NCBI GenBank assembly: GCA_947561715.1
Contig: OX387204.1
Location: 6,577,001-6,641,000, forward strand
DNA from: Ascidia mentula
Taxonomy: Eukaryota; Chordata; Ascidiacea; Phlebobranchia; Ascidiidae
Reading direction: 5' to 3'
DNA: 64,000 nt
Shown here: positions 1 through 64,000 of the stretch, in pieces
Layout of the letters: the number at the start of each line of letters is the position of its first letter
How positions within the stretch are numbered: position 1 is the stretch's first letter
Notes under the pieces: model-generated
The model's input: the letters and a program-made list of their open reading frames with translations, nothing else
The model's database searches: none
Told to the model about the DNA's origin: nothing
Position numbers and translations under genes: made by a program

Positions 1-601
1 GAGGCATTCCGTCAAGTCTGCCTCGCACGTCGAAGACTAGCGAAAACGGTCGATTGTGTCTTGCTTTGACGCGCGCCCGATTCGATTGAATTAACCTGTT
101 TCGCGAATGCGACTATTTGAACCTGGTTGATCTCCTGTGACGTTTCGGTGTTGACCTAAGTCCTCACTAAGGCCTGAAATGCTTTATTTGAATTTGTGTC
201 GACTGTGAAAGAGATTTCTTCCCCGTTTGTGTTTGTGCAACGTTTAATTAAGAGGGTTCGCCACATAGTTGGCGTTTCTGGTATTATTAGAAAATGTATT
301 TGGGCTTAATTACCCGTTCCTCGCTCAGGGGGCAGTTACCGAGCGTTTACCCAAAAGTTTATCCTAACCTTTCATTTAGGGATATCCCCAACCTGTTTGC
401 GTGTGCAAAGTATAGTAACTTTAATTTATGTAGTAAAATTAAACGAAGCTAATACAATGATATGTTTAAAACTCCAGTCGAATCAAAGGCTAACTCACGA
501 AACTCCATATTATAAGAAGCTCCAAATGTCAGTTTTAGTTACTGTGCGACTGCCTTGAAACATTAACACAACTCACCACTCACTAATGTTTTTTCTCGCA
601 G
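1..601. other. Probable intron or 5' part of ARHGEF17, no feature seen
   Basis: The exon at 602 begins in the middle of a codon after a good acceptor (tctcgcag), so upstream sequence is probably intron. I see no convincing exon here, although a small one cannot be excluded. Confidence 0.5.
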
Positions 602-3600
602 GTGAAAAAGAAGCTGAGGCGGCCGATAAACATGACCGGGTTCTACGCGAAATCGAACAATTAGTCGAAGGCGTCATCGAGGTACAAATTTAGGTTTAAA
701 TTACTGGACTAAATTGTAATTTGAATGTTAACAATCGTTTAGAACCTATGTACGTTAAAGTATGTGGGACTCTGTTATTGGTTTTGACAATAACTTCCCT
801 GTTTTTAGATTGCTGGCGTTCCTAAGAGGCGGTTTATCCTTCAAGAGATCCTCGTTGAATTGGTAAATCAAATTTTCTGCGTTCGACTTCATCTGGAGCT
901 TTAACGCGCTAAAAGCAGTTCCGTTCAATAATAGTGTGCTTTTTATCAAATATTACGAAACATGCTGATACTATAAATCAGTACTGCACAGCTAAAAAAC
1001 CCATCGAGCCTTTTATCGTATCTCTGTTATCTAAATGCAGCATAATAGAGCTAGGCGACCGAATGGCCAAATATGCGAAGTTTATCTGTCAAGGCCCACG
1101 CCGTCGACATCTAGCAAGCGTTGAAGCGAGCATTCCACCAAACATGCCCCGTAAATCCCATGGATCAATGCTCCAAAATCCTGTTGTGTTTTAAACCGGG
1201 TGGCTGCGCCATGCGCTTTCCAACACGCTGGCCAATTTTCATAACAGCGACTTAACTTTGCAATAACAGCAGATAGCGAACATCGCATGCTCAGATCCGT
1301 AAATCCTCGGTTAAAAACAGCGAAAAGCTTCTGCAAAAATCACCCGCCTTCCTTGAATGTTTAAGAAAATATTCGTGAGTTGGTCTCGTTATCTGTACGA
1401 ATTTTTGGACTTTCGGCAGTTTTCTTTCCCAGACAGGGATGGGTAAGCCTAAAAAAGCCGAAGATATTACGAGAATGTCAGCTATGCCGAGATGTGGTGC
1501 CTGCATAAAGCAAGCGCGTAATGACAAAGCTCTCATTTATGGTACACAATGGAGGGGTTTATGTATTGTACACGTGTATGTCAAATAATTAAGCTGCATT
1601 CCTGTGATAATGGTACAGAGGATCATTATGTCCATTTGCTTTTGTAAAAGTGTCAGTGAAGCGTTTCCCAAAGTGTGTTCCACAGAACTATAGTGTGCCA
1701 CAAAAATTTCTGAAGGGTTCTTTTATCTACTGGCTGTAAGTTTAGAGCAAAATTTTCTGATTATGTCCGCCTTAGGCGACTTAACGGATGTAAACAACAA
1801 TGAGGGCAGTGTTACGTATTCCATAGTTGTTAAGCACCGCAGAGAAAAAAGTTTGGAAACATTGCGTTGGTGTGTTGTTAGCTGTGTTACTGTTACTCGT
1901 ATGGTCTTATACGCACTAAAAGCTGACACAAAAACGCGTGTTTTAAAGCAACCGTCCCCTCACATAGATAATTTGACTTGTTGCTAAAGCCTTATGTTTC
2001 ATGCTTTGCAGAAGTCGGGCAACAAAAAAGATCGGTGCTTGTGGCTCTTCAACGATTTGCTCATGTGCACGCAAGTGAAGAAGAGAGCAGGATCCATGCG
2101 GCGCACCAGCATGAACATGTGAGTACTCTAGTTCGATTTCCAAAAAAGACTTGTTACGTCATAAAAGGGGCGTTTCAAAACACAACAAGAATCAACCAAT
2201 GGGCTTACAGATTTTACTATCCATCATAAAGGAGCTTAAGTTGTGCCTGGGTTATGCCAACCACCACCACCACCTTAACTTTCCGATTGGCCCATTGCTC
2301 CAACGGCGAATATGTAGTTGATTGCCACTGCACAACAAATCAGCCACCACACACCATAAACTTCTCACAGCAATCTTGCGGAAGCGCTATTTTCAGCTGC
2401 CTTGCTGCTATTTGCGCTAATTGCGTTGCTTTTTTTCTGTGGTTTCGCTCGGCTAAAGATTCTCTGCAGGGATTATTGGAGCACTGAGTTTTTTGTTTAA
2501 CGCTGAGAGAAGTTCATCGTCCGTCGAAGCTATCTGCGGGACGAACCGACCATATTTTTGCTCCTATACTTGGGTCCTGTGGTTGTAGTCCGATACCATG
2601 TCGACTGTTTGTCATAATCATCACCTAAGTGCTGTCGGTGGAGTCGAGTTTGGTGGTGGCTTCCGCTGAGCTCGCTAAAATGACGAATACTGATGCGGCG
2701 GAATGCGCTTTTAACGCAAAAATCAATTTTTTTTACCCCCGTCGCCGCGACTATCAGCTTTACCAAGTGGGAGGAAATTTCGTTACTTCGTATAATGGGT
2801 GTCATGATCAGTAGTAGATATAGATATATTACAATACTTACCTTCATACATTTGCGTACATTGGACTAGGATATTTGGCTTAGTTCAGTTGATTCATCTA
2901 TATCTATACACTGCAAACTGGGGGCGTTTCTTGTTCACATCACACAAAACGGTAATAGCAAAAAACTCTGCTGCCATGATTTTTAGTGTCTGAAGTTGAC
3001 AATTGAGGCCAGGCCCGTGTTTCGCGCAAAATGACCTCAAAACTTTTAAGGCACAGTTATTTCATTATCTTCGTTTTCCAGGTACCAGTTTGATCCATTT
3101 GGTATTGTGTTTTTTCGGCATGTAAAACGCATCACGTAGACGCTGCTGCTGTTTACCATAGTGACAAAGCCCCTGGAAACGTCTAACTTGTTGCAGAGCG
3201 AGAAAATCAATTCAAGACCCATGCCAAGGTCGTGTACGTCACTCGCAATATTGTTTGCACAACAAGCCCGTCGCAGCGCCCGCGTAGCCCTAAGTAACCG
3301 GTTGCAAGCAGCAAGCAATTTTCCGCCAATGCATCAGCACTTGTCAAGTTTACTTATCGAGTTTGTCCATCTCCGTACGCCCACCAAGACTCCGGGGGAA
3401 TTGACTTACGTCAACTAACTGAGGCCGTGGCTTGTGAGTTTGGGAATATGCCTTGAGAGATGCTGAAACCCCTATTTCACGTACATGGTCACGTGTTTCA
3501 CAAGGGTTATACCAAACGCGAAACCAGTCTGGTTTGTTTTTTGACTGCAGCTGATTGTAGGAAGTTTTTAGCCCTTCGCAAGGAAAGCATTTATTTGCCC

Positions 3601-6600
3601 CGCAAGAGCTTTTGCAAACGATTATGGTTGGTTTTCGGAACAAGCGAGTAATAAATTACAATCCCGCAGCGCTGTAATAAATAGCCCGGCGACTCTGTCC
3701 AGCTTCTTGCCAACATACCGGGTTTGGCTTCTGACAAAACACAGAGACCCCGCTTGATTTGACCTTAAGCGAATTGCGGACACATTTTTGGTGTGGTGCC
3801 ATTTACGTTTAACTGACACCTCCCCTCTGCTCACCCACACCCCAAACAATGCAAACGCTTGATGTCGCAGATCACGATATTTATCGTGCATTCCGACAGT
3901 GCGCTCGATAAAATCGCACGTTGCCTACGCGACTCTAATTAAGCATTGACCGCGATCCCGATCGGGCATCGATTTCGAGCACGATAATTCGACTTCCGCG
4001 ATAAAAGCGTTGCAACAAATCGAACGATACTTGATTGTTTCCGGTTCTGGTCGAAACGTTGTCGTTTAAAGATTGAAAGTCAGGAGGATCTAAGATCAAA
4101 ATTATTACTTCGACCTCGGAGCTCGCTGGTTTCCCCAATGGGTTGGTATTCATGCTGAAATTGGACATTTATCGGAATGCAGAATCAGAACATATTAGTG
4201 GAAGTAAAAACAAAAAACACCGGAATTCGTTTGAACTTGTATTTCAAAAATAACGTGACCAAAAACTACTTTTCCCGCTGTTCCTAAATTTCCACACAAT
4301 CCTAGAATTCCCCCACGAGCTTCCCATCAGCCTCGACGATGGCGCCTTGCAAAAAATCATTGACTGATCCGTCGAATCTCAAGCGCGCGGTTTGTGTACC
4401 TTGTCACAGAGGCGGCGCGCGTGAATTATTATTGTCAGGTGCGTGTTTGGCATTACTTCTTATCTACGCCGACCGCCACGCAGCAGGTCTCCCCTTACAT
4501 AAGCTCCGCGCCACTTCGCATACCTGGGCTTGATAGCGAAGGAGACCTTTCGCTGGCGCAGGCACAGTCAAAAACAACAGCCCCAGCCGCATGGTCGCGT
4601 CCCCAAACAGGGCCCTGTCATAACTATCTGGGACCGCGATAACCCCACCGATGCATTAACCTAGGCCCCGTTTTCTTACTGCCGACGTGCCGGCGGCTGA
4701 GAGAATAGTGACCGCCTGCAGCCAAGACTAATGGTGCACTTTGGAATGTGGCGTTAAGCGCGTTTCAGCAGCGGTGCGCGACCGTACGAAAGTGATCCTT
4801 TCTATTGCTCATGGCCGGCTATCCAGCTTGGCTTTGGTGCTGTGACACGTTCCATGGCCACCAACCGGGCCCCTCTCTGTTTGCAGCGAACATATTGGGG
4901 TCGGCTGGTAATGAATAACTGATTTGGTTTCGCGCTGCCTGTGGGAGAGTTTCGGTGCCGTAGTGCTGCATTCTCTCCTCCAAGTTGTCCGTCAACACAC
5001 TTCACTGCAACTTCTCTTTTGACTGATGATTGCGGATCCAGGGAGATGCTACCTGGAATAAAAAGGCTTTTGGTGAAAATTACTTTACGGAAGTTTTCTT
5101 GATTATCGCTTTGTCTTCAGTCTGTGTTTAAATATCTGACATAATCTTTGCTTCGTTGTGGACTGTTTCAATGAGTTCGGGTTGGATTCACCTTCTGGTG
5201 AAAGCAAAAATCCACGCCAAATGTAAAGATTAATTTGTCTGTAATATAGCGAGCCTTTGTTACCCTTGTTATTGTTTGTCATTTTAAAAAAGCAGCACAA
5301 GTATGTGAAAAATCTTCATACCGTCAGTCACCGGCGTGTACTTGATAAACCTGACATACTAGTTCGGAAACGCCCTGTCGCGGTCCCCAATACTCGCATT
5401 TAAGTAGTCTTCCCAGCCTCTTGTGTAGTGGCGAGTATTCGGTGGCCGCAACAAGTTCCACGTCTGCACACTGGCGGTCGAATTTCACATGCCTCGAATT
5501 CTCCACGAAACCACGCCGTCTTGGCGTAGGTCCCCGATGTAGGAGAAATCGCACGAACTTCAGGGTCTTGTTAATGAAGCGACATGTTTTAGGGCCTCAG
5601 GTAACCGAATAGTGGTTAAAGATGGGAGAATGGAGCTAATGCTTGCTACTACCGTGACCGAAACATAAATTTTTGTTGTGCCTCACAGGTGGGCGGCTGG
5701 AGGCGACCGTGCTATGATCGACTTTACGAGCAAATACAAATTCCTCTGGAAGTTTCCGCTGGAGGACGTCGAGTTATTGAAAGGTGGGTCTTTGTTTGCG
5801 GTTAATTTGCATGTAACCTTAATTTCTTATCTTGGCGTTTCGATTTTATGGTAAATTTGTTGAGGGCAAGATTCGAGAAAAGTTTGTTGTAAATGTCTTT
5901 TAAATACTTCTGAAAACATTTTAAATCTGTCGAAAAATGATCCATAATATTTACATCGTCGGTTAAAATTGCGCTGCTTATTTACTTTTCCGGGGTATTA
6001 TTCCCACGAAATTTCTTCTCATTCCTGTGTCGAAGACATTTAAGGCACAAGTGAACTCGTGTAGAAACTGCCACGAAAGGCGTGGATCCCGGCTCTTGTC
6101 TCCACGTGACCATTCGCGCATGCGCTGTAAATTTAACACGACGATCGATAAATTGCTTGTAATCCTCAACTCAAACAAGTCGTTAGAGTTAATGACAAAA
6201 ATGCAGGTGCTGTAACAATCGTAATCTTATTCATCACTGTTTGATCACAACTATAGTAAACATAAGTACATGTTCAGTCGTTTGGCTGAAGCCACCGACG
6301 GCGTTGCAAATCAATTAGAATTATATATATTTGCTTCGCTACTTCCAGGCATCGTTTCTAACCGTTGGAAATAGTTTTATTGCCAACAGTGGCAGGATTG
6401 AAGTGCCATGCATGCCATATATGAACAGTTGAATATTTAATCTTTCAAGCGGTCTATATATTTTTACCTTTCCACTACAACACCTAGAAAATTCCGAAAA
6501 GGTTTTCTTTTCAAACCCACTCCGCGTAGATGATACAACCGCACAAACACAATTTCTAACTCACGGCGCGAAATTCCTTTTCAACGTCACGCCAGACTAA

Positions 6601-9600
6601 TAGCGACGCTCATGGCACGCGGCGAAAGCATTCCCAGCATCAACAGCGACACGGCTTTCGCTTTCAATTTCGCTTGAAAGGAAATGGCAAGACCTCGGTT
6701 CTTCCTGTTTATGCCGCACGCACGCTCGTCTGGTTAATTTCCCGTCCGTCAAGACGGTAGCGTTTGCCGCCCCACCGCCCAGTGGCATGTCCGCACCAAA
6801 CCCACTGACCTTGCTACAGTTTCCGACTCACGAGGTCGGGTGGCTTTTGTCGCGAAAATTTAGGAAACGGAATGGTGCGTTCACCCGTGCAGAGGGCCGG
6901 GGTGGGCGCTCTGCCTGGCAAGATATATGTCTGTGGTCTATTTTTATGGCGTAAGGGAACCCTCTTTGCAATGCAATGTACGGTGCTTTAGGGCATTTTG
7001 ATGAAATGGTAAACACATGGTGTAACATTGCATTTTTTAAGGCGGTTGAAGTGTTTTATGGAAATTTTGAGACTGCGTACTCCTCGTGATCAGTGTAGGA
7101 TAATGTATGTAGTGTTATACCATTCTCTTTATTCTAGTAGTGTAAATAAACAAACACCATTACGGCAAAATTGTAATTCTTTTAAAACAACCAGTGCATG
7201 CAGATCGCCCTAGTATAAAGAAATAATACCAAAAAGCAACATTTTAAAAACTGCCTTGGAATTTTTTACACCGAACCCTACCACACGTCAACAGACAATA
7301 TTTGTAAAACCAGACCAAACCAGTTTATCAGTCGCGGCGATCTCTTCTGCGCATCCACTCTCGACGGAGATCTATTTCCGTCCGTTTATTCAGCAGGCGC
7401 TCATGGTCCTCTTGCGACCCCTCCACCATAGGCCTTGTGTCAATATGCACCTGCGCCCGGCCCTACGGTTCATTGTGACGTCGGCATGTGACGTAGACGG
7501 TGGTTGGGAGTAGGCTCGAAGGGGATTGGCCACGCGTGTCCAACAACCCGGGAATCTGCACTTGTAACTACCCGTAGGTCGCGATTTAATCCCCTTCACA
7601 ACGCTTACTCATCGACCCTTTACCTTTTCGAGGGTGACACATTGGGCTTGGTCGTGTTTGACATGCATTGGGTTTTCTGATGGATATGTTGGGTAAACGC
7701 CAGGTCGTTTTAGTGGCGTTAAGGATCGTGTTTTCCATTTTTGTGGCGTTGATAGTTTCCAAAATATTTGTACGTCGACGGAGTTTTAACGTTAATCACT
7801 GACTCCAACAACTTGTTTGCTTGAATTCCCGCTACTACTTGTGTGAGTTTTGACGTTTACTTAAGATGTACAATACGCCTATTTGAAAATCGCCACCAAT
7901 TAAACCGCGTACATTGTACACATTTGCAGGCAGCACCAGTACCAGTCGTCAATGCGCCGAACGCCAACTCCAGCATCTGCACAAAGACCAGGAGATCCTC
8001 ATCAATATGGAAAAGCTCACGGGCGAACTGTCGTCAAATCACGTGGTACGTATACTGGGCGCCCGTGACAATTCGCACCAGCGTCGGGCCGTGACGCGAT
8101 TCCGCAGACAGTGTGTCTACGATTGGCCAACCAGTACTGTGTTGTGTAAAATGGCTCGACTCACATCCACACCCCTCAGCACGTCTTCTTGCGGCAACGA
8201 GGTTCTTTAAACGGGCTTGGGCTCGTTTTTGCGAACCTATTGCAGGCAAAAAGTCGGCGCCATCTGCAGAGAGGCTCGCGTGCCTTCTAGGTCCTAAAAC
8301 GACACTAAAAGCGCCTTGGGAAGGATTGGATTGCGCGAGTTTTTTGGTCTGAAAGCTGCTAAGTGCTAAGTGGGCAATGGAACAAGAGGTTTAACAACAG
8401 AATGTGTCGACATTGGTCTGGCGTTTCTTCAAGCAGTTTCCACCACAGCTTTTGGCGGCATAAAAACCAACTTTGCCGAACGAGCGCTGCGTGTCACACG
8501 TTTCTCTCTGCAATTTACTTTTTATTCCAATTTCAAGCTTTACCGAATACTGCTCGCCTCCTTGTTTAAGGTTAAACCGGTGTGGCGTAGTTTTAAGCAG
8601 GAAGCACAAAACAAACCTAACCATCACTATTAAAATGTGTGATCCAAAGTGGCGCTGTACCGGTCATTTGGGATTGTATTCGCCAAAAAAACGTTCTTGC
8701 AAATTAGTTTTTGAAATTGTAGTGTCAATTAACGCATATTGCAGAAAAAAAAAATTTTTTTAGGAGTCACTTTACCCTTCTGTGCGGGTTATTTTTACCC
8801 TTCAACCCTACCCCCCTAAATAAACCCTATAGTGTTCGCAATGCCCGGCCCTTGAGACGGTGCTTATAAACCAGAGTTACATGCCGGCGCCGTCATGTGC
8901 ACTTTTTAACCCCGAAAAGCAAAACTTCGCACTAATCTGGGACGACTTTTTAACGCGGCCGAATACCAAACAGCCTTTAATTAAACTGTTGGCAATAGTC
9001 CCTGTACCTATTCTCGGGTACTCGCATTAACTCTTTGTCGTCGTGATACAGAACTTGGACGACGCGATACGGGAAATGCTGTTCCATAACAACCAGAGGA
9101 TCGTTGAGAAACAACACGCAGCCTCCCAGGGGTTGAGTATTCCCGGCCGAATGGAAATCGGCATTTCTACGCCGTAAGTTTCGAGATACGATGTTTTTTT
9201 CATTTGAAGTCGTGAATGGACACTTTTCATAAGCAATGGAAGAAGAAATAGAAAAGAAAAATGGGTTGTTTTATTAAAGACATCAAACCCATAATATATG
9301 TCAAAAATACGAGATTGGAAAGGTGTTTTTAAATACCCTATCTTTATTCAAGGGAAGGGATGAAGACGTTTCCTTTCGAATTCGCCACAGACGACCGAAA
9401 GACGCGATTCGAAGAGTTTCTCATCAACGCAAGAACCAACACCAGTAAGTCGGCCACCGTTTAGCAACAATTTATTTCAAAACAAGCCTATGGTGTTTGC
9501 GCTCAACCGTTCAACGCGAAACTTTTCCACAAAAACGTAAAATGGTCGTTTTTGTCAGAAAAGGACTTGATATATATCTGCCGCCTTGGCATTTTCCTGG

Positions 9601-12600
9601 ATCTCTTATCGCCGCATCTGCATGGCGTACGACGCACTTGGGTGACCAGCTCTCACCGTTTATCGCTTTTTACAGCCTCGCAGAAAGGTCGGTGGGACCC
9701 GGCTTTCTTGAAGGCAATTCCTGTCAGCAAGAACCGCAACGGCATGCAGTTATCCTGCTCGGCTGCCAACAGCGACTCATACACTGGTTCCAAGGAGGTG
9801 TGGGTCTGCAATACAGACGACTACGTTGGCGAGGTGTGTATGATCCTGTTCCAAATGCGTTTTTCAGTTGGAGTGCTGAAGTCACGTTTAGGCATGTGTT
9901 GAGATCACCAAACATTCGATTCACACTTGAGAGAAAAAAAATTTGATCGTGTACAAAGAATGATTAGACTGATGTTTTTTGTGGGGTCAAAATGAGGGCT
10001 TCCAATCGGCACATCTCTTCCAGTTCACAGTGGAGTGATGTGATAAATACATAAAGCACACGTCAGTCACACAAAATAGTGCCTTGCAGGCGTCAAAATG
10101 GATCGACACAACTTGCCATACGACCGACCACAGGGTGCGAAATGTTTACCCCCGCGACGCCTTGTCGTAATCCCTAAATTCACGAAATGAACCTCAAACC
10201 TAATCCAGCACCACCCCGTACTGCGAAGTGACGATGCCCAGATGGAAGGGTTGTTTACACCCACTGCTGCGTATGCCAAAAACCGAGGGCGGCCTGATAT
10301 TTGTTTGTGTGCAACCGGATGCGCGGGGAAGCTAAGGGCGCAGCGGTGTTGCTTTCAACTCGGCCATTATCTATCCGAGTTAACTGGTCGTGATATTTGC
10401 CCTCGGATCGCTTGGCTGCGTAAACCTACACCGTGGATTTTTTCCGTGCATAGAAATATCAGCAAAACAGAGGGTTAAGTATTGAGGGTGGTTATGGTTA
10501 CAGTTGCCTTCGATTTTTTTTTACTGTTGTTGGCCGTAACCTCCCCGGACAGTTATGCACACGCGGATGTTGGTATTGTTTGTCTACGGGTGTTAGGTTT
10601 GTGGTTGGTTTTCCGCCATCTCCAGAAACGAAAACAGATGCTTAGCGTTCTTCTACACGTTTACGAGCGTTCAAAATTCATAATTGTTTGAAGAGAACCA
10701 ACTTGTAGTGCTAAAACTTAACTTTACACGCTCGCTTCCAGGAAAGGTAGCATTGGTAAAAAAAATTACCTATTTTTATCCAAATCCAATCTTACTTTTT
10801 TACTTCTACAACTGTTGATGGATGCTTATCACAATGTCCTAACCTATACTCTGACAATTGCACGTGTTTACGTCGATATAGAGAACCTTCGGCAATGACG
10901 TAGCCCCAGGCACAATCGGTGATCCGTAGCCATGTTGTTGTGTTGTTTATCGCTAAGAAAGAATATGTTTGGTTATTGGTCATAACTTTCTATATGCGGC
11001 TGTGCGTCAATGTTCAGTTGTTTCTAAATGTTATGTTACCACGGACAATAGTTTTTTTTTCTTTCACAGATTTGTTTTCTCAACGTGATTGAAGGCGACC
11101 CGTGTCAAAGTCATTGCGTTCGTGTTTGCAAGTCCAAGATCTGCTGCTTAACCCAAGTAAGCTGATTAAACTTCAATCATGTTGCAGTTTTTTCTTTTAT
11201 CTTCCGTAGAAAGAACATTATACCATGGAAGCAAATATAAATTAGTGCATCATAGTGTCGATTTGACAAAAGCTTTATCATGAACAAACCGCATCCAAGT
11301 GCTTTTCATAAAGGCTTGCGTTATCCGAGTAAAAACAGTTGACATGTGATCTGTTCAAAAACAAATACGCGACTTTTGTGGAATCAAATACCTTTATCAA
11401 TAGTTTATATCAAATCGACGTTTGGAGAATGAGGACATTATAGAAGATTGAACATTCCTAGACTTTCACTCCAACCCATTGTCGTCATTGCGTCCATCTA
11501 GACACATAAACGCCTCGTAAAACTCAACCGACACCCATTTGTCCGTGACATATTGCAACGGAAACGTGTTCAAAATCTCCTCGACTGCACTTTTCCGGCG
11601 CCAACGGCGCTTTTGTACTAAAACCCGGAATTCTTGTCCACTGGAGCGACGCGAAACCAAACTTTCGCTGCGAAATTTGTGTCTCCCAAGCCCATAAGGT
11701 GCGGGTGTCAAAAGGGACATCAAATTTCGCGCAGAAATCGGCGGCGGATCAGGCAGGATTTTCCCGTCAATCTGTCGTTTGCCAAAACGCGCATCCTCTT
11801 TCCACAACACGTTGTTCCCTGCGCACACAAGGGTGTACTTTGCATTATCGGGCGCTGGGTTGCCTGTAACGCAATATGGGAGCCTCTAAATACCTCCCAT
11901 GCTGTGACAAGATAATAACGCTTGGCTATGCGGAGTAATGTGTTTACCCTATGAAAACTAGGTCATAAAACGCATCATCCGCCGTGCACATGCTATAAAC
12001 CCACGCCTCGGTGCTTCCCAGCCCAATGTATTTTTTTCATAACGGCGACCGCGTTACGCTCGTGCGGGCCGCATATGCGAAACCTTGTACTCTAGGTCGC
12101 GGAGCCGATGCTTTTTGACAGAGCGCTGCTTTTTGTTAACTCGCTGACGCGGAGGCATAACGTTTTCCGCCGGCGACGTGAGTCAAGAGCTCTGGTCAAG
12201 CTCAGGCGGAGTCTGCGCGTGTGGCAAGTGCATCCCACTCGCTTGCGACGAGCGGTTTTCGCGGCCTTTTAATGTAAGTGGGTCGCACTGCAAGCAGCAT
12301 TCCGTGTGCGTCAAGTTCATCATTTCGCGCCCGAGCAAGATTTCATTGAGTGCCGGCGGCTCGACGATGCCTTGCGGCGAGCGAGGATCAACTCTTTCCC
12401 ATCGTTAAAAATCTTTGTATCTGCACTAGGCGTACATTGGTACATGTAAGCGTTCAACTAATATAATTTGCACCATTGAAAGCCACATATCCGCGTTTAA
12501 AATTCGCTTTGAAACTGGAAGTTGTGTGCAATGTTTTTAAAGCCCCAAAATATGTCAGATACCGTCATTAAGTGGAGTGTCTTATATCGTTTAAATGGGA

Positions 12601-15600
12601 CGAACGACTTAAAGTCGATCAAATTACCTTTCGCCTGTTGTCATGTTTTTACCCGCCACTGCACAAAAGTGCACGCGCGAAGCCTCGACCCGGTTTTCGT
12701 AGAAATAACGTTAGTGACGTGGTCGGAGTGCGGTTTTTCTAAAAACCCAGGGCTGCAAAACGCAGGCGACCTTAGTAGTTAGCAGCATTGTAGAAGAAGG
12801 CCATCAGGTCTGCGTTCCAGAGCCTCGGCAAACACCCCCACAAAGACATTATTAGTTACTGGTTTGTTGGACAAATAGTTTCTTCACCTATGTGCTCCCT
12901 ATAAATGCAGTGCGTACACTTTGTCAGAATTGATTGTGGACACCCGAATTCATAACTCAAAGACAGTGCGGTATTTATAAATTGGTTTTATAAAATTTGC
13001 CACAAGGCCATTACTCGTTTATGGCGGCCACCCAATCAATAGATAATATAGAGGTTGTCCCGCAAATAGCTCCTATGTCCCGCAAAAATTCTTTGGAATG
13101 GAATTCCAGCACGCTTGTAATCTTGGGAGTGGTTTATTTGCAGGCACCTGCATGGGACAGACGTTTCCTCTCCACCACCACCTTCCTAAACGAATTCTCG
13201 AAAGCTCCGCTCGGCCACAACCCTACCAGACGCCGATCTTCGTCCAACAGCAACCCAGCCCACCATATCATGTCATGGGACACGTGAGTTACGACGACTT
13301 TTTTTGGTCAAACGCTTGCAGTGATTCTTAACTTTTTTCCTTGTCGACACCCCAACCAGTTCTCGCCCCTATGATTTAATAAATATATAAAATAAAGTGT
13401 TTACCTGACCAATCTCAACGATTTTAGCATCCACCCATCTCTGAGGAACAGATCCGTGTCCCTCGTTAATAACCCTAACGTAACGCTTTTTGACGATGGT
13501 TGTTGTTGGCTTGTGCGCTTTTCGTGCATTGTATATATCTCTCAAGAAGTCGTGAGCTATGGTGTATAACTTATGCGTATTTCGTCAAATGTCCTCTTTG
13601 TTATACTGCTATTTTTTGCTGTCAGGCATACGAATTAATCAGAATTGTTCTTCTGGCACTTAAAGTTTGTAAAGTGTTTATTTGAAACCGACGTTTCGTC
13701 TGCCATCCGGCGAGACTCCCTCAGAGTTATGTCAACAATAATGCATCACGTTCATAAACACTAAAAACGCAAGAAAAAACTTTGTTGCATGCAAGTTGAT
13801 CAAAAAAATGTTGTTTTCGCGCCTGTAGGGGAGACACAAAAGGTCACTCACTATCCGCATACCGGGAGTAACAAGTTTGCATGCGAGACCTGTGTCTTTG
13901 TAAGAGTGGCGTGATATGTAGATCTAATACCCCAGCTCAAGCTCGTGAACCGTTGGCAACTGGTGTTCCTAGAACTGATCACGGATGGCTGCATTTCGCA
14001 TTAGTTTTTCACGCAGATTTTGTGTTTTGTTTGCAGAGACGAGTCGGACGAAGACAACACAAGTCCGTTCAGCACACGTAGCTCGTGTGGCAAGAGCCCG
14101 TACGGAACCAACAACAGCACTATATCCAACTACGGTAAGACGAAATACGTTTTTGATATACTGCACCTCTATACGAAAAGTTTTTATCATGGTTACGATG
14201 CAACAATCACGATCATTCGCTCTTTTACTAAGGCTTAACTAAGACATTATGTGTATACGTATGCAGCCATATTCTATATTAGCATAGCGCATATTTGGCA
14301 ATATAAAGTTACTATGGTATTTTGCCGTAAGACCATTTTACGACCCGAAGTTAACCCCGGGATAACACGTAACCGTTTTTTCGATATTTTATGATTGCGA
14401 ACAACAGGAGACGGTTATCTTCCATCAACACAGAACGGCAACTGGTATCTCGGCAGTTCCTCAGGTACATCAGGACCTCCAGTTAACAATTATCACACAC
14501 AGCATGAAAGGCGTGCCTTCCTTTTTCCAAATTTTTAACCGTCCGTTCAGTTCACCCACCTTTTCTCTTTGGGTCACCGTTTTGAGTCTCTCACCATTTA
14601 ACCAATTCCTATTCACACTTGACTTTGAAGCCCTGCTTCTTCCAGACGCCGTGGGTCTGTCTGTCCTGAATCAATATCGTGTTTGGTTTGTTCCTTTGGT
14701 TTTTGGTCTATTTTCTGACTCGAATTTGGTTCAATAATTGCTTAACTCATATCCGGTAACATGAGAGTTTTGTGCTGGTTTAACGTTCGTACGCATGGTT
14801 TTGGAGCGAGAGTGGATTAACAAGACTTGGATCTTTGGATCGCTAATACGCAATTTGTCAAAACAGAAACGTGCGGTTTGAACTGCATCGGGACTGGGCA
14901 TCGAAGCATGACGACCGTTGACGTAATTAGCTAACCGCACGCCTTGGGTTTCTATTCGGAGCCACTTGGCAAAACACACATTTGGGCTTAGTATGGGCTT
15001 AATGCGGACACGCGGGAGAAACCGTTGGTGAGTAATGAGGAACAGACAATCGCGTTTACACAAACGAAATCGGATTATTTGTGACGTAACACATCGCGTG
15101 TGCTCCATGGGCAGGTGGCATTGCAACTCCGTTGGTTAACGAATGCTTTGTTTCGAATCAAACAACTGTTAATATGCTGTTGAATTTAAATGCAAATCGT
15201 GTGGTGTAAGTCAGTGTAACTTAACCGCCGGTCATATTACGGGCCTCCCAAAGTAGATATCTTTTCTCATCAAATGGTTTTCCTAATTATGCCTTATCAA
15301 GTGTTCTGTTCACAACATTTTGGTTTAGATATTTTGAAGTCACCGGGTCGTTATAGATGTTTTTAAATTTGCGAAACGGTTGAGAAGCACTGATACAGGG
15401 CTATAACGGTTTAACCACTGATCTTTTTTCAACACCATAGTTAATGCGCTTTAAAATAAACCCAAACGTTCCAGCAAATCGTAAGACCTTAAAAATGGAT
15501 AGGTTGCTTTTACGTTCGTTACACTCGTGGCCTAAACTCCGTTGTGGCTGCATTAGATGACGACATCCAGATCCCAGTGGTCAGCCCTCTGCTTCCGAGT

Positions 15601-18600
15601 CCATACTTGCGTCGTCATTTCGGCTTTGATCACTGCACGAGCTCCATGCCCCACTTGGGTAGGTTGTATTCTCCACTCTTGCACTCACTGCTGCCGCCTG
15701 CTGGCGATTGTTTTCTTTGAGTAGCAGCTGACCATGCGCTATGCTCCGCGTGTGTGTTGTCTTTTGCTGTACGTTGTAATCTATACTTTTAAGCTTGTGT
15801 GCTGCTGTTTAGTACTTCGGGCTTACAAGGAAAAGCGGAGTTTTTTTTGTTTATGTCAACGTCTTGTATGGTAAAAGTCCGGTATTGCGAGTGAAATTGG
15901 TAAAAACTTTAGTTTCAGTGTAAAATACGTACCTTGTTTTGTAAAAATTATCCAATCTCACCACAACACGATTACTGATTCCCAACAAAGGATGGAAACC
16001 TAGAATGGTAAAAACTCACCTTATATTAGCGATATACGTGGCACACGGGCCATTCAGCGGCATCGTGATTCTGTGCCTTCCGAACCATTTCAAAACAACA
16101 CAGTTCGTCTTTTTGCCGCTCGCCCGCAGGACCAGCGGTTTCACGCGCCGAGCAACTCGAAGTTAACCACTTTTTAGGCTTATCGCTAGGAGGGAGGCGC
16201 ACTGTACCTTCGCTTTGCGCTGACGGGCTCTGTCAGTTTGTATCGCCTTACGGTGCGAGCTCGTCTGTTGGCGCGCGAGTTGCTCGAGGAGATCGGGCGT
16301 TGATTTTATCGCAACCATAAATGCTCCTGACGTCACGCGCGACATTTGTGAGCCTGCAGGACGTGCCTGCATCAACCATAGCATATAACAGAACTGTTTG
16401 CTTCTGCAGAGCTTTCCACCTCTACCGACACGACGATTATGAGCGAGCCGAGCACGGGATCGCGCGCTGCCACCAACCCCCTGATGCCGAATCTTCTGGG
16501 CAGTGGTGCTTTCAAAAAAGACAACGACGGCTCTACGCTCCACGGAAGTCTGGAGGACTTGCTCAGCGACAATTCGACCAACACCATCAGCGCTGTGAAT
16601 GCTGGAGTGAACTTGGCCGAGGCAGGAAGAGCGTTGGGCGGCCTCGGATCAATGTGGATGGGAACCGAGGATGGGACGTAAGTTATTAGCTACGCGTGCT
16701 GCATTTTGAAATCGTTTTCGTTGTGGTCTTGCACAAGTTTCTCAACATTTTTCAACAATAAAAAACCACAAGAAAATAAATTGTACCACTGCCCAATAGC
16801 TTTCACAAACTTACATATAACAACGTGTACGTTTGACGCGCGAAACCATTGCATTTTGGGAATAACAATTCGGGTTCGCCATTTCGGCAGTTGTACAATT
16901 TGGGATTCGAAAGTGGATTCGCGATTATTAAGACTTGTAATTATTGTTTTTTAACAGGATAAACGTTTATTCGACGTCGGAGTCGCACGGAGACCCCAAA
17001 AGTGTTGCACAACTACATCACAATGCATCGGTCCAGTGCATTTTGTACCATGAAGGACAGGTAATGACTTATACACAAACTGTTATTTTGTAGTAGAGGC
17101 CAAAACAACACTGCCCAAAAACTGGTGTATATTAATCCCTGGTCTTGTAGATGTTCGTGGCGTTGAGCAACGGTGATTTGGTCATCTATGTCCGCAACAT
17201 GACAACAGGGCACTGGAACTTCGAGAACAAAAAGACAGTTTCTCTTGGTAAGTGATTAATTAGGTTGAATAAAAGTCCGCCAGCAATAACAGTTCCAGTT
17301 GAGTATTTCGCCAGTTATTAAAAAAAAGTTATTTTATTCATGTGACCACACGTCAATCTCCTGGGACTTTGAATTTCCAATGCCCTGTGTTAAAATTTCA
17401 GGGTCTCCCCCGAACCAGGTGACGAAGATGATTGTCGTTGGTGAAAAGGATTTGTGGTGCGGGTGCCAGAACCAGGTCGTGATCATCGACATGAAAACGC
17501 ATAACCTCAAGTCGTTTTTCGCCGTCAGTCAGGACTGCAAACGCCAAGTTAGTGCCCTTGACAGCAAACTACAGTGTTTTTTTACGTTATGTACAGTTCA
17601 GTCAGTTAAAAAACGTTTGGAGCACTCGTTTGCATTATTTAGTCTATAATTATGAAAACATAGCTGCATTGCCACTCCTTAATGCATCGGATCGCTGAAG
17701 TTAAAGTATTTCCGACAACGCGACATGCGATATGTGTTAAATTTGACCTCTAGTTAAACGTAGTAATACGACGCCACCTCTTAGGCTTTGATTGCTGAAC
17801 GTACTTGGTTTATGCGACCACCAAACCTCTTGTCGTTAACCGCAGATCTACTGCATGGTGTGTTGCGGCTTCGGAGTGTGGGTGGCTCTTGACCGACGGG
17901 CGCAGATCAAACTTTACCACACGGTGACGCACGACCTCATCACCGACATCGACGTCACCCAACCGGTCGCCAAGATGTTAGCAAGTAAGTGTGTGTGTTT
18001 GAAGATCTAAATTTCGCCTGAGCATTCAAAATGATTAGGATGGTAAAACGTAACGCAACTGTTAACGGGTAGGGATGGTAATGTGAAATAAATAGGAATT
18101 GGCTGTGCTGCTGTACTTTCTATGTTCAAAAACTTGAGGCCGTCAGTGAGGCAATATGAATGTTGTGCGATAGTTTCAATCCGCATTAAAACTGATTCTT
18201 ATTGTCATGGGCAAATTTATCTGACTTGTATGTTCATACCTGACTTAGTGTATACTTACCAGCCTTCATTGTACGTTGTTATATAACACCGGCTCCCTTT
18301 TGCTGCACAACAAACAACTTAACTCCTCAGTTCGATCCCGTGTGGTACCGTTTCCAGGATGAATCACTACTTGCGTCAATTCTCCACCGCAATCAAACCG
18401 CCCTTGACTCAACCCAAACTAACCACATCAATAAACAACCACGCAGGTTCAGACGCCATCATTCGACAGCACAAAGCGGCCTGTCTCCGTATCACCTCGC
18501 TACTCGTGTGCAACGACCTCTTGTGGGTTGGCACGAGCGCGGGCGTCGTCCTCACGATGGCGCTGCCGAGCATCACCGGCAGTACGAATTCTCTGCCCCT

Positions 18601-20369
18601 TCCCATCATCCCACAAGGTCTCTCTTACGGCCACACTGGCCACGCACGGTTCCTGATGGCCATCAAGGTCGCCGAGAAGGAGATGACACCGCCACCTAGA
18701 GGTGAGTTGGACTTATAAATAAGGACGAAAATGCTCAATTACATGTACTTGTTCAACTTAATTCGCAATTTTTTCAATTTATAAACGTGACACAAATAAC
18801 CGTTCACGATTTGTGAAAAGTTTGTTTGTTCACAGAAATAATGCAAAAAATGTGTCGAATTCAATTTTTACGCGTACCAAAAGCTACTATGTGTTACTGA
18901 CGAGGGTTATTTCCAACAACATTTACCAAACATCGGGTGAGAAGTTGAACGCTGCCAAGCGAGGTGTTGTCGCCACCACCACTTGTGTGTTACAAAGTGT
19001 TCAAGCGACAGATTAAGGCGATTAAATGAATGGAGATCCCCATACAACAAAAACATGTTCTAAATTCGTTTGCATCGTAACCTCTGTATGTTGTTCCTTT
19101 ACGCCTTAAGGTTACAGCAATTTTGCGACCATCTTATGTCCGTACAGGCGAAAGGGCTCGAAAAATGCAAATGACAACCTACTTTCAAAAGTCTGTTGTG
19201 GGTTCGAATCCCATCGCACGCCGCCCTGTTAGGCACACTTGTGGTCGTTTTTACACCGTGTAATCCCTCTCAACGTTAGCGATTCATTTCTTAGGCAAGG
19301 CCTTAATGCATGACGTTTACTGACGTTTTATGTCGCCAACGGCTATTTTGCATGTGGTTTTGGCGACCGCTTTATCACGATGATAGAATGATGGTGACTC
19401 ACCTAGATTGGCGAGCAACGTGGTGTAAGGTAGCCTTTGCTTGTTTTTCCTAGTTGTACACTCACGCCTGGGCGAATATTTTGATGCTGAATCCGGCAAG
19501 GGTGTGTTCTTGCCACCGTATATGGGATGTTCCGGCGACCTATGCGCATTTTTGCGTGTCGCCAAAATCCCATTGTCGGCAACCGAGTGAAGAAGCGCGC
19601 AGATAAGACATATAAAACATCAAGAAACGCCAGTCCGGAGTTGTGCCGCCTTTAACGCCTTGCAATCCAACTTAACCACAGAAAAAGTTTTTAAAAACCG
19701 CTCAGTACGTATGACGTCAGTGTTGCTCCTCCGCATCCTCGCCGGTTACATTTAAGGGCATGGAATTCCTTGACCTACTTAAAATGATCCATTGCGTATT
19801 GATTCACCCATTTGTTTAGTGTCACTGTGTTGTTTTCCCTTAATATACAGCATAACCGCCGGTTAATTAAGAGCTTAAACTTGATGCTTTAAATGATTTA
19901 TATGGTGATTTCGGTTACCCGTTTAATTTTATTTGTACAGGTTACCGCCGCCCATCGCTACCAAAACGTCGATCATCATCCACTTCCAACAACAACCAAG
20001 TCCGCACCTCTACCCTCGTTATAAGTGGCGGAGATGGGTAAGGGACTTGTTTATATCGCATTTCTACATCATTTCGTCAAGTGCCGTCGTTTTAAGATAT
20101 GTTTATTATGTCATCACCAAATCGCCTTGTAAATGTCCGTTATTGAACTTTCGCAATCACCTAAAGCGTTGAAAAAAAAAATTGTTGGTTCTCTGTACCA
20201 ATACTTGTGCAGTTGTTCGAGATCTGTTATTTATTACAGTGTAAGAAACGATTGTATTCTTATTGTATAAATATTCGTTTGCAGTTACGAAGATTTCCGA
20301 ATGAACTCCGCAAGCGAGGCAGCCGGCAACGGTGACAGTACTAACCACATGCTTGTATGGAAAGTCTAA
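602..20369 (+). CDS. ARHGEF17: Rho guanine nucleotide exchange factor 17-like, 3' part
   Basis: Family role: activates RhoA-type GTPases and acts at actin and cell junctions; the human protein also has a mitotic role. The window holds 21 exons (about 832 residues); the start and DH domain lie to the left. Exons: 602-681, 809-862, 2012-2118, 5689-5783, 7930-8045, 9052-9173, 9353-9444, 9676-9833, 11070-11156, 13144-13283, 14037-14134, 14408-14464, 15557-15658, 16410-16677, 16958-17060, 17151-17247, 17402-17547, 17846-17984, 18447-18701, 19941-20037, 20285-20369. Phases agree throughout. The PH domain starts at 2012 (CLWLFNDLLMCTQVKKR). An acidic linker (DESDED) is at 14037. The C-terminal propeller carries WMGTEDGT, LWCGCQNQVV, SDAIIRQHKAACLRITSLL and ISGGDGYEDFR, ending STNHMLVWKV, all typical of ARHGEF17. 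The frame of exon 13144-13283 is the least certain. Confidence 0.9.
2119..5688. other. Large ARHGEF17 intron
   Basis: This intron of about 3.6 kb separates two PH-domain exons. It is rich in CG dinucleotides and mixed in composition. Open frames on both strands are short and resemble no family. I see no repeat or RNA gene. Confidence 0.6.
5784..7929. other. Large ARHGEF17 intron
   Basis: About 2.1 kb between the last PH exon and the linker exon at 7930. No exon, repeat or RNA gene is recognised. Confidence 0.6.
8046..9051. other. ARHGEF17 intron
   Basis: About 1 kb of intron between linker exons. Nothing is recognised in it beyond a short A-run and T-run near 8747-8762. Confidence 0.6.
9834..13143. 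other. Two large ARHGEF17 introns around the exon at 11070-11156
   Basis: Introns of about 1.2 kb and 2.0 kb flank a 29-codon exon (ICFLNVIEGDPC). The second is CpG-rich between 11.4 and 12.4 kb. No other gene is recognised on either strand. Confidence 0.6.
14465..16409. other. ARHGEF17 introns around the exon at 15557-15658
   Basis: About 1.1 kb and 0.75 kb of intron. The minus strand has an open frame near 14731-15126 that resembles no known family; it is treated as chance. Confidence 0.55.
18702..19940. other. ARHGEF17 penultimate-region intron
   Basis: About 1.2 kb of intron. It contains an isolated tRNA T-arm-like stretch (ggttcgaatcc at 19201-19211) without a matching acceptor stem or A box, so no tRNA is called. 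Confidence 0.5.
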
Positions 20370-20599
20370 CACCCGTCTGCTGAATAGCAAAGAGGTATGT
20401 TTCATCCAATAGGCCTGCACAATATGTTGTAAGATTTTATGAATACTGACATTGCTTGAAACGTTAGTGCGTTCTGTGAATAATGACATGTAGAAACTGT
20501 TTTTGAATACTTATTCTGGCATCTGCTGTTTTGAAAAAAATAACTTTTTTGTATTGTAGCTGATGTACGTGTTATTTGTTCTTGAGGCAATTTCGCATT

Positions 20600-20605
20600 A
20601 ATAAA
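20600..20605 (+). terminator. Poly(A) signal, ARHGEF17
   Basis: AATAAA lies 231 bases after the ARHGEF17 stop codon and is the first canonical hexamer there. Confidence 0.55.
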
Positions 20606-22892
20606 AACCTTGTTTCCAAACGCAATTGAGAAATTGAAAAGCGAAATTTCTACCTGTGTCACGCAACAAAATGGCGCTCGAACAAAGTTAATTTCGCAAA
20701 GAAAACCTTTTTTATTGAAACGACTTGCTGAAAGTAAAGCCTTACTTCTTGACTGTTTCCATAACATGTAAACTAAAACATCACTTGATACTTTAGGCAA
20801 AGCTGCAGGTCGGTGTCCGCCAGACGGGGTCAGGGAGCTGAGAGACGCGACGAAACGTTATACAGAAGAACATACTAACCAGAAACTATCCTTGTCTTTG
20901 ATTTTTTGCTGTCCAATCGCATTGATCTGCGTCAACTTTCCTCGGCGCCGTTCTTGCACGCGCCCTACTACCTTCCAACAACACCAACCCTCATGCACTT
21001 TAATCTGCTTAGCGCGGTGACGTCAGGCAACTAACCAGCAGAACTTCGCCAAGATCCGTTGTTTTATTGTCGCCCGTTGGCGTATTGTTACCCTGTCGCA
21101 GGGCATCGTTGTATCTATTACTACTGTTTGTGCGTTTTTAACAGTATTTGTGGGTCGACTACCACTGGGGCCCTTGAGCTTTGTTTTTTTGTTTTGTTGT
21201 TACTTTGTCGTCGTCGTGCGTGTCGCATTTCACCGTTTAAAATTCACTAAATCTATTTGAAAATTACAAATTCCCTTTCAAGTGAGTGCATTGATTCAAA
21301 CCAGAACAGCGTATTTTTGAGACTGTAATTCTTTTGGTTAGCTACGGTTTATGTTTAGGAATGTTTCTAAGGTAACGTATTTGCCAGAAAGAGAAAATAT
21401 TTAATTTGATAAAACTGTTTTGTTTTGAGTGTTAAGACGAAATGCGTGGTCTATACATGGCAAGATCGGAACTATACATCCTAATTTCATCACTAACCGA
21501 AGTTTACCGCCACTAGTTCAGCTAAGTTCACGATATTTGCTATAAAGTACGGAAAGTATGGTTCTTCGGTTAGTGAAGAAATTTACGGGCATTATTTATA
21601 TATTGGAACCAAACAAAACATCACGATATTAAGTCAGGACTCACGAACCTTTGACGAAATGTTGCAGGTCAATGTACTACGGGGTCACCAAATCAAGTAT
21701 ATTTTGCACAAAAAGCAACGAAGGTACGCAGAAGAACAGTATGCAACAGATATAAAATGCCATGTGCACCAATGAAACCACAAACGTTAAAAAGTCGGGT
21801 GCCTATGTTTAAGCTTGTCCAATAGCCAATATATATGTGTATGTAGTAACGACCAGGGTCTAGTGATGTGTTGCACCGGATCCGGGTACCCGGACCCGGC
21901 CGGATATTGACCAATTTTCAATAACCGGACCCGGCCGGATAATACACTTAATTTTACCGGATATAGTTGGGAAAGCTTTTTTGTCCTAAAAGCGGACAAA
22001 CATTTCGCAAATTACTCGTTTTTGGGACCCAGTCTGTTATACTCGCCGACGTAAGATTTTTGTGTTATTTGTTATTAAGGTTTTTCGTGACGTGTTATAC
22101 CATATTAATAAATGCCCATCGTTTATTTGTTTCACTCATGACAGGCTAACCTTAACAAAGCATTCTGTTTGGCAATCAAACATTTTTGCCATAGCGATAA
22201 AATACACGAATCAGTGTTAACAAACTGCCGGATCCAAATTATCCGGCCGGATTTGATTGATAACTATCCGGATCCGACCGGGCCGGATAGTTTGGAACTG
22301 GGAACATCACTACAGGGGCCGGATAACCGTTAAAGATAAGATAATTATCAACAAAAAGGTATCTTCGCACAGGTCATTTTACAGCAATAGTTCTTCATAT
22401 CCGTGTCGAACAAGCAGGATATAATCAAAATTGTCAAAAATATGGTGACATAGGCTACGAAATTTACTTTATGTGCTGTTACCAGCAAAATGATATGTCC
22501 AAGTAATTGAATGGCATATATAGTAATTGAAATGGCATATATAATTGAATGGCTATATTCGTGTTTGCGTTTCTTAAAAATATTAAAAATATTACGCGAC
22601 AAACGACCCGTGACGCGCGGGAAATTTTAAAGGGGATTGTTTGTTTTTGCATTGATGATTGAAGTTGAAGATCGTTCATTAATAAATTGCGATTTTCTAG
22701 GTGTTTACTTTTTTTGGCCTCATGGTTATGCTTGTAAGATCAGTTTAATACAGTGGCTCAAAGAAAATAGTAGAAGCAACAGATTTAAGAACAAATAACA
22801 TGTTGATTATTATGGCTCTTTTGTGCATAAAATAACATGTTGTTTTTAGAAATACTTCAAGAAAACCCCCGTGCATCGAAATACTGTGACAA
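20606..22892. other. Intergenic region between ARHGEF17 and the SKA3-like gene
   Basis: About 2.3 kb without a supported gene. It holds a hAT-like MITE at 21861-22313 and a short AT-rich stretch with imperfect repeats of a catatata-containing unit near 22510-22560. A splice-acceptor-like AG at 22849-22850, 42 bases before the SKA3-like start, may be a 5' UTR intron or trans-splice acceptor. Confidence 0.5.
21861..22313. mobile_element. hAT-like MITE (non-autonomous DNA transposon)
   Basis: A 453 bp interval begins TAGTGATGT and ends ACATCACTA, a perfect 9 bp terminal inverted repeat. Beneath the ends are repeated CCGGATCCGG and GGCCGGAT motifs in inverted arrangement. The interior has no coding capacity. 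The flanking octamers (ccagggtc and caggggcc) match at only five of eight positions, so the target duplication, if real, has decayed. Similar ends are known in hAT-group MITEs; the family assignment is inference. Confidence 0.55.
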
Positions 22893-25800
22893 ATGGATAA
22901 GGAAATGTTGCTTAAAGATGTGATTTATCCCTTAAAACGAACAGCAAAGTTGGTCGATAAAAAAATTGAGGAGTTTCAAACCAGCTTGAACAAACCAGAT
23001 AGCAATGGTGACACTGACACATTCCCTGTTGAGAGTTGGACAAGAATGCAAGATATGAAGTCATATGTTACATCAATAAAAGTAAGATCTTACTTAAATA
23101 AAGTAAAAAATTGAAGTCCAATCTCCATATCAAATGTAAGGAAACCTGTAGCTCAGAGGAAACAATGTTACGGAAAAATACTGAGTTGCTATCACAATAC
23201 AATGCGGTAACAAGCAAGTGCCTTGACTTACTTGGTGGCCAGGTTTCTGCTCTTCAACAAAAGCTGTCCAAAAATGGATACACACCCACCACAATAGAGA
23301 AAAAGAACAGTTGCGGTACTCATTTTTTAACTTTTAATAATGACTGGTTAAAATCCTACTGATGTTATTGTTTAGAAGATAAATCAACTCCCCATCTGAT
23401 GGTATTGACGGATTATTCAAATATACCAAAACCAGAAACTCAAATTCCTCTTATAAAACCGAAGTCTGAAACAGTTGAAGAAGTTATCAAACTCAAGGAC
23501 CATTCTCCTGATAATGGTATATACATCTTTTTTTTTAAATTGCCATTATAGTGTGTACATATGATAGATATGGATATCAAGGGCGTTTGTTAAAATTTTT
23601 TATTTGCTACCACTAGTTTTCCTTGGCAGTTTCACGAAAAAGATTGACTGTGAACCTAATGTTGTTAAGCGATAAGTGTATTGTTTGAAGTGTTTTTGTC
23701 AAACTACCTTTATAGGCTGGGTTCTTGAATAGACTGTTTTTGTTTTCCACATTTAAATTACTCATTTTCCCTTGAGTTTCACTGATTGTGTTTAATGTTT
23801 GGTGGACTTTTATTGTCTACTTTGTGTTTCTGTCTCTTGCAGTTGAATAAAAATATCTTATATATCTAAAACTGGTCAAACTGTATTTAGAACCCTCAGA
23901 ATTACAAAGTCCAAAAATGCCAGTGTTGCCATCCAAAAAAAGTGAGATTCTTAATACTCCCACTGCTCCGAACATTGAACCTGGTTTAAAGAAAGGTATA
24001 CACAGTTCCACATACTTCAACCAACTATCATCTCCAACCGTTGAAGGTATATACTTTGTTTGAACTCTTTGTGGTAGTTTGTGGCAAGAACAAGATAATT
24101 TGCAGTAGGTCAAATTTTGCTACAAATGAAACCCCAATAACCTTACAGGTCCTTACTTGATTTTCTTGCAGTTAACATGCCAACCAGTCACGACACACCG
24201 GATCAAAAATCCACATCAAGGGCATTCTTTCCAGTTTTAAACACACCCAAAACACCCGAACTGAACTTTGGTAAAATATATACCTGTTTACATTTACCAG
24301 CAAATAGAAATTTGGGGTTGTTTATTTCAAGTTATAAGCATTGTCAAATACCCATTTTTTGGGCCTTAAGATATATTGAATTCCCAACCCACGTGACTGT
24401 TTTTTTATTGTTATACAGTGGCAATGGCTCCAGCACCACATGAAGTAAAAGTTGGAAAACCAATTTATTCTTTGAAAGCTGATTATAATAATGGCTATAG
24501 TGATGACGAGCAGTTGGTGATGCACTCCAGAAGGAGTCCTCTTGCCAACTTCGATAAAGTAAGTCTGATCTAAGACCTGGAAAGCCACCATCCAGCACAA
24601 AACTACAAGAATTTCATTTTGTTTATGAATCGGCCTGTTATGATTTCAAAAATCTGAATAGACAGCCAAATGGACATAACATGATAAAACCAAGCTGTCC
24701 TGTGTCTAATTGTATCTGCCAATAGCATTTAAAGATTGCAACATAATATAATTTCCGAGTGTAATGCAAATTGTCCGACATTTTATCCAAAAATGTCCGC
24801 TACGTATTAACTTCATTTTTTTGCAACTAGGACTCACAAGATGTAACACTGACACAGCTAAAAATGAAGCACCCAATGCCTGCACAAGAAATGGTAACCA
24901 TGCTTAGTGCATTTAAGTCAAGCCAAATGTGAAAAAAAAAAATTTGTTAGGCCAGTCCAGCCACACCAGACCTTCAGCAGTATGGAGTGGCAGCTATGAA
25001 GACCAATTCATATCTTCACCGTTTTCCTAATTCTGCTGGTTAGTATCCTATTATTTCTTTTGGTGTTGCACCAAAATTGAAAAACAAACAATTGTAAAAA
25101 AAACCTTAGTTGATGTGGGATTGTTTTAATGCTTTGTATCAGTTAATTTAAGTACACTAGCATTTTTGCTTTATTTTGTGTTTTTTTGTCGCAAATGTTT
25201 TTAATATTTTGTAAGACACATTTGAATTGTGTGTTGACCGCATACTGCTACTACATACATAATAATAGTCGAAACAATATTCTATTGCAAAGCATTTTTA
25301 TAGACAGCCCGGATGCGTTGCAGTCACCAGTCGAACCGAATCTTGTTCAAGACAGGTATCATTATTCATTTTAAATATGTTACCAAAGTCCTGCACATCC
25401 AGATACCGAGTATTAAACAACTTATGTGTGCGCAAAAACGTACTTAGTAAATATTAAACAGTGGTATTGAGTACCAGGCCTGGAGATTTCAACATCAGTT
25501 AAGTCCATCCAACTTTAAAATTGGTTCATGGTGTAGATTGCCAAAGCGACGCAGCTTCTGGGTGAGCAATGACGAATACGAAGTACTTCCCATAGAAATG
25601 AGGCGCCTTTTTACTATAGAACAAGCCAACGGGGCGTTATACGCAATGAAGATGGAACTTGCTGCCTGGTACGTATTATATGTTGGTCACAGCGACGTTG
25701 CTGTATCCCAAACTGAATGAAAGGTGACGACATACTTTAATGTTAATTTCGAAACAGGTCAAAAAATGTTGGCTTTGTTGCCCGACATCCAAAAGTAACG

Positions 25801-27163
25801 TAGAATTTCAAGAGTTTAAAAAGCGCCCACCATTGCTGTAAAATTCCTCAGTTATTAAGCAGACATTGACATCGTACAGCTCCTTTTGGTTTTCACGAGC
25901 CCTCATGGTGCGTTGGTGAACCGCATCGGATGCAATTAGGCGCGTGTTTGTCGTGATGTATTAAACTGTGGCCATGTTGAATGAGCCTTATTTAGGAGAA
26001 AACAAAGCACCCAAGGAAGTTTGAAATTCCATTGCCGTGTCGCCCTTCTTTCATTTGTAACTTGAGCCAACCACAGGAATGCGAGTCGCGCCTAAGATTG
26101 CGACACAGTCGGTAGTTGGAAACTTGGCGGCGTTACTTGAAGCGTCCCACATCTAGCTTTGGATCGATTTTGTTTACTTGTCGTGCTGTAGGTGGTGATT
26201 CGTGTCGTGGCAGGTGGGGTCGGTGTAATTGTTTCCACAATTGTTTTCACAATTTGCAAAGTTTGTCAAAAGTTAACACGAAACTGCGACATGCTTGTGT
26301 CAACACCCGTGGAGACCAAGGGTAAATAAGTAACAACTTTTAAACGGAACAAGCACCCTGCGATTTAAAGCTGTAAAAAGCGGTTTAAACCGGATTGCGG
26401 TCCTGGCACACATGTGGCTATGACGTAATGCCGCCCCACAAATCAGTCCCGGCAATATTATCGCAAGGTGGTTCCCCTATATTTTTCCCCGGCACGGCGG
26501 ACATTGCGCCACTCCTTGAGAGATTACGTAAAAGCGGAAGGAACTTTCTAGAATCTAGATGATAAACAAGACGCCCACGAGCGAGCGAAGTGCGTTAAAT
26601 CGCGGCCTAAAAACGATACTACAGATTGCGAAGCTTATATTTTATTGCGTGTTTCTCAACCGCTGGTCTGTGTGGATTTGTTTACCGGTCCCCCAATATT
26701 CATTTCACATTAAAGTGGATGTTCACTTATTTATAATTGTACTGATCTGCGATTGCAAAAGGTTGTGAAAATATAATATATTAAATATATGAAATCTCAA
26801 ATATGAAATAGGTGCTATGGGGAAAAAATAGGTGTATTATGTGGTATACTTATGTATCTGGTCAAATGTCTCTGGTATATAACTCTGCTTACTTTGCCTT
26901 CTGCTCCAATGTTCTCAGCTACAGGGAAGTCAGCAGCTCACCAAATGCCCGACAAAATGGAACTTGGTTTATTTGATCATTCCGCAACAAAAACACAATA
27001 ACGCGGTTTCGTATTTTTCAGTACCCAAAAAGGGATGACACTGGAAGACATTGAAAAAGCGACGAGCTTGGGAGGCAAGACGCAGAGCTTTGTTTTGATG
27101 CTTACCACTCTCGGGGCAATTCGTAAAGTTCCGGGCACCAACCGGTATCACATAAGCGAGTAG
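22893..27163 (+). CDS. SKA3: SKA3-like spindle and kinetochore-associated protein
   Basis: SKA3 with SKA1 and SKA2 forms the complex that couples kinetochores to microtubules. Exons: 22893-23081, 23117-23315, 23376-23516, 23891-24046, 24172-24270, 24419-24558, 24831-24893, 24951-25038, 25304-25355, 25537-25668, 27022-27163; the frame closes at 466 residues (human SKA3 is 412). The N-terminus (about 1-130) looks helical and coiled, as in the SKA core. The middle is disordered, with TP sites (NTPKTPEL, PATPDL) like the Cdk1 sites of SKA3. The C-terminal 90 residues (FWVSNDEYEVLP, then GMTLEDIEKATSL and GTNRYHISE) form a compact domain like the SKA3 C-terminus. The call rests on architecture and partial motifs; a divergent SKA1 is the main alternative. 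The last intron (1.35 kb) is far longer than the others. Confidence 0.68.
25669..27021. other. Last SKA3 intron
   Basis: 1353 bp; the first two thirds are more CpG-rich than the rest of the gene. TTTATT at 26968-26973 reads AATAAA on the minus strand and could end the transcript of the neighbouring minus-strand receptor gene, which would then be antisense to the last SKA3 exon. No coding exon is seen. Confidence 0.4.
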
Positions 27164-27199
27164 TTACAAGCGTTTCTTTGGCCAACGTGATCGTAACGT

Positions 27200-27205
27200 A
27201 ATAAA
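27200..27205 (+). terminator. Poly(A) signal, SKA3-like gene
   Basis: AATAAA starts 37 bases after the stop, inside the 75 bp gap to the convergent receptor gene. Confidence 0.6.
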
Positions 27206-27238
27206 TATCACACACAGTAGAAAATTTGTGTTCCTTAA

Positions 27239-28153
27239 TTAAATGTGTGTTGAGGGTTGGGTCTCATCATGGCATGTCGACGGACCTTGTTCGTATGATT
27301 CGCCCTCTCTGCTGTGGGCGGGAGGGACGTTGTTCGGTTTTTTTGTCTCCTGTACAGGTGAGTTTTCCGCGTTATTTAGTGGCGTGCTCTCACCGTACAC
27401 TCGCTGCTGCAACTCAATGTCCTCTCTGCCCGGAACTTGCGTTTCCCATCGCTTGAAAACGTTCGGTTTTACACAGAACAGAAATAGAAGTAAGCCGCAA
27501 ATAACAAGCAGTATCACTACAGAGCCTGCGAATAAACCCACACACAGCAAGTGTGTTGGCTCGATGTTTGCGTTTGTTTGAGGGAGTTGTTCGGTGAGAG
27601 TTTGGTTCATAACGGCAACAGTCTCCTTCAATGCCCGATAGGCGGTTTCCTGCCACTCGAGCTTGTTTTGGAGTGGAGCGATGAGGTAGACCTCGGCGTA
27701 TTTGCCTTAACCAAAAAATTACAGTTGTTGATCACGAAAGCAATAGATTATCAAATACATTAGTAAACTGTTGCAAAGGATAATTTACCACTCTGCCACA
27801 ATGAAACACAACTCTGGCCGCGAGGAGGCATAGTTATCATAAGGTACATGTTTACTAATAGCAGGCTACTCACCAGGGCAGTCAATACTGCATTTGACTG
27901 CGTTGTCCACTTCATCACACAACGAAGAACAATTCTCGCATTCAGTAGTAGCCGTGCTCCAGTACATGCCTCTTTCACATGTGTATTTCATGTTGTTCTG
28001 ACGCCTTCCCTCCAGGGCAGCAGCTTGTCTTGCTATGTCTTCGGCATCATGTCGTGTCAGTCGCTTGGTTCTCCGTCCGGTCGACTCTCCTATATTCTCA
28101 CCCCAGACACTAGTCACGAAAGTTACAACGAAAAGTACAGTAATGAAGTTCAT
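27239..28153 (-). CDS. Fn14/TACI-like TNF-receptor superfamily protein A
   Basis: Two exons (28153-27874, 27705-27239) encode 248 residues. Residues 1-18 form a signal peptide. Six cysteines at 59, 72, 75, 79, 88 and 92 form one short cysteine-rich domain whose CxRGxxWS start and CxxC centre resemble Fn14 (TNFRSF12A), with spacing close to the TACI domain. A membrane span covers about 146-172. The roughly 75-residue cytoplasmic tail has PVQET (210-214), which fits the TRAF-binding consensus PxQxT; no death domain is seen. By family this would be a cell-surface cytokine receptor signalling through TRAFs; the ligand is unknown. The gene lies in tandem with receptor B and tail-to-tail with the SKA3-like gene. 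Confidence 0.7.
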
Positions 28154-28588
28154 GTTAAACTTTGTTCCTCTCGACGTTCGAAGTTTTCAGAAGTGAGTTA
28201 CGCCTTGCCTTGCCACGTTGTTTCATACAGCGGCGCATAAGTACCTGGGAATTTCCCTTTCGGTACTTTAACAAAAAATTATTCTAGGGGCTAAATAACG
28301 ACAAGGATACCCGGCAAATCATTCCCCAAGGCGTTAAAAACCTCGAGGTGCTTGCGAAAAAAAAACAATTTCTTCATTCAATTGAAATGTTTTGTCATTT
28401 TTTGTTTTAAGTGTGAATCATTTTATATGCCCCAGCTGTTTGTAGAAAGGTTGGTATTGTTCCAAGTGTCAGCAAAAGGCATACAACAATGAACAAACAG
28501 ACCTATATATATGGTGTTTTCGTTTGTTGCGCAACAAACATCGACAAACACGTCAAATTCAATTGTCACTTTGCGCATTACGTATTCA

Positions 28589-29325
28589 CTAAGATACAGT
28601 GTCGCTTTCCGCTGGAATGTTATGGAACCGAGTACATGCGTTATCGCTCGTCGTTTTGGTGATTTGCTTCGGTGTAACAATTGAAGGAATGCGCACGTTT
28701 TTGTTAATCTTGGTGGCTGCGGCGCGCATATTTCCCATTTCTCTGGAAAAGATAATAACAAGGCCCGAAGAAAAAAACGCAATGAATACAAAAGCAATAA
28801 TGAGAAGAAAGGGAAATGGGTCTGCGCCAGAGTTGACCAACAGAAAGTGGGTTCGTAATTCTTGGGCGGTAAAATTTGCATCGTTCAAAATGGTTTCAAC
28901 TCGATCAACATTTCTAGCAAAACTGTCTATTTTTTGCTTCATCCCGTAGCCTGAAAAGAAAAAGCGTTGCTTTTTATACACGTACCCACCATTGAAATCG
29001 GCGTTTACAGTCAATTAATATTACACGTACCTCTACATTTTTGTTTACATAATGAGTGCGCGCGATTTTCTGAACACGAACCGCAGCTCACACAAAGCCC
29101 AGCCAGACTTGGAAACTCGCCAAACTCGCACTGAACTTCGTGTCGAGCACGTTCTTGGGATTGATTTTTTGCCAAATCCAGAAAGAACGAAAAAGCGGAT
29201 TCGCTTGTAAGTTCGCCATCATGTAGTTTGTCGTCAGCACTTTGTACCATACCAATTGAAGTCGAGATGACAAGCACAATGCCAAAAGTTGCTCGAACCT
29301 GTTCAGCCATTCGTAACTTGTTCAA
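28589..29325 (-). CDS. Fn14-like TNF-receptor superfamily protein B
   Basis: Two exons (29325-29031, 28950-28589) encode 218 residues, split at the same position and phase as receptor A, just after the last cysteine of the domain. A hydrophobic stretch at 14-29 is the signal peptide. Cysteines 66, 78, 81, 84, 93 and 97 form one domain with the CxxCxxC centre of Fn14. A membrane span covers about 143-166. The tail has PKQIT (192-196), another PxQxT TRAF-type motif, and no death domain. Shared architecture and intron phase point to an old tandem duplication with receptor A. The protein may instead start at the second methionine (residue 6). Confidence 0.66.
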
Positions 29326-30130
29326 CAGTTGAGCAAAAAACTGACGAATTATCTGCGCAAAAATGAACCAAACTTAGTAAGAATGTTTTAAGTAATACAT
29401 TAAATTAGTTGTTCGCCACTACTTTAACCCGATTCTGCGAAGTATAAGTCAGGTAAAACAGTCAAAGTAAATCTACAATTTCAAACTGACCAATAACAAA
29501 GTTATTGGCTATACTGTTCGTTCGCACATGTTTTATCGATGTTTTGAGTATGCCTTTCTCTTTACCGCCGTTTCCTTTACCGTAATGATAAGACCTGGTA
29601 TTTCCCCATACATTGTACCTAACTGTTCATTTTGTGTTCGCTGTCTAAAAATTTAATTCGGGAAATACCCTGGGGTCGCGCAAGTTTCAAGTTTTTCCAG
29701 TTTATACACTTTCTCTGATGGTTACGAAAGTTTCTTGTTTTCAAAATTTGCTCAATTGCAGCCAGCTCCATACGTATCCTTTCCTTTTTGATTTTTGCTG
29801 GTGTTGTTGAAAGTACATAACCGTGCTTTTGAGCTCAAAAAATTGGTTATGGACCAGTGACCATGTTGCGCGAAACTTTCCTGTTTGGCGGTAAACGCGC
29901 ATGTGTTTGTTGACAAAATTTGCAATACTGCAATCCATTTGCAATTGCTGTAATAAGTTGTATTTACGATTTTTTTTGAACAATCTTTACTTAAAACTCC
30001 ACTTGCAGCAAAGTCAATATGTCCTAATTTAACTACCTCATAACACATTAATTTTTTCAGACTCCCTTGTTGAGACAATCTTTTCTATACTTGCTCTTGC
30101 TCGTGTATAATTAGTATTTCAAATGACCTA
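29326..30130. promoter_or_regulatory. Shared upstream region of receptor B and RFC1
   Basis: An 805 bp gap separates divergent starts, so promoters of both genes must lie here unless they are trans-spliced. No clear core promoter motif is seen. A pyrimidine-rich stretch ending ataattag precedes the RFC1 start by less than 20 bases and could be a splice or trans-splice acceptor. Confidence 0.4.
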
Positions 30131-33100
30131 ATGGTAAGTTAGAAACTTGCTTAAATACTTTGTGAGAATGTTGGTAAAATAAGCAGTTGTTATGTTGTCT
30201 TAGGATATACGAAGTTTCTTCAAAAAGTCATCAAGTGATACGGGCAATGAAGCTGACGATTTTGTAAAAACCAATAAAAAAACTGAACGAAAACGATTGA
30301 GAAAAAAGGGTGTTTTGTTTGATGGTATAGAACTCCTTTGCAGTATAAGCCTCCATATCTGATCTTGCACATGTTTGTTAAGATTCTTCTGATGAAGATA
30401 CACACTCCAAGACAAAGAGTAAGAAGTCAAAGAAACATACCACACCTGATGTGATTGAAAATTCAGGTATGATTTGTGTTTTGTTAAACATCTAATAATT
30501 TTGATGTGAAAAGAACCTAACAAAGAAACCGATAATTTCATAGCTGATGATTTTGATGTGAACATGGCAAACATGTTTATGCTTATGGCTTTAAGTTTTG
30601 CATTTCTACTGAAAATACTGTGGTTTTAAAATAGATGATTATTAAACTATGCTTGTATTGCAGATGATGATGCTAAGCCTGCAAAATCAAAAAAGCTTTT
30701 AAAAACCAAAAAATCATCGAAAGAACTAAAATCAACCACTCCGACCCAATTTTTTGGGCAATTCAAGAACTCCCCTGCAAAACCAAAAGCAACAAAGAGA
30801 AAAGCTGATGATGGCATAGGGAATTTACCAAAAACTCCCAAAAAGGTTCTGTTTGCCTTTGAGTATGTTTTTATTGATACAGTTTGGTGATTCTCTTCAC
30901 GGTTTTCTAGGAGGCAGTGTTTGTTCAAAATGATGACCTTGATGACCTTCTCATGGAGTTACCAACAACTCCAGTTAAAACCAATGGCAAAAGCAGTAAG
31001 TAATTTTGAGATACAGAATGTCTAGAGGTTTTTACTATTGTTCATAAGTGTTGTTTGCTTTTAAAGATACATTATCTGGTAAGCTGTCTCAAGCTGTGAA
31101 CAGGAGGGTCTCCCCAAGAAAAGCAAAGCAAAAGAATGTTGCAACAAAAAATAATGGCTACGAACAACCGTCAGCAATCCAGAAAAGGGGTGAAAGGGGG
31201 TCTGTTACCAAGCAACCATCTCCAGTGAAAGCAAAACCTAAAGAAAAAAAAATGGGTGCTGAAAAACACATCACCAAAACAAATGACAACAGGAAGGTGA
31301 AGAAGGAAGTTGTAGATAAACCCACAACACAAACTCCCAAAAAGAAAAATGAAACTGCAAGTACTGAACAACAATCTAGTGCCAAAAAGGAAAGATTTCA
31401 AAAATATCAACAGTGGCAAAATCGCTCTGGCCCAAAAGCACCTGGGTCCAAAGAAATACCCAAGGTGTATATACTACTATACATAGTGACTTGAAATGAA
31501 AACATATTACCTTAAACTACATAATCCTAGTTTTGTTGGAAAAAAGACAAGATTGTTTATAATATCCACTGATATCAATACAGGGTGCAGATTACTGCCT
31601 TGAAGGATTGACATTTGTTATTACCGGCATCCAAGATTCGCTGACCCGTGAAGAAGTTCAATCACTTGTTGAGAGATATGGAGGCAAAGTGACCACCACC
31701 GTCAGTGGAAGAACGTCGTATTTGATTACAGGAGAGGATGCTGGACAGTCCAAGCTTGCAAAAGTAATTAATGTCTCCGTACTGACTGCATGTAGGGACA
31801 TGTATAAAGATAAATAAGGCTATTGATGCATTTAACTTAATTTCTTTTATGTGCAAAAAAACCATATTGGCGAGCTGCAGACAGGGTGTGTACACACACT
31901 GTTTCGACCTGTAAGGTCTCATCAGTGCAGCTGTTGAAGTGGCACTGTGCTAGCTTCTACACTAGCAGGCACACTAAATTCCACTTCGTGGTACTGTTCT
32001 GGTCGACGTCGATCTGTTGGGTACTCTATACTGAAAACAGAGACGAACCACTGTGGAGCCTCTATTGTAGAAGCTAGCACAGTGCCACTTCAACAGCTGC
32101 AGGTCGAAACAGTGCGTGTACACACCCTGTCTGCAGCTCAATAATTTCTTTTAATCAACAGTTTTGTCCTTTCTTGCAGTGTTAGAACTAAATACCTTAT
32201 GACTTAATTCAAAGTTTAGTGATTGTAAGGGCCTAACAACCTAACAACTTCTTGCAGAATATACCAAGTATTTTTTCAATCTTTTGGAGCATATTTTGTT
32301 GATCTTACAAAAATCGATATCCACTGAATTTTTTAAATTGACGGAATTCGCACCCCTGATTATTTTTCATTTACACAGGCCGAGAAATGCAAAACAAAGG
32401 TGATTGATGAGGATGAGTTCCTAAACCTTATCAAAACACTTCCTGCAAAAAGGTCCAAGTATGAAGTGCCAGTAAATGACAAACCTAAACCTTTAACACC
32501 TCCGAGTAAAAAGACAACTGTTGAAAAAATTTCTAAGAAAAGTGAACCACCCACAGTGACTGCGAAAACGGAAAACAAAAAAATAACTCCTACAACTCTC
32601 AAGAAGGAAAGTCCCCAGAAGTGTGAAAGTTTGATGTGGGTGGATAAATACAAACCGACCAGTGTTAAGCAGATCATTGGTCAACAGGGTGCAAACAGCA
32701 ATGTCCAAAAACTACTGAAATGGCTTCAAAATTGGCATTCCAATAACAGGACTGCCGCTGGTAAAAGTAAACCAAAACCGAAGTTCAGTCCTTGGGGTGG
32801 TGGCGACCCAACAGGGGCTGTTTATAAGGCGGCTTTGTTGTCTGGTCCACCTGGTGTGGGAAAAACTACTTCAGCAACTTTGGTGTGTCAGGTGAGTTCA
32901 TTTAGGGGGAATTATCATGTGGTTGTAATTTTTTTATTTACATTTATAATCCATGGTTTCAACACATGTCAAGCATAAGTGAATTTAAACACTGTATTAC
33001 CAGATAATTTTAAATTTTTGTAGGAACTAGGCATGTCCTATGTTGAGTTAAATGCCAGTGACACCAGGAGCAAAAGAACTCTAAAGGAAGAGGTAGCTGC

Positions 33101-35906
33101 ATCTGTACAGAACACAAGCATTGCTTGTCTGTTTGGGCAAGACAAGGTAAATATAATACTTGTAATAAGCACAAATTTGAGAACAATCACTGCAGGCATG
33201 TAACAATGTATTTACAACTTATTACTTTGTATGCTTAACTCAATGCATATATTTGGCAGACAGCTGCTTCATCGCATCATGACATTCAACATGTGCTTAT
33301 CATGGATGAGGTAGATGGAATGGCTGGAAATGAAGATCGTGGTGGTATGCAAGAACTTATCCAAATCATCAAATCCACCAAAATACCTATAATATGCATG
33401 TGCAATGACAGGTATAAATAAAATCTAATCCTAATAGACCACGATAGGCCCTATGATGTACAATAGTTGCTAGAATTTATTATTTGGCATCATTTATAAA
33501 ACAGAAACACATTAATTGTATATAGGACTAAATGCAATTATGCAGTGCTAAGGCCCGATTCTAATTTGAATGAAGGGCTTCCCAAAAAATGCGCTCTCTT
33601 ACCAACCATTGTTTTGATTTGCGATTCCAACGTCCACGGGTGGAGCAGATTACTGGTGCCCTTATGAGCATTTGCTTTAAAGAGGGTATGAAAGTACAAG
33701 CCCCTGCAGTCCAAGCAATAATCAAAGGCTGCAACCAGGATGTGAGGCAGGTATGGATTTTCAAAAACCATTAACACATGTACATATATGCATTTATTGT
33801 GTGATAAAAATCTATTCACGTTTCTAATAGGTTCTTCACAACATGAATATGATCAAATCAAACAGCAGTTCACTGAGCTATGATGATGCTAAAACACATG
33901 CTGACAAAGCACACAAAGATATTACCTTAGGAATTTTTGACGTTGCTAGAAAGGTAAACAGAACTGATGCCTCATTTGTAAAGTATCATAGATGTGATCA
34001 ATATCTGGTATTTTTTTTATTTTCACTTTTTTTATTTCAGGCAATCAATTTAACTTCAGTTTTAAATATGAACAAAACTTGTATTGTATGTCATGTATTT
34101 ACAGCTGCTGTCATCTGAGTCTGCATCTTTGTCATTGCTGGACAAATCCAACCTGTTTTTCATGGACTATTCTATGATTCCCAAGTTTATTCAGGAAAAC
34201 TACCCACATGTTAACCCATATGCTGCCAAAGGTAAATAACTTTCAACATTGGTAGTGTAGCAAAACATTTTCGGGTTCCTAAAAAAATGGAGTCATCCAA
34301 AATGTCTTCCGGAAACAAATCTAAATTTTAGGTAATTTGAAGCAGCACTTGAAGCTATTAAGCCAAACTGCTGATAGTATTGCCTTCGGAGACCTCATTG
34401 AATCCTCAATACGGCACGACCAGTCCTGGTCAATGCTGCCTATGATGGGGCTTGTATCGACCGTAATTCCAAGCGACTTCATGAGGGGTGGAATGCAGGG
34501 GATGATTAACTTTCCAACCTTTTTTGGCAAACTTTCCACCACTGGTATGTTTTGTTGTATTTTTGGTTCCAACATTTTACTTTCAAAAAGTAGTGGTTGT
34601 TGTTTATAATACATCTTTGTGTCAAACCACACTAAAGTTCTAATTAATATCCAAATATTTTTTTCAGGGAAAAATAAGCGCTTGCTGCAGGAGTTGAAGT
34701 TTCATTCGTCGCTACCAACAAGTGGTATTACAGAAAGTTCATTTAATCTGGATCTGCTTCCGTAAGAAATGTTGTTTAGGCAACATACAATGCTTTATAT
34801 AAATTATGTTTTAGCAAACCTGTTTTTTTAGATATATGCGATGGCATCTCTGCCAGCCTCTGGTGAAACAGAGTAAAACTGGTGAAAGTGAAGTTCCGCT
34901 TGTGACAAAACTACTGAGTGACTATGATTTTGTAAGAGAGGACTTTGACAGTTTGCTTGAAGTTGGACAATACGAGGGCAGACCAAACTACATGAATCAA
35001 GTTTGTTACTTGTTGCAAATTTTGTTTTCATAACTATCTCCAACCCCACCAGAATGAAATGCAGTTATATTATTAAAGATTGTACAACATAGGAACACAA
35101 CTCACTGGTTTTCTCATAATTCTGAGTGTAAAAAGAGACTGGCCCTTATTGCTTTTAACACTGTCATGTTTAAAAGAAGACATTTCAGCAAAAACTTATG
35201 CCATCATCAGTTTGAATGACGCGATGGTGTAGCTCCATGATTATAAGGAGCTGACCAGACTGACGTCGCAGGTAAGGTCGAAACGTCTTCTTTCAAAAAA
35301 AAATTTTTGCCGAAAACGTCTTCGTTTAAACATGACAATGTTAATAGCAATATGGGCCAGTCTCTTTATACTCAGAATTGTACAACATGTTTTTAGAAAT
35401 AAGCAGGGTTTGGCAGCCAGACTGAATGTTTTGTGGATGTTTAGGTGGAGTCGAAAGTAAAAGCTGCATTTACGAGAACTTTTAACAAAGAAAGTCACAT
35501 GATCCCCTATGCCGTTTTGTCTGCAGCTGCAATGAAAAAGAAGCGCAAAGTTTCAAATGATGGTGGGAACTAACTGATTAATATCCCAGTTTAATTGAAG
35601 CTCTTGTCTGAACAAAACTTCTCTTTTATTTTTATCTTGTGTGGCTTCATATATTTACCATCTTGAAAAAATTTTCTCAGGCATGGATCTTGGTGAGGAA
35701 GGTGAAGGCAATGCAGATGACAGTGGGGAAGATAATCTTGACAACGACGGCATGATTAAAGTAACTATACCAAAAAAATCGTTTAGGTTTATGTTAACCT
35801 TCTGTCTCCACAGCAGGCTAAGAAAAAGCCGGCGACCAAAGCCAAGACAGCAAAGAAGTCCACAAGTGGAACTTCGTCAAAACAAGGAAGGGGGAAAAAG
35901 AAATAA
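30131..35906 (+). CDS. RFC1: Replication factor C subunit 1
   Basis: Large subunit of the clamp loader that opens PCNA and loads it on primer-template DNA in the nucleus. Nineteen exons: 30131-30133, 30204-30324, 30383-30466, 30664-30845, 30911-30995, 31067-31464, 31584-31763, 32379-32891, 33024-33146, 33260-33411, 33576-33750, 33831-33953, 34105-34231, 34332-34544, 34668-34761, 34832-35000, 35445-35562, 35681-35760, 35814-35906. The frame closes at 1010 residues (human 1148). The N-terminus MDIRSFFKK matches the PCNA-binding start of RFC1. A BRCT domain lies about 292-380, Walker A (SGPPGVGKTT) near 508, Walker B (MDEVDGM) near 577, then the RFC1 C-terminal domain and a lysine-rich tail. Exon 1 holds only the ATG. 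The donor of exon 4 (gttctg) is weak but the only one that keeps frame. Intron 7 contains a hammerhead ribozyme repeat. Confidence 0.96.
31873..31932 (-). ncRNA. Type I hammerhead self-cleaving ribozyme
   Basis: Read on the minus strand, every invariant part is present in order. Stem I: AGCTGCA (31932-31926) pairs with TGCAGCT (31879-31873), seven perfect pairs. Core CTGATGA (31925-31919). Stem II: GACC and GGTC around loop TTACA (31918-31906). GAAA (31905-31902). Stem III: CAG pairs with CTG and is extended by a GTGTGTACACAC palindrome. Then TC, so the predicted cut falls between 31880 and 31879. The open end is stem I, hence type I. Such ribozymes process RNA of retrozymes, Penelope-like elements and some satellites. 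Here it sits antisense to RFC1, so only antisense transcription would make the active strand. Confidence 0.88.
32068..32139 (+). repeat. Hammerhead arm lacking the catalytic block
   Basis: The right arm on the plus strand reads GCTGCA then GGTCGAAACAG and ends CTGTCTGCAGC. Stems I and III, GAAA and the cleavage-site TC remain. The 16 bases with CTGATGA, one side of stem II and its loop are absent, so this copy cannot fold into an active hammerhead. Confidence 0.8.
35079..35388. repeat. Second palindromic element, RFC1 intron 16
   Basis: Inverted arms (about 35118-35190 and 35306-35379) share blocks such as GGGCCAGTCTCTTT and TTTAAACATGACA in opposite orientation. The element is bounded by 12-base direct repeats ATTGTACAACAT (35079-35090 and 35377-35388), which may be a target-site duplication, although the right copy overlaps the arm end. 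The minus strand has CTGATGA (35210-35204) followed by GAAA (35086-type spacing, at 35186-35183), and the plus strand has GGTCGAAAC near 35276, but no full hammerhead can be drawn. Confidence 0.55.
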
Positions 35907-36080
35907 GTTTTAACAGATGCCACTTAATTTTTGTTCCATTCTCGAAGCTACTTTCAATTTACACACTTTGTTGTCACTGCCAACTTCTTTCACTGCCACG
36001 CTTATTTGCTTTGTGCCTTTTCTATTAATCTACATTGCTGAGGGAGCACATCTGGTCAGTAGCAAAACTAAACTGTATTC

Positions 36081-36086
36081 AATAAA
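36081..36086 (+). terminator. Poly(A) signal, RFC1
   Basis: AATAAA lies 174 bases after the RFC1 stop, in the 228 bp gap to the convergent DNAAF6. Confidence 0.6.
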
Positions 36087-36134
36087 AATATCATAAACAT
36101 TGCAATCACACCGAAATATAAAACAAGGAAAATG

Positions 36135-37068
36135 TCATTGGAAATTGATGAAGTCATATTCTCTGTTCATTACAAGGGTAACGTCAAGTGTTTCAGTTTT
36201 TCCATTCCATTTGGCTGCTCCTTTTTTTGGATGCACGGGATGAGGTAGTGGGAGCATCAAACGACTAAAAGTAAGAAAGACTAGTCAACAACAAATCCAC
36301 AGCAAAAATTGAGCTTACGTAAAACAACATTTGTGATTTCAAAAGTTAATTGCTTACTATTTCGGGCATCTGCAAGCAAGAAAGTTTTCTTTTACATCCA
36401 ATTCAACATCTTTCATTTGTGTTTGTGGTAGGTTTATTTTTACTGTCATTTCCTCACAGCAAGCTGAAGATGGATTTTTGCCACTCATACCCAAAAACAT
36501 ATCTTCTGATGTGACTTTTTGTTTGTAGGAAATGTCGTACCTTAAAAAGCGTTTTGGATGAGTCTCAACACCAAATCACATGCATTACTAATTTTATGCC
36601 TTTTTCATTTAATTGCAGGTAGCCTACCACCACAGAAACATACACTATTAGCATAAACTTACTCTGGTGATGGCCGAGGGTCACTGTCATCTTCAAAAAC
36701 TGTGAATTGTTGTACTTCACCATCAGCCCAAATGTCATTGCTATCACCTCCAGTTTTGACTAAAATCAAATCAAACTTTGTTTTGGGTTGAAGCAGAACT
36801 GTTTATTAACATAATATTACATACCATAGGGGCTTTCAACCTGTTTGCTGTTTTTCTTTTTCGTTCCAATAGCCCCAGGGGTGAAAGCAGGAGCACTGAC
36901 ATCAGGCTGCATATATAAAACTACATGAATACACATTGTACAAAATCACTGAGTACAAAACACGTATACCTCGTCATCATCGCTGGAATTGTTTTTGTCA
37001 GGGTTAAGTAGATCACAAAGGTTCATTAGATTCTGAGCCCTTTCCACAGTTGAATCGCAGAAGTCCAT
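36135..37068 (-). CDS. DNAAF6: Dynein axonemal assembly factor 6 (PIH1D3)
   Basis: Cytoplasmic co-chaperone that works with HSP90-type machinery to assemble ciliary dynein arms. Five exons (37068-36970, 36906-36825, 36759-36663, 36540-36358, 36264-36135) encode 196 residues (human 214) with closed frame. The acidic N-terminus has NLCDLLNPDKNNSSDDDE, matching the KLLNPEEEDDSD segment of PIH1D3. NDIWADGEV follows, then the CS/p23-like domain: YKQKVTSEDMFLGMSGKN, SACCEEMTVKINLPQT, and the end TETLDVTLVMNREYDFINF, which parallels [21 protein letters not shown]. It is convergent with RFC1. An AG acceptor-like site lies 16 bases before the ATG. Confidence 0.93.
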
Positions 37069-37765
37069 TTTGAAAAGTATGTCTGTTAATTATTTTTTCC
37101 TTCTATCTTCCTAAAACTGTGAAATACGTCCAACGACACAAGAACAATCTCAATTAATAAACTGTTTTCGGGTGGTAGGCAACAAAGCAGTTTTTAACCA
37201 AAAAGCGTCGCGTTACCAAGTTGAATATGTGAGCAACAGAGCGTGAAACTTGGTTTATATAATTTCCATGTAATTTGGGGAAACACAACAACACCGGGTC
37301 ACACATTTTTGCCAAACTTGATCCACTAACAAGTCCGTAAAAAACTAAATATGGTCACAATGAAGATACTTTCAATTAAATATTGACTTTATTTCATGAA
37401 AATTTATTTCAGCAACATCTCTTTTGCGTGACACAAGTGGAAACTTCGCAGTCAATTTTAAAGTATTATAAAACCAAAACGCTTTCATTTCTTTTTAATA
37501 ACAAGTTTCGCTTTAATAAGCATCTTCAATTCTTCCGTAAATTATTCTATTCTAACATGTTTTCAACAAATGGCGTTTTGACAAAAAGGTTGTATAATGT
37601 TTTGTATAAGTTAATTTGGCCATGTGCCCCATAACAACAAAATTCTAGATTATATGTTTTGTACTAAGATACTTACGTGTGAAGAATTAAAATATTCCAT
37701 TTGGTAGTTTTTATTCCAAATTCCGAATCAAAAAGCAAAAACGGTTGCAAAAATGCCTAAATTCG
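37069..37765. other. Intergenic region upstream of DNAAF6 and downstream of PPIL4
   Basis: About 0.7 kb that should contain the DNAAF6 promoter. Between 37415 and 37450 a block reading ttgcgtgacacaagtgga recurs in reverse orientation near 20640-20670 (with small changes), suggesting a dispersed repeat. No other feature is seen. Confidence 0.45.
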
Positions 37766-37771
37766 TTTATT
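37766..37771 (-). terminator. Poly(A) signal, PPIL4
   Basis: TTTATT on the plus strand reads AATAAA on the minus strand, 176 bases past the PPIL4 stop codon. Confidence 0.55.
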
Positions 37772-37946
37772 GAAATATTAATTTGGAATGGTGTTTCTGT
37801 ACCATTACGTAAAACCCCCTTTCTGTGCTAGTATCTGTCTTGCATGACCACACACACAGGTTTTGAAAAAACGTTAATAATAGTTCCATGAGTGCAACAG
37901 CACGTATATCAGGACAATCACAATAAAACTGGTCTAAAAACTTTTA

Positions 37947-40900
37947 TCACGTGCGGTGTTTTTGCATTTTGCGTCGCACATCATCTTTGTGGTTGCTCAC
38001 GGACCTCTTGCGATGTTTGCCACACCTTACCTCCTCATCACTGGAGGTCGCAGATTCGTCTACAAAAAACAAGCTCATGTTTTAACACTCAACAAACCGC
38101 TAACAAAAAAATAATGAAAAAAAAATAAATAAATAAAAATAAAACAAAAAGTGTTGACAATATGGCTGGGATAAAAACACACGCGTTGCAATGCACGACG
38201 TCGTTATGAATTATTGTCACATGTTCGCATTTTTGTTCCAACAATTACTCACCCGATGAGGTCGAGGTTTTTCTTTTCCTTTTCTTTTTATCCTTCTTTG
38301 ACTTTTTGGTTTTCATTGCCTTTAATTCCCTTTTGCGCTTTGTCCTAACTTTATCGTCCGATTCACTGGATGAGTCTTCACTCGATGACGATGACGTCAT
38401 CGCGCGGTGACGTGATTTAGGGGGCGGCGTTCCCCTCTCGTTCTTGCCTTGACGTCTGTGAGGTGGTGAAGCATCCATGCGTTGCTCTTGTTTCCTTCGT
38501 CGAACTGGCGAACGGTCGTTGCGGCGACGATCTACGTCATCGCGATGTCTTCTGACGTCATCTTCCCTTCTAAAACGTCTTCCTGTGTCCCTATGCCCAT
38601 TTTCAGGTGATCGGTGGCGAGTGTCCCGGTATCTTGGTGGTGATCTTCCGCCGTTTCCATGGTGACTTCGCCCGTCGCGCACTGGGGATGCATCGTCACG
38701 ATGACGTCGGTTCTTTTTCGGTGGCGAATCGTGTCGTCTTCTTTCGGGTCTGTGTAACGGAGGAGTGACGTCACGGCGCCTGGATCGTTGTGGAGACGAG
38801 CTCTCCCTATGACGTCGAACTTTATGGGATGGGTGTTCTTCACGATCTCGGTTTGATTTTCTGTTGTTCGTTTGTTTTTCGTCACGATCAGATTGTTTGG
38901 CATTCTTTGAATTCGGACCAACGTTATCCTGCGCCAGAAAGTAAAAGAAATGACTATCAATTTTTTGTGCAGAAGCCTACATGTTCAAAACTAAGGTGAA
39001 CGATCGACTTGCACTATTTAAAGCAAATGAACTATACTGTACACTTGTCTGTCGTGGTTAATAACATAATTTGGAATAAATTCGTCTTTTAATTGCGGTA
39101 ATTCGTCTTTGAAAACTACTGATGACAAGACAAATAAGTTATCTTTGCGTTACTACTTAAGATATCACCTAAAATACATAACGATGACTTTAGATTGAAT
39201 GCAAATTGGACAAAGGAAAAGGTACATCCGAACCTTGGTAGCGTTGTGTTTTGGGAACTGAAGTTTGGAAATGGACTGACTAAAATCCACGTGTATTCTA
39301 CGATCGTCGATAAGCACGTTGTCCATCTTTTGATAGGCCTTCTCGCAAGAATCGGCAGATTCGAACTCAATAAACGCGTATTGGAGGGAGTCGCCAGTCT
39401 TGTAGTCTCGAATGATTTCGCAACATAAGATGGTACCAAACCTTGGAGAACGTTTTGTTAACGTTAAATGACAACGTGGTGCAATAGTAGATCGCAAAAT
39501 ACCTGGAAAAGATAATTTCCAAATCTTCATCAGTTGTGATGGAGTTTAACTTACAAACAAACAGGACATTGTCAGGAGGCCTAACGTCCTTGTCTGGAAT
39601 GTCGCCAATAATTTCAAGCACCTACATATGAAGAAAATAAAAAAAAAAATAATTTACTAAAATAATAAAAAAATTGTGTGATGTAAAAAGTTACACACGC
39701 CAATGGAAGTACAATCACAAATTATGAGAAAATTAAAGCAAATTCATCAGGTAAGGTGGGACTTTTTGCTTCATCAAAATTTTCAGCACCCCTTCCTGTT
39801 TGACAGACACTATATTTTTAATACTATGAACAGCAATTTGAACGAAACTACTGAAAAACCCAACGTACTTGTCTGAAGGCATGTTGTACAACAGCACAGA
39901 TAAATGTTGTGATAAACTATTTGTGACCCAAATTAAATGTGATCTGAAATTTGGGATGCCCAGCAAAAAAGGATCTGATCAAGTTTAAAGGACAAAAGTA
40001 AAAAATAAATATTTAATCAGACATGCCTGAGCACTGTGTGCTGCCTCTTTTTTCTCATCCCTTTCCTGTAACTCTTTTTCATCAATTCCTTCATCATCAT
40101 TAATGGCCTCATCAGCTCCAATGCGAAAAAACCCTTCCAGTTGTTCCTTGGTAGGCTCGGGAGATTTGTCCGGAATTTCAAGACCTGTAAAATTGGGTAA
40201 AACAGAGTAAAAAATATGAAACAGAGGATAAATATCCTGGGGATTTCGCTAACCTGGTGGATCGTCGAGAGGATCGTCAAGAATTACGGTGTGGGTTATT
40301 CGAATGTCTTGGTAAGGACGGTCCCGATTGTCACAGAACGCTTCATTAATCTTCATGATAACTTCTATGCCTACGAGAATCCATGCAAGTGAATTATGGA
40401 CAGTTGGAAAAAAGACAAGATTGCCTGGAACTACAGGCTCACCCTCTGCCACTTCCCCAAACACAGTGTGCAATCCATCCAATGAATCAAGGTTCTCACC
40501 CAGTGTGAGAAGAAACTGGGATCCGTGGAAACCGTTTCCATCATTTACCATTGATATTAGTCCTTAGAAAAGACGAAGTAACAAAACTAATGGGAATTGA
40601 GAAATATGGCAACACAAGTATATACCAATAGTTTTGTGGTTAATCTTGGGAACCTTTTCTGCATCAAAGAATTTTGCCTGGTCTCCATAAATCATTCTAA
40701 AAATAGACTCGCCACCTCGACCAGTGCCTAAAACATGCACAATTGGTATACATGAAACAGCAATCTACAATATCTTTACCTGTTGGATCTCCAGTCTGGG
40801 CAATGAAGTTTCGCTTCACATTGTGGAATAAGCAGTAGTTGTAGTACTTTACTTTGCAAAGCTTCAAGAAGTTTAGACAGCATCTTGGTCGTTCATTTAC

Positions 40901-40951
40901 ATACAGATCAACGGTTATGTCACCTAGTGTTGTTTCAATGATCACTGACAT
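37947..40951 (-). CDS. PPIL4: Peptidyl-prolyl isomerase-like 4 (cyclophilin plus RRM)
   Basis: Nuclear cyclophilin associated with splicing. Nine exons: 40951-40780, 40727-40626, 40562-40443, 40370-40254, 40184-40027, 39621-39503, 39441-39234, 38928-38253, 38059-37947; the frame closes at 594 residues (human 492). The cyclophilin domain (1-170) starts [17 protein letters not shown] and has [14 protein letters not shown] and [18 protein letters not shown]. An RRM (about 235-320) has RNP2 NVLFVCKLN and RNP1 YAFIEFE, then [11 protein letters not shown]. The tail is RS/RD-rich and lysine-rich, longer than in human. The intron 40026-39622 keeps frame only with a GC donor (CAG then gcatgt). It lies 258 bp downstream of RBM42 on the same strand. 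Confidence 0.95.
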
Positions 40952-41209
40952 TATTACATCCTAATTCTATAAGGAGCAAGAAGAATTTTTCTATCAGGAA
41001 AATGCTCGACAAACACATCACATATTCACCAACAATATGTAAAAGCCAACAAGCAATGCTACTGAAAAAACAATGCAGGGTAAAAAAAACAGATTTCAAG
41101 AAGACAATCAAGTCTCCACTTTGTTGCATATCTGCTATATTCCATTGTCCCAAGTTATATTTTGTCGTCACATGACTTTAAGCTTTGTAACTGAATATTC
41201 CAGTTTTCT

Positions 41210-43076
41210 TCAGATTTTATAACCAAGCTTCTTCTTTTCTTTTACTTTCTTCCGAACAACATCAATGTTCCTGTCTTTCCAAGTGCTTTTGCGGAGTTTA
41301 ATTGGACGGTTGCCAACATATTTCCCATTCATTTCCCGCATAGCTCTGATGAAGTCACTGGGATCTTTGAAACTCACAAACCCATACCTAACATGCAGAG
41401 TTGCCGAAAATATAGTTTTTAGTGTTTTAAATGTGCATTGTCAATGCAGGGACATCAAACCTACCCTCGGGACTTCTTGTTATTCTTCTCCCTTACCACT
41501 TTTGCTTTTTGAAAGGATGGATATTTATTAAAAACTCTTGCTAAAGTATCATCAGTTACTTCATTGCCAAGATCTCCACAAAAAATTCTGTAATTGCCAA
41601 AATACCAAATCAGATCGTTTCATTTATACCAGTGGCTTCCAAACTGCTGCAATACTACTCAAGAGCATTTACTTTTGGGGAAACTTTTAAATTAAGCAAC
41701 ACTGGCATAGCTGTAGAGTACAGGTGGGAAGAGGTTGGCACTATGCAAAACTCTGCACAGTATGTTATGCAATGTACAATATTGTGTCATATTTAAATTC
41801 ATTCCAGGTTTCACCACATGGCACCCATGTAAAGTGTTGAAAAGAAACACCAGAATTTCTTTTCTTATTTAATTTGCAGTGGTTTTGACATACTTTTTAA
41901 CCCTTGGTTGATAAATACTTATTACACTTTCCGGCCATTTTTCCATAAACGTGAGGACAAAAAATTTGCCAATCACCGATTTAAACCACGAAACAGGTAA
42001 GGCAAAACAAATACTGTTATGAAATGCCAACATTGATGTAATTAAACACATATGAACCACATTAGCTATTTTTAAAGTTATATTTTTACCGGTAATCATT
42101 GGGGTCCCAGTCAAGCAAAGTCTGGTCTTCCCATTTGTTTCCAGCCGCAGTGCGAATATATTTCTTTTTCTTACCTGTTAGAATGAGCATACAAGATTAT
42201 TGTGAAACAGCAATAGATGTTGTATATCCATTTAACACAAAACTTTATGCATGAAGAGTTTGGACATAAGTTTGAGATAGAATACAGTTTATTCATGTTG
42301 GCACATACCATGGTTTTTGGCATCAGTGTTTGATGAAGATGCTTTGTTTTGGCCATACATCATTTGTGGGCCACCATACATTAGTCCTGGGGGCCCAAAA
42401 GCAAATGTTTCTTGTTTGCCTTGAGTCGACTCTTGTTTTGTTGCTGACGCAGGACCAATATCCTGAAAAAAAAATATGTAGCAAAAACAATGTCTATACA
42501 GTCCTGACACACAACTTAACCCACCGATGCTGAAGTTTCAGGTTGTTTAACTATCACCTCAACCACTTTTTTAGACAATACTGGCGGTGCTGAATATACA
42601 GACTGTGTGGGTTTATTGTCCCCAGACGCCATAAAGTCAGAAAAATCTGGCATAACTGGGGGTGGAAAAAAACCAGGCATAGGTGGTGGCAGAGGCCCAA
42701 TCATTCCACCGTCTCCCATAGGGCCAGAAAAATTGGGTCCTGGTCCCATCGGTCCAGAAAATCCCATTGGGCCAGGACCTCCAGGTCCCATAGGTCCTGG
42801 ACCACCATGTCTTGGACCATTGGGCCCTAAATATCCTGGGCCACCTGGCCCCATAGGTCTTGGGCCATGACTGCTGTTTCCTGAGGTTTTTTCACTGGAA
42901 TTTGTTTGGCTGTTATTGTGTTCTTTGTTTTTGTTGTCACCATCTTTAGTTCCACTTTGCAATGAGTGTGGTAAAAACATAGGTGGAGGAAGTATAGGGG
43001 GTGGTACTTCAGGCCCATCTCCACCAGAGGCTATTTCCTCCTCAAAGCGGGCCATCTCTGCTTCCATGTCACCCAT
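41210..43076 (-). CDS. RBM42: RNA-binding protein 42
   Basis: Nuclear protein with one RRM, linked to hnRNP K and splicing. Five coding exons: 43076-42525, 42462-42309, 42174-42090, 41587-41465, 41387-41210; 363 residues with closed frame (human 480). The N-terminus MGDMEAEMARFEEEIASG matches the EMEAEMALFEQE start of RBM42. The middle is Gly-Pro-Met rich (GPMGPGGPGPMG). RTAAGNKWEDQTLLDWDPND precedes the RRM, with IFCGDLGNEVTDDTLARVF, YGFVSFKDPSDFIRAMREM and NGKYVGNRPIKLRKSTW, all near identical to the family. The start at 43076 was chosen by homology; an acceptor-like cacag lies 23 bases upstream, so a 5' UTR intron or trans-splice site is likely. Confidence 0.95.
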
Positions 43077-43099
43077 TGTGACAGCGATCACTGTGTCAG

Positions 43100-44468
43100 C
43101 CAGAAAAATAAATTTCTCTTTATAAATTAGGATATGATTTACCAGATCCAAATAACTGTAAGAATAGACATGTTCGTTTGAAATAAGAAAGTGAATCTGT
43201 TTCCTATAGTCAGTATATGCTCAATGCTGTTGTTGCAAAAGCATAGCAGATAGCACAATGCTTTTTTACATGATTTATATTTCAAGAAAAATACATGATC
43301 AACAATATACTTTGGTGCCAATTCAGACTACGCCTATGCTTATTTTTAATCTGAACTTTTAGCAACACTGACTGCTGTTTGACTGTTAGAAGTAAACAGT
43401 CCGCATTGTGGTTTTCTAGGAAAGTACGTTCGGCAGTTACTTTCGCGCTGCATTACATCTTTTTTTACTTCTATGTTTACCTTCCTCTCATGCGTAAATA
43501 TTTATCAAATTAGCTGTAAATAATTTGTACGTTTTAGGCGTAATTAAAAAGATATTTTGTAAACACTAAATTTCGTTGGAAACATGTAAATACAGCATAT
43601 ATGTTTGCATCATTTCCAAGATTTCTGGTGGTCGGTACAGTTCAGAATCTAATAGCTATTTCTCATTTATTCTCTGTCGTCACGTGATTTAAGCCATAAA
43701 TGTCACGTGATAACAGTTACGCCTACAGCAATAGCTTAGCTGCTCAGCACCACCACACAATGCTGGTTCTGTGCTGTGAGTACGGTGAGCCGTATTGCTG
43801 CTTAGAGCTGCGCGAATGCTAGATTTTTGTAAGCACGGTTTGTCTTCATTTAGCGTTACTGATTTGCGGTTTACAGTGAAGTTTTGGAATTTAAGGGCGT
43901 TATTCCGTTATCATATTATCATGCATTTAGCCTTCTAACCTTGGTAAACAAACAGAGTATGATGTTTTGGTTGCCATTGGAAACTCCATAAGGTGACAGT
44001 AAACGTTCGGCAAGATGTGTTTATGATTGGCATGATATTACATTTTGTCTGAGTAGTGCTTAATGTTGCACGGACTGTGATATATCAGGTAATGTAAAAT
44101 ACCATACCTGACATGCGTTACCATGCAGCCAGATTTGCTTTACTGCAGCCAGTCGTTCGTCATCGTATATGTAACAATTGACGATGTTTGAGCGTCATAA
44201 AGCTGTGTAATATCACCGTCTGGTTCGTTATGTTATGTTCAATGCTCACAACCTGTCCCCTGAAAATAGGCCAACCAGCCATACATTATTCAATAATTTC
44301 CTTTTTACGCGGATATGCATGCGAATTCGTGCTTATTATATGATGCTTTGTAAAGATATCAACTCGTGCAGTTGTTCCATGTTTTTAATTTACCTCTTTG
44401 TATTTTACAGTAAAGGCAAATAGTAATTTGAATTTCAAATTATTCATAGCAACAAAGGCGTCGTTGAA
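43100..44468. promoter_or_regulatory. Divergent region between RBM42 and the first PPxY-family gene
   Basis: About 1.4 kb, AT-rich, with no coding feature recognised. It must contain the RBM42 promoter and the 5' end of unit 1. A pyrimidine-rich acceptor (tattttacag) ends at 44410, 58 bases before the unit 1 start. Confidence 0.45.
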
Positions 44469-45250
44469 ATGGCGTCCAATCAAAACCACGTTGTGTACGT
44501 TGGTAATCCTAATCAACAAATTATGAATCAACAAGGTATGTTTTTGTTGTGTGCGGAAAATATTAATTTTTAAATCCACCTTAAATTATTGCATACAAAT
44601 AATACCAATATTTCTGAACTAAATGCGCATAATGTTCGTGACTTGACTTTACGACCATGTCTTAACTTGTAAAGTAACTAACATGAACTTATGTTGTGAT
44701 CTTAGCAAACGCAAAGAAGAACTTCTGCGCTGTGGCGCTCATAATGTTTGGAGTATTCCTGTGTTTTCCCGGAACTTTTGTTACGGCAACGGGAGCATCG
44801 TACGTTGCTGGTCCAATACTTTTATGCGTTGGTCTAACTCTGCTCGCGATCGGCACGATGATGTGTGTCAAAAACCGAAAAAACATGACTGCAAACTTAG
44901 GCGCCACTGCCATTACAACGACCACTGTACAACAACAGCAGTACGTGGTGCAGCAAGGAAATACAACGCAGCACGTGACCATGCAGACCAACATCCATCC
45001 TACGACCACTGTTTATCAAGCTGGACAACCGCAAATGACTACCATGTACCACCAGCAAAGTGCGCCGCCGCCTGCCCAAATGCCTTACCCTGAACCACAG
45101 GGAAACCCCAGTGCTTTTCCGCCGCCAACAGCTCCAGGATATCCACCTTCAAACCCCGTTTATCCACCGCCAGCACCAGGTTATGAACCGCCTTCTTCGC
45201 AGGGTTTCACTCCTGGACCTCCGTCGTATGACGATGTAGTGAAGAACTGA
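44469..45250 (+). CDS. Two-pass membrane protein with PPSY tail, family unit 1
   Basis: Exons 44469-44535 and 44706-45250 encode 203 residues. Exon 1 gives a polar N-terminus (MASNQNHVVYVGNPNQQ) and ends in phase 1, as in all intact units here. Exon 2 encodes a hairpin of two membrane spans (about 29-50 and 55-76; GPILLCVGLTLLAIG) followed by KNRKN and a long Gln/Thr/Pro/Tyr-rich cytoplasmic tail ending GPPSYDDVVKN. The PPSY motif (194-197) fits PPxY, the ligand of WW domains such as those of NEDD4-type ubiquitin ligases; a role as a membrane adaptor is inference. I do not recognise the family. A poly(A) signal lies at 45675. Confidence 0.78.
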
Positions 45251-45674
45251 GAAACTCTATGACGTAAAAAATGTTAAAAATCACTAACGCACTTTCTCAG
45301 ATTTTACCACAAGGCTGCTTTTTTTGTTTACATGTTACGATTTTACTTGTGTGTTCACTGCCTCACCTGTTACCTCGCAGTATTTCATTTCTCTTAGATC
45401 GCAACAAAATAATTTACACATATTGTGTAATAGGTTGTGGAATCTAAACAGTTAGTATAGTTTTTCTTCTTGCAACTAATTGTCGACGGTGTGGTCGATT
45501 AGACCTGTTTACATGATATGGACTTATTTAGTTCCAGGACTTTCAAAATCTGCAAAGAGTGTTTAGAATTTGATGTGGTTTTAGGATTGTCAGAATATGT
45601 TTATAGTGATCGCACATATACGAGTGTGTGTCTATAATTAATTAAAACATTGATAAAACAATGACGGGACAGGA

Positions 45675-45680
45675 AATAAA
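45675..45680 (+). terminator. Poly(A) signal, unit 1
   Basis: AATAAA 425 bases after the unit 1 stop; the 3' UTR between is AT-rich and featureless. Confidence 0.5.
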
Positions 45681-45899
45681 AACATTAATTTTAGAAAAGC
45701 CCATGAATCGTTCACTACATTCTTGTATGCTATAGTGCAGTTTTCGGCAGTGTTTCTCAGCCGATTTACAGCCTGAGCCTCTCTCCTTATAGGTGTCTTT
45801 TCAATACAATTTCAAAGAAACGATGACACAATTTATTGTGAAGAGTAGACTCTACAACTCTATAGTTATCTTCTAATTTGTATTTAAAGTATTTTTTAC

Positions 45900-46141
45900 A
45901 AAGCCGTAACCGTGCTGCAGACCAACATCCGCCGTACGACCACTGTTTGTCAAGCTGGATCACCACAAATAACAACAATGTACCACCAGCAAACTGTTGT
46001 GCCCGCATCCCCAAAGCCCAATACCGAACCGCAAGATTTAGGAAACCCACCTTTAAATCTAACTCATGCACCAGGTCATGAACCGACTTCGTCGCAAGAT
46101 TTCACTCTGGGACCTCCTTCATATCAGGATGTGATGAAATG
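45900..46141 (+). pseudogene. Tail-only fragment, family unit 2
   Basis: An open stretch matches only the tail of unit 1, from the QTNI-TTTV-QAG region to GPPSYQDVMK and a stop. No matching exon 1 or membrane hairpin precedes it. The similarity starts just after an AG (acaaag), so it could be an alternative last exon of unit 1, but the absence of spans and its position beyond the unit 1 poly(A) signal favour a partial duplicate. Confidence 0.6.
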
Positions 46142-46976
46142 ATGGTAAACTGTGTGACTTTAGAAATAGTCAAGATTACGTAATGCAGGATTTTTTTTTT
46201 GTGTGATCACCACCTGAGTTTTCAGAGGCATTCAAGTTTGAAAACAACATAATTTATCCATCTTGCACAATGTTTTTAAGCAAAATGAACAAACGAATCC
46301 ATAATACAATGTCAGCCATGTGTTTTGTTTCGTGTTTAAAGTGTTGTGACATGAGAGAGTAACATATATAATTGACGCGGATTTCGGGCCAGACTAAATT
46401 TCGGCACATAAACAAAAGGATATCAATGCGCCAAAGTCAATGTCATAAGTACTAAACACACCACATGGGCAACAGAACAGTTTGCTTGCTCTTAGGCTCT
46501 GCTTTTGTACGGGAGCTTAAAGGACACTTGAGACTCGATTTACTAATTGTTGCCACTCAATAGCTTGCAACACATGTAGACCTACCTATATTACGCAAGC
46601 AGTAATATTTTCATTTGCAGCATGGCGGAACCCGCAACTGAACAGTAAAAGTTATCCAACAAGTTTGATATTTTGGATATGTTTTTCCAATGCACAAACA
46701 AATCATGTTTCGTTTTTGTTACAACGTTGCTGTTGTTATTAGAATGTAGCATATTTTCCTGGCCCAGTTTGAATGTTTGTTTGTCTCTTTTCAACGCTGG
46801 TACAGCGCACCATACCACCAAAATAACACGTCCTCAGTTAACTCTACTGCAGTTGTGTAAAGGATATTTATCGACAATTTTTGGCTTCAACAACTACGTA
46901 TTTGGCAAATGTATTTTATTTACCTGCAAATGTAAGTGAATTAAGTTTAGATTTAAATCAAGTTCGCTACAATCGT
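46142..46976. other. Spacer after unit 2
   Basis: About 0.8 kb, AT-rich, no gene recognised. Its last 70 bases (from 46908) recur as an imperfect direct repeat after the next repeat copy (from 47286). Confidence 0.45.
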
Positions 46977-47285
46977 TTCCAGTTTACGGTGCAGTCTGTT
47001 GCAGGAACATTGAGCTTTTCAAATTTTTTTTCAATATAGTTTACGGAATTGTGCAGCGAGTTCTCAAATACCTTCTTTATGTGGAAACTTTCCGAATTTG
47101 CATTCAAACCAAGTCCACTGCGATTGTTGAAAATTTTCGGAATGATTCCTCTCGAAGCGCATTTCTCACAACCTGGGCATGTCACGTGATAGATAATCGT
47201 ATGTCACGCTCTGTCTGTGGTTGTCGTGAAGCGCAGTTGAGGAGGTTGCGTGCTGCTGGTAACTGTAGGCTGCGCAATGTGCTTA
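46977..47285. repeat. Spacer repeat family copy 1
   Basis: Begins ttccagtttacggtgcag and contains ggaattgtgcagcgagttc, cacgtgatagataatcgta and cgctctgtctgtggttgtcg, shared with three other copies in the window. This copy lacks the 3' part of the other three and is bracketed by imperfect direct repeats of about 70 bp. There is no coding capacity; the class is unknown. Confidence 0.7.
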
Positions 47286-47934
47286 GCAAATGTATTTTCA
47301 AATTCACATGGGTATGTAAATGAATTAAGTTTGGATTGAAATGAAGTTTACTACACTTGCCAAATTCTTTTGGGAGGTCTACATAAAATGCAATTCTCAT
47401 CACCGCTGTCACCACGTGATACCCATACAAAGCGTCACGCTCATTGATTTCAACAAGGCGTCATGGTTGCGCGCAGCTGCTGACCATTTTCTACTGAGGG
47501 TGCGTGGTGACTTTGTGTAATCGCCAAGTGACTGAGTTTTACGTTAGTTTAGAATATTTGTGAAGTGTACACCAGTTTTTCATTACTTTTGTTTTGAACA
47601 TAGGCAAGTTCAATGTGCGGTTCGTTATCGCAGAAAACGATAAAAGATATGTTCAAAACACAAATGATCTTGCGATGTGCATCAGTGCATGCGTTAAAGA
47701 AGGCGTGACGGCATTTTTTGCACTGATCTTTCCAAAACAGCTTCAGCTAGATTCAAAAATTTTGACTGTTAGGTCAGGAAACTTTATTTGTATACTGTTA
47801 TAAACTGCCTTGAAAAGCGCTGTATTGGAAGGAAACATGATAAACGTCTTAAGCTGACCGAAGATTCCGTTGTTTCAAATTTACAACTTGCGCAGAAGGA
47901 ATGAAAAATGCTAATGTTACTGATATTTCTTGGC
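47286..47934. other. Spacer between repeat copy 1 and the tRNA-headed insertion
   Basis: Contains an open stretch on the plus strand (about 47603-47803, after an acceptor-like acatag) with plausible composition (FNVRFVIAENDKRY) but no family that I recognise and no partner exon. It is noted and not called as a gene. Confidence 0.35.
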
Positions 47935-47946
47935 AAATAGCATAAG

Positions 47947-48233
47947 GCAGAAGTAATGCCATGCTTACGCATAGCAAGGCGGGATCGCCCCACTGCGCAG
48001 GCCCTTTATATTTGGCGATCACAGCTCTAATATTCTGATCATAAGGTTCACAGGCTTCGCAGCCAAGGCATTGCAGCCAAGCTGGATCAGCCACTTCTCC
48101 CGACAAGTCGGAGCGAGATCTGAAAAATCAAGCTCCCGGTGAGGTTTGAACTCACGACCCTGGGCTAACCAGGCCCGACGCTCTACCAACTGAGCTACAG
48201 GAGCTCAGTGGCTTCACGGAGTATATTGTGGCC
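47947..48233 (-). mobile_element. tRNA-headed short insertion (SINE-like) with target duplication
   Basis: A 287 bp segment is flanked by AAATAGCATAAG (47935-47946) and AAATAGGATAAG (48234-48245), 11 of 12 identical. Near its 5' end on the minus strand is a tRNA-like sequence. The paralogous position upstream of unit 7 (near 54335-54352) runs ttcttggc to gtggcaac with no such segment, as expected for an empty site. No poly(A) tail is present. It may be a tail-less SINE or another retroposed tRNA-containing transcript. Confidence 0.65.
48131..48204 (-). tRNA. tRNA-like sequence, probably a SINE head or tRNA pseudogene
   Basis: On the minus strand: acceptor stem GCTCCTG with CGGGAGC, A box TAGCTCAGTTGG, D stem GCTC/GAGC, T arm GTGAG-TTCAAAC-CTCAC with a good B box. 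The anticodon arm is irregular: GGGC/GCCC with loop CTGGTTA would give anticodon GGT (Thr), but needs one extra base after the D stem and has a pyrimidine at position 37. I therefore doubt it is a working tRNA. Confidence 0.6.
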
Positions 48234-48469
48234 AAATAGGATAAGTTGTGGCAACTATATATGAATGCTTTTGTTTATCGAAGGGTTTTACCAAACGTTG
48301 TTACTGTGTTGCAGGCTATTACCGCTGGTAAGTATATCAACAACACTGTTGTTTCTGTTGCAGGGCTGATAAAAACGGTTTTTAAATTGAGTTTATCGTG
48401 TTTTTTAAGTAACTGGCAACTAGAGTTAGATCTGTTAAGGTTTTATTTTAAATCTAAATCTAAAAGAGA

Positions 48470-49181
48470 ATGTCGTCTAACCAAAACCAAATCGATTACG
48501 TCACCAATCCAAACCAAAACATTATAAATCAACAAGGTGAGTTCCAGCATCACCAAATTTTGAAATTTACTCATTTTAAATATTTGTTGGCCCATTTGTG
48601 TGTCTGCCTCACATGGCGTTACATAAAATAGTCCTTATTAATTTATAGTGAAGCGTCGCATTACTGGATTCATCTTGCTTGGAGCTGTTCAATGTATTTC
48701 CGGCATTGTTCTCACAGTGACAGGTGTAACGTTCATCGGGGGCCCGATGCTTCTGGGCATTGGGCTGATTCTGCTTGCAATCGGCATAACACTGCACGTC
48801 AAAACCCGAAAAAACATGGCTTCGGGCTCTAGCGCAACTTCCACTACCACAACAACGGCCCAACAACAGCCGTACGTACTGCAGCAAGGAACTACATGGC
48901 ATACCGTCACCATACCGACCAACATCCATCCTACGACCAATGTTTATCAAGCTGGACAACCGCAAATGACTACAATGTACCACCTGCAAAGTGCGACGCC
49001 GCCTGCACAAATGCCTTATCCTGAACTACGGGGAAACGCTGGTGCTTTTCCGCAGCCAACACCTCCAGGATATCCACCTTCAAACCCCGTTTATCCACCG
49101 CCAGCACCAGGTTATGAACCGCCTTCTTCGCAGGGTTTCACTCCTGGACCTCCGTCGTATGACGATGTGGTGAAAAACTGA
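48470..49181 (+). CDS. Two-pass membrane protein with PPSY tail, family unit 3
   Basis: Exons 48470-48536 and 48649-49181 encode 199 residues. The N-terminus is MSSNQNQIDYVTNPNQ. Two membrane spans lie about 27-48 and 50-73 (GVTFIGGPMLLGIGLILL), followed by KTRKN and a tail with TNIHPTTNVYQAGQPQMTT and several PPxxPGY-like repeats, ending GPPSYDDVVKN. It is the closest intact relative of unit 1 (tails almost the same) and the source-like partner of broken unit 7. Function is unknown; the PPSY motif suggests WW-domain binding. Confidence 0.78.
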
Positions 49182-49593
49182 GAAACTACTGTAAAATACA
49201 TTACAAATTCGCCCTACTTTCATGGTTTTGCCAAGGCCGCTTTTTTGTTTTATAAACTGCCCTTTTTCCTTTCTTTTGCTTTCCCTTACGTCTTCATTGC
49301 GTCGCCATTTCATGTTTTATTCTTGTATCATTACAAAAGTTCATGTTTCGAACTTGTTGGCTTTACGATAATAAATGTATAACTTCGGACAAACATGGTA
49401 ATGATCCCTTACAGGAATTGACTGAAAAGACAGACTGATGTGACCACTGTTGATTGAGTTAGCCTATTACACCTTGCGTAAATAATTGCACCAAGGAGAC
49501 CATCTACACATAACTATGGTTTCTTTGAAGTCTTTGGTCCACACAATAAGCGTTCGTGTTTCCGAACGAAAACTGTACTTTGCTGATGTATCC

Positions 49594-49599
49594 AATAAA
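49594..49599 (+). terminator. Poly(A) signal, unit 3
   Basis: AATAAA, with a second overlapping copy just after, 413 bases past the stop. The same sequence occurs downstream of broken unit 7 near 55543. Confidence 0.55.
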
Positions 49600-49640
49600 T
49601 AAAAAAATATCACTATTCTTCATTGTTTATGTTAACAAAG

Positions 49641-50105
49641 CATTTTCAGTTTACGGTGCAATCAGGTGCATGAACATGTTGTTTCCGAGATCTATACAAT
49701 TTTTTCCTCTATAATCTACGGAATTGTGCAGCGAATTCCCAAATACTTTCTTTACATGTTAACTTTTCAAGTGTGCATTCAAACCAAGTCCACTGCGGTT
49801 GTTAAAAATTTTCGGAATATTTCCACTTGAAGCGCTTTTCTCACAACCTGGACATGTCACGTGATACCTAATCGTACGTCACGCTCTGTCTGTGGTTGTC
49901 TTGAAGCGCAGTTGAGGAGGTTGCGTGCTGCTGGTCACTGTAGGCTGCGCAATGTGCTTACTATGTTCGTTGTGTTTCCCGTTTTTTCAAAAAACTGTTT
50001 CACGTTTTGTGATTCACATTTGGTATCGTAGAATGCAGGTCCGTAAAATCGTACATTAGACCCGTAAGTTGTACACACGTTGTCTGTTTTTGTGTTGGTC
50101 TAAAT
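49641..50105. repeat. Spacer repeat family copy 2
   Basis: Starts cattttcagtttacggtg and continues through the shared cacgtgatacctaatcgta block to the gtaagttgtacacacgttg block near 50067-50090. It is the fullest form together with copies 3 and 4, and lies about 40 bases after the unit 3 poly(A) signal. Confidence 0.7.
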
Positions 50106-50492
50106 GTGGGGCACAAAATATCTTGACTTGCCATGTGCATATATATGGTGACGTAAATGATGGCTGACCTGACATTGTTTAACTTTAGCCTGAAGGTAGA
50201 CGTGGCCTATCTATAGCTTATGTTATCAACAAAGTATTTAGCAGTGAATTAGATCAGTAGCAATCATGTGGTTGTTGACACTTGTGTAGACATGTTTGAC
50301 GCTTATGTTTGTATGCGTACGTTCACCAAGAGATTTTGGGCAAATGCAGATTCGCTGTTTGTGTTTCACTGTAGGATTATGGGCCACACTGCTGTTGCGC
50401 GATTTTGAGGTTCGTCATTTTTGTGCCATTTGCAGCAAAAGCAAAGTCACGCTTGTTGCTTTTTTAACGTCTATCTGCAACAGTTCAATACA

Positions 50493-51164
50493 ATGGCGTC
50501 CAACCATAACCGAATTCCTAACGACGTCGGCCTAAACCAGCAGCATACAAATCGACGAGGTCAGTGTTCTGTTAACCAATACTTAATACCGAATTGTTGA
50601 ATGTAATGTTGGTTCTACGCATTGTGTTTGTCTGGCCAAGTAACCTAAACTTGCGCTCTTCTGACTTCAGTGAAATATCTTATTGATGTTCTCGCCCCGG
50701 TTGGATGTCTTTTGTGTTTTGGCGGTGCTGTTCTCGCAATGACGAGAACTTCATTTATCGGCGGTGGGATCCTGATATGCATTGGAGTGCCCGTATTGAT
50801 CAGTATCCTGTGTGCTGATCGCTGGCTAACATTACCGACTGGAAAGTATCCCACTGCCACTACCACAGTCCAAGGTCAAACGTACGAGATGCGACAAAGA
50901 TACGCTCAGAAGAACCTCTGCATGCTTACCAGTATTCTTCCGTATCAGTCAGGATGCACCCATACAACTACTATGTACCAATGGCAAGAAACACAGTCCC
51001 AAGTACAAGACGGTTTCCCTTATCAACAAGAAAACGAGGCTGTTTATTTTACACCCATCGCTGCTTGTCACAAACCCACACCACCCAACACTTCAGGTTT
51101 CCAAACGCTTTTGCAAAATATCGATCAGCCTCCACCATGCTACGACGACGTTGTGAAATACTGA
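50493..51164 (+). CDS. Two-pass membrane protein with PPCY tail, family unit 4
   Basis: Exons 50493-50559 and 50671-51164 encode 186 residues. The N-terminus is MASNHNRIPNDVGLNQQ. The spans (VLAPVGCLLCFGGAVLAM and GGGILICIGVPVLISIL) match the family hairpin. The tail is diverged but keeps TTTMYQW and ends QPPPCYDDVVKY, so PPxY is kept (177-180). Same phase-1 intron as its neighbours. The function is not known. Confidence 0.76.
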
Positions 51165-51411
51165 GACTCATTGCGTTGGGGGTTTGAAACGACGGAAAAC
51201 CACTTTAACAAATGTGCCCTAAAGAGATTTTCTTCACTGTGATTCTTATCGTACGTGATGTGCGTTTGACTTTGTGAGTACTTGTTTATAACTGCTGCCA
51301 TGCTTAATATCACAATGTTATTTATGACAAATGCTGCTAACACTGGTCTTTGTTTCAGGGCATTAAGTTTGTGGTAAACCTTTTAACGTCTTTGTAATTA
51401 CTGTGTATCGA

Positions 51412-52039
51412 ATGTCGACAGAACATCGCCGAGTAATATATGTGCACGATGTTACCCAACCAAACCATGCGGGCGCGCATTCGAGTGGTAAGCCTTGAAA
51501 GTGATCCACTGTGTTGTATGCCAATGGCACGCTTGTAACTTTGTCCTACACCCTTTTCAGCACAATCCACTGGAGCTTGCTGCAGTGCGTGTTGCGTTCT
51601 GTTCGGAATATCCCTGACCCTCGCTGGCATAGGAGTCGCAGGCATGGGATTCTCACTTGGAGCCGGGGTATTTCTATTGTGCATCGGCATTAGTTGCGTG
51701 GTTGCGGGCGCGAATCTGTGTCATAAGCGCCGGAAGTACGCAACAGGTAGCATGCCGGGTTTTTCTCGGGAAGATTACGGGGCCTCCATGGCTGCTCAAG
51801 GGACACTCCCACATGCTGTAGAACCACCACCAACCAACATGGGAAACTATTCATCCCAACTACCGATAAATTACCAACTGTACGAGGCAACTCCGTCAGC
51901 ACATAACTACTACGAGGAACAAGAAACTGCTTACTTAGCACCGCGCTATGATGCAAATGGTACACAAATTTATCAGGGCGTTCAGTCGCAGAAATTCAGC
52001 GATCAGCCTCCGTCTTACGAAGAGGTGGTGGGCAAATGA
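51412..52039 (+). CDS. Two-pass membrane protein with PPSY tail, family unit 5
   Basis: Exons 51412-51487 and 51561-52039 encode 184 residues; the gene starts 247 bases after the unit 4 stop. The N-terminus MSTEHRRVIYVHDVTQPN is the most diverged of the PPxY members. The hairpin is cysteine-rich (ACCSACCVLFGISLTLAGIG, then GAGVFLLCIGISCVV). The tail has tyrosine-rich LPINYQLYEAT and HNYYEEQETAYL segments, and ends SDQPPSYEEVVGK with PPSY at 175-178. Confidence 0.76.
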
Positions 52040-53473
52040 ATCATGCATGGACCGTGGATTACAAAACTTGAAATGCAAGGTTTTAATTTTGTGCCAAACG
52101 AAACTGGCGCTCCGTAGTAACCAGTGTTCATTATGTTGTTATCTTTTCGAGATTTTGTCCTATATAATGGTGTAGTTTTGCAAGAAGTTTTAATTCGGTT
52201 CGGGTTCGGGCTGAAGTTAAAAATAGCTGCTGGAGACGTCCTACATCATATTTTTCTTTCGGGTTCGGTCCTGAAATTTTGGTGCATGCAATTAAATTTT
52301 GGTGCATGCAACTCGGTTCTATTACAAAAATATATTGATACCTCAACGACGATTGACGTGTTTTTTTCTAGCGTGTATATGTTGCTTATATTTATTTTCT
52401 GCGCAGCATGCGTGAAACGCTAAAAACGCCCAAAAATACAAAAATTAAATGGTATGGTCACCAAAAAAAATCGTGACGGTTAGTAAAAAAGGATATGGAT
52501 TGCTTGTCTACAGCATTTGCATCGAAAGTTGCTTAAACTTGGGAGAACAATATCTAAGACGATAAAGTAAACAGATATGTACAGACATATACAATGAACA
52601 ATTCAATGAAACGTGAAATAAATGCCGCTACCGCTACGGGACAACAGTAGCCGTAGCCCGTAGTCACATGACATAATTAATGGGAAATGACAGTACAAAA
52701 AATCCTAAAGAAACTTCTATTCTTAAATCAAAGCGCTTCATTTTTCAGCATATTCTTGGCATGACAAGCACTATGACCGCAAAAGAAATTAGTCAATTTT
52801 AGTTGTATGTGTGATTATTTTTTTTTTTACAAACGTTTGTAACATCGACGGATATTTGGCTCCCTCAAACGCCCAGCTGGTAAACACCAGCCAGCATTAT
52901 TCTCTTTTTGCAATGCAGTACCGCTTCATGATCCATTATTTAGCGACAGTGTACTGCAATTCCTAATCAACTGTAAACCGAGCAAATAAGGATTACGCAT
53001 GGTTTGGTTGCTAGTCTGGCATTATAGTAGAAACAGCCAGCTAGGTTTTTTTACGCCAACGCTATGGGAATAAACATGCGTGGGTAATGCATGAAAACCC
53101 AACTTTGCTTTCAGAAACAACGGGAAGTACGTCACTTTTTCATTCCACAGGAAACAGTCATAAAGTTGAGCAGACATGTAACGATTTAACTCAAACGATA
53201 TTGGTACTAAAGAATTCGCGTAGCGAAAGTTGATGCAACAATTTTTGTGTGTTTTTGGTTAATGACGAAGGTTGTTGCTTGCAATTCAAGTTTGGTAAAG
53301 ACTTTGCAAGTTAGTTCAAGATCATAGACCTTATTTTATCCAACAAAAAGGTATTGCAAACCATTGTCAGCCAATGTGTTTTGTTGCGGTATTTTAACTA
53401 TACTTTATCAAGGCAGTGTGAACAACGTGAAATCTGCTTACATTTTAAGTTCACCACTAAGAGCATCTTCAAA
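52040..53473. other. Spacer between units 5 and 6
   Basis: About 1.4 kb without a supported gene. A stretch at 52188-52268 has inverted ttcgggttcgg-type motifs and a small tandem repeat (aattttggtgcatgca twice, 52276-52313), perhaps the remnant of a MITE. Exon 1 of unit 6 follows an acceptor-like site. Confidence 0.4.
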
Positions 53474-53919
53474 ATGGCGTCTAACCAAAATCAAATTGAG
53501 GACCCCGAAAATGCAAATCAACAAAGTAATCCAAATAAAACAAAAGGTTAGTTGTGGACGTATTGTTTGGATCTGTATTTTGCTATTGCTGCATTAAATT
53601 AACGTCGTGGTAACGAAGAAATAGACAAGGTAGGTTCATTTTTTCGAATCTATTTATATGTCTCATTTGACCAATTATAGATTATGATAATAGTGCACGC
53701 GAAACCTTTTCTTGTAATTCAGGTAACACAGCACTCGCGTGTTCTGTGGGGTTTGGAAATCTCTTCATTTTGATCGGGGGCGTTTTGACAGGAGAAGGAA
53801 TTTTTCTTTCCGGTTTCGTTCTTTTGGGAATTGGAATGTTGTTTATTTTAGTCGGCGCAGTAATTGCGTGCATACAATGTGCTCAACAGTGCTCTAAAAG
53901 CAATGCTGTGAGCGATTAA
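53474..53919 (+). CDS. Short two-pass membrane protein without PPxY tail, family unit 6
   Basis: Exons 53474-53546 and 53723-53919 encode only 89 residues. The N-terminus MASNQNQIEDPENANQQ is clearly that of the family, with the same phase-1 intron. Two spans follow (SVGFGNLFILIGGVLTG and FVLLGIGMLFILVGAVIAC), then CAQQCSKSNAVSD and a stop. The whole proline-rich tail and PPxY are missing. A poly(A) signal AATAAA lies at 54026, so the short form looks like a real end and not a sequencing break. Confidence 0.68.
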
Positions 53920-54572
53920 TGTGATAGGCTGGTGTGTCTAAGTATGAGTATTGTAAGTATAGAACTTACGCAATTCAAAATTTTTCGACAGTACGCAATT
54001 ATTACGTTTCCACAATTGGTCACAAAATAAATTTTAACCGTACGGAGGCATTTGTTTTGTTATATTTTGATTGATTAGTGTCGCTTTATTTTGAGTTTGA
54101 AAATATGACGCAAGTGAAACAAGGTAGTTGAGCACCGAAAGACAGGGAAAACTTCTACAAGCCAATGATAGATGTGGATGGTGCAGCAAAGTAAAGCGCT
54201 ACAGAAACGGAGATCATGCATGCAGACCATTATCCACCCTCAACCACCGTTTGTGACAACACGCCCCCCAAAGCTCTGATCACTAAATTAGAATAACACT
54301 TGCTCAGGCAAAGAAAAATGTTGCTAATGTTTCTTGGCCTGCAGAATCGTGGCAACTTATATATGAATGCTTTCGTTTGTCGAAAGGTTTTACTAAACAC
54401 TGTTATTGTGTTGCAGGCTATTACCGCTGGTAAGTATATCAACAACACTGTTGTTTCTGTTGCAGGGCTGATAAAAACGGTCTTTTAAATTGAGTTTATC
54501 GTGTTATTTAACCAACTGACAACTAGAGTTAGATCTGTTAAGGTTTTATTTTAAATCTAAATCTAAAAGAGA

Positions 54573-55130
54573 ATGTCGTCCAACCAAAACCAAATCGTTT
54601 ATGTCGCCCGCAACCCAAACCAACACATTATAAATCAACAAGGTGAGTTTTAGCATAACCAAATTTTGAAAACCACTGATTTTAAGTATTTGTTTGCTCA
54701 TTTATTTCCAATTGTGTGTCTGGCTCAAACGGCGTTACATAAACTTGTCCTTGTGAATTTAAATGCGGGCTGATTCTGCTTGCAATCAGCATAACGCTGC
54801 ACGTCAAAACCCGAAACAACATGGCTTCGAGCTCTGGCGCAACTGCCACTACTACAGCAACGGCCCAACAACAGCCGTGCGTACTGCAGCAAGGAACTAC
54901 ATGGCATACCGTCACCATCCAGACCAACATCCATCCTACGACCACTGTTTATCAAGCTGGACAACCGCAAATGACTACAATGTACCACCTGCAAAGTGCG
55001 CCGCCGCCTGCACAAATGCCTTATCCTCAACCACAGGGAAACGCTGGTGCTTTTCCGCCGTCAACAGCTCCAGGATATCCACCTTTAAACCCCGTTTATC
55101 CGTCGTATGACGATGTGGTGAAAAACAGAA
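54573..55130 (+). pseudogene. Broken copy of unit 3, family unit 7
   Basis: Exon 1 (54573-54642; MSSNQNQIVYVARNPNQ) is intact with its donor. In exon 2 the acceptor and the whole first membrane span are deleted (aatttaaatgcgggctgat replaces about 110 bases of unit 3). The PPxxPGYEPPSSQGF part of the tail is also deleted, and the stop of unit 3 is changed so that the frame runs on. Flanks match unit 3 upstream to 54350 and downstream to the poly(A) region and spacer repeat. A recent duplicate that decayed. Confidence 0.8.
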
Positions 55131-55631
55131 AAACTCCTGTAAAATACATCACAAATTCGCTCTACTTTCATGATTTTGTCAAGGCCGCTTTTTTGTTTTA
55201 TAAACTGCCCTGTTTCCTTTTTTTCGCTTTCCCTTACGTCTTCACTGCGTCGCCATTGCATGTTTTATTCTTGTATCATTACAAAAGTTCATGTTTGCGT
55301 GTTGATGAATGTTTCGAACTTGTTGGCTTTACGATAATAAATCAATCACTACGGACAAACATGCTAATGATCCCTTACAGGTTCACTGATGAGACCGCTG
55401 TTGATTGAGTTAGCCTATCACACCTTGCGTATATAATTGCACCAAGGAGACCATCTGCACATAGCTATATGGTTTCTTGGAGGTCTTTGGTTCACACAAG
55501 CGTGCATGTTTCCGAACGAAAACTGTACTTTGCTGTTGTATCCAATAAATAAAAAAAATCACAATTCTTCACTGTTTCGGTAAACACCAAGGTTTTTGAT
55601 TAGATTATTTCACATAGAATTAAAATAGAAT

Positions 55632-56040
55632 GATTTTCAGTTTACGGTGTAGGAACATGTTGTTTCCGAGCTTTGTACATTTTTTTCCTATGTAATCTAC
55701 GGAATTGTGCAGCGAATTCCCAAATACTTTCTTTATGTGAAAACTTTTCGATTTTCCATTCAAGCCCAGTCCACTGCGATTGTTTAAAATTTTCGGAATA
55801 TTTCCACTTGAAGCGCATTTCTCACAACTTGGCCATGTCCCGTGGTAGCTAATTGTAAGTCACGATCTGTCTGTGGTTGTCGTGAAGCGGAGTTGCAAAG
55901 ATGCGTGCTGCTGGTAACGTTTTGTGATTTAGATTTGGTCCCGTAGAATGTAGGTACGCAAAATCATACATTACAACCGTAAGTTGTACACACGTGGTCT
56001 GTTTTTGTGTTGGTCTAAATGAGCTAATTGAGGGCCACAA
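55632..56040. repeat. Spacer repeat family copy 3
   Basis: Begins gattttcagtttacggtg, with the shared ggaattgtgcagcgaattcc and gtaagttgtacacacgtgg blocks. It stands to unit 7 as copy 2 stands to unit 3, and to unit 8 as copy 4 stands to unit 10. Confidence 0.7.
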
Positions 56041-57230
56041 AATATCTGTGTCATGTTTAGGCAAGGAAACGTCAAAGCGGGCGTGCAAGTGAAATATTAT
56101 AGTTTGAAAATAAATTTTGACTTGATACTGTTGTATTGTGCCTGTAATATACGATTAAATTCTTTTGAATGCTTGTAAACCGAAAAGAAAGCATAACTTT
56201 GTTGCATTGTTAGACGAGGTTGCTGTATATGCTGTAGGAGGTTAATTATTTTCGAACGAGATTCGTGCTTTGGCACGCAGCTTTGTCACGTGCAAAGCAA
56301 AATTTTTCAAGACCCATTTGCTTCATTCTATCTTTTGCAAGCAGCCAACAAACGACCTGCACGTTGTTTCTTAAGTAAGGCTACTTTTAATCACATTTTA
56401 CTGCTAAGATTTGTCCGAAACTGCGAGAATTTTGCAAGTATTTTTAAAAAGTTTCATTGCAGAAGCACACGATAAGTATAATATAAACCATAAAGCAGTT
56501 GCAATTCATTTTGTGTAGACACTGATTTTGGGTTAGCAATCGTGCTAATTACTTTTCAGTTTGATTAAAATTGATTTGTATGGAAGTTCAAAACTATGTT
56601 TGTCTTTTGGTTTGTTTTTTTGCAAATAAAGGTTAGGGAAACAACTAAAACAAAAAAAATCTAAGGTAAATTTGAAAAGTTCAATCTCTGTTACTGCTTG
56701 TCGGATTGGAGATATTCTTTGTTCCCGAAAGCTCATTGAATTTTAGCAAGCATTTCCTAATAACTTGCGTTTCACGAGAATAACGTGGGGGCAGCTTCTA
56801 GCAAAACTACCACGCTTACCAGAGCGGCGTAAAATCATAAATTGCTGAAGTATTCATAATATATGAACTGTCATTATGTAGCATTTCGGCTATGGTGTAG
56901 GCCACATATATTGGTTAAAATATACCAAATTTCTTCACTGGAAATCCTGTATATATTTAGCATGTAGATCAGACGTCGGAAGCCATTAGTATGCAACGCG
57001 TTAACTTCTGGAGCTATGGTTAAAACGAAACGTTTGGAAGTGACACATACTAAAAAGTTTTGTGACAGTTAGGCTATCTCCCTTTAGTGCAGAGATTCAC
57101 AACCTATACAGCTTGCCAAGCAAAATCATTCGTCCCACAAGGTCTTGACAAATTGCAGAGTACACATGTCTCTTATTTTCTAGGTTTAACAACATTAAAT
57201 AGTAAAAAGATAAAAAATACTTAAAAAATT
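56041..57230. other. Upstream spacer of unit 8
   Basis: About 1.2 kb. Its first 450 bases match the spacer upstream of unit 10 (62140-62640), for example ttttcgaacgagattcgtg and gcaaagcaaaatttttcaag. The rest is unique AT-rich sequence with no gene seen. Confidence 0.5.
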
Positions 57231-57883
57231 ATGAATCGTCAACCTCCAAAAGATTCGATATTTTCAGGTGAGAGATATTGTGTTGTGCCGAAAACGAATT
57301 TAATTCCTTTTTGCTTTAACTATACAATATATGGCACTGATGTGGGCAATTAAGAATTTATTTAATTTCTGATTGTTATAAGTTAAAAAGTCAACATCAG
57401 CACTTTAGTCAATGCCCATATGATACTAACAATACTGCCTGATTTTTACCGTATTGTCATAATTTAGCCTATTTTTATATCACAGAGATATGTGCATTCG
57501 GGGGTAATGCAACCTTTCTTGCCATTGGTGTCTTCGCTGCTACAAGAGGAATTATATTTCCGGCTGTGTTTTTTATATCTCTCGGTCTCACAGGCCTAAT
57601 TGCTCTGACCTACTTTGCTGTTCTATCCCGTAAAGATCATATGGCGACAAAGGCTGAAAAGACATCTATCCACAGGCGGAAAAAAATAAAGAAGACCTCA
57701 ATACAACAGAGAGTTAGCCCTCCAATCTTCACAATCTCCCACCAAAAAAGTTTGGTGTCGTCTAGTGAGACTGAACATCTCGAAGTGCATGCAAACAAAC
57801 TTGAAATGTTTCTGGGTTTCTGGAAACATTTGCTACGTCATTTACCTGGTTGTACTAGCAAAAAACATGCTTTTGTAATATAA
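57231..57883 (+). CDS. Two-pass membrane protein with replaced tail, family unit 8
   Basis: Exons 57231-57267 and 57486-57883 encode 144 residues, with a short N-terminus (MNRQPPKDSIFS) and the family phase-1 intron. Two spans are visible (GGNATFLAIGVFAATRGIIF and AVFFISLGLTGLIALTYFAV). The tail differs from units 1-5: it is basic (HRRKKIKK), then SPPIFTISHQKSLVSSSE and a hydrophobic stretch LEMFLGFWKHLLRHLPGC, ending AFVI. No PPxY. It is a close duplicate of unit 10. A poly(A) signal is at 58195. Confidence 0.72.
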
Positions 57884-58194
57884 AAATGTATATTACTGAT
57901 TGATTGCACAGTCCTGAAAGTTCATACACCTATGTCCCTTTGACTTAAGTATCTCGAGAATTATTCAACCAAGATGTAATGTGGAAAAACATATATGTTA
58001 CAAATGGATACAACATGTTTTAATACATCATCGGCATTGTTTAGTTGATGTTGTTTGACTTTATACTGAAACAATAATATTTATGCATTTCTTTGTGTTT
58101 TATTTTCCTTGTAATGCTGTGCCTGTATATATTATAAAATCTGTGAAAATCAGCAAATGTATTTAACCTGCTGTACAATAACAAGCATACTTGC

Positions 58195-58200
58195 AATAAA
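58195..58200 (+). terminator. Poly(A) signal, unit 8
   Basis: AATAAA in cttgcaataaagcggctg, identical in context to the one after unit 10. Confidence 0.55.
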
Positions 58201-59498
58201 GCGGCTGTTAGGGTACAAGCAATTGTTTATTTATCTTTCTAATAACAGGTATTTAATTTACTACACACCGGCTAATTGATACAAAGAATTAGTTCTTTTT
58301 TGGTTTGGGTAGCACATATTCCGTAGAAAATATTGGCAAATTTTTCCTTAGTTAAGTTAAACAAACCGGTGTAGACAACCAGGTAATTTGTCATGATTGC
58401 GATACTGCATAAAAGAACAAAAGGCAGCAGTATGTAATAAGGAACCAAATAAATCTGCCCTAACTTTGCCCAATAATAACCCATAAAATAGATTTCATCA
58501 ATACGAAAAGTGCAAGGGAATAAAAAAAAATGTTGAAAAATTTAGAACTAAGAATTTACGCAACTTTGACTTTTCCACGGTACTATTCTCGTTTTTACAG
58601 TTGGCGTATCAACCGTGAAGAACGAAATAATCCAAATTATCTGTTGCATCGTTCAAACTGCGCTGTTTTCAATGTCGTAGACTGTTAATATACTCATGCC
58701 TCGTCGATAAACAACAAAATATCGTCCTGTCTTGTCCAGCCACGACGTTTACTTCGAATATTTATCATTAGAAACACTTGTTTCACCCGAAACGAAAAAA
58801 TGGAAATAATTAGACCGACCTTGTGAGCAGTGACATTTCGAGACAGGTTCAATGAAAGCAGGAATAAGTAAGGTCACAACATTTAAGCACTAGTTGTGGT
58901 AAATCATTTTTATGTCATGACGAAGAACGGAAAATCCTGTCTAGCGTAAACATTGAATTTGACTTCAATGGGGAATGGTTTTCAACAAATGTCATAAATA
59001 TGTTTGGTTTATATGTAGAAAATAGCAATAATATTCACAGCATCTACTAATCATGGAGAACATCTACTACAGCGTGGAGGCAGCTTTGTACGGTATACCG
59101 TATGACGTCTGTAAACACGTGACTTTTGATGCCTCGGGGAATATTTGTTTGGCACGTTCAGGAAGCATATGAAGGCACGTTTCACAAATCATTGTTAATC
59201 AAGCTTTGAGACAATGAAGCAGCAAGTTACCAAGTATCAGCCATGCTCGTGTCTATATGATTTCACTTGTTTAAATTGTTGCGACGCATCGTTAAAGAAC
59301 AAAGAATTGTTGAAATTTTACAGAGTTCGACAATAACGATAGTTATTTATTTGCAACGAGTCTTTATTTAATATCATATGATTATCAGGTATTTAAAAAT
59401 TAACCTTTCAAAAATTACAAAAAAATGGTTGGATAAGCGTTATTCTATTCTATTTGATAGAGTTTGCTCGTCAGGTTGTTTGGTGATAAAGAAAAAAA
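58201..59498. other. Spacer between units 8 and 9
   Basis: About 1.3 kb, AT-rich. The part up to about 58700 is duplicated after unit 10 to the end of the window. A possible alternative first exon for unit 9 (ATG at 59053, ending phase 1 before gtatac at 59093) lies here. Confidence 0.4.
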
Positions 59499-59928
59499 AT
59501 GCACACCAGCAAAGTAAGTTTTTGCAGGGCTAAACAAGTACTTTACATTGCTACTTTGTCAACAAAAATATATAAATTTAAATTTAGCGCCATGTGGAAA
59601 GATGGGATGTGTTCTTTTGGTTTTCCGCCATCATCGTGATGATAGCACAGGCGTCATCGATCGCCGGAATAGTTCTTTTTTTCTTGGGTTTGTTCCCATT
59701 GTGACTGGCCTGCGGAATCGGTCTGATCAAAAGTGCTGGTCCATCGGAAACGAAGAAGAAAGAATAAGAGAGATTCCTGTATTTATAACAGAAATCCACC
59801 AAGGGGCAGAAATTGGATCTGAGCAGAGGGATATTCAGGGGTTAAGTCCTCTAAGCGCTGATGGTCTTCCGTCGTATGAAGATGCTGTCGGTTTGAAATT
59901 GCATGCACTGCCAGTAAAGACTGTATAA
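59499..59928 (+). pseudogene. Probable broken family member with LPSY tail, unit 9
   Basis: After an acceptor at 59587 one frame encodes a typical hairpin (WDVFFWFSAIIVMIAQ, then GIVLFFLGLFPL, a TGA, then LACGIGLIKSAG). The tail, ending DGLPSYEDAVGLKLHALP, is in another frame. So there is at least one in-frame stop and one frame change between hairpin and tail. A frame open through to the tail exists but has no hairpin. The likely start (ATG 59499, MHTSK) gives a phase-0 intron, unlike the other units. LPSYEDAV is close to the family PPSYDDVV. A decayed gene is the simplest reading. Confidence 0.55.
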
Positions 59929-61189
59929 AGAACTCCAGTGTTTAATCGTCCGAGAACGTTGTTAACGTACTTTAATCCATTTGTATAGAAGCAAGAAGTT
60001 GGTGTTAGCAACAGCTTGACAAAAAAAATTTTCATTTTTTTCTGTTTATAAAATGGTTGGTACGCTTCATATCTTAATGTTCATACCGTGCAATATGATA
60101 TATTTTGTCGTACTTGGATTGCTATCACAAAATTAGGGAATTGCAATTGCACGCAGTATATATCGCTTTATCGTAAATTTGTTCTGATGTGTTTATTATG
60201 TTCTTTTTATTTCGTTCTATGCAAAATAAATACGAGTGCATTGTTGATAATTTAGGTTTAGCAATTACAAGTGTAACCAGATGTAGTTCAAATTTGGCAT
60301 AATGTTTTTGAGTTAAACTATCGAGCAACTCACTTATCCCAAACCGCGACCTTACGCGGAGTTGCCAATCATACAAACATTTGTTCGTGTAAATCTAAGA
60401 AAAAACAATTTTTTCATTGACAAAATGTAAATTTAAGTTTTTATTCAACTCAACGGTTCGTTGTAACGTTGTTAATTTTTAAAACCGTTAACCGATGCTG
60501 TGCAACCGTATAACCACTTGATGATTTGCTCTGCGTTATGCAACCCTGTATGATGTCAGTAAACACGTGACTGCGCAACACGTTGGAATATTAGTGGCGA
60601 GACGGTTTGAGGATATTTTTAAACACATGCCGGTTATTATATTAACAACGTTTCGAGACAGTTAACTTTTAAAGCAACAGACTGTGTAACTGTTGCTAAA
60701 ATCCAGCTACACTTGGCTATGGCTATATTGATAAAACTTTGTATAAAGTTTAGACATGTTTAGGTATTGTATGATAACATTGTCATGACATGGTTTCGTC
60801 ACGAAATATGTGAACCCAGTACTGATTCAAATGTTAGGCCGCAATTAGTTTTAGTCAGAACCATACAACTTCTCTTAAGATAAACATATTAATGTAATCG
60901 TTATCAATACCGGTGTTAGACTTTGGTTTGTATTCGTACTTACAGTGTGTAAGTAAACTAGTTTGTTCAGATTATTACAGATGTGGGAGCCAAACCCTTA
61001 GGAACCAGCCAGCAACTTGCACACAGACAAGGTAAATTAGAATACAGCACACGAGCAACTCAATATAATGCCGTCTTTAAGCTTTAAATACAATTATCCG
61101 TAATTTGTGCATTTCTTTGTTTATTAAACGGCCAAGCAAGACTTCCACGTTGTGGTGACTATACAATCACCGTCATCCGTTGGGCACCA
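59929..61189. other. Spacer between unit 9 and the LINE fragment
   Basis: About 1.26 kb, AT-rich; AATAAA near 60225 could end a unit 9 transcript. No gene is seen. An exon-like start of another family unit was looked for around 60980-61030 and not found. Confidence 0.4.
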
Positions 61190-61715
61190 AACTAGATGCA
61201 ACCTTACGGAGAAAACAAGGTGGAAACACTATGGCCAAGCATGCAGTGCCGTCAGGCCCCGTGTTACAATAATCATATGATAAGCAATGTGGAGCCATAC
61301 AAATGAATAAGAAACATTTCTCAACGTTTTAACGTCAAGATAATTTCGCAACTGAAAAAAAGAGCCTCGTGCTTGTGACAATTTCTTTTCCAAATAATGA
61401 ATGTGAGTTGTCCACGTTAGTTTGTCATCAATATATACACCGAGATACTAAATATTATCTGATCCAAAAAGTTTTTCATGTCCGATGGTGAAAGTCGTCA
61501 GCAAACCATTTAGTTGTGAGTGGATACTTCGGATATTAAGGGGATACTTGTGGGAGGTCATTGATGTACAACAAAAAAGGAAAGGAGCTAATGGAGAACC
61601 CTGTGGACAACCGCATGTTATGGGTTTAATATCCGACAAAGATTTTCCTGCTCTAGTACATTGACATCCACCTACAAGGTAACTGAATGAAAATAGATTC
61701 ATTTTCAGTTTACGG
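61190..61715 (-). mobile_element. Decayed non-LTR retrotransposon (LINE) fragment, CR1/L2/Jockey-type reverse transcriptase
   Basis: Minus-strand frames show reverse-transcriptase motifs in order: SYLVGGCQCTRAGKSLSD, CGCPQGSPLAPFLF (the GVPQGSxLGPLLF block) and, after a frameshift, LYINDLPQVSP. A deletion removes the catalytic FADD region. YLGVYIDDKLTWTTHIHYLE and a leucine-rich RxLR-like stretch follow, ending in a stop. Only the middle to late part of the RT domain remains; no endonuclease is visible. The piece lies directly before spacer repeat copy 4. Confidence 0.82.
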
Positions 61716-62135
61716 TGCAATCAGGTGCAGGAACATGTTGTTTCCAAACTTTGTACATTTTTTTCCTCTGTAATCAACGGAATTGTGCAGCGAATTCCCA
61801 AATACTTGTTTTATATGGAGACTTTTCGCCAAGTCCACTGCGATTGTTTAAAATGTTCGGAATATTTCCACTCAGGGGCATTTCTTACAACCTGGCCATG
61901 TCACGTGATAGCTAATCGTATGTCACGATCTGTCTGCGGTTGTCGTGAAGCGCAGTTGAAGAGGTTGCGTGCTGCTAGTAACTGTACGTTGCGGAATAAT
62001 GTGCATAGTATGTTCGTTGTGTTCACGTTTTGTGATTTAGATATGGTTTTGAAGAATGTAGGTCCGTTAAATCGTACATTAAGTTGTACACACGTTGTCT
62101 ATTTTTGTTTGTGTATGAGCTAATTGAGGGCCACA
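61701..62135. repeat. Spacer repeat family copy 4
   Basis: Begins attttcagtttacggtgca and keeps the gcagcgaattcccaaatac, cacgtgatagctaatcgta and agttgtacacacgttgtc blocks. Together with the following spacer it corresponds to copy 3 plus the unit 8 upstream region. Confidence 0.7.
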
Positions 62136-62732
62136 AAATATATGGACTTGTCATGTTTAGGCAAGGAAACGTCAAAGTGAGCGTGCAAATGAAATATTAT
62201 AGTTTCAGAATAAATTTGACTTGATACTGTTGTATTGTGCCTGTAATATTCGAATAAAGTTTTTGAAATGCTTGTAAATGACAAAAAAAGCATAATTTTG
62301 TAGCATTGTAATTCGAGACTTGTGAGCAAATGTCACAACTGCGAAGTCTGCCTTTTGAGGTTTGCTGTATATGCTGTATGAGATTAATTATTTTCGAACG
62401 AGATTCGTGTTTTGGTACGCAGCTTTGTCACGTGCAAAGCAAAATTTTTCAAGACCATAATTTGCTTCATTTCATCTTTTGCAAGCAGCCAACGACCTGC
62501 ATGTTGTTTGTTAAGTAAGGCTACTTTCAATAACAATTTATACTGTTAAGATTTGCTCGAAACTGCGCGAATTTTGAAGTAATTTTTATTGTTTCATTGC
62601 AGAAGAACACGTTGAGTATAACATAAAATATACAGCACAATTTTTTTTTCAAAATTGCAGAGTGCACATATGTCCCTTATTCGCTAGGTTTAAAAACATT
62701 AAATAGTGAAAAGTTAAAAAATACTGAAAATT
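62136..62732. other. Upstream spacer of unit 10
   Basis: Matches the spacer after repeat copy 3 (56040-56500), then joins directly to sequence matching 57150-57230 just upstream of unit 8. The roughly 0.65 kb unique stretch before unit 8 is missing here. Confidence 0.55.
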
Positions 62733-63403
62733 ATGAATCGTATAACCAAAAAGGAACGAGCATTAGGTAAGGAATGTTGCGTTTCGTGCCGAAAACGAAT
62801 TTAATGGTTCCTTTCCTTAACTACACAACATAAGGCACTGATGTGTGCAATTAAGAATTTATTTAATTTCTTTTTGATTGTTATAAGTTGGAATGTCAAC
62901 ATCACCACTTAGTCAATGCCCATATGATACAAACAATTCTGCCTGATTTTTACCGTAATTTAGCCAATTTTTATGTTTCAGCAATATTTGTATTCGGTTC
63001 TGTTGGTGCAATCTATCTTGTCATTGGTGTCTTAAGTGCTACAAAAGGATACATATTTGGGACTGTGTATAGTATGCTTCTCGTCCTCACATTCCTTTTT
63101 GGTATGATATACTGTGATCTTCTATCCTGTAAAGATTGTATGGCGACAAAGGCTAAAAAGGCGTCTATCCAAAAGAGGAAAATAATGGGGAAGATATCAA
63201 TGCAACATGGAGTTCGCCCTCCAATCTTCACAATTTCCCACCAAAAAAGTTTGGTGTCGTCTAGTGAGACCAAACATCTAGATGTACGCTCCAAAATGCA
63301 TGCAAACAAACTTGAAATGTTTCTGGGTTTCTGGAAATATTTGCTACGTCATTTGCCTGGTTGTACTTACAAAAAAAACAAAAAACATCTTTTTGTAATA
63401 TAA
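62733..63403 (+). CDS. Two-pass membrane protein with replaced tail, family unit 10
   Basis: Exons 62733-62766 and 62982-63403 encode 151 residues, the same plan as unit 8. N-terminus MNRITKKERAL. Spans FGSVGAIYLVIGVLSATKG and VYSMLLVLTFLFGMIYC. The basic tail has MATKAKKASIQKRK, RPPIFTISHQKSLVSSSE and LEMFLGFWKYLLRHLPGC, ending HLFVI. The last half is nearly identical to unit 8, while the hairpin has diverged more, which suggests recent duplication or gene conversion of the tail. No PPxY. Confidence 0.72.
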
Positions 63404-63716
63404 AATGTATATTACTGATTGATTGTACAGTCCTGAATACGCCCATGTCCCTTTGACTTTACTATCTCGAGAAGTATTTAATCAAGATGTAATGTGGAAA
63501 AACATATATGTTACAAATGGATACAACATGTTTTAATACATCATTGGCATTGTTAAGTTGATGTTGTTTGACTTTATATTGAAACAATAATATTTATGCA
63601 TTTCTTTGTTTATTTTGTATTTTATTTTACTTGTATTGCTGTGCCTGCATATATTGTAAAATCTGTAAAAATCAGCAAATGTATTTAACCTGCTGTACAA
63701 TAACAAGCATACTTGC

Positions 63717-63722
63717 AATAAA
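63717..63722 (+). terminator. Poly(A) signal, unit 10
   Basis: AATAAA 314 bases after the stop, in the same context as unit 8. Confidence 0.55.
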
Positions 63723-64000
63723 GCGGCTGTATGTAATAAGCAACCAAATAAATCTTCCCTAACTCTGCCCAAACCCATATAATGGATTTCATCGATACGA
63801 AAAGTGCAAGGGTTTAAAAAAAAACAATTTTAAAAAATTTAGAACTAAGAAAATACGCTACTTTGGCTTGTCCAAAGTACTATTGTCGTTTTTACAGTTG
63901 GCGTATCAACCGATAAGACGAAATGATCAAAATTATCTGTTGCATCGTTCAAACTGCGCTATCAAACTGTTTTCAATGTCGTAGACTGTTAATATACTCA
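63723..64000. repeat. Downstream end of the unit 8/unit 10 duplication
   Basis: Closely matches the sequence after unit 8 up to about 58700 (for example gttggcgtatcaaccg and gttcaaactgcgct), and runs out of the window, so the duplicated block is larger than seen here. Confidence 0.7.

What the first reader, a model, noticed from the sequence alone, without database searches (positions are those of the whole stretch)
31873..31932. Consensus-perfect type I hammerhead ribozyme in an RFC1 intron
Seen: on the minus strand the order is stem I (AGCTGCA/TGCAGCT), CTGATGA, stem II (GACC-TTACA-GGTC), GAAA, stem III starting CAG/CTG, then TC at the cleavage site. All invariant core positions are present and all three stems pair. 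Known: type I hammerheads occur in retrozymes, Penelope-like elements and satellites of animals. Inference: an active ribozyme marking a small mobile element; being antisense to RFC1, it would not cut the RFC1 pre-mRNA.
Basis: partly seen in the sequence, partly recalled or inferred. Interest (0 to 1): 0.88.

Follow-up and report, generated by a model that had tools for sequence, protein, structure and literature searches.

The report
Sea-squirt ribozyme retroelement inserted head-to-head
The predicted self-cutting RNA is present in sequence and belongs to a common small mobile element of a sea squirt, whose insertions often carry two copies joined head to head between short repeats of the target, the footprint that Penelope-type retroelements leave, which points to them as the machinery that moves such ribozyme elements.

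Summary
The type I hammerhead at 31873-31932 (-) is there as described, but no Rfam model calls it at its curated score, so "consensus-perfect" holds for the core only. It lies in one arm of a 292-bp head-to-head fold-back (31850-32141) with a 12-bp target duplication; the other arm lacks the 16-nt core segment. The host is an ascidian. The element is one copy of a retrozyme family with 682 exact cores, including ~287-nt tandem arrays. Of 90 deduplicated insertions sampled, 41 are head-to-head and none tail-to-tail. Target duplications of 9-15 bp flank 22 of the 41, against 3% in re-paired controls. Reverse transcription starts about +11 or +34 from the cleavage site; 19 of 20 classifiable head-to-head insertions use one of each. 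Penelope-like elements in the genome show the same footprint, and a purified one cleaves and extends both target strands (PMC11167929). Most likely: a retrozyme copied by Penelope-type, two-strand target-primed reverse transcription. Ribozyme activity, RNA circles and the helper are inferred. Retrozymes are known; I did not find head-to-head, paired-start insertion of one described.

The parts
31838..31849 (.). Target-site duplication TAATTTCTTTTA, low end
   Evidence: exact 12-bp repeat, the only two places in the window
32142..32153 (.). Target-site duplication TAATTTCTTTTA, high end
31850..32141 (-). Whole head-to-head retrozyme insertion, 292 bp
31880..32059 (-). Arm A: retrozyme monomer positions 100-287, with the intact hammerhead
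   Evidence: L001:1531-1710
31873..31932 (-). Type I hammerhead; predicted cleavage between 31880 and 31879
31850..31879 (-). Long 3' tail of arm A: 30 nt past the cleavage site (33 in monomer coordinates)
32058..32131 (+). Arm B: retrozyme monomer positions 197-287 in RFC1 sense, lacking CTGATGAGACCTTACA at about 32101/32102 (junction with arm A overlaps by 2 nt)
   Evidence: L001:1709-1782
32132..32141 (+). Short 3' tail of arm B: 10 nt past the cleavage-equivalent site

Best explanation
A non-autonomous retrozyme (a ~287-nt unit ending in a type I hammerhead) was inserted into an RFC1 intron of an ascidian by Penelope-type target-primed reverse transcription. An endonuclease made a staggered cut that left a 12-bp duplication. 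Each of the two target strands primed reverse transcription inside the retrozyme RNA, one about 34 nt and the other about 11 nt past the hammerhead cleavage site. Each cDNA ran toward the RNA 5' end and the two free ends were joined, giving a fold-back with a 3' tail at each outer end. Shown: the anatomy, the duplications, the two start sites, the one-of-each rule, constraint on the ribozyme core, and the same footprint at GIY-YIG/RT elements of this genome. Inferred: ribozyme activity, circular RNA as template, a Penelope-like protein as helper. Arm B then lost its ribozyme core by deletion (inferred).
For: 41 of 90 deduplicated insertions head-to-head, 0 tail-to-tail, 1 mixed; 18 of 55 on the fully sampled contig C1. 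Duplications of 9 bp or more at the outer ends of 22 of 41 head-to-head insertions, 3.2% of 1,204 re-paired controls. One short and one long tail in 19 of 20 classifiable (p 2e-5), while single-orientation insertions are 11 short, 10 long, 2 unclassed. Long tail on the longer arm in 11 of 21, so neither start is always first. GIY-YIG hits: 17 divergent neighbour pairs within 6 kb, 0 convergent, 6 same-direction. L120, L121, L122: 12-, 13-, 12-bp duplications (re-paired flanks 7 in 6 of 6; random 100x100 window pairs reach 11 bp in 3 of 300) and a one-sided extension of 35, 61, 35 nt. A purified Penelope-like protein cleaves and extends both strands and starts internally at two sites (PMC11167929). 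Core constraint; tandem units contiguous over the cleavage site.
Against: No expression or cleavage data. No Rfam hammerhead call at cut-off. No Penelope-like element sharing the retrozyme tail was found among 13 GIY-YIG loci. In PMC11167929 ribozyme mutants still insert, unprocessed RNA is the main template, and start sites did not differ between strands, so neither a ribozyme role nor a one-of-each rule is shown there. 19 of 41 head-to-head insertions have no duplication of 9 bp. Exceptions: L104 has two long tails, L094 is mixed. Tail classes were set after seeing the values; the L015 duplication overlaps tail-like sequence. One genome only.
Confidence: 0.72

Rival explanations
1. Self-priming: one cDNA (or an antisense RNA) folds back on itself at an inverted microhomology and copies itself, as PMC3846280 proposed for head-to-head Penelope elements.
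For: Gives head-to-head arms; partner arms lie below the between-locus median distance in 14 of 17 loci; 7 of 41 junctions overlap by 5 nt or more (HSP overlap against a 1% expectation for exact ambiguity, not quite like for like).
Against: The copy should end where the first strand began, yet the two tails differ in 19 of 20, and the long tail is on the longer arm in only 11 of 21.
Confidence: 0.13
2. L1-type twin priming or another LINE moved the retrozyme.
For: Target duplications and 5' truncation also fit LINEs (recalled); PMC7229834 lists LINEs as possible helpers.
Against: In twin priming the inverted part is the 5' part of the same RNA, not a second copy of the 3' end (recalled); here both arms carry the 3' tail.
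Confidence: 0.06
3. A DNA transposon (MITE) with long inverted ends that happens to hold a hammerhead-like sequence.
For: Long inverted arms with a target duplication.
Against: Single-arm and tandem copies, arm lengths and joints that differ between loci, unequal ends.
Confidence: 0.03
4. Fold-backs are assembly artefacts of chimeric reads.
For: Inverted chimeras are a known artefact of long reads (recalled); no reads were available.
Against: Direct duplications at the outer ends, unequal arms, paired short and long tails, arms diverged by mutation and deletion.
Confidence: 0.02

Closest known systems
Metazoan non-LTR retrozymes (Cervera and de la Pena 2020, PMC7229834, parts 1-3 of 6 and passages seen)
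   Same: Type I hammerhead, 170-400-nt units (here 287), tandem copies, GC below 50% (47%), target duplications above 4 bp.
   Different: Frequent head-to-head insertions with paired unequal tails; the word 'inverted' does not occur in the main text of that paper.
Penelope-like elements (PMC3846280 passages, PMC11167929 main text)
   Same: Insertion footprint: head-to-head arms, ~31-bp tail on one arm, 8-10-bp duplications; two internal start sites; both strands extended.
   Different: No RT or GIY-YIG in the retrozyme; canonical, not minimal, hammerhead with a capped stem III.
RAGATH-1 hammerhead (Rfam RF03152)
   Same: Best Rfam match, whole model, 33.9 bits.
   Different: Well below its cut-off of 56.3.

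Membership tests
Hammerhead ribozyme, type I | Core CUGAUGA, GAAA and UC cleavage site in order | tested here: met
Hammerhead ribozyme, type I | Three helices, II and III capped, I open | tested here: met
   MFE fold; T.C mismatch in helix III; in the family positions 4 and 6 of helix III are mostly unpaired
Hammerhead ribozyme, type I | Rfam curated score (a recognition test rather than a defining feature) | tested here: not met
Hammerhead ribozyme, type I | Covariation in the helices | tested here: inconclusive
   Double changes only at two stem III pairs, 2 of 98 and 1 of 98 sequences; none in stem I
Hammerhead ribozyme, type I | Loop 1-loop 2 tertiary contacts | not tested
   no call
Hammerhead ribozyme, type I | Self-cleavage | not testable with these tools
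   needs transcription in vitro
Metazoan non-LTR retrozyme | Type I hammerhead in 170-400-nt units, tandem in places | tested here: met
   287-288-nt units in L009; 4 of 105 loci tandem, 8 of 105 with at least two long same-strand units
Metazoan non-LTR retrozyme | GC under 50% and target duplications above 4 bp | tested here: met
   47%; duplications of 9-15 bp in 45 of 90
Metazoan non-LTR retrozyme | Linear and circular RNA of unit length | not testable with these tools
   no expression data held
Penelope-like element | RT and GIY-YIG protein | tested here: not met
   292-bp element, too short to encode either; not a Penelope-like element itself
Penelope-like insertion footprint | Head-to-head arms, tail on one arm, duplication of about 8-13 bp | tested here: met
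   same at L120-L122

The most novel reading that the evidence does not exclude
Animal retrozymes are parasites of Penelope-like elements, and their integration is a paired reaction: a two-site, two-strand target-primed reverse transcription in which the two strands must start at different sites (+11 and +34), so the fold-back is the full product and single-arm copies are those where one cDNA failed.
Probability: 0.5. Interest if true: 0.72.

Novelty: new variant of a known kind. Interest (0 to 1): 0.57.

Why it matters
Which enzyme spreads animal retrozymes is open; the 2020 paper names Penelope-like elements as a strong candidate because the two co-exist and share features. A shared, unusual insertion footprint is more direct genomic evidence. 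The one-of-each start rule also links the one-sided Penelope tail and the head-to-head copies in one testable two-strand mechanism, with hundreds of very small natural products in a single genome.

Tried and rejected
Rfam on other copies: no hammerhead at E 0.01 in L009, L069, L025, L015, L111, L115; only mraW and mir-10 matches below cut-off on the L015 fold-back. Covariation: double changes at two stem III pairs only. Rod-like circle: the circular monomer folds at -83.9 kcal/mol, z -1.65, not striking; the -182 kcal/mol of the RFC1 copy comes from its inverted arms. Arms from different RNAs: L073, L015, L017 and L100 looked like candidates; L073 and L015 differ largely by deletions, L017 arms share a private variant, L100 is undecided. 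Retrozyme tail in 13 GIY-YIG loci: none beyond a retrozyme copy at the edge of L122 and matches at E 0.11 or worse. Hidden second arm in single-arm copies: weak matches above shuffles in 8 loci, L037, L038, L043, L060, L062, L063, L077, L084, not counted as head-to-head. Core conservation was not judged on the core-selected loci.

Full report
Observation. Rfam does not call it at curated scores; the best permissive matches are RAGATH-1-hammerhead, 33.9 bits, and Hammerhead_3, 23.7.

The element. The hammerhead lies in one arm of a long inverted repeat: 31872-31911 pairs with 32100-32139 and 31926-31965 with 32062-32101, each 98% complementary. The opposite arm, read on the plus strand, is the same ribozyme without CTGATGAGACCTTACA, that is CTGATGA, the 5' strand of stem II and its loop. 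An exact 12-bp repeat, TAATTTCTTTTA, flanks the whole at 31838-31849 and 32142-32153 and occurs nowhere else in the window. The tails are unequal: 30 nt past the cleavage site on arm A, 10 nt on arm B. The gene is RFC1: a BRCT exon before the element, AAA and RFC1 C-terminal exons after it, all on the plus strand; RFC1 chains in the PDB match. Exon borders were not mapped.

Host. The window lies in a 195.8-Mb, 79-contig assembly. COX1 on contig C79 reads with glycine at AGR codons under table 13 where other animals have glycine (comparison recalled), the ascidian mitochondrial code. The species was not identified.

Family. The whole element matches 138 places in the 40 scored of 1,686 candidates. 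The core CTGATGAGACCTYACAGGTCGAAAC occurs 346 + 336 times, 0 + 0 for the reversed control; 100 places are listed. 94 have C at the variable site. A C1 array has units of 287-288 nt from cleavage site to cleavage site. In 21 independent loci found by overall similarity, the 11 core sites differ from the reference in 12 of 394 cells, the body in 240 of 2,619 (Fisher p 9e-6), stem III and loop in 92 of 767; 25 of 34 ribozymes are intact, 35% expected at the body rate (several ribozymes share a locus). The core is constrained; activity is not shown.

Architecture. I took all 68 loci of contig C1 with an exact core (82 places; 66 loci fetched, plus L009 and L017) and 37 others: those found by similarity, close pairs, and five single places on C2. 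L002, L003 and L007 (same array as L009) and L029 (COX1) were left out. Mapped on one genomic monomer, the 105 loci give 51 head-to-head, 49 single, 4 tandem, 1 mixed (L094). After collapsing loci that share any flank, 90 remain: 41 head-to-head, 44 single, 4 tandem, 1 mixed, 0 tail-to-tail; C1 alone 55: 18, 34, 2, 1, 0. Joint positions differ between loci, so the joints mostly arose at insertion and not by copying one fold-back.

Target duplications. Exact repeats of 9 bp or more flank 22 of 41 head-to-head and 23 of 49 other insertions; re-paired head-to-head flanks reach 9 bp in 3.2% and 11 bp in 0.25% of 1,204 trials. An earlier run with narrower flanks, before deduplication, gave 35 of 106 clusters against 0.9%.

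Two start sites. 23 head-to-head insertions with a repeat of 9 bp or more were measured (22 independent plus L034, which shares a flank with its group but has its own duplication). In 20 both tails fell in a class: 19 one short (5-19 nt) and one long (25-48 nt), 1 two long (L104), 0 two short; the other 3 had one long tail and one outside the classes. Binomial p 2e-5; without L034 it is 18 of 19. Of 23 single-orientation insertions 11 were short, 10 long, 2 outside. The classes were set after seeing the values, and the L015 repeat overlaps tail-like sequence. So each site serves alone about equally often, yet in pairs it is one of each. The long tail lies on the longer arm in 11 of 21, which argues against self-priming from a fixed first start. 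Of 41 joints 7 overlap by 5 nt or more and 15 have gaps over 3 nt.

Helper. GIY-YIG hits (121 listed, 150 of 382 candidates scored) have 17 divergent, 0 convergent and 6 same-direction neighbour pairs within 6 kb. L119 carries an RT match above the Pfam cut-off and L115 one below it; L115 and L111 carry GIY-YIG. L120, L121 and L122, each with two divergent GIY-YIG hits, show 12-, 13- and 12-bp repeats at their ends and a one-sided extension of 35, 61 and 35 nt; their re-paired flanks give 7 bp in 6 of 6, and random window pairs reach 11 bp in 3 of 300. In PMC3846280 (passages) rotifer Penelope elements have inverted pLTRs, an optional ~31-bp tail on one of them, 8-10-bp duplications and mostly head-to-head order, explained there by self-priming on an antisense template. 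In PMC11167929 (main text section) a purified lizard Penelope-like protein cleaves and extends both strands and starts internally, the tail being the stretch between two start sites; that paper also finds no difference in start site between strands, insertion without ribozyme activity, and unprocessed RNA as main template, which does not support a ribozyme role or my pairing rule. PMC7229834 (parts 1-3 of 6 and passages) names Penelope-like elements as a strong candidate for moving retrozymes; PMC7761336 and PMC8969392 (passages) say much the same.

Reading. The simplest account is Penelope-type, two-strand, two-site target-primed reverse transcription of retrozyme RNA. Copies with a tail read through the cleavage site, which fits a re-ligated (circular) or an uncut template. 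One RNA or two per insertion is undecided: partner arms lie below the between-locus median distance in 14 of 17 loci, but are often no closer than the nearest other locus.

Consequence for RFC1. Read in RFC1 sense the intron carries a ribozyme arm without its core. Whether that deletion was selected or is ordinary decay of a palindrome cannot be told; L073 and L015 also have deletions in one arm.

In print. Head-to-head retrozymes did not appear in the search listings or in the passages read. Type I hammerheads are listed for another ascidian, Didemnum (9 loci, PMC8704543, passages). Two papers I looked for by id (recalled as Cervera and de la Pena 2014 and Craig et al. 2021) are not held, so prior description cannot be excluded.

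Noticed in passing
35079-35388: A second head-to-head fold-back in another RFC1 intron: 12-bp repeat ATTGTACAACAT at both ends, inverted arms 35118-35379 (71%), 27-30 nt extension on one side, and CTGATGA on the minus strand at 35204-35210. Unlike the retrozyme in sequence; its family has 113 matches in 40 scored of 717 candidates. Rfam finds no hammerhead there.
   Followed up: partly
L069 (C1:18855600-18858800): Divergent tandem arrays: two units one way and three the other, joined head to head, with an 11-bp repeat at the outer ends.
   Followed up: partly
L094:815-1178: The one mixed arrangement (+, -, +), perhaps nested or neighbouring fragments.
   Followed up: partly
L015, L073 left arms: Similar 12-nt deletion between GCTAG repeats in one arm of two unrelated fold-backs, besides other deletions.
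   Followed up: no
48131-48204 (-): Ordinary tRNA-Thr (GGT) gene.
   Followed up: no
L122:2323-2400: A retrozyme copy lies at the edge of a GIY-YIG locus.
   Followed up: no
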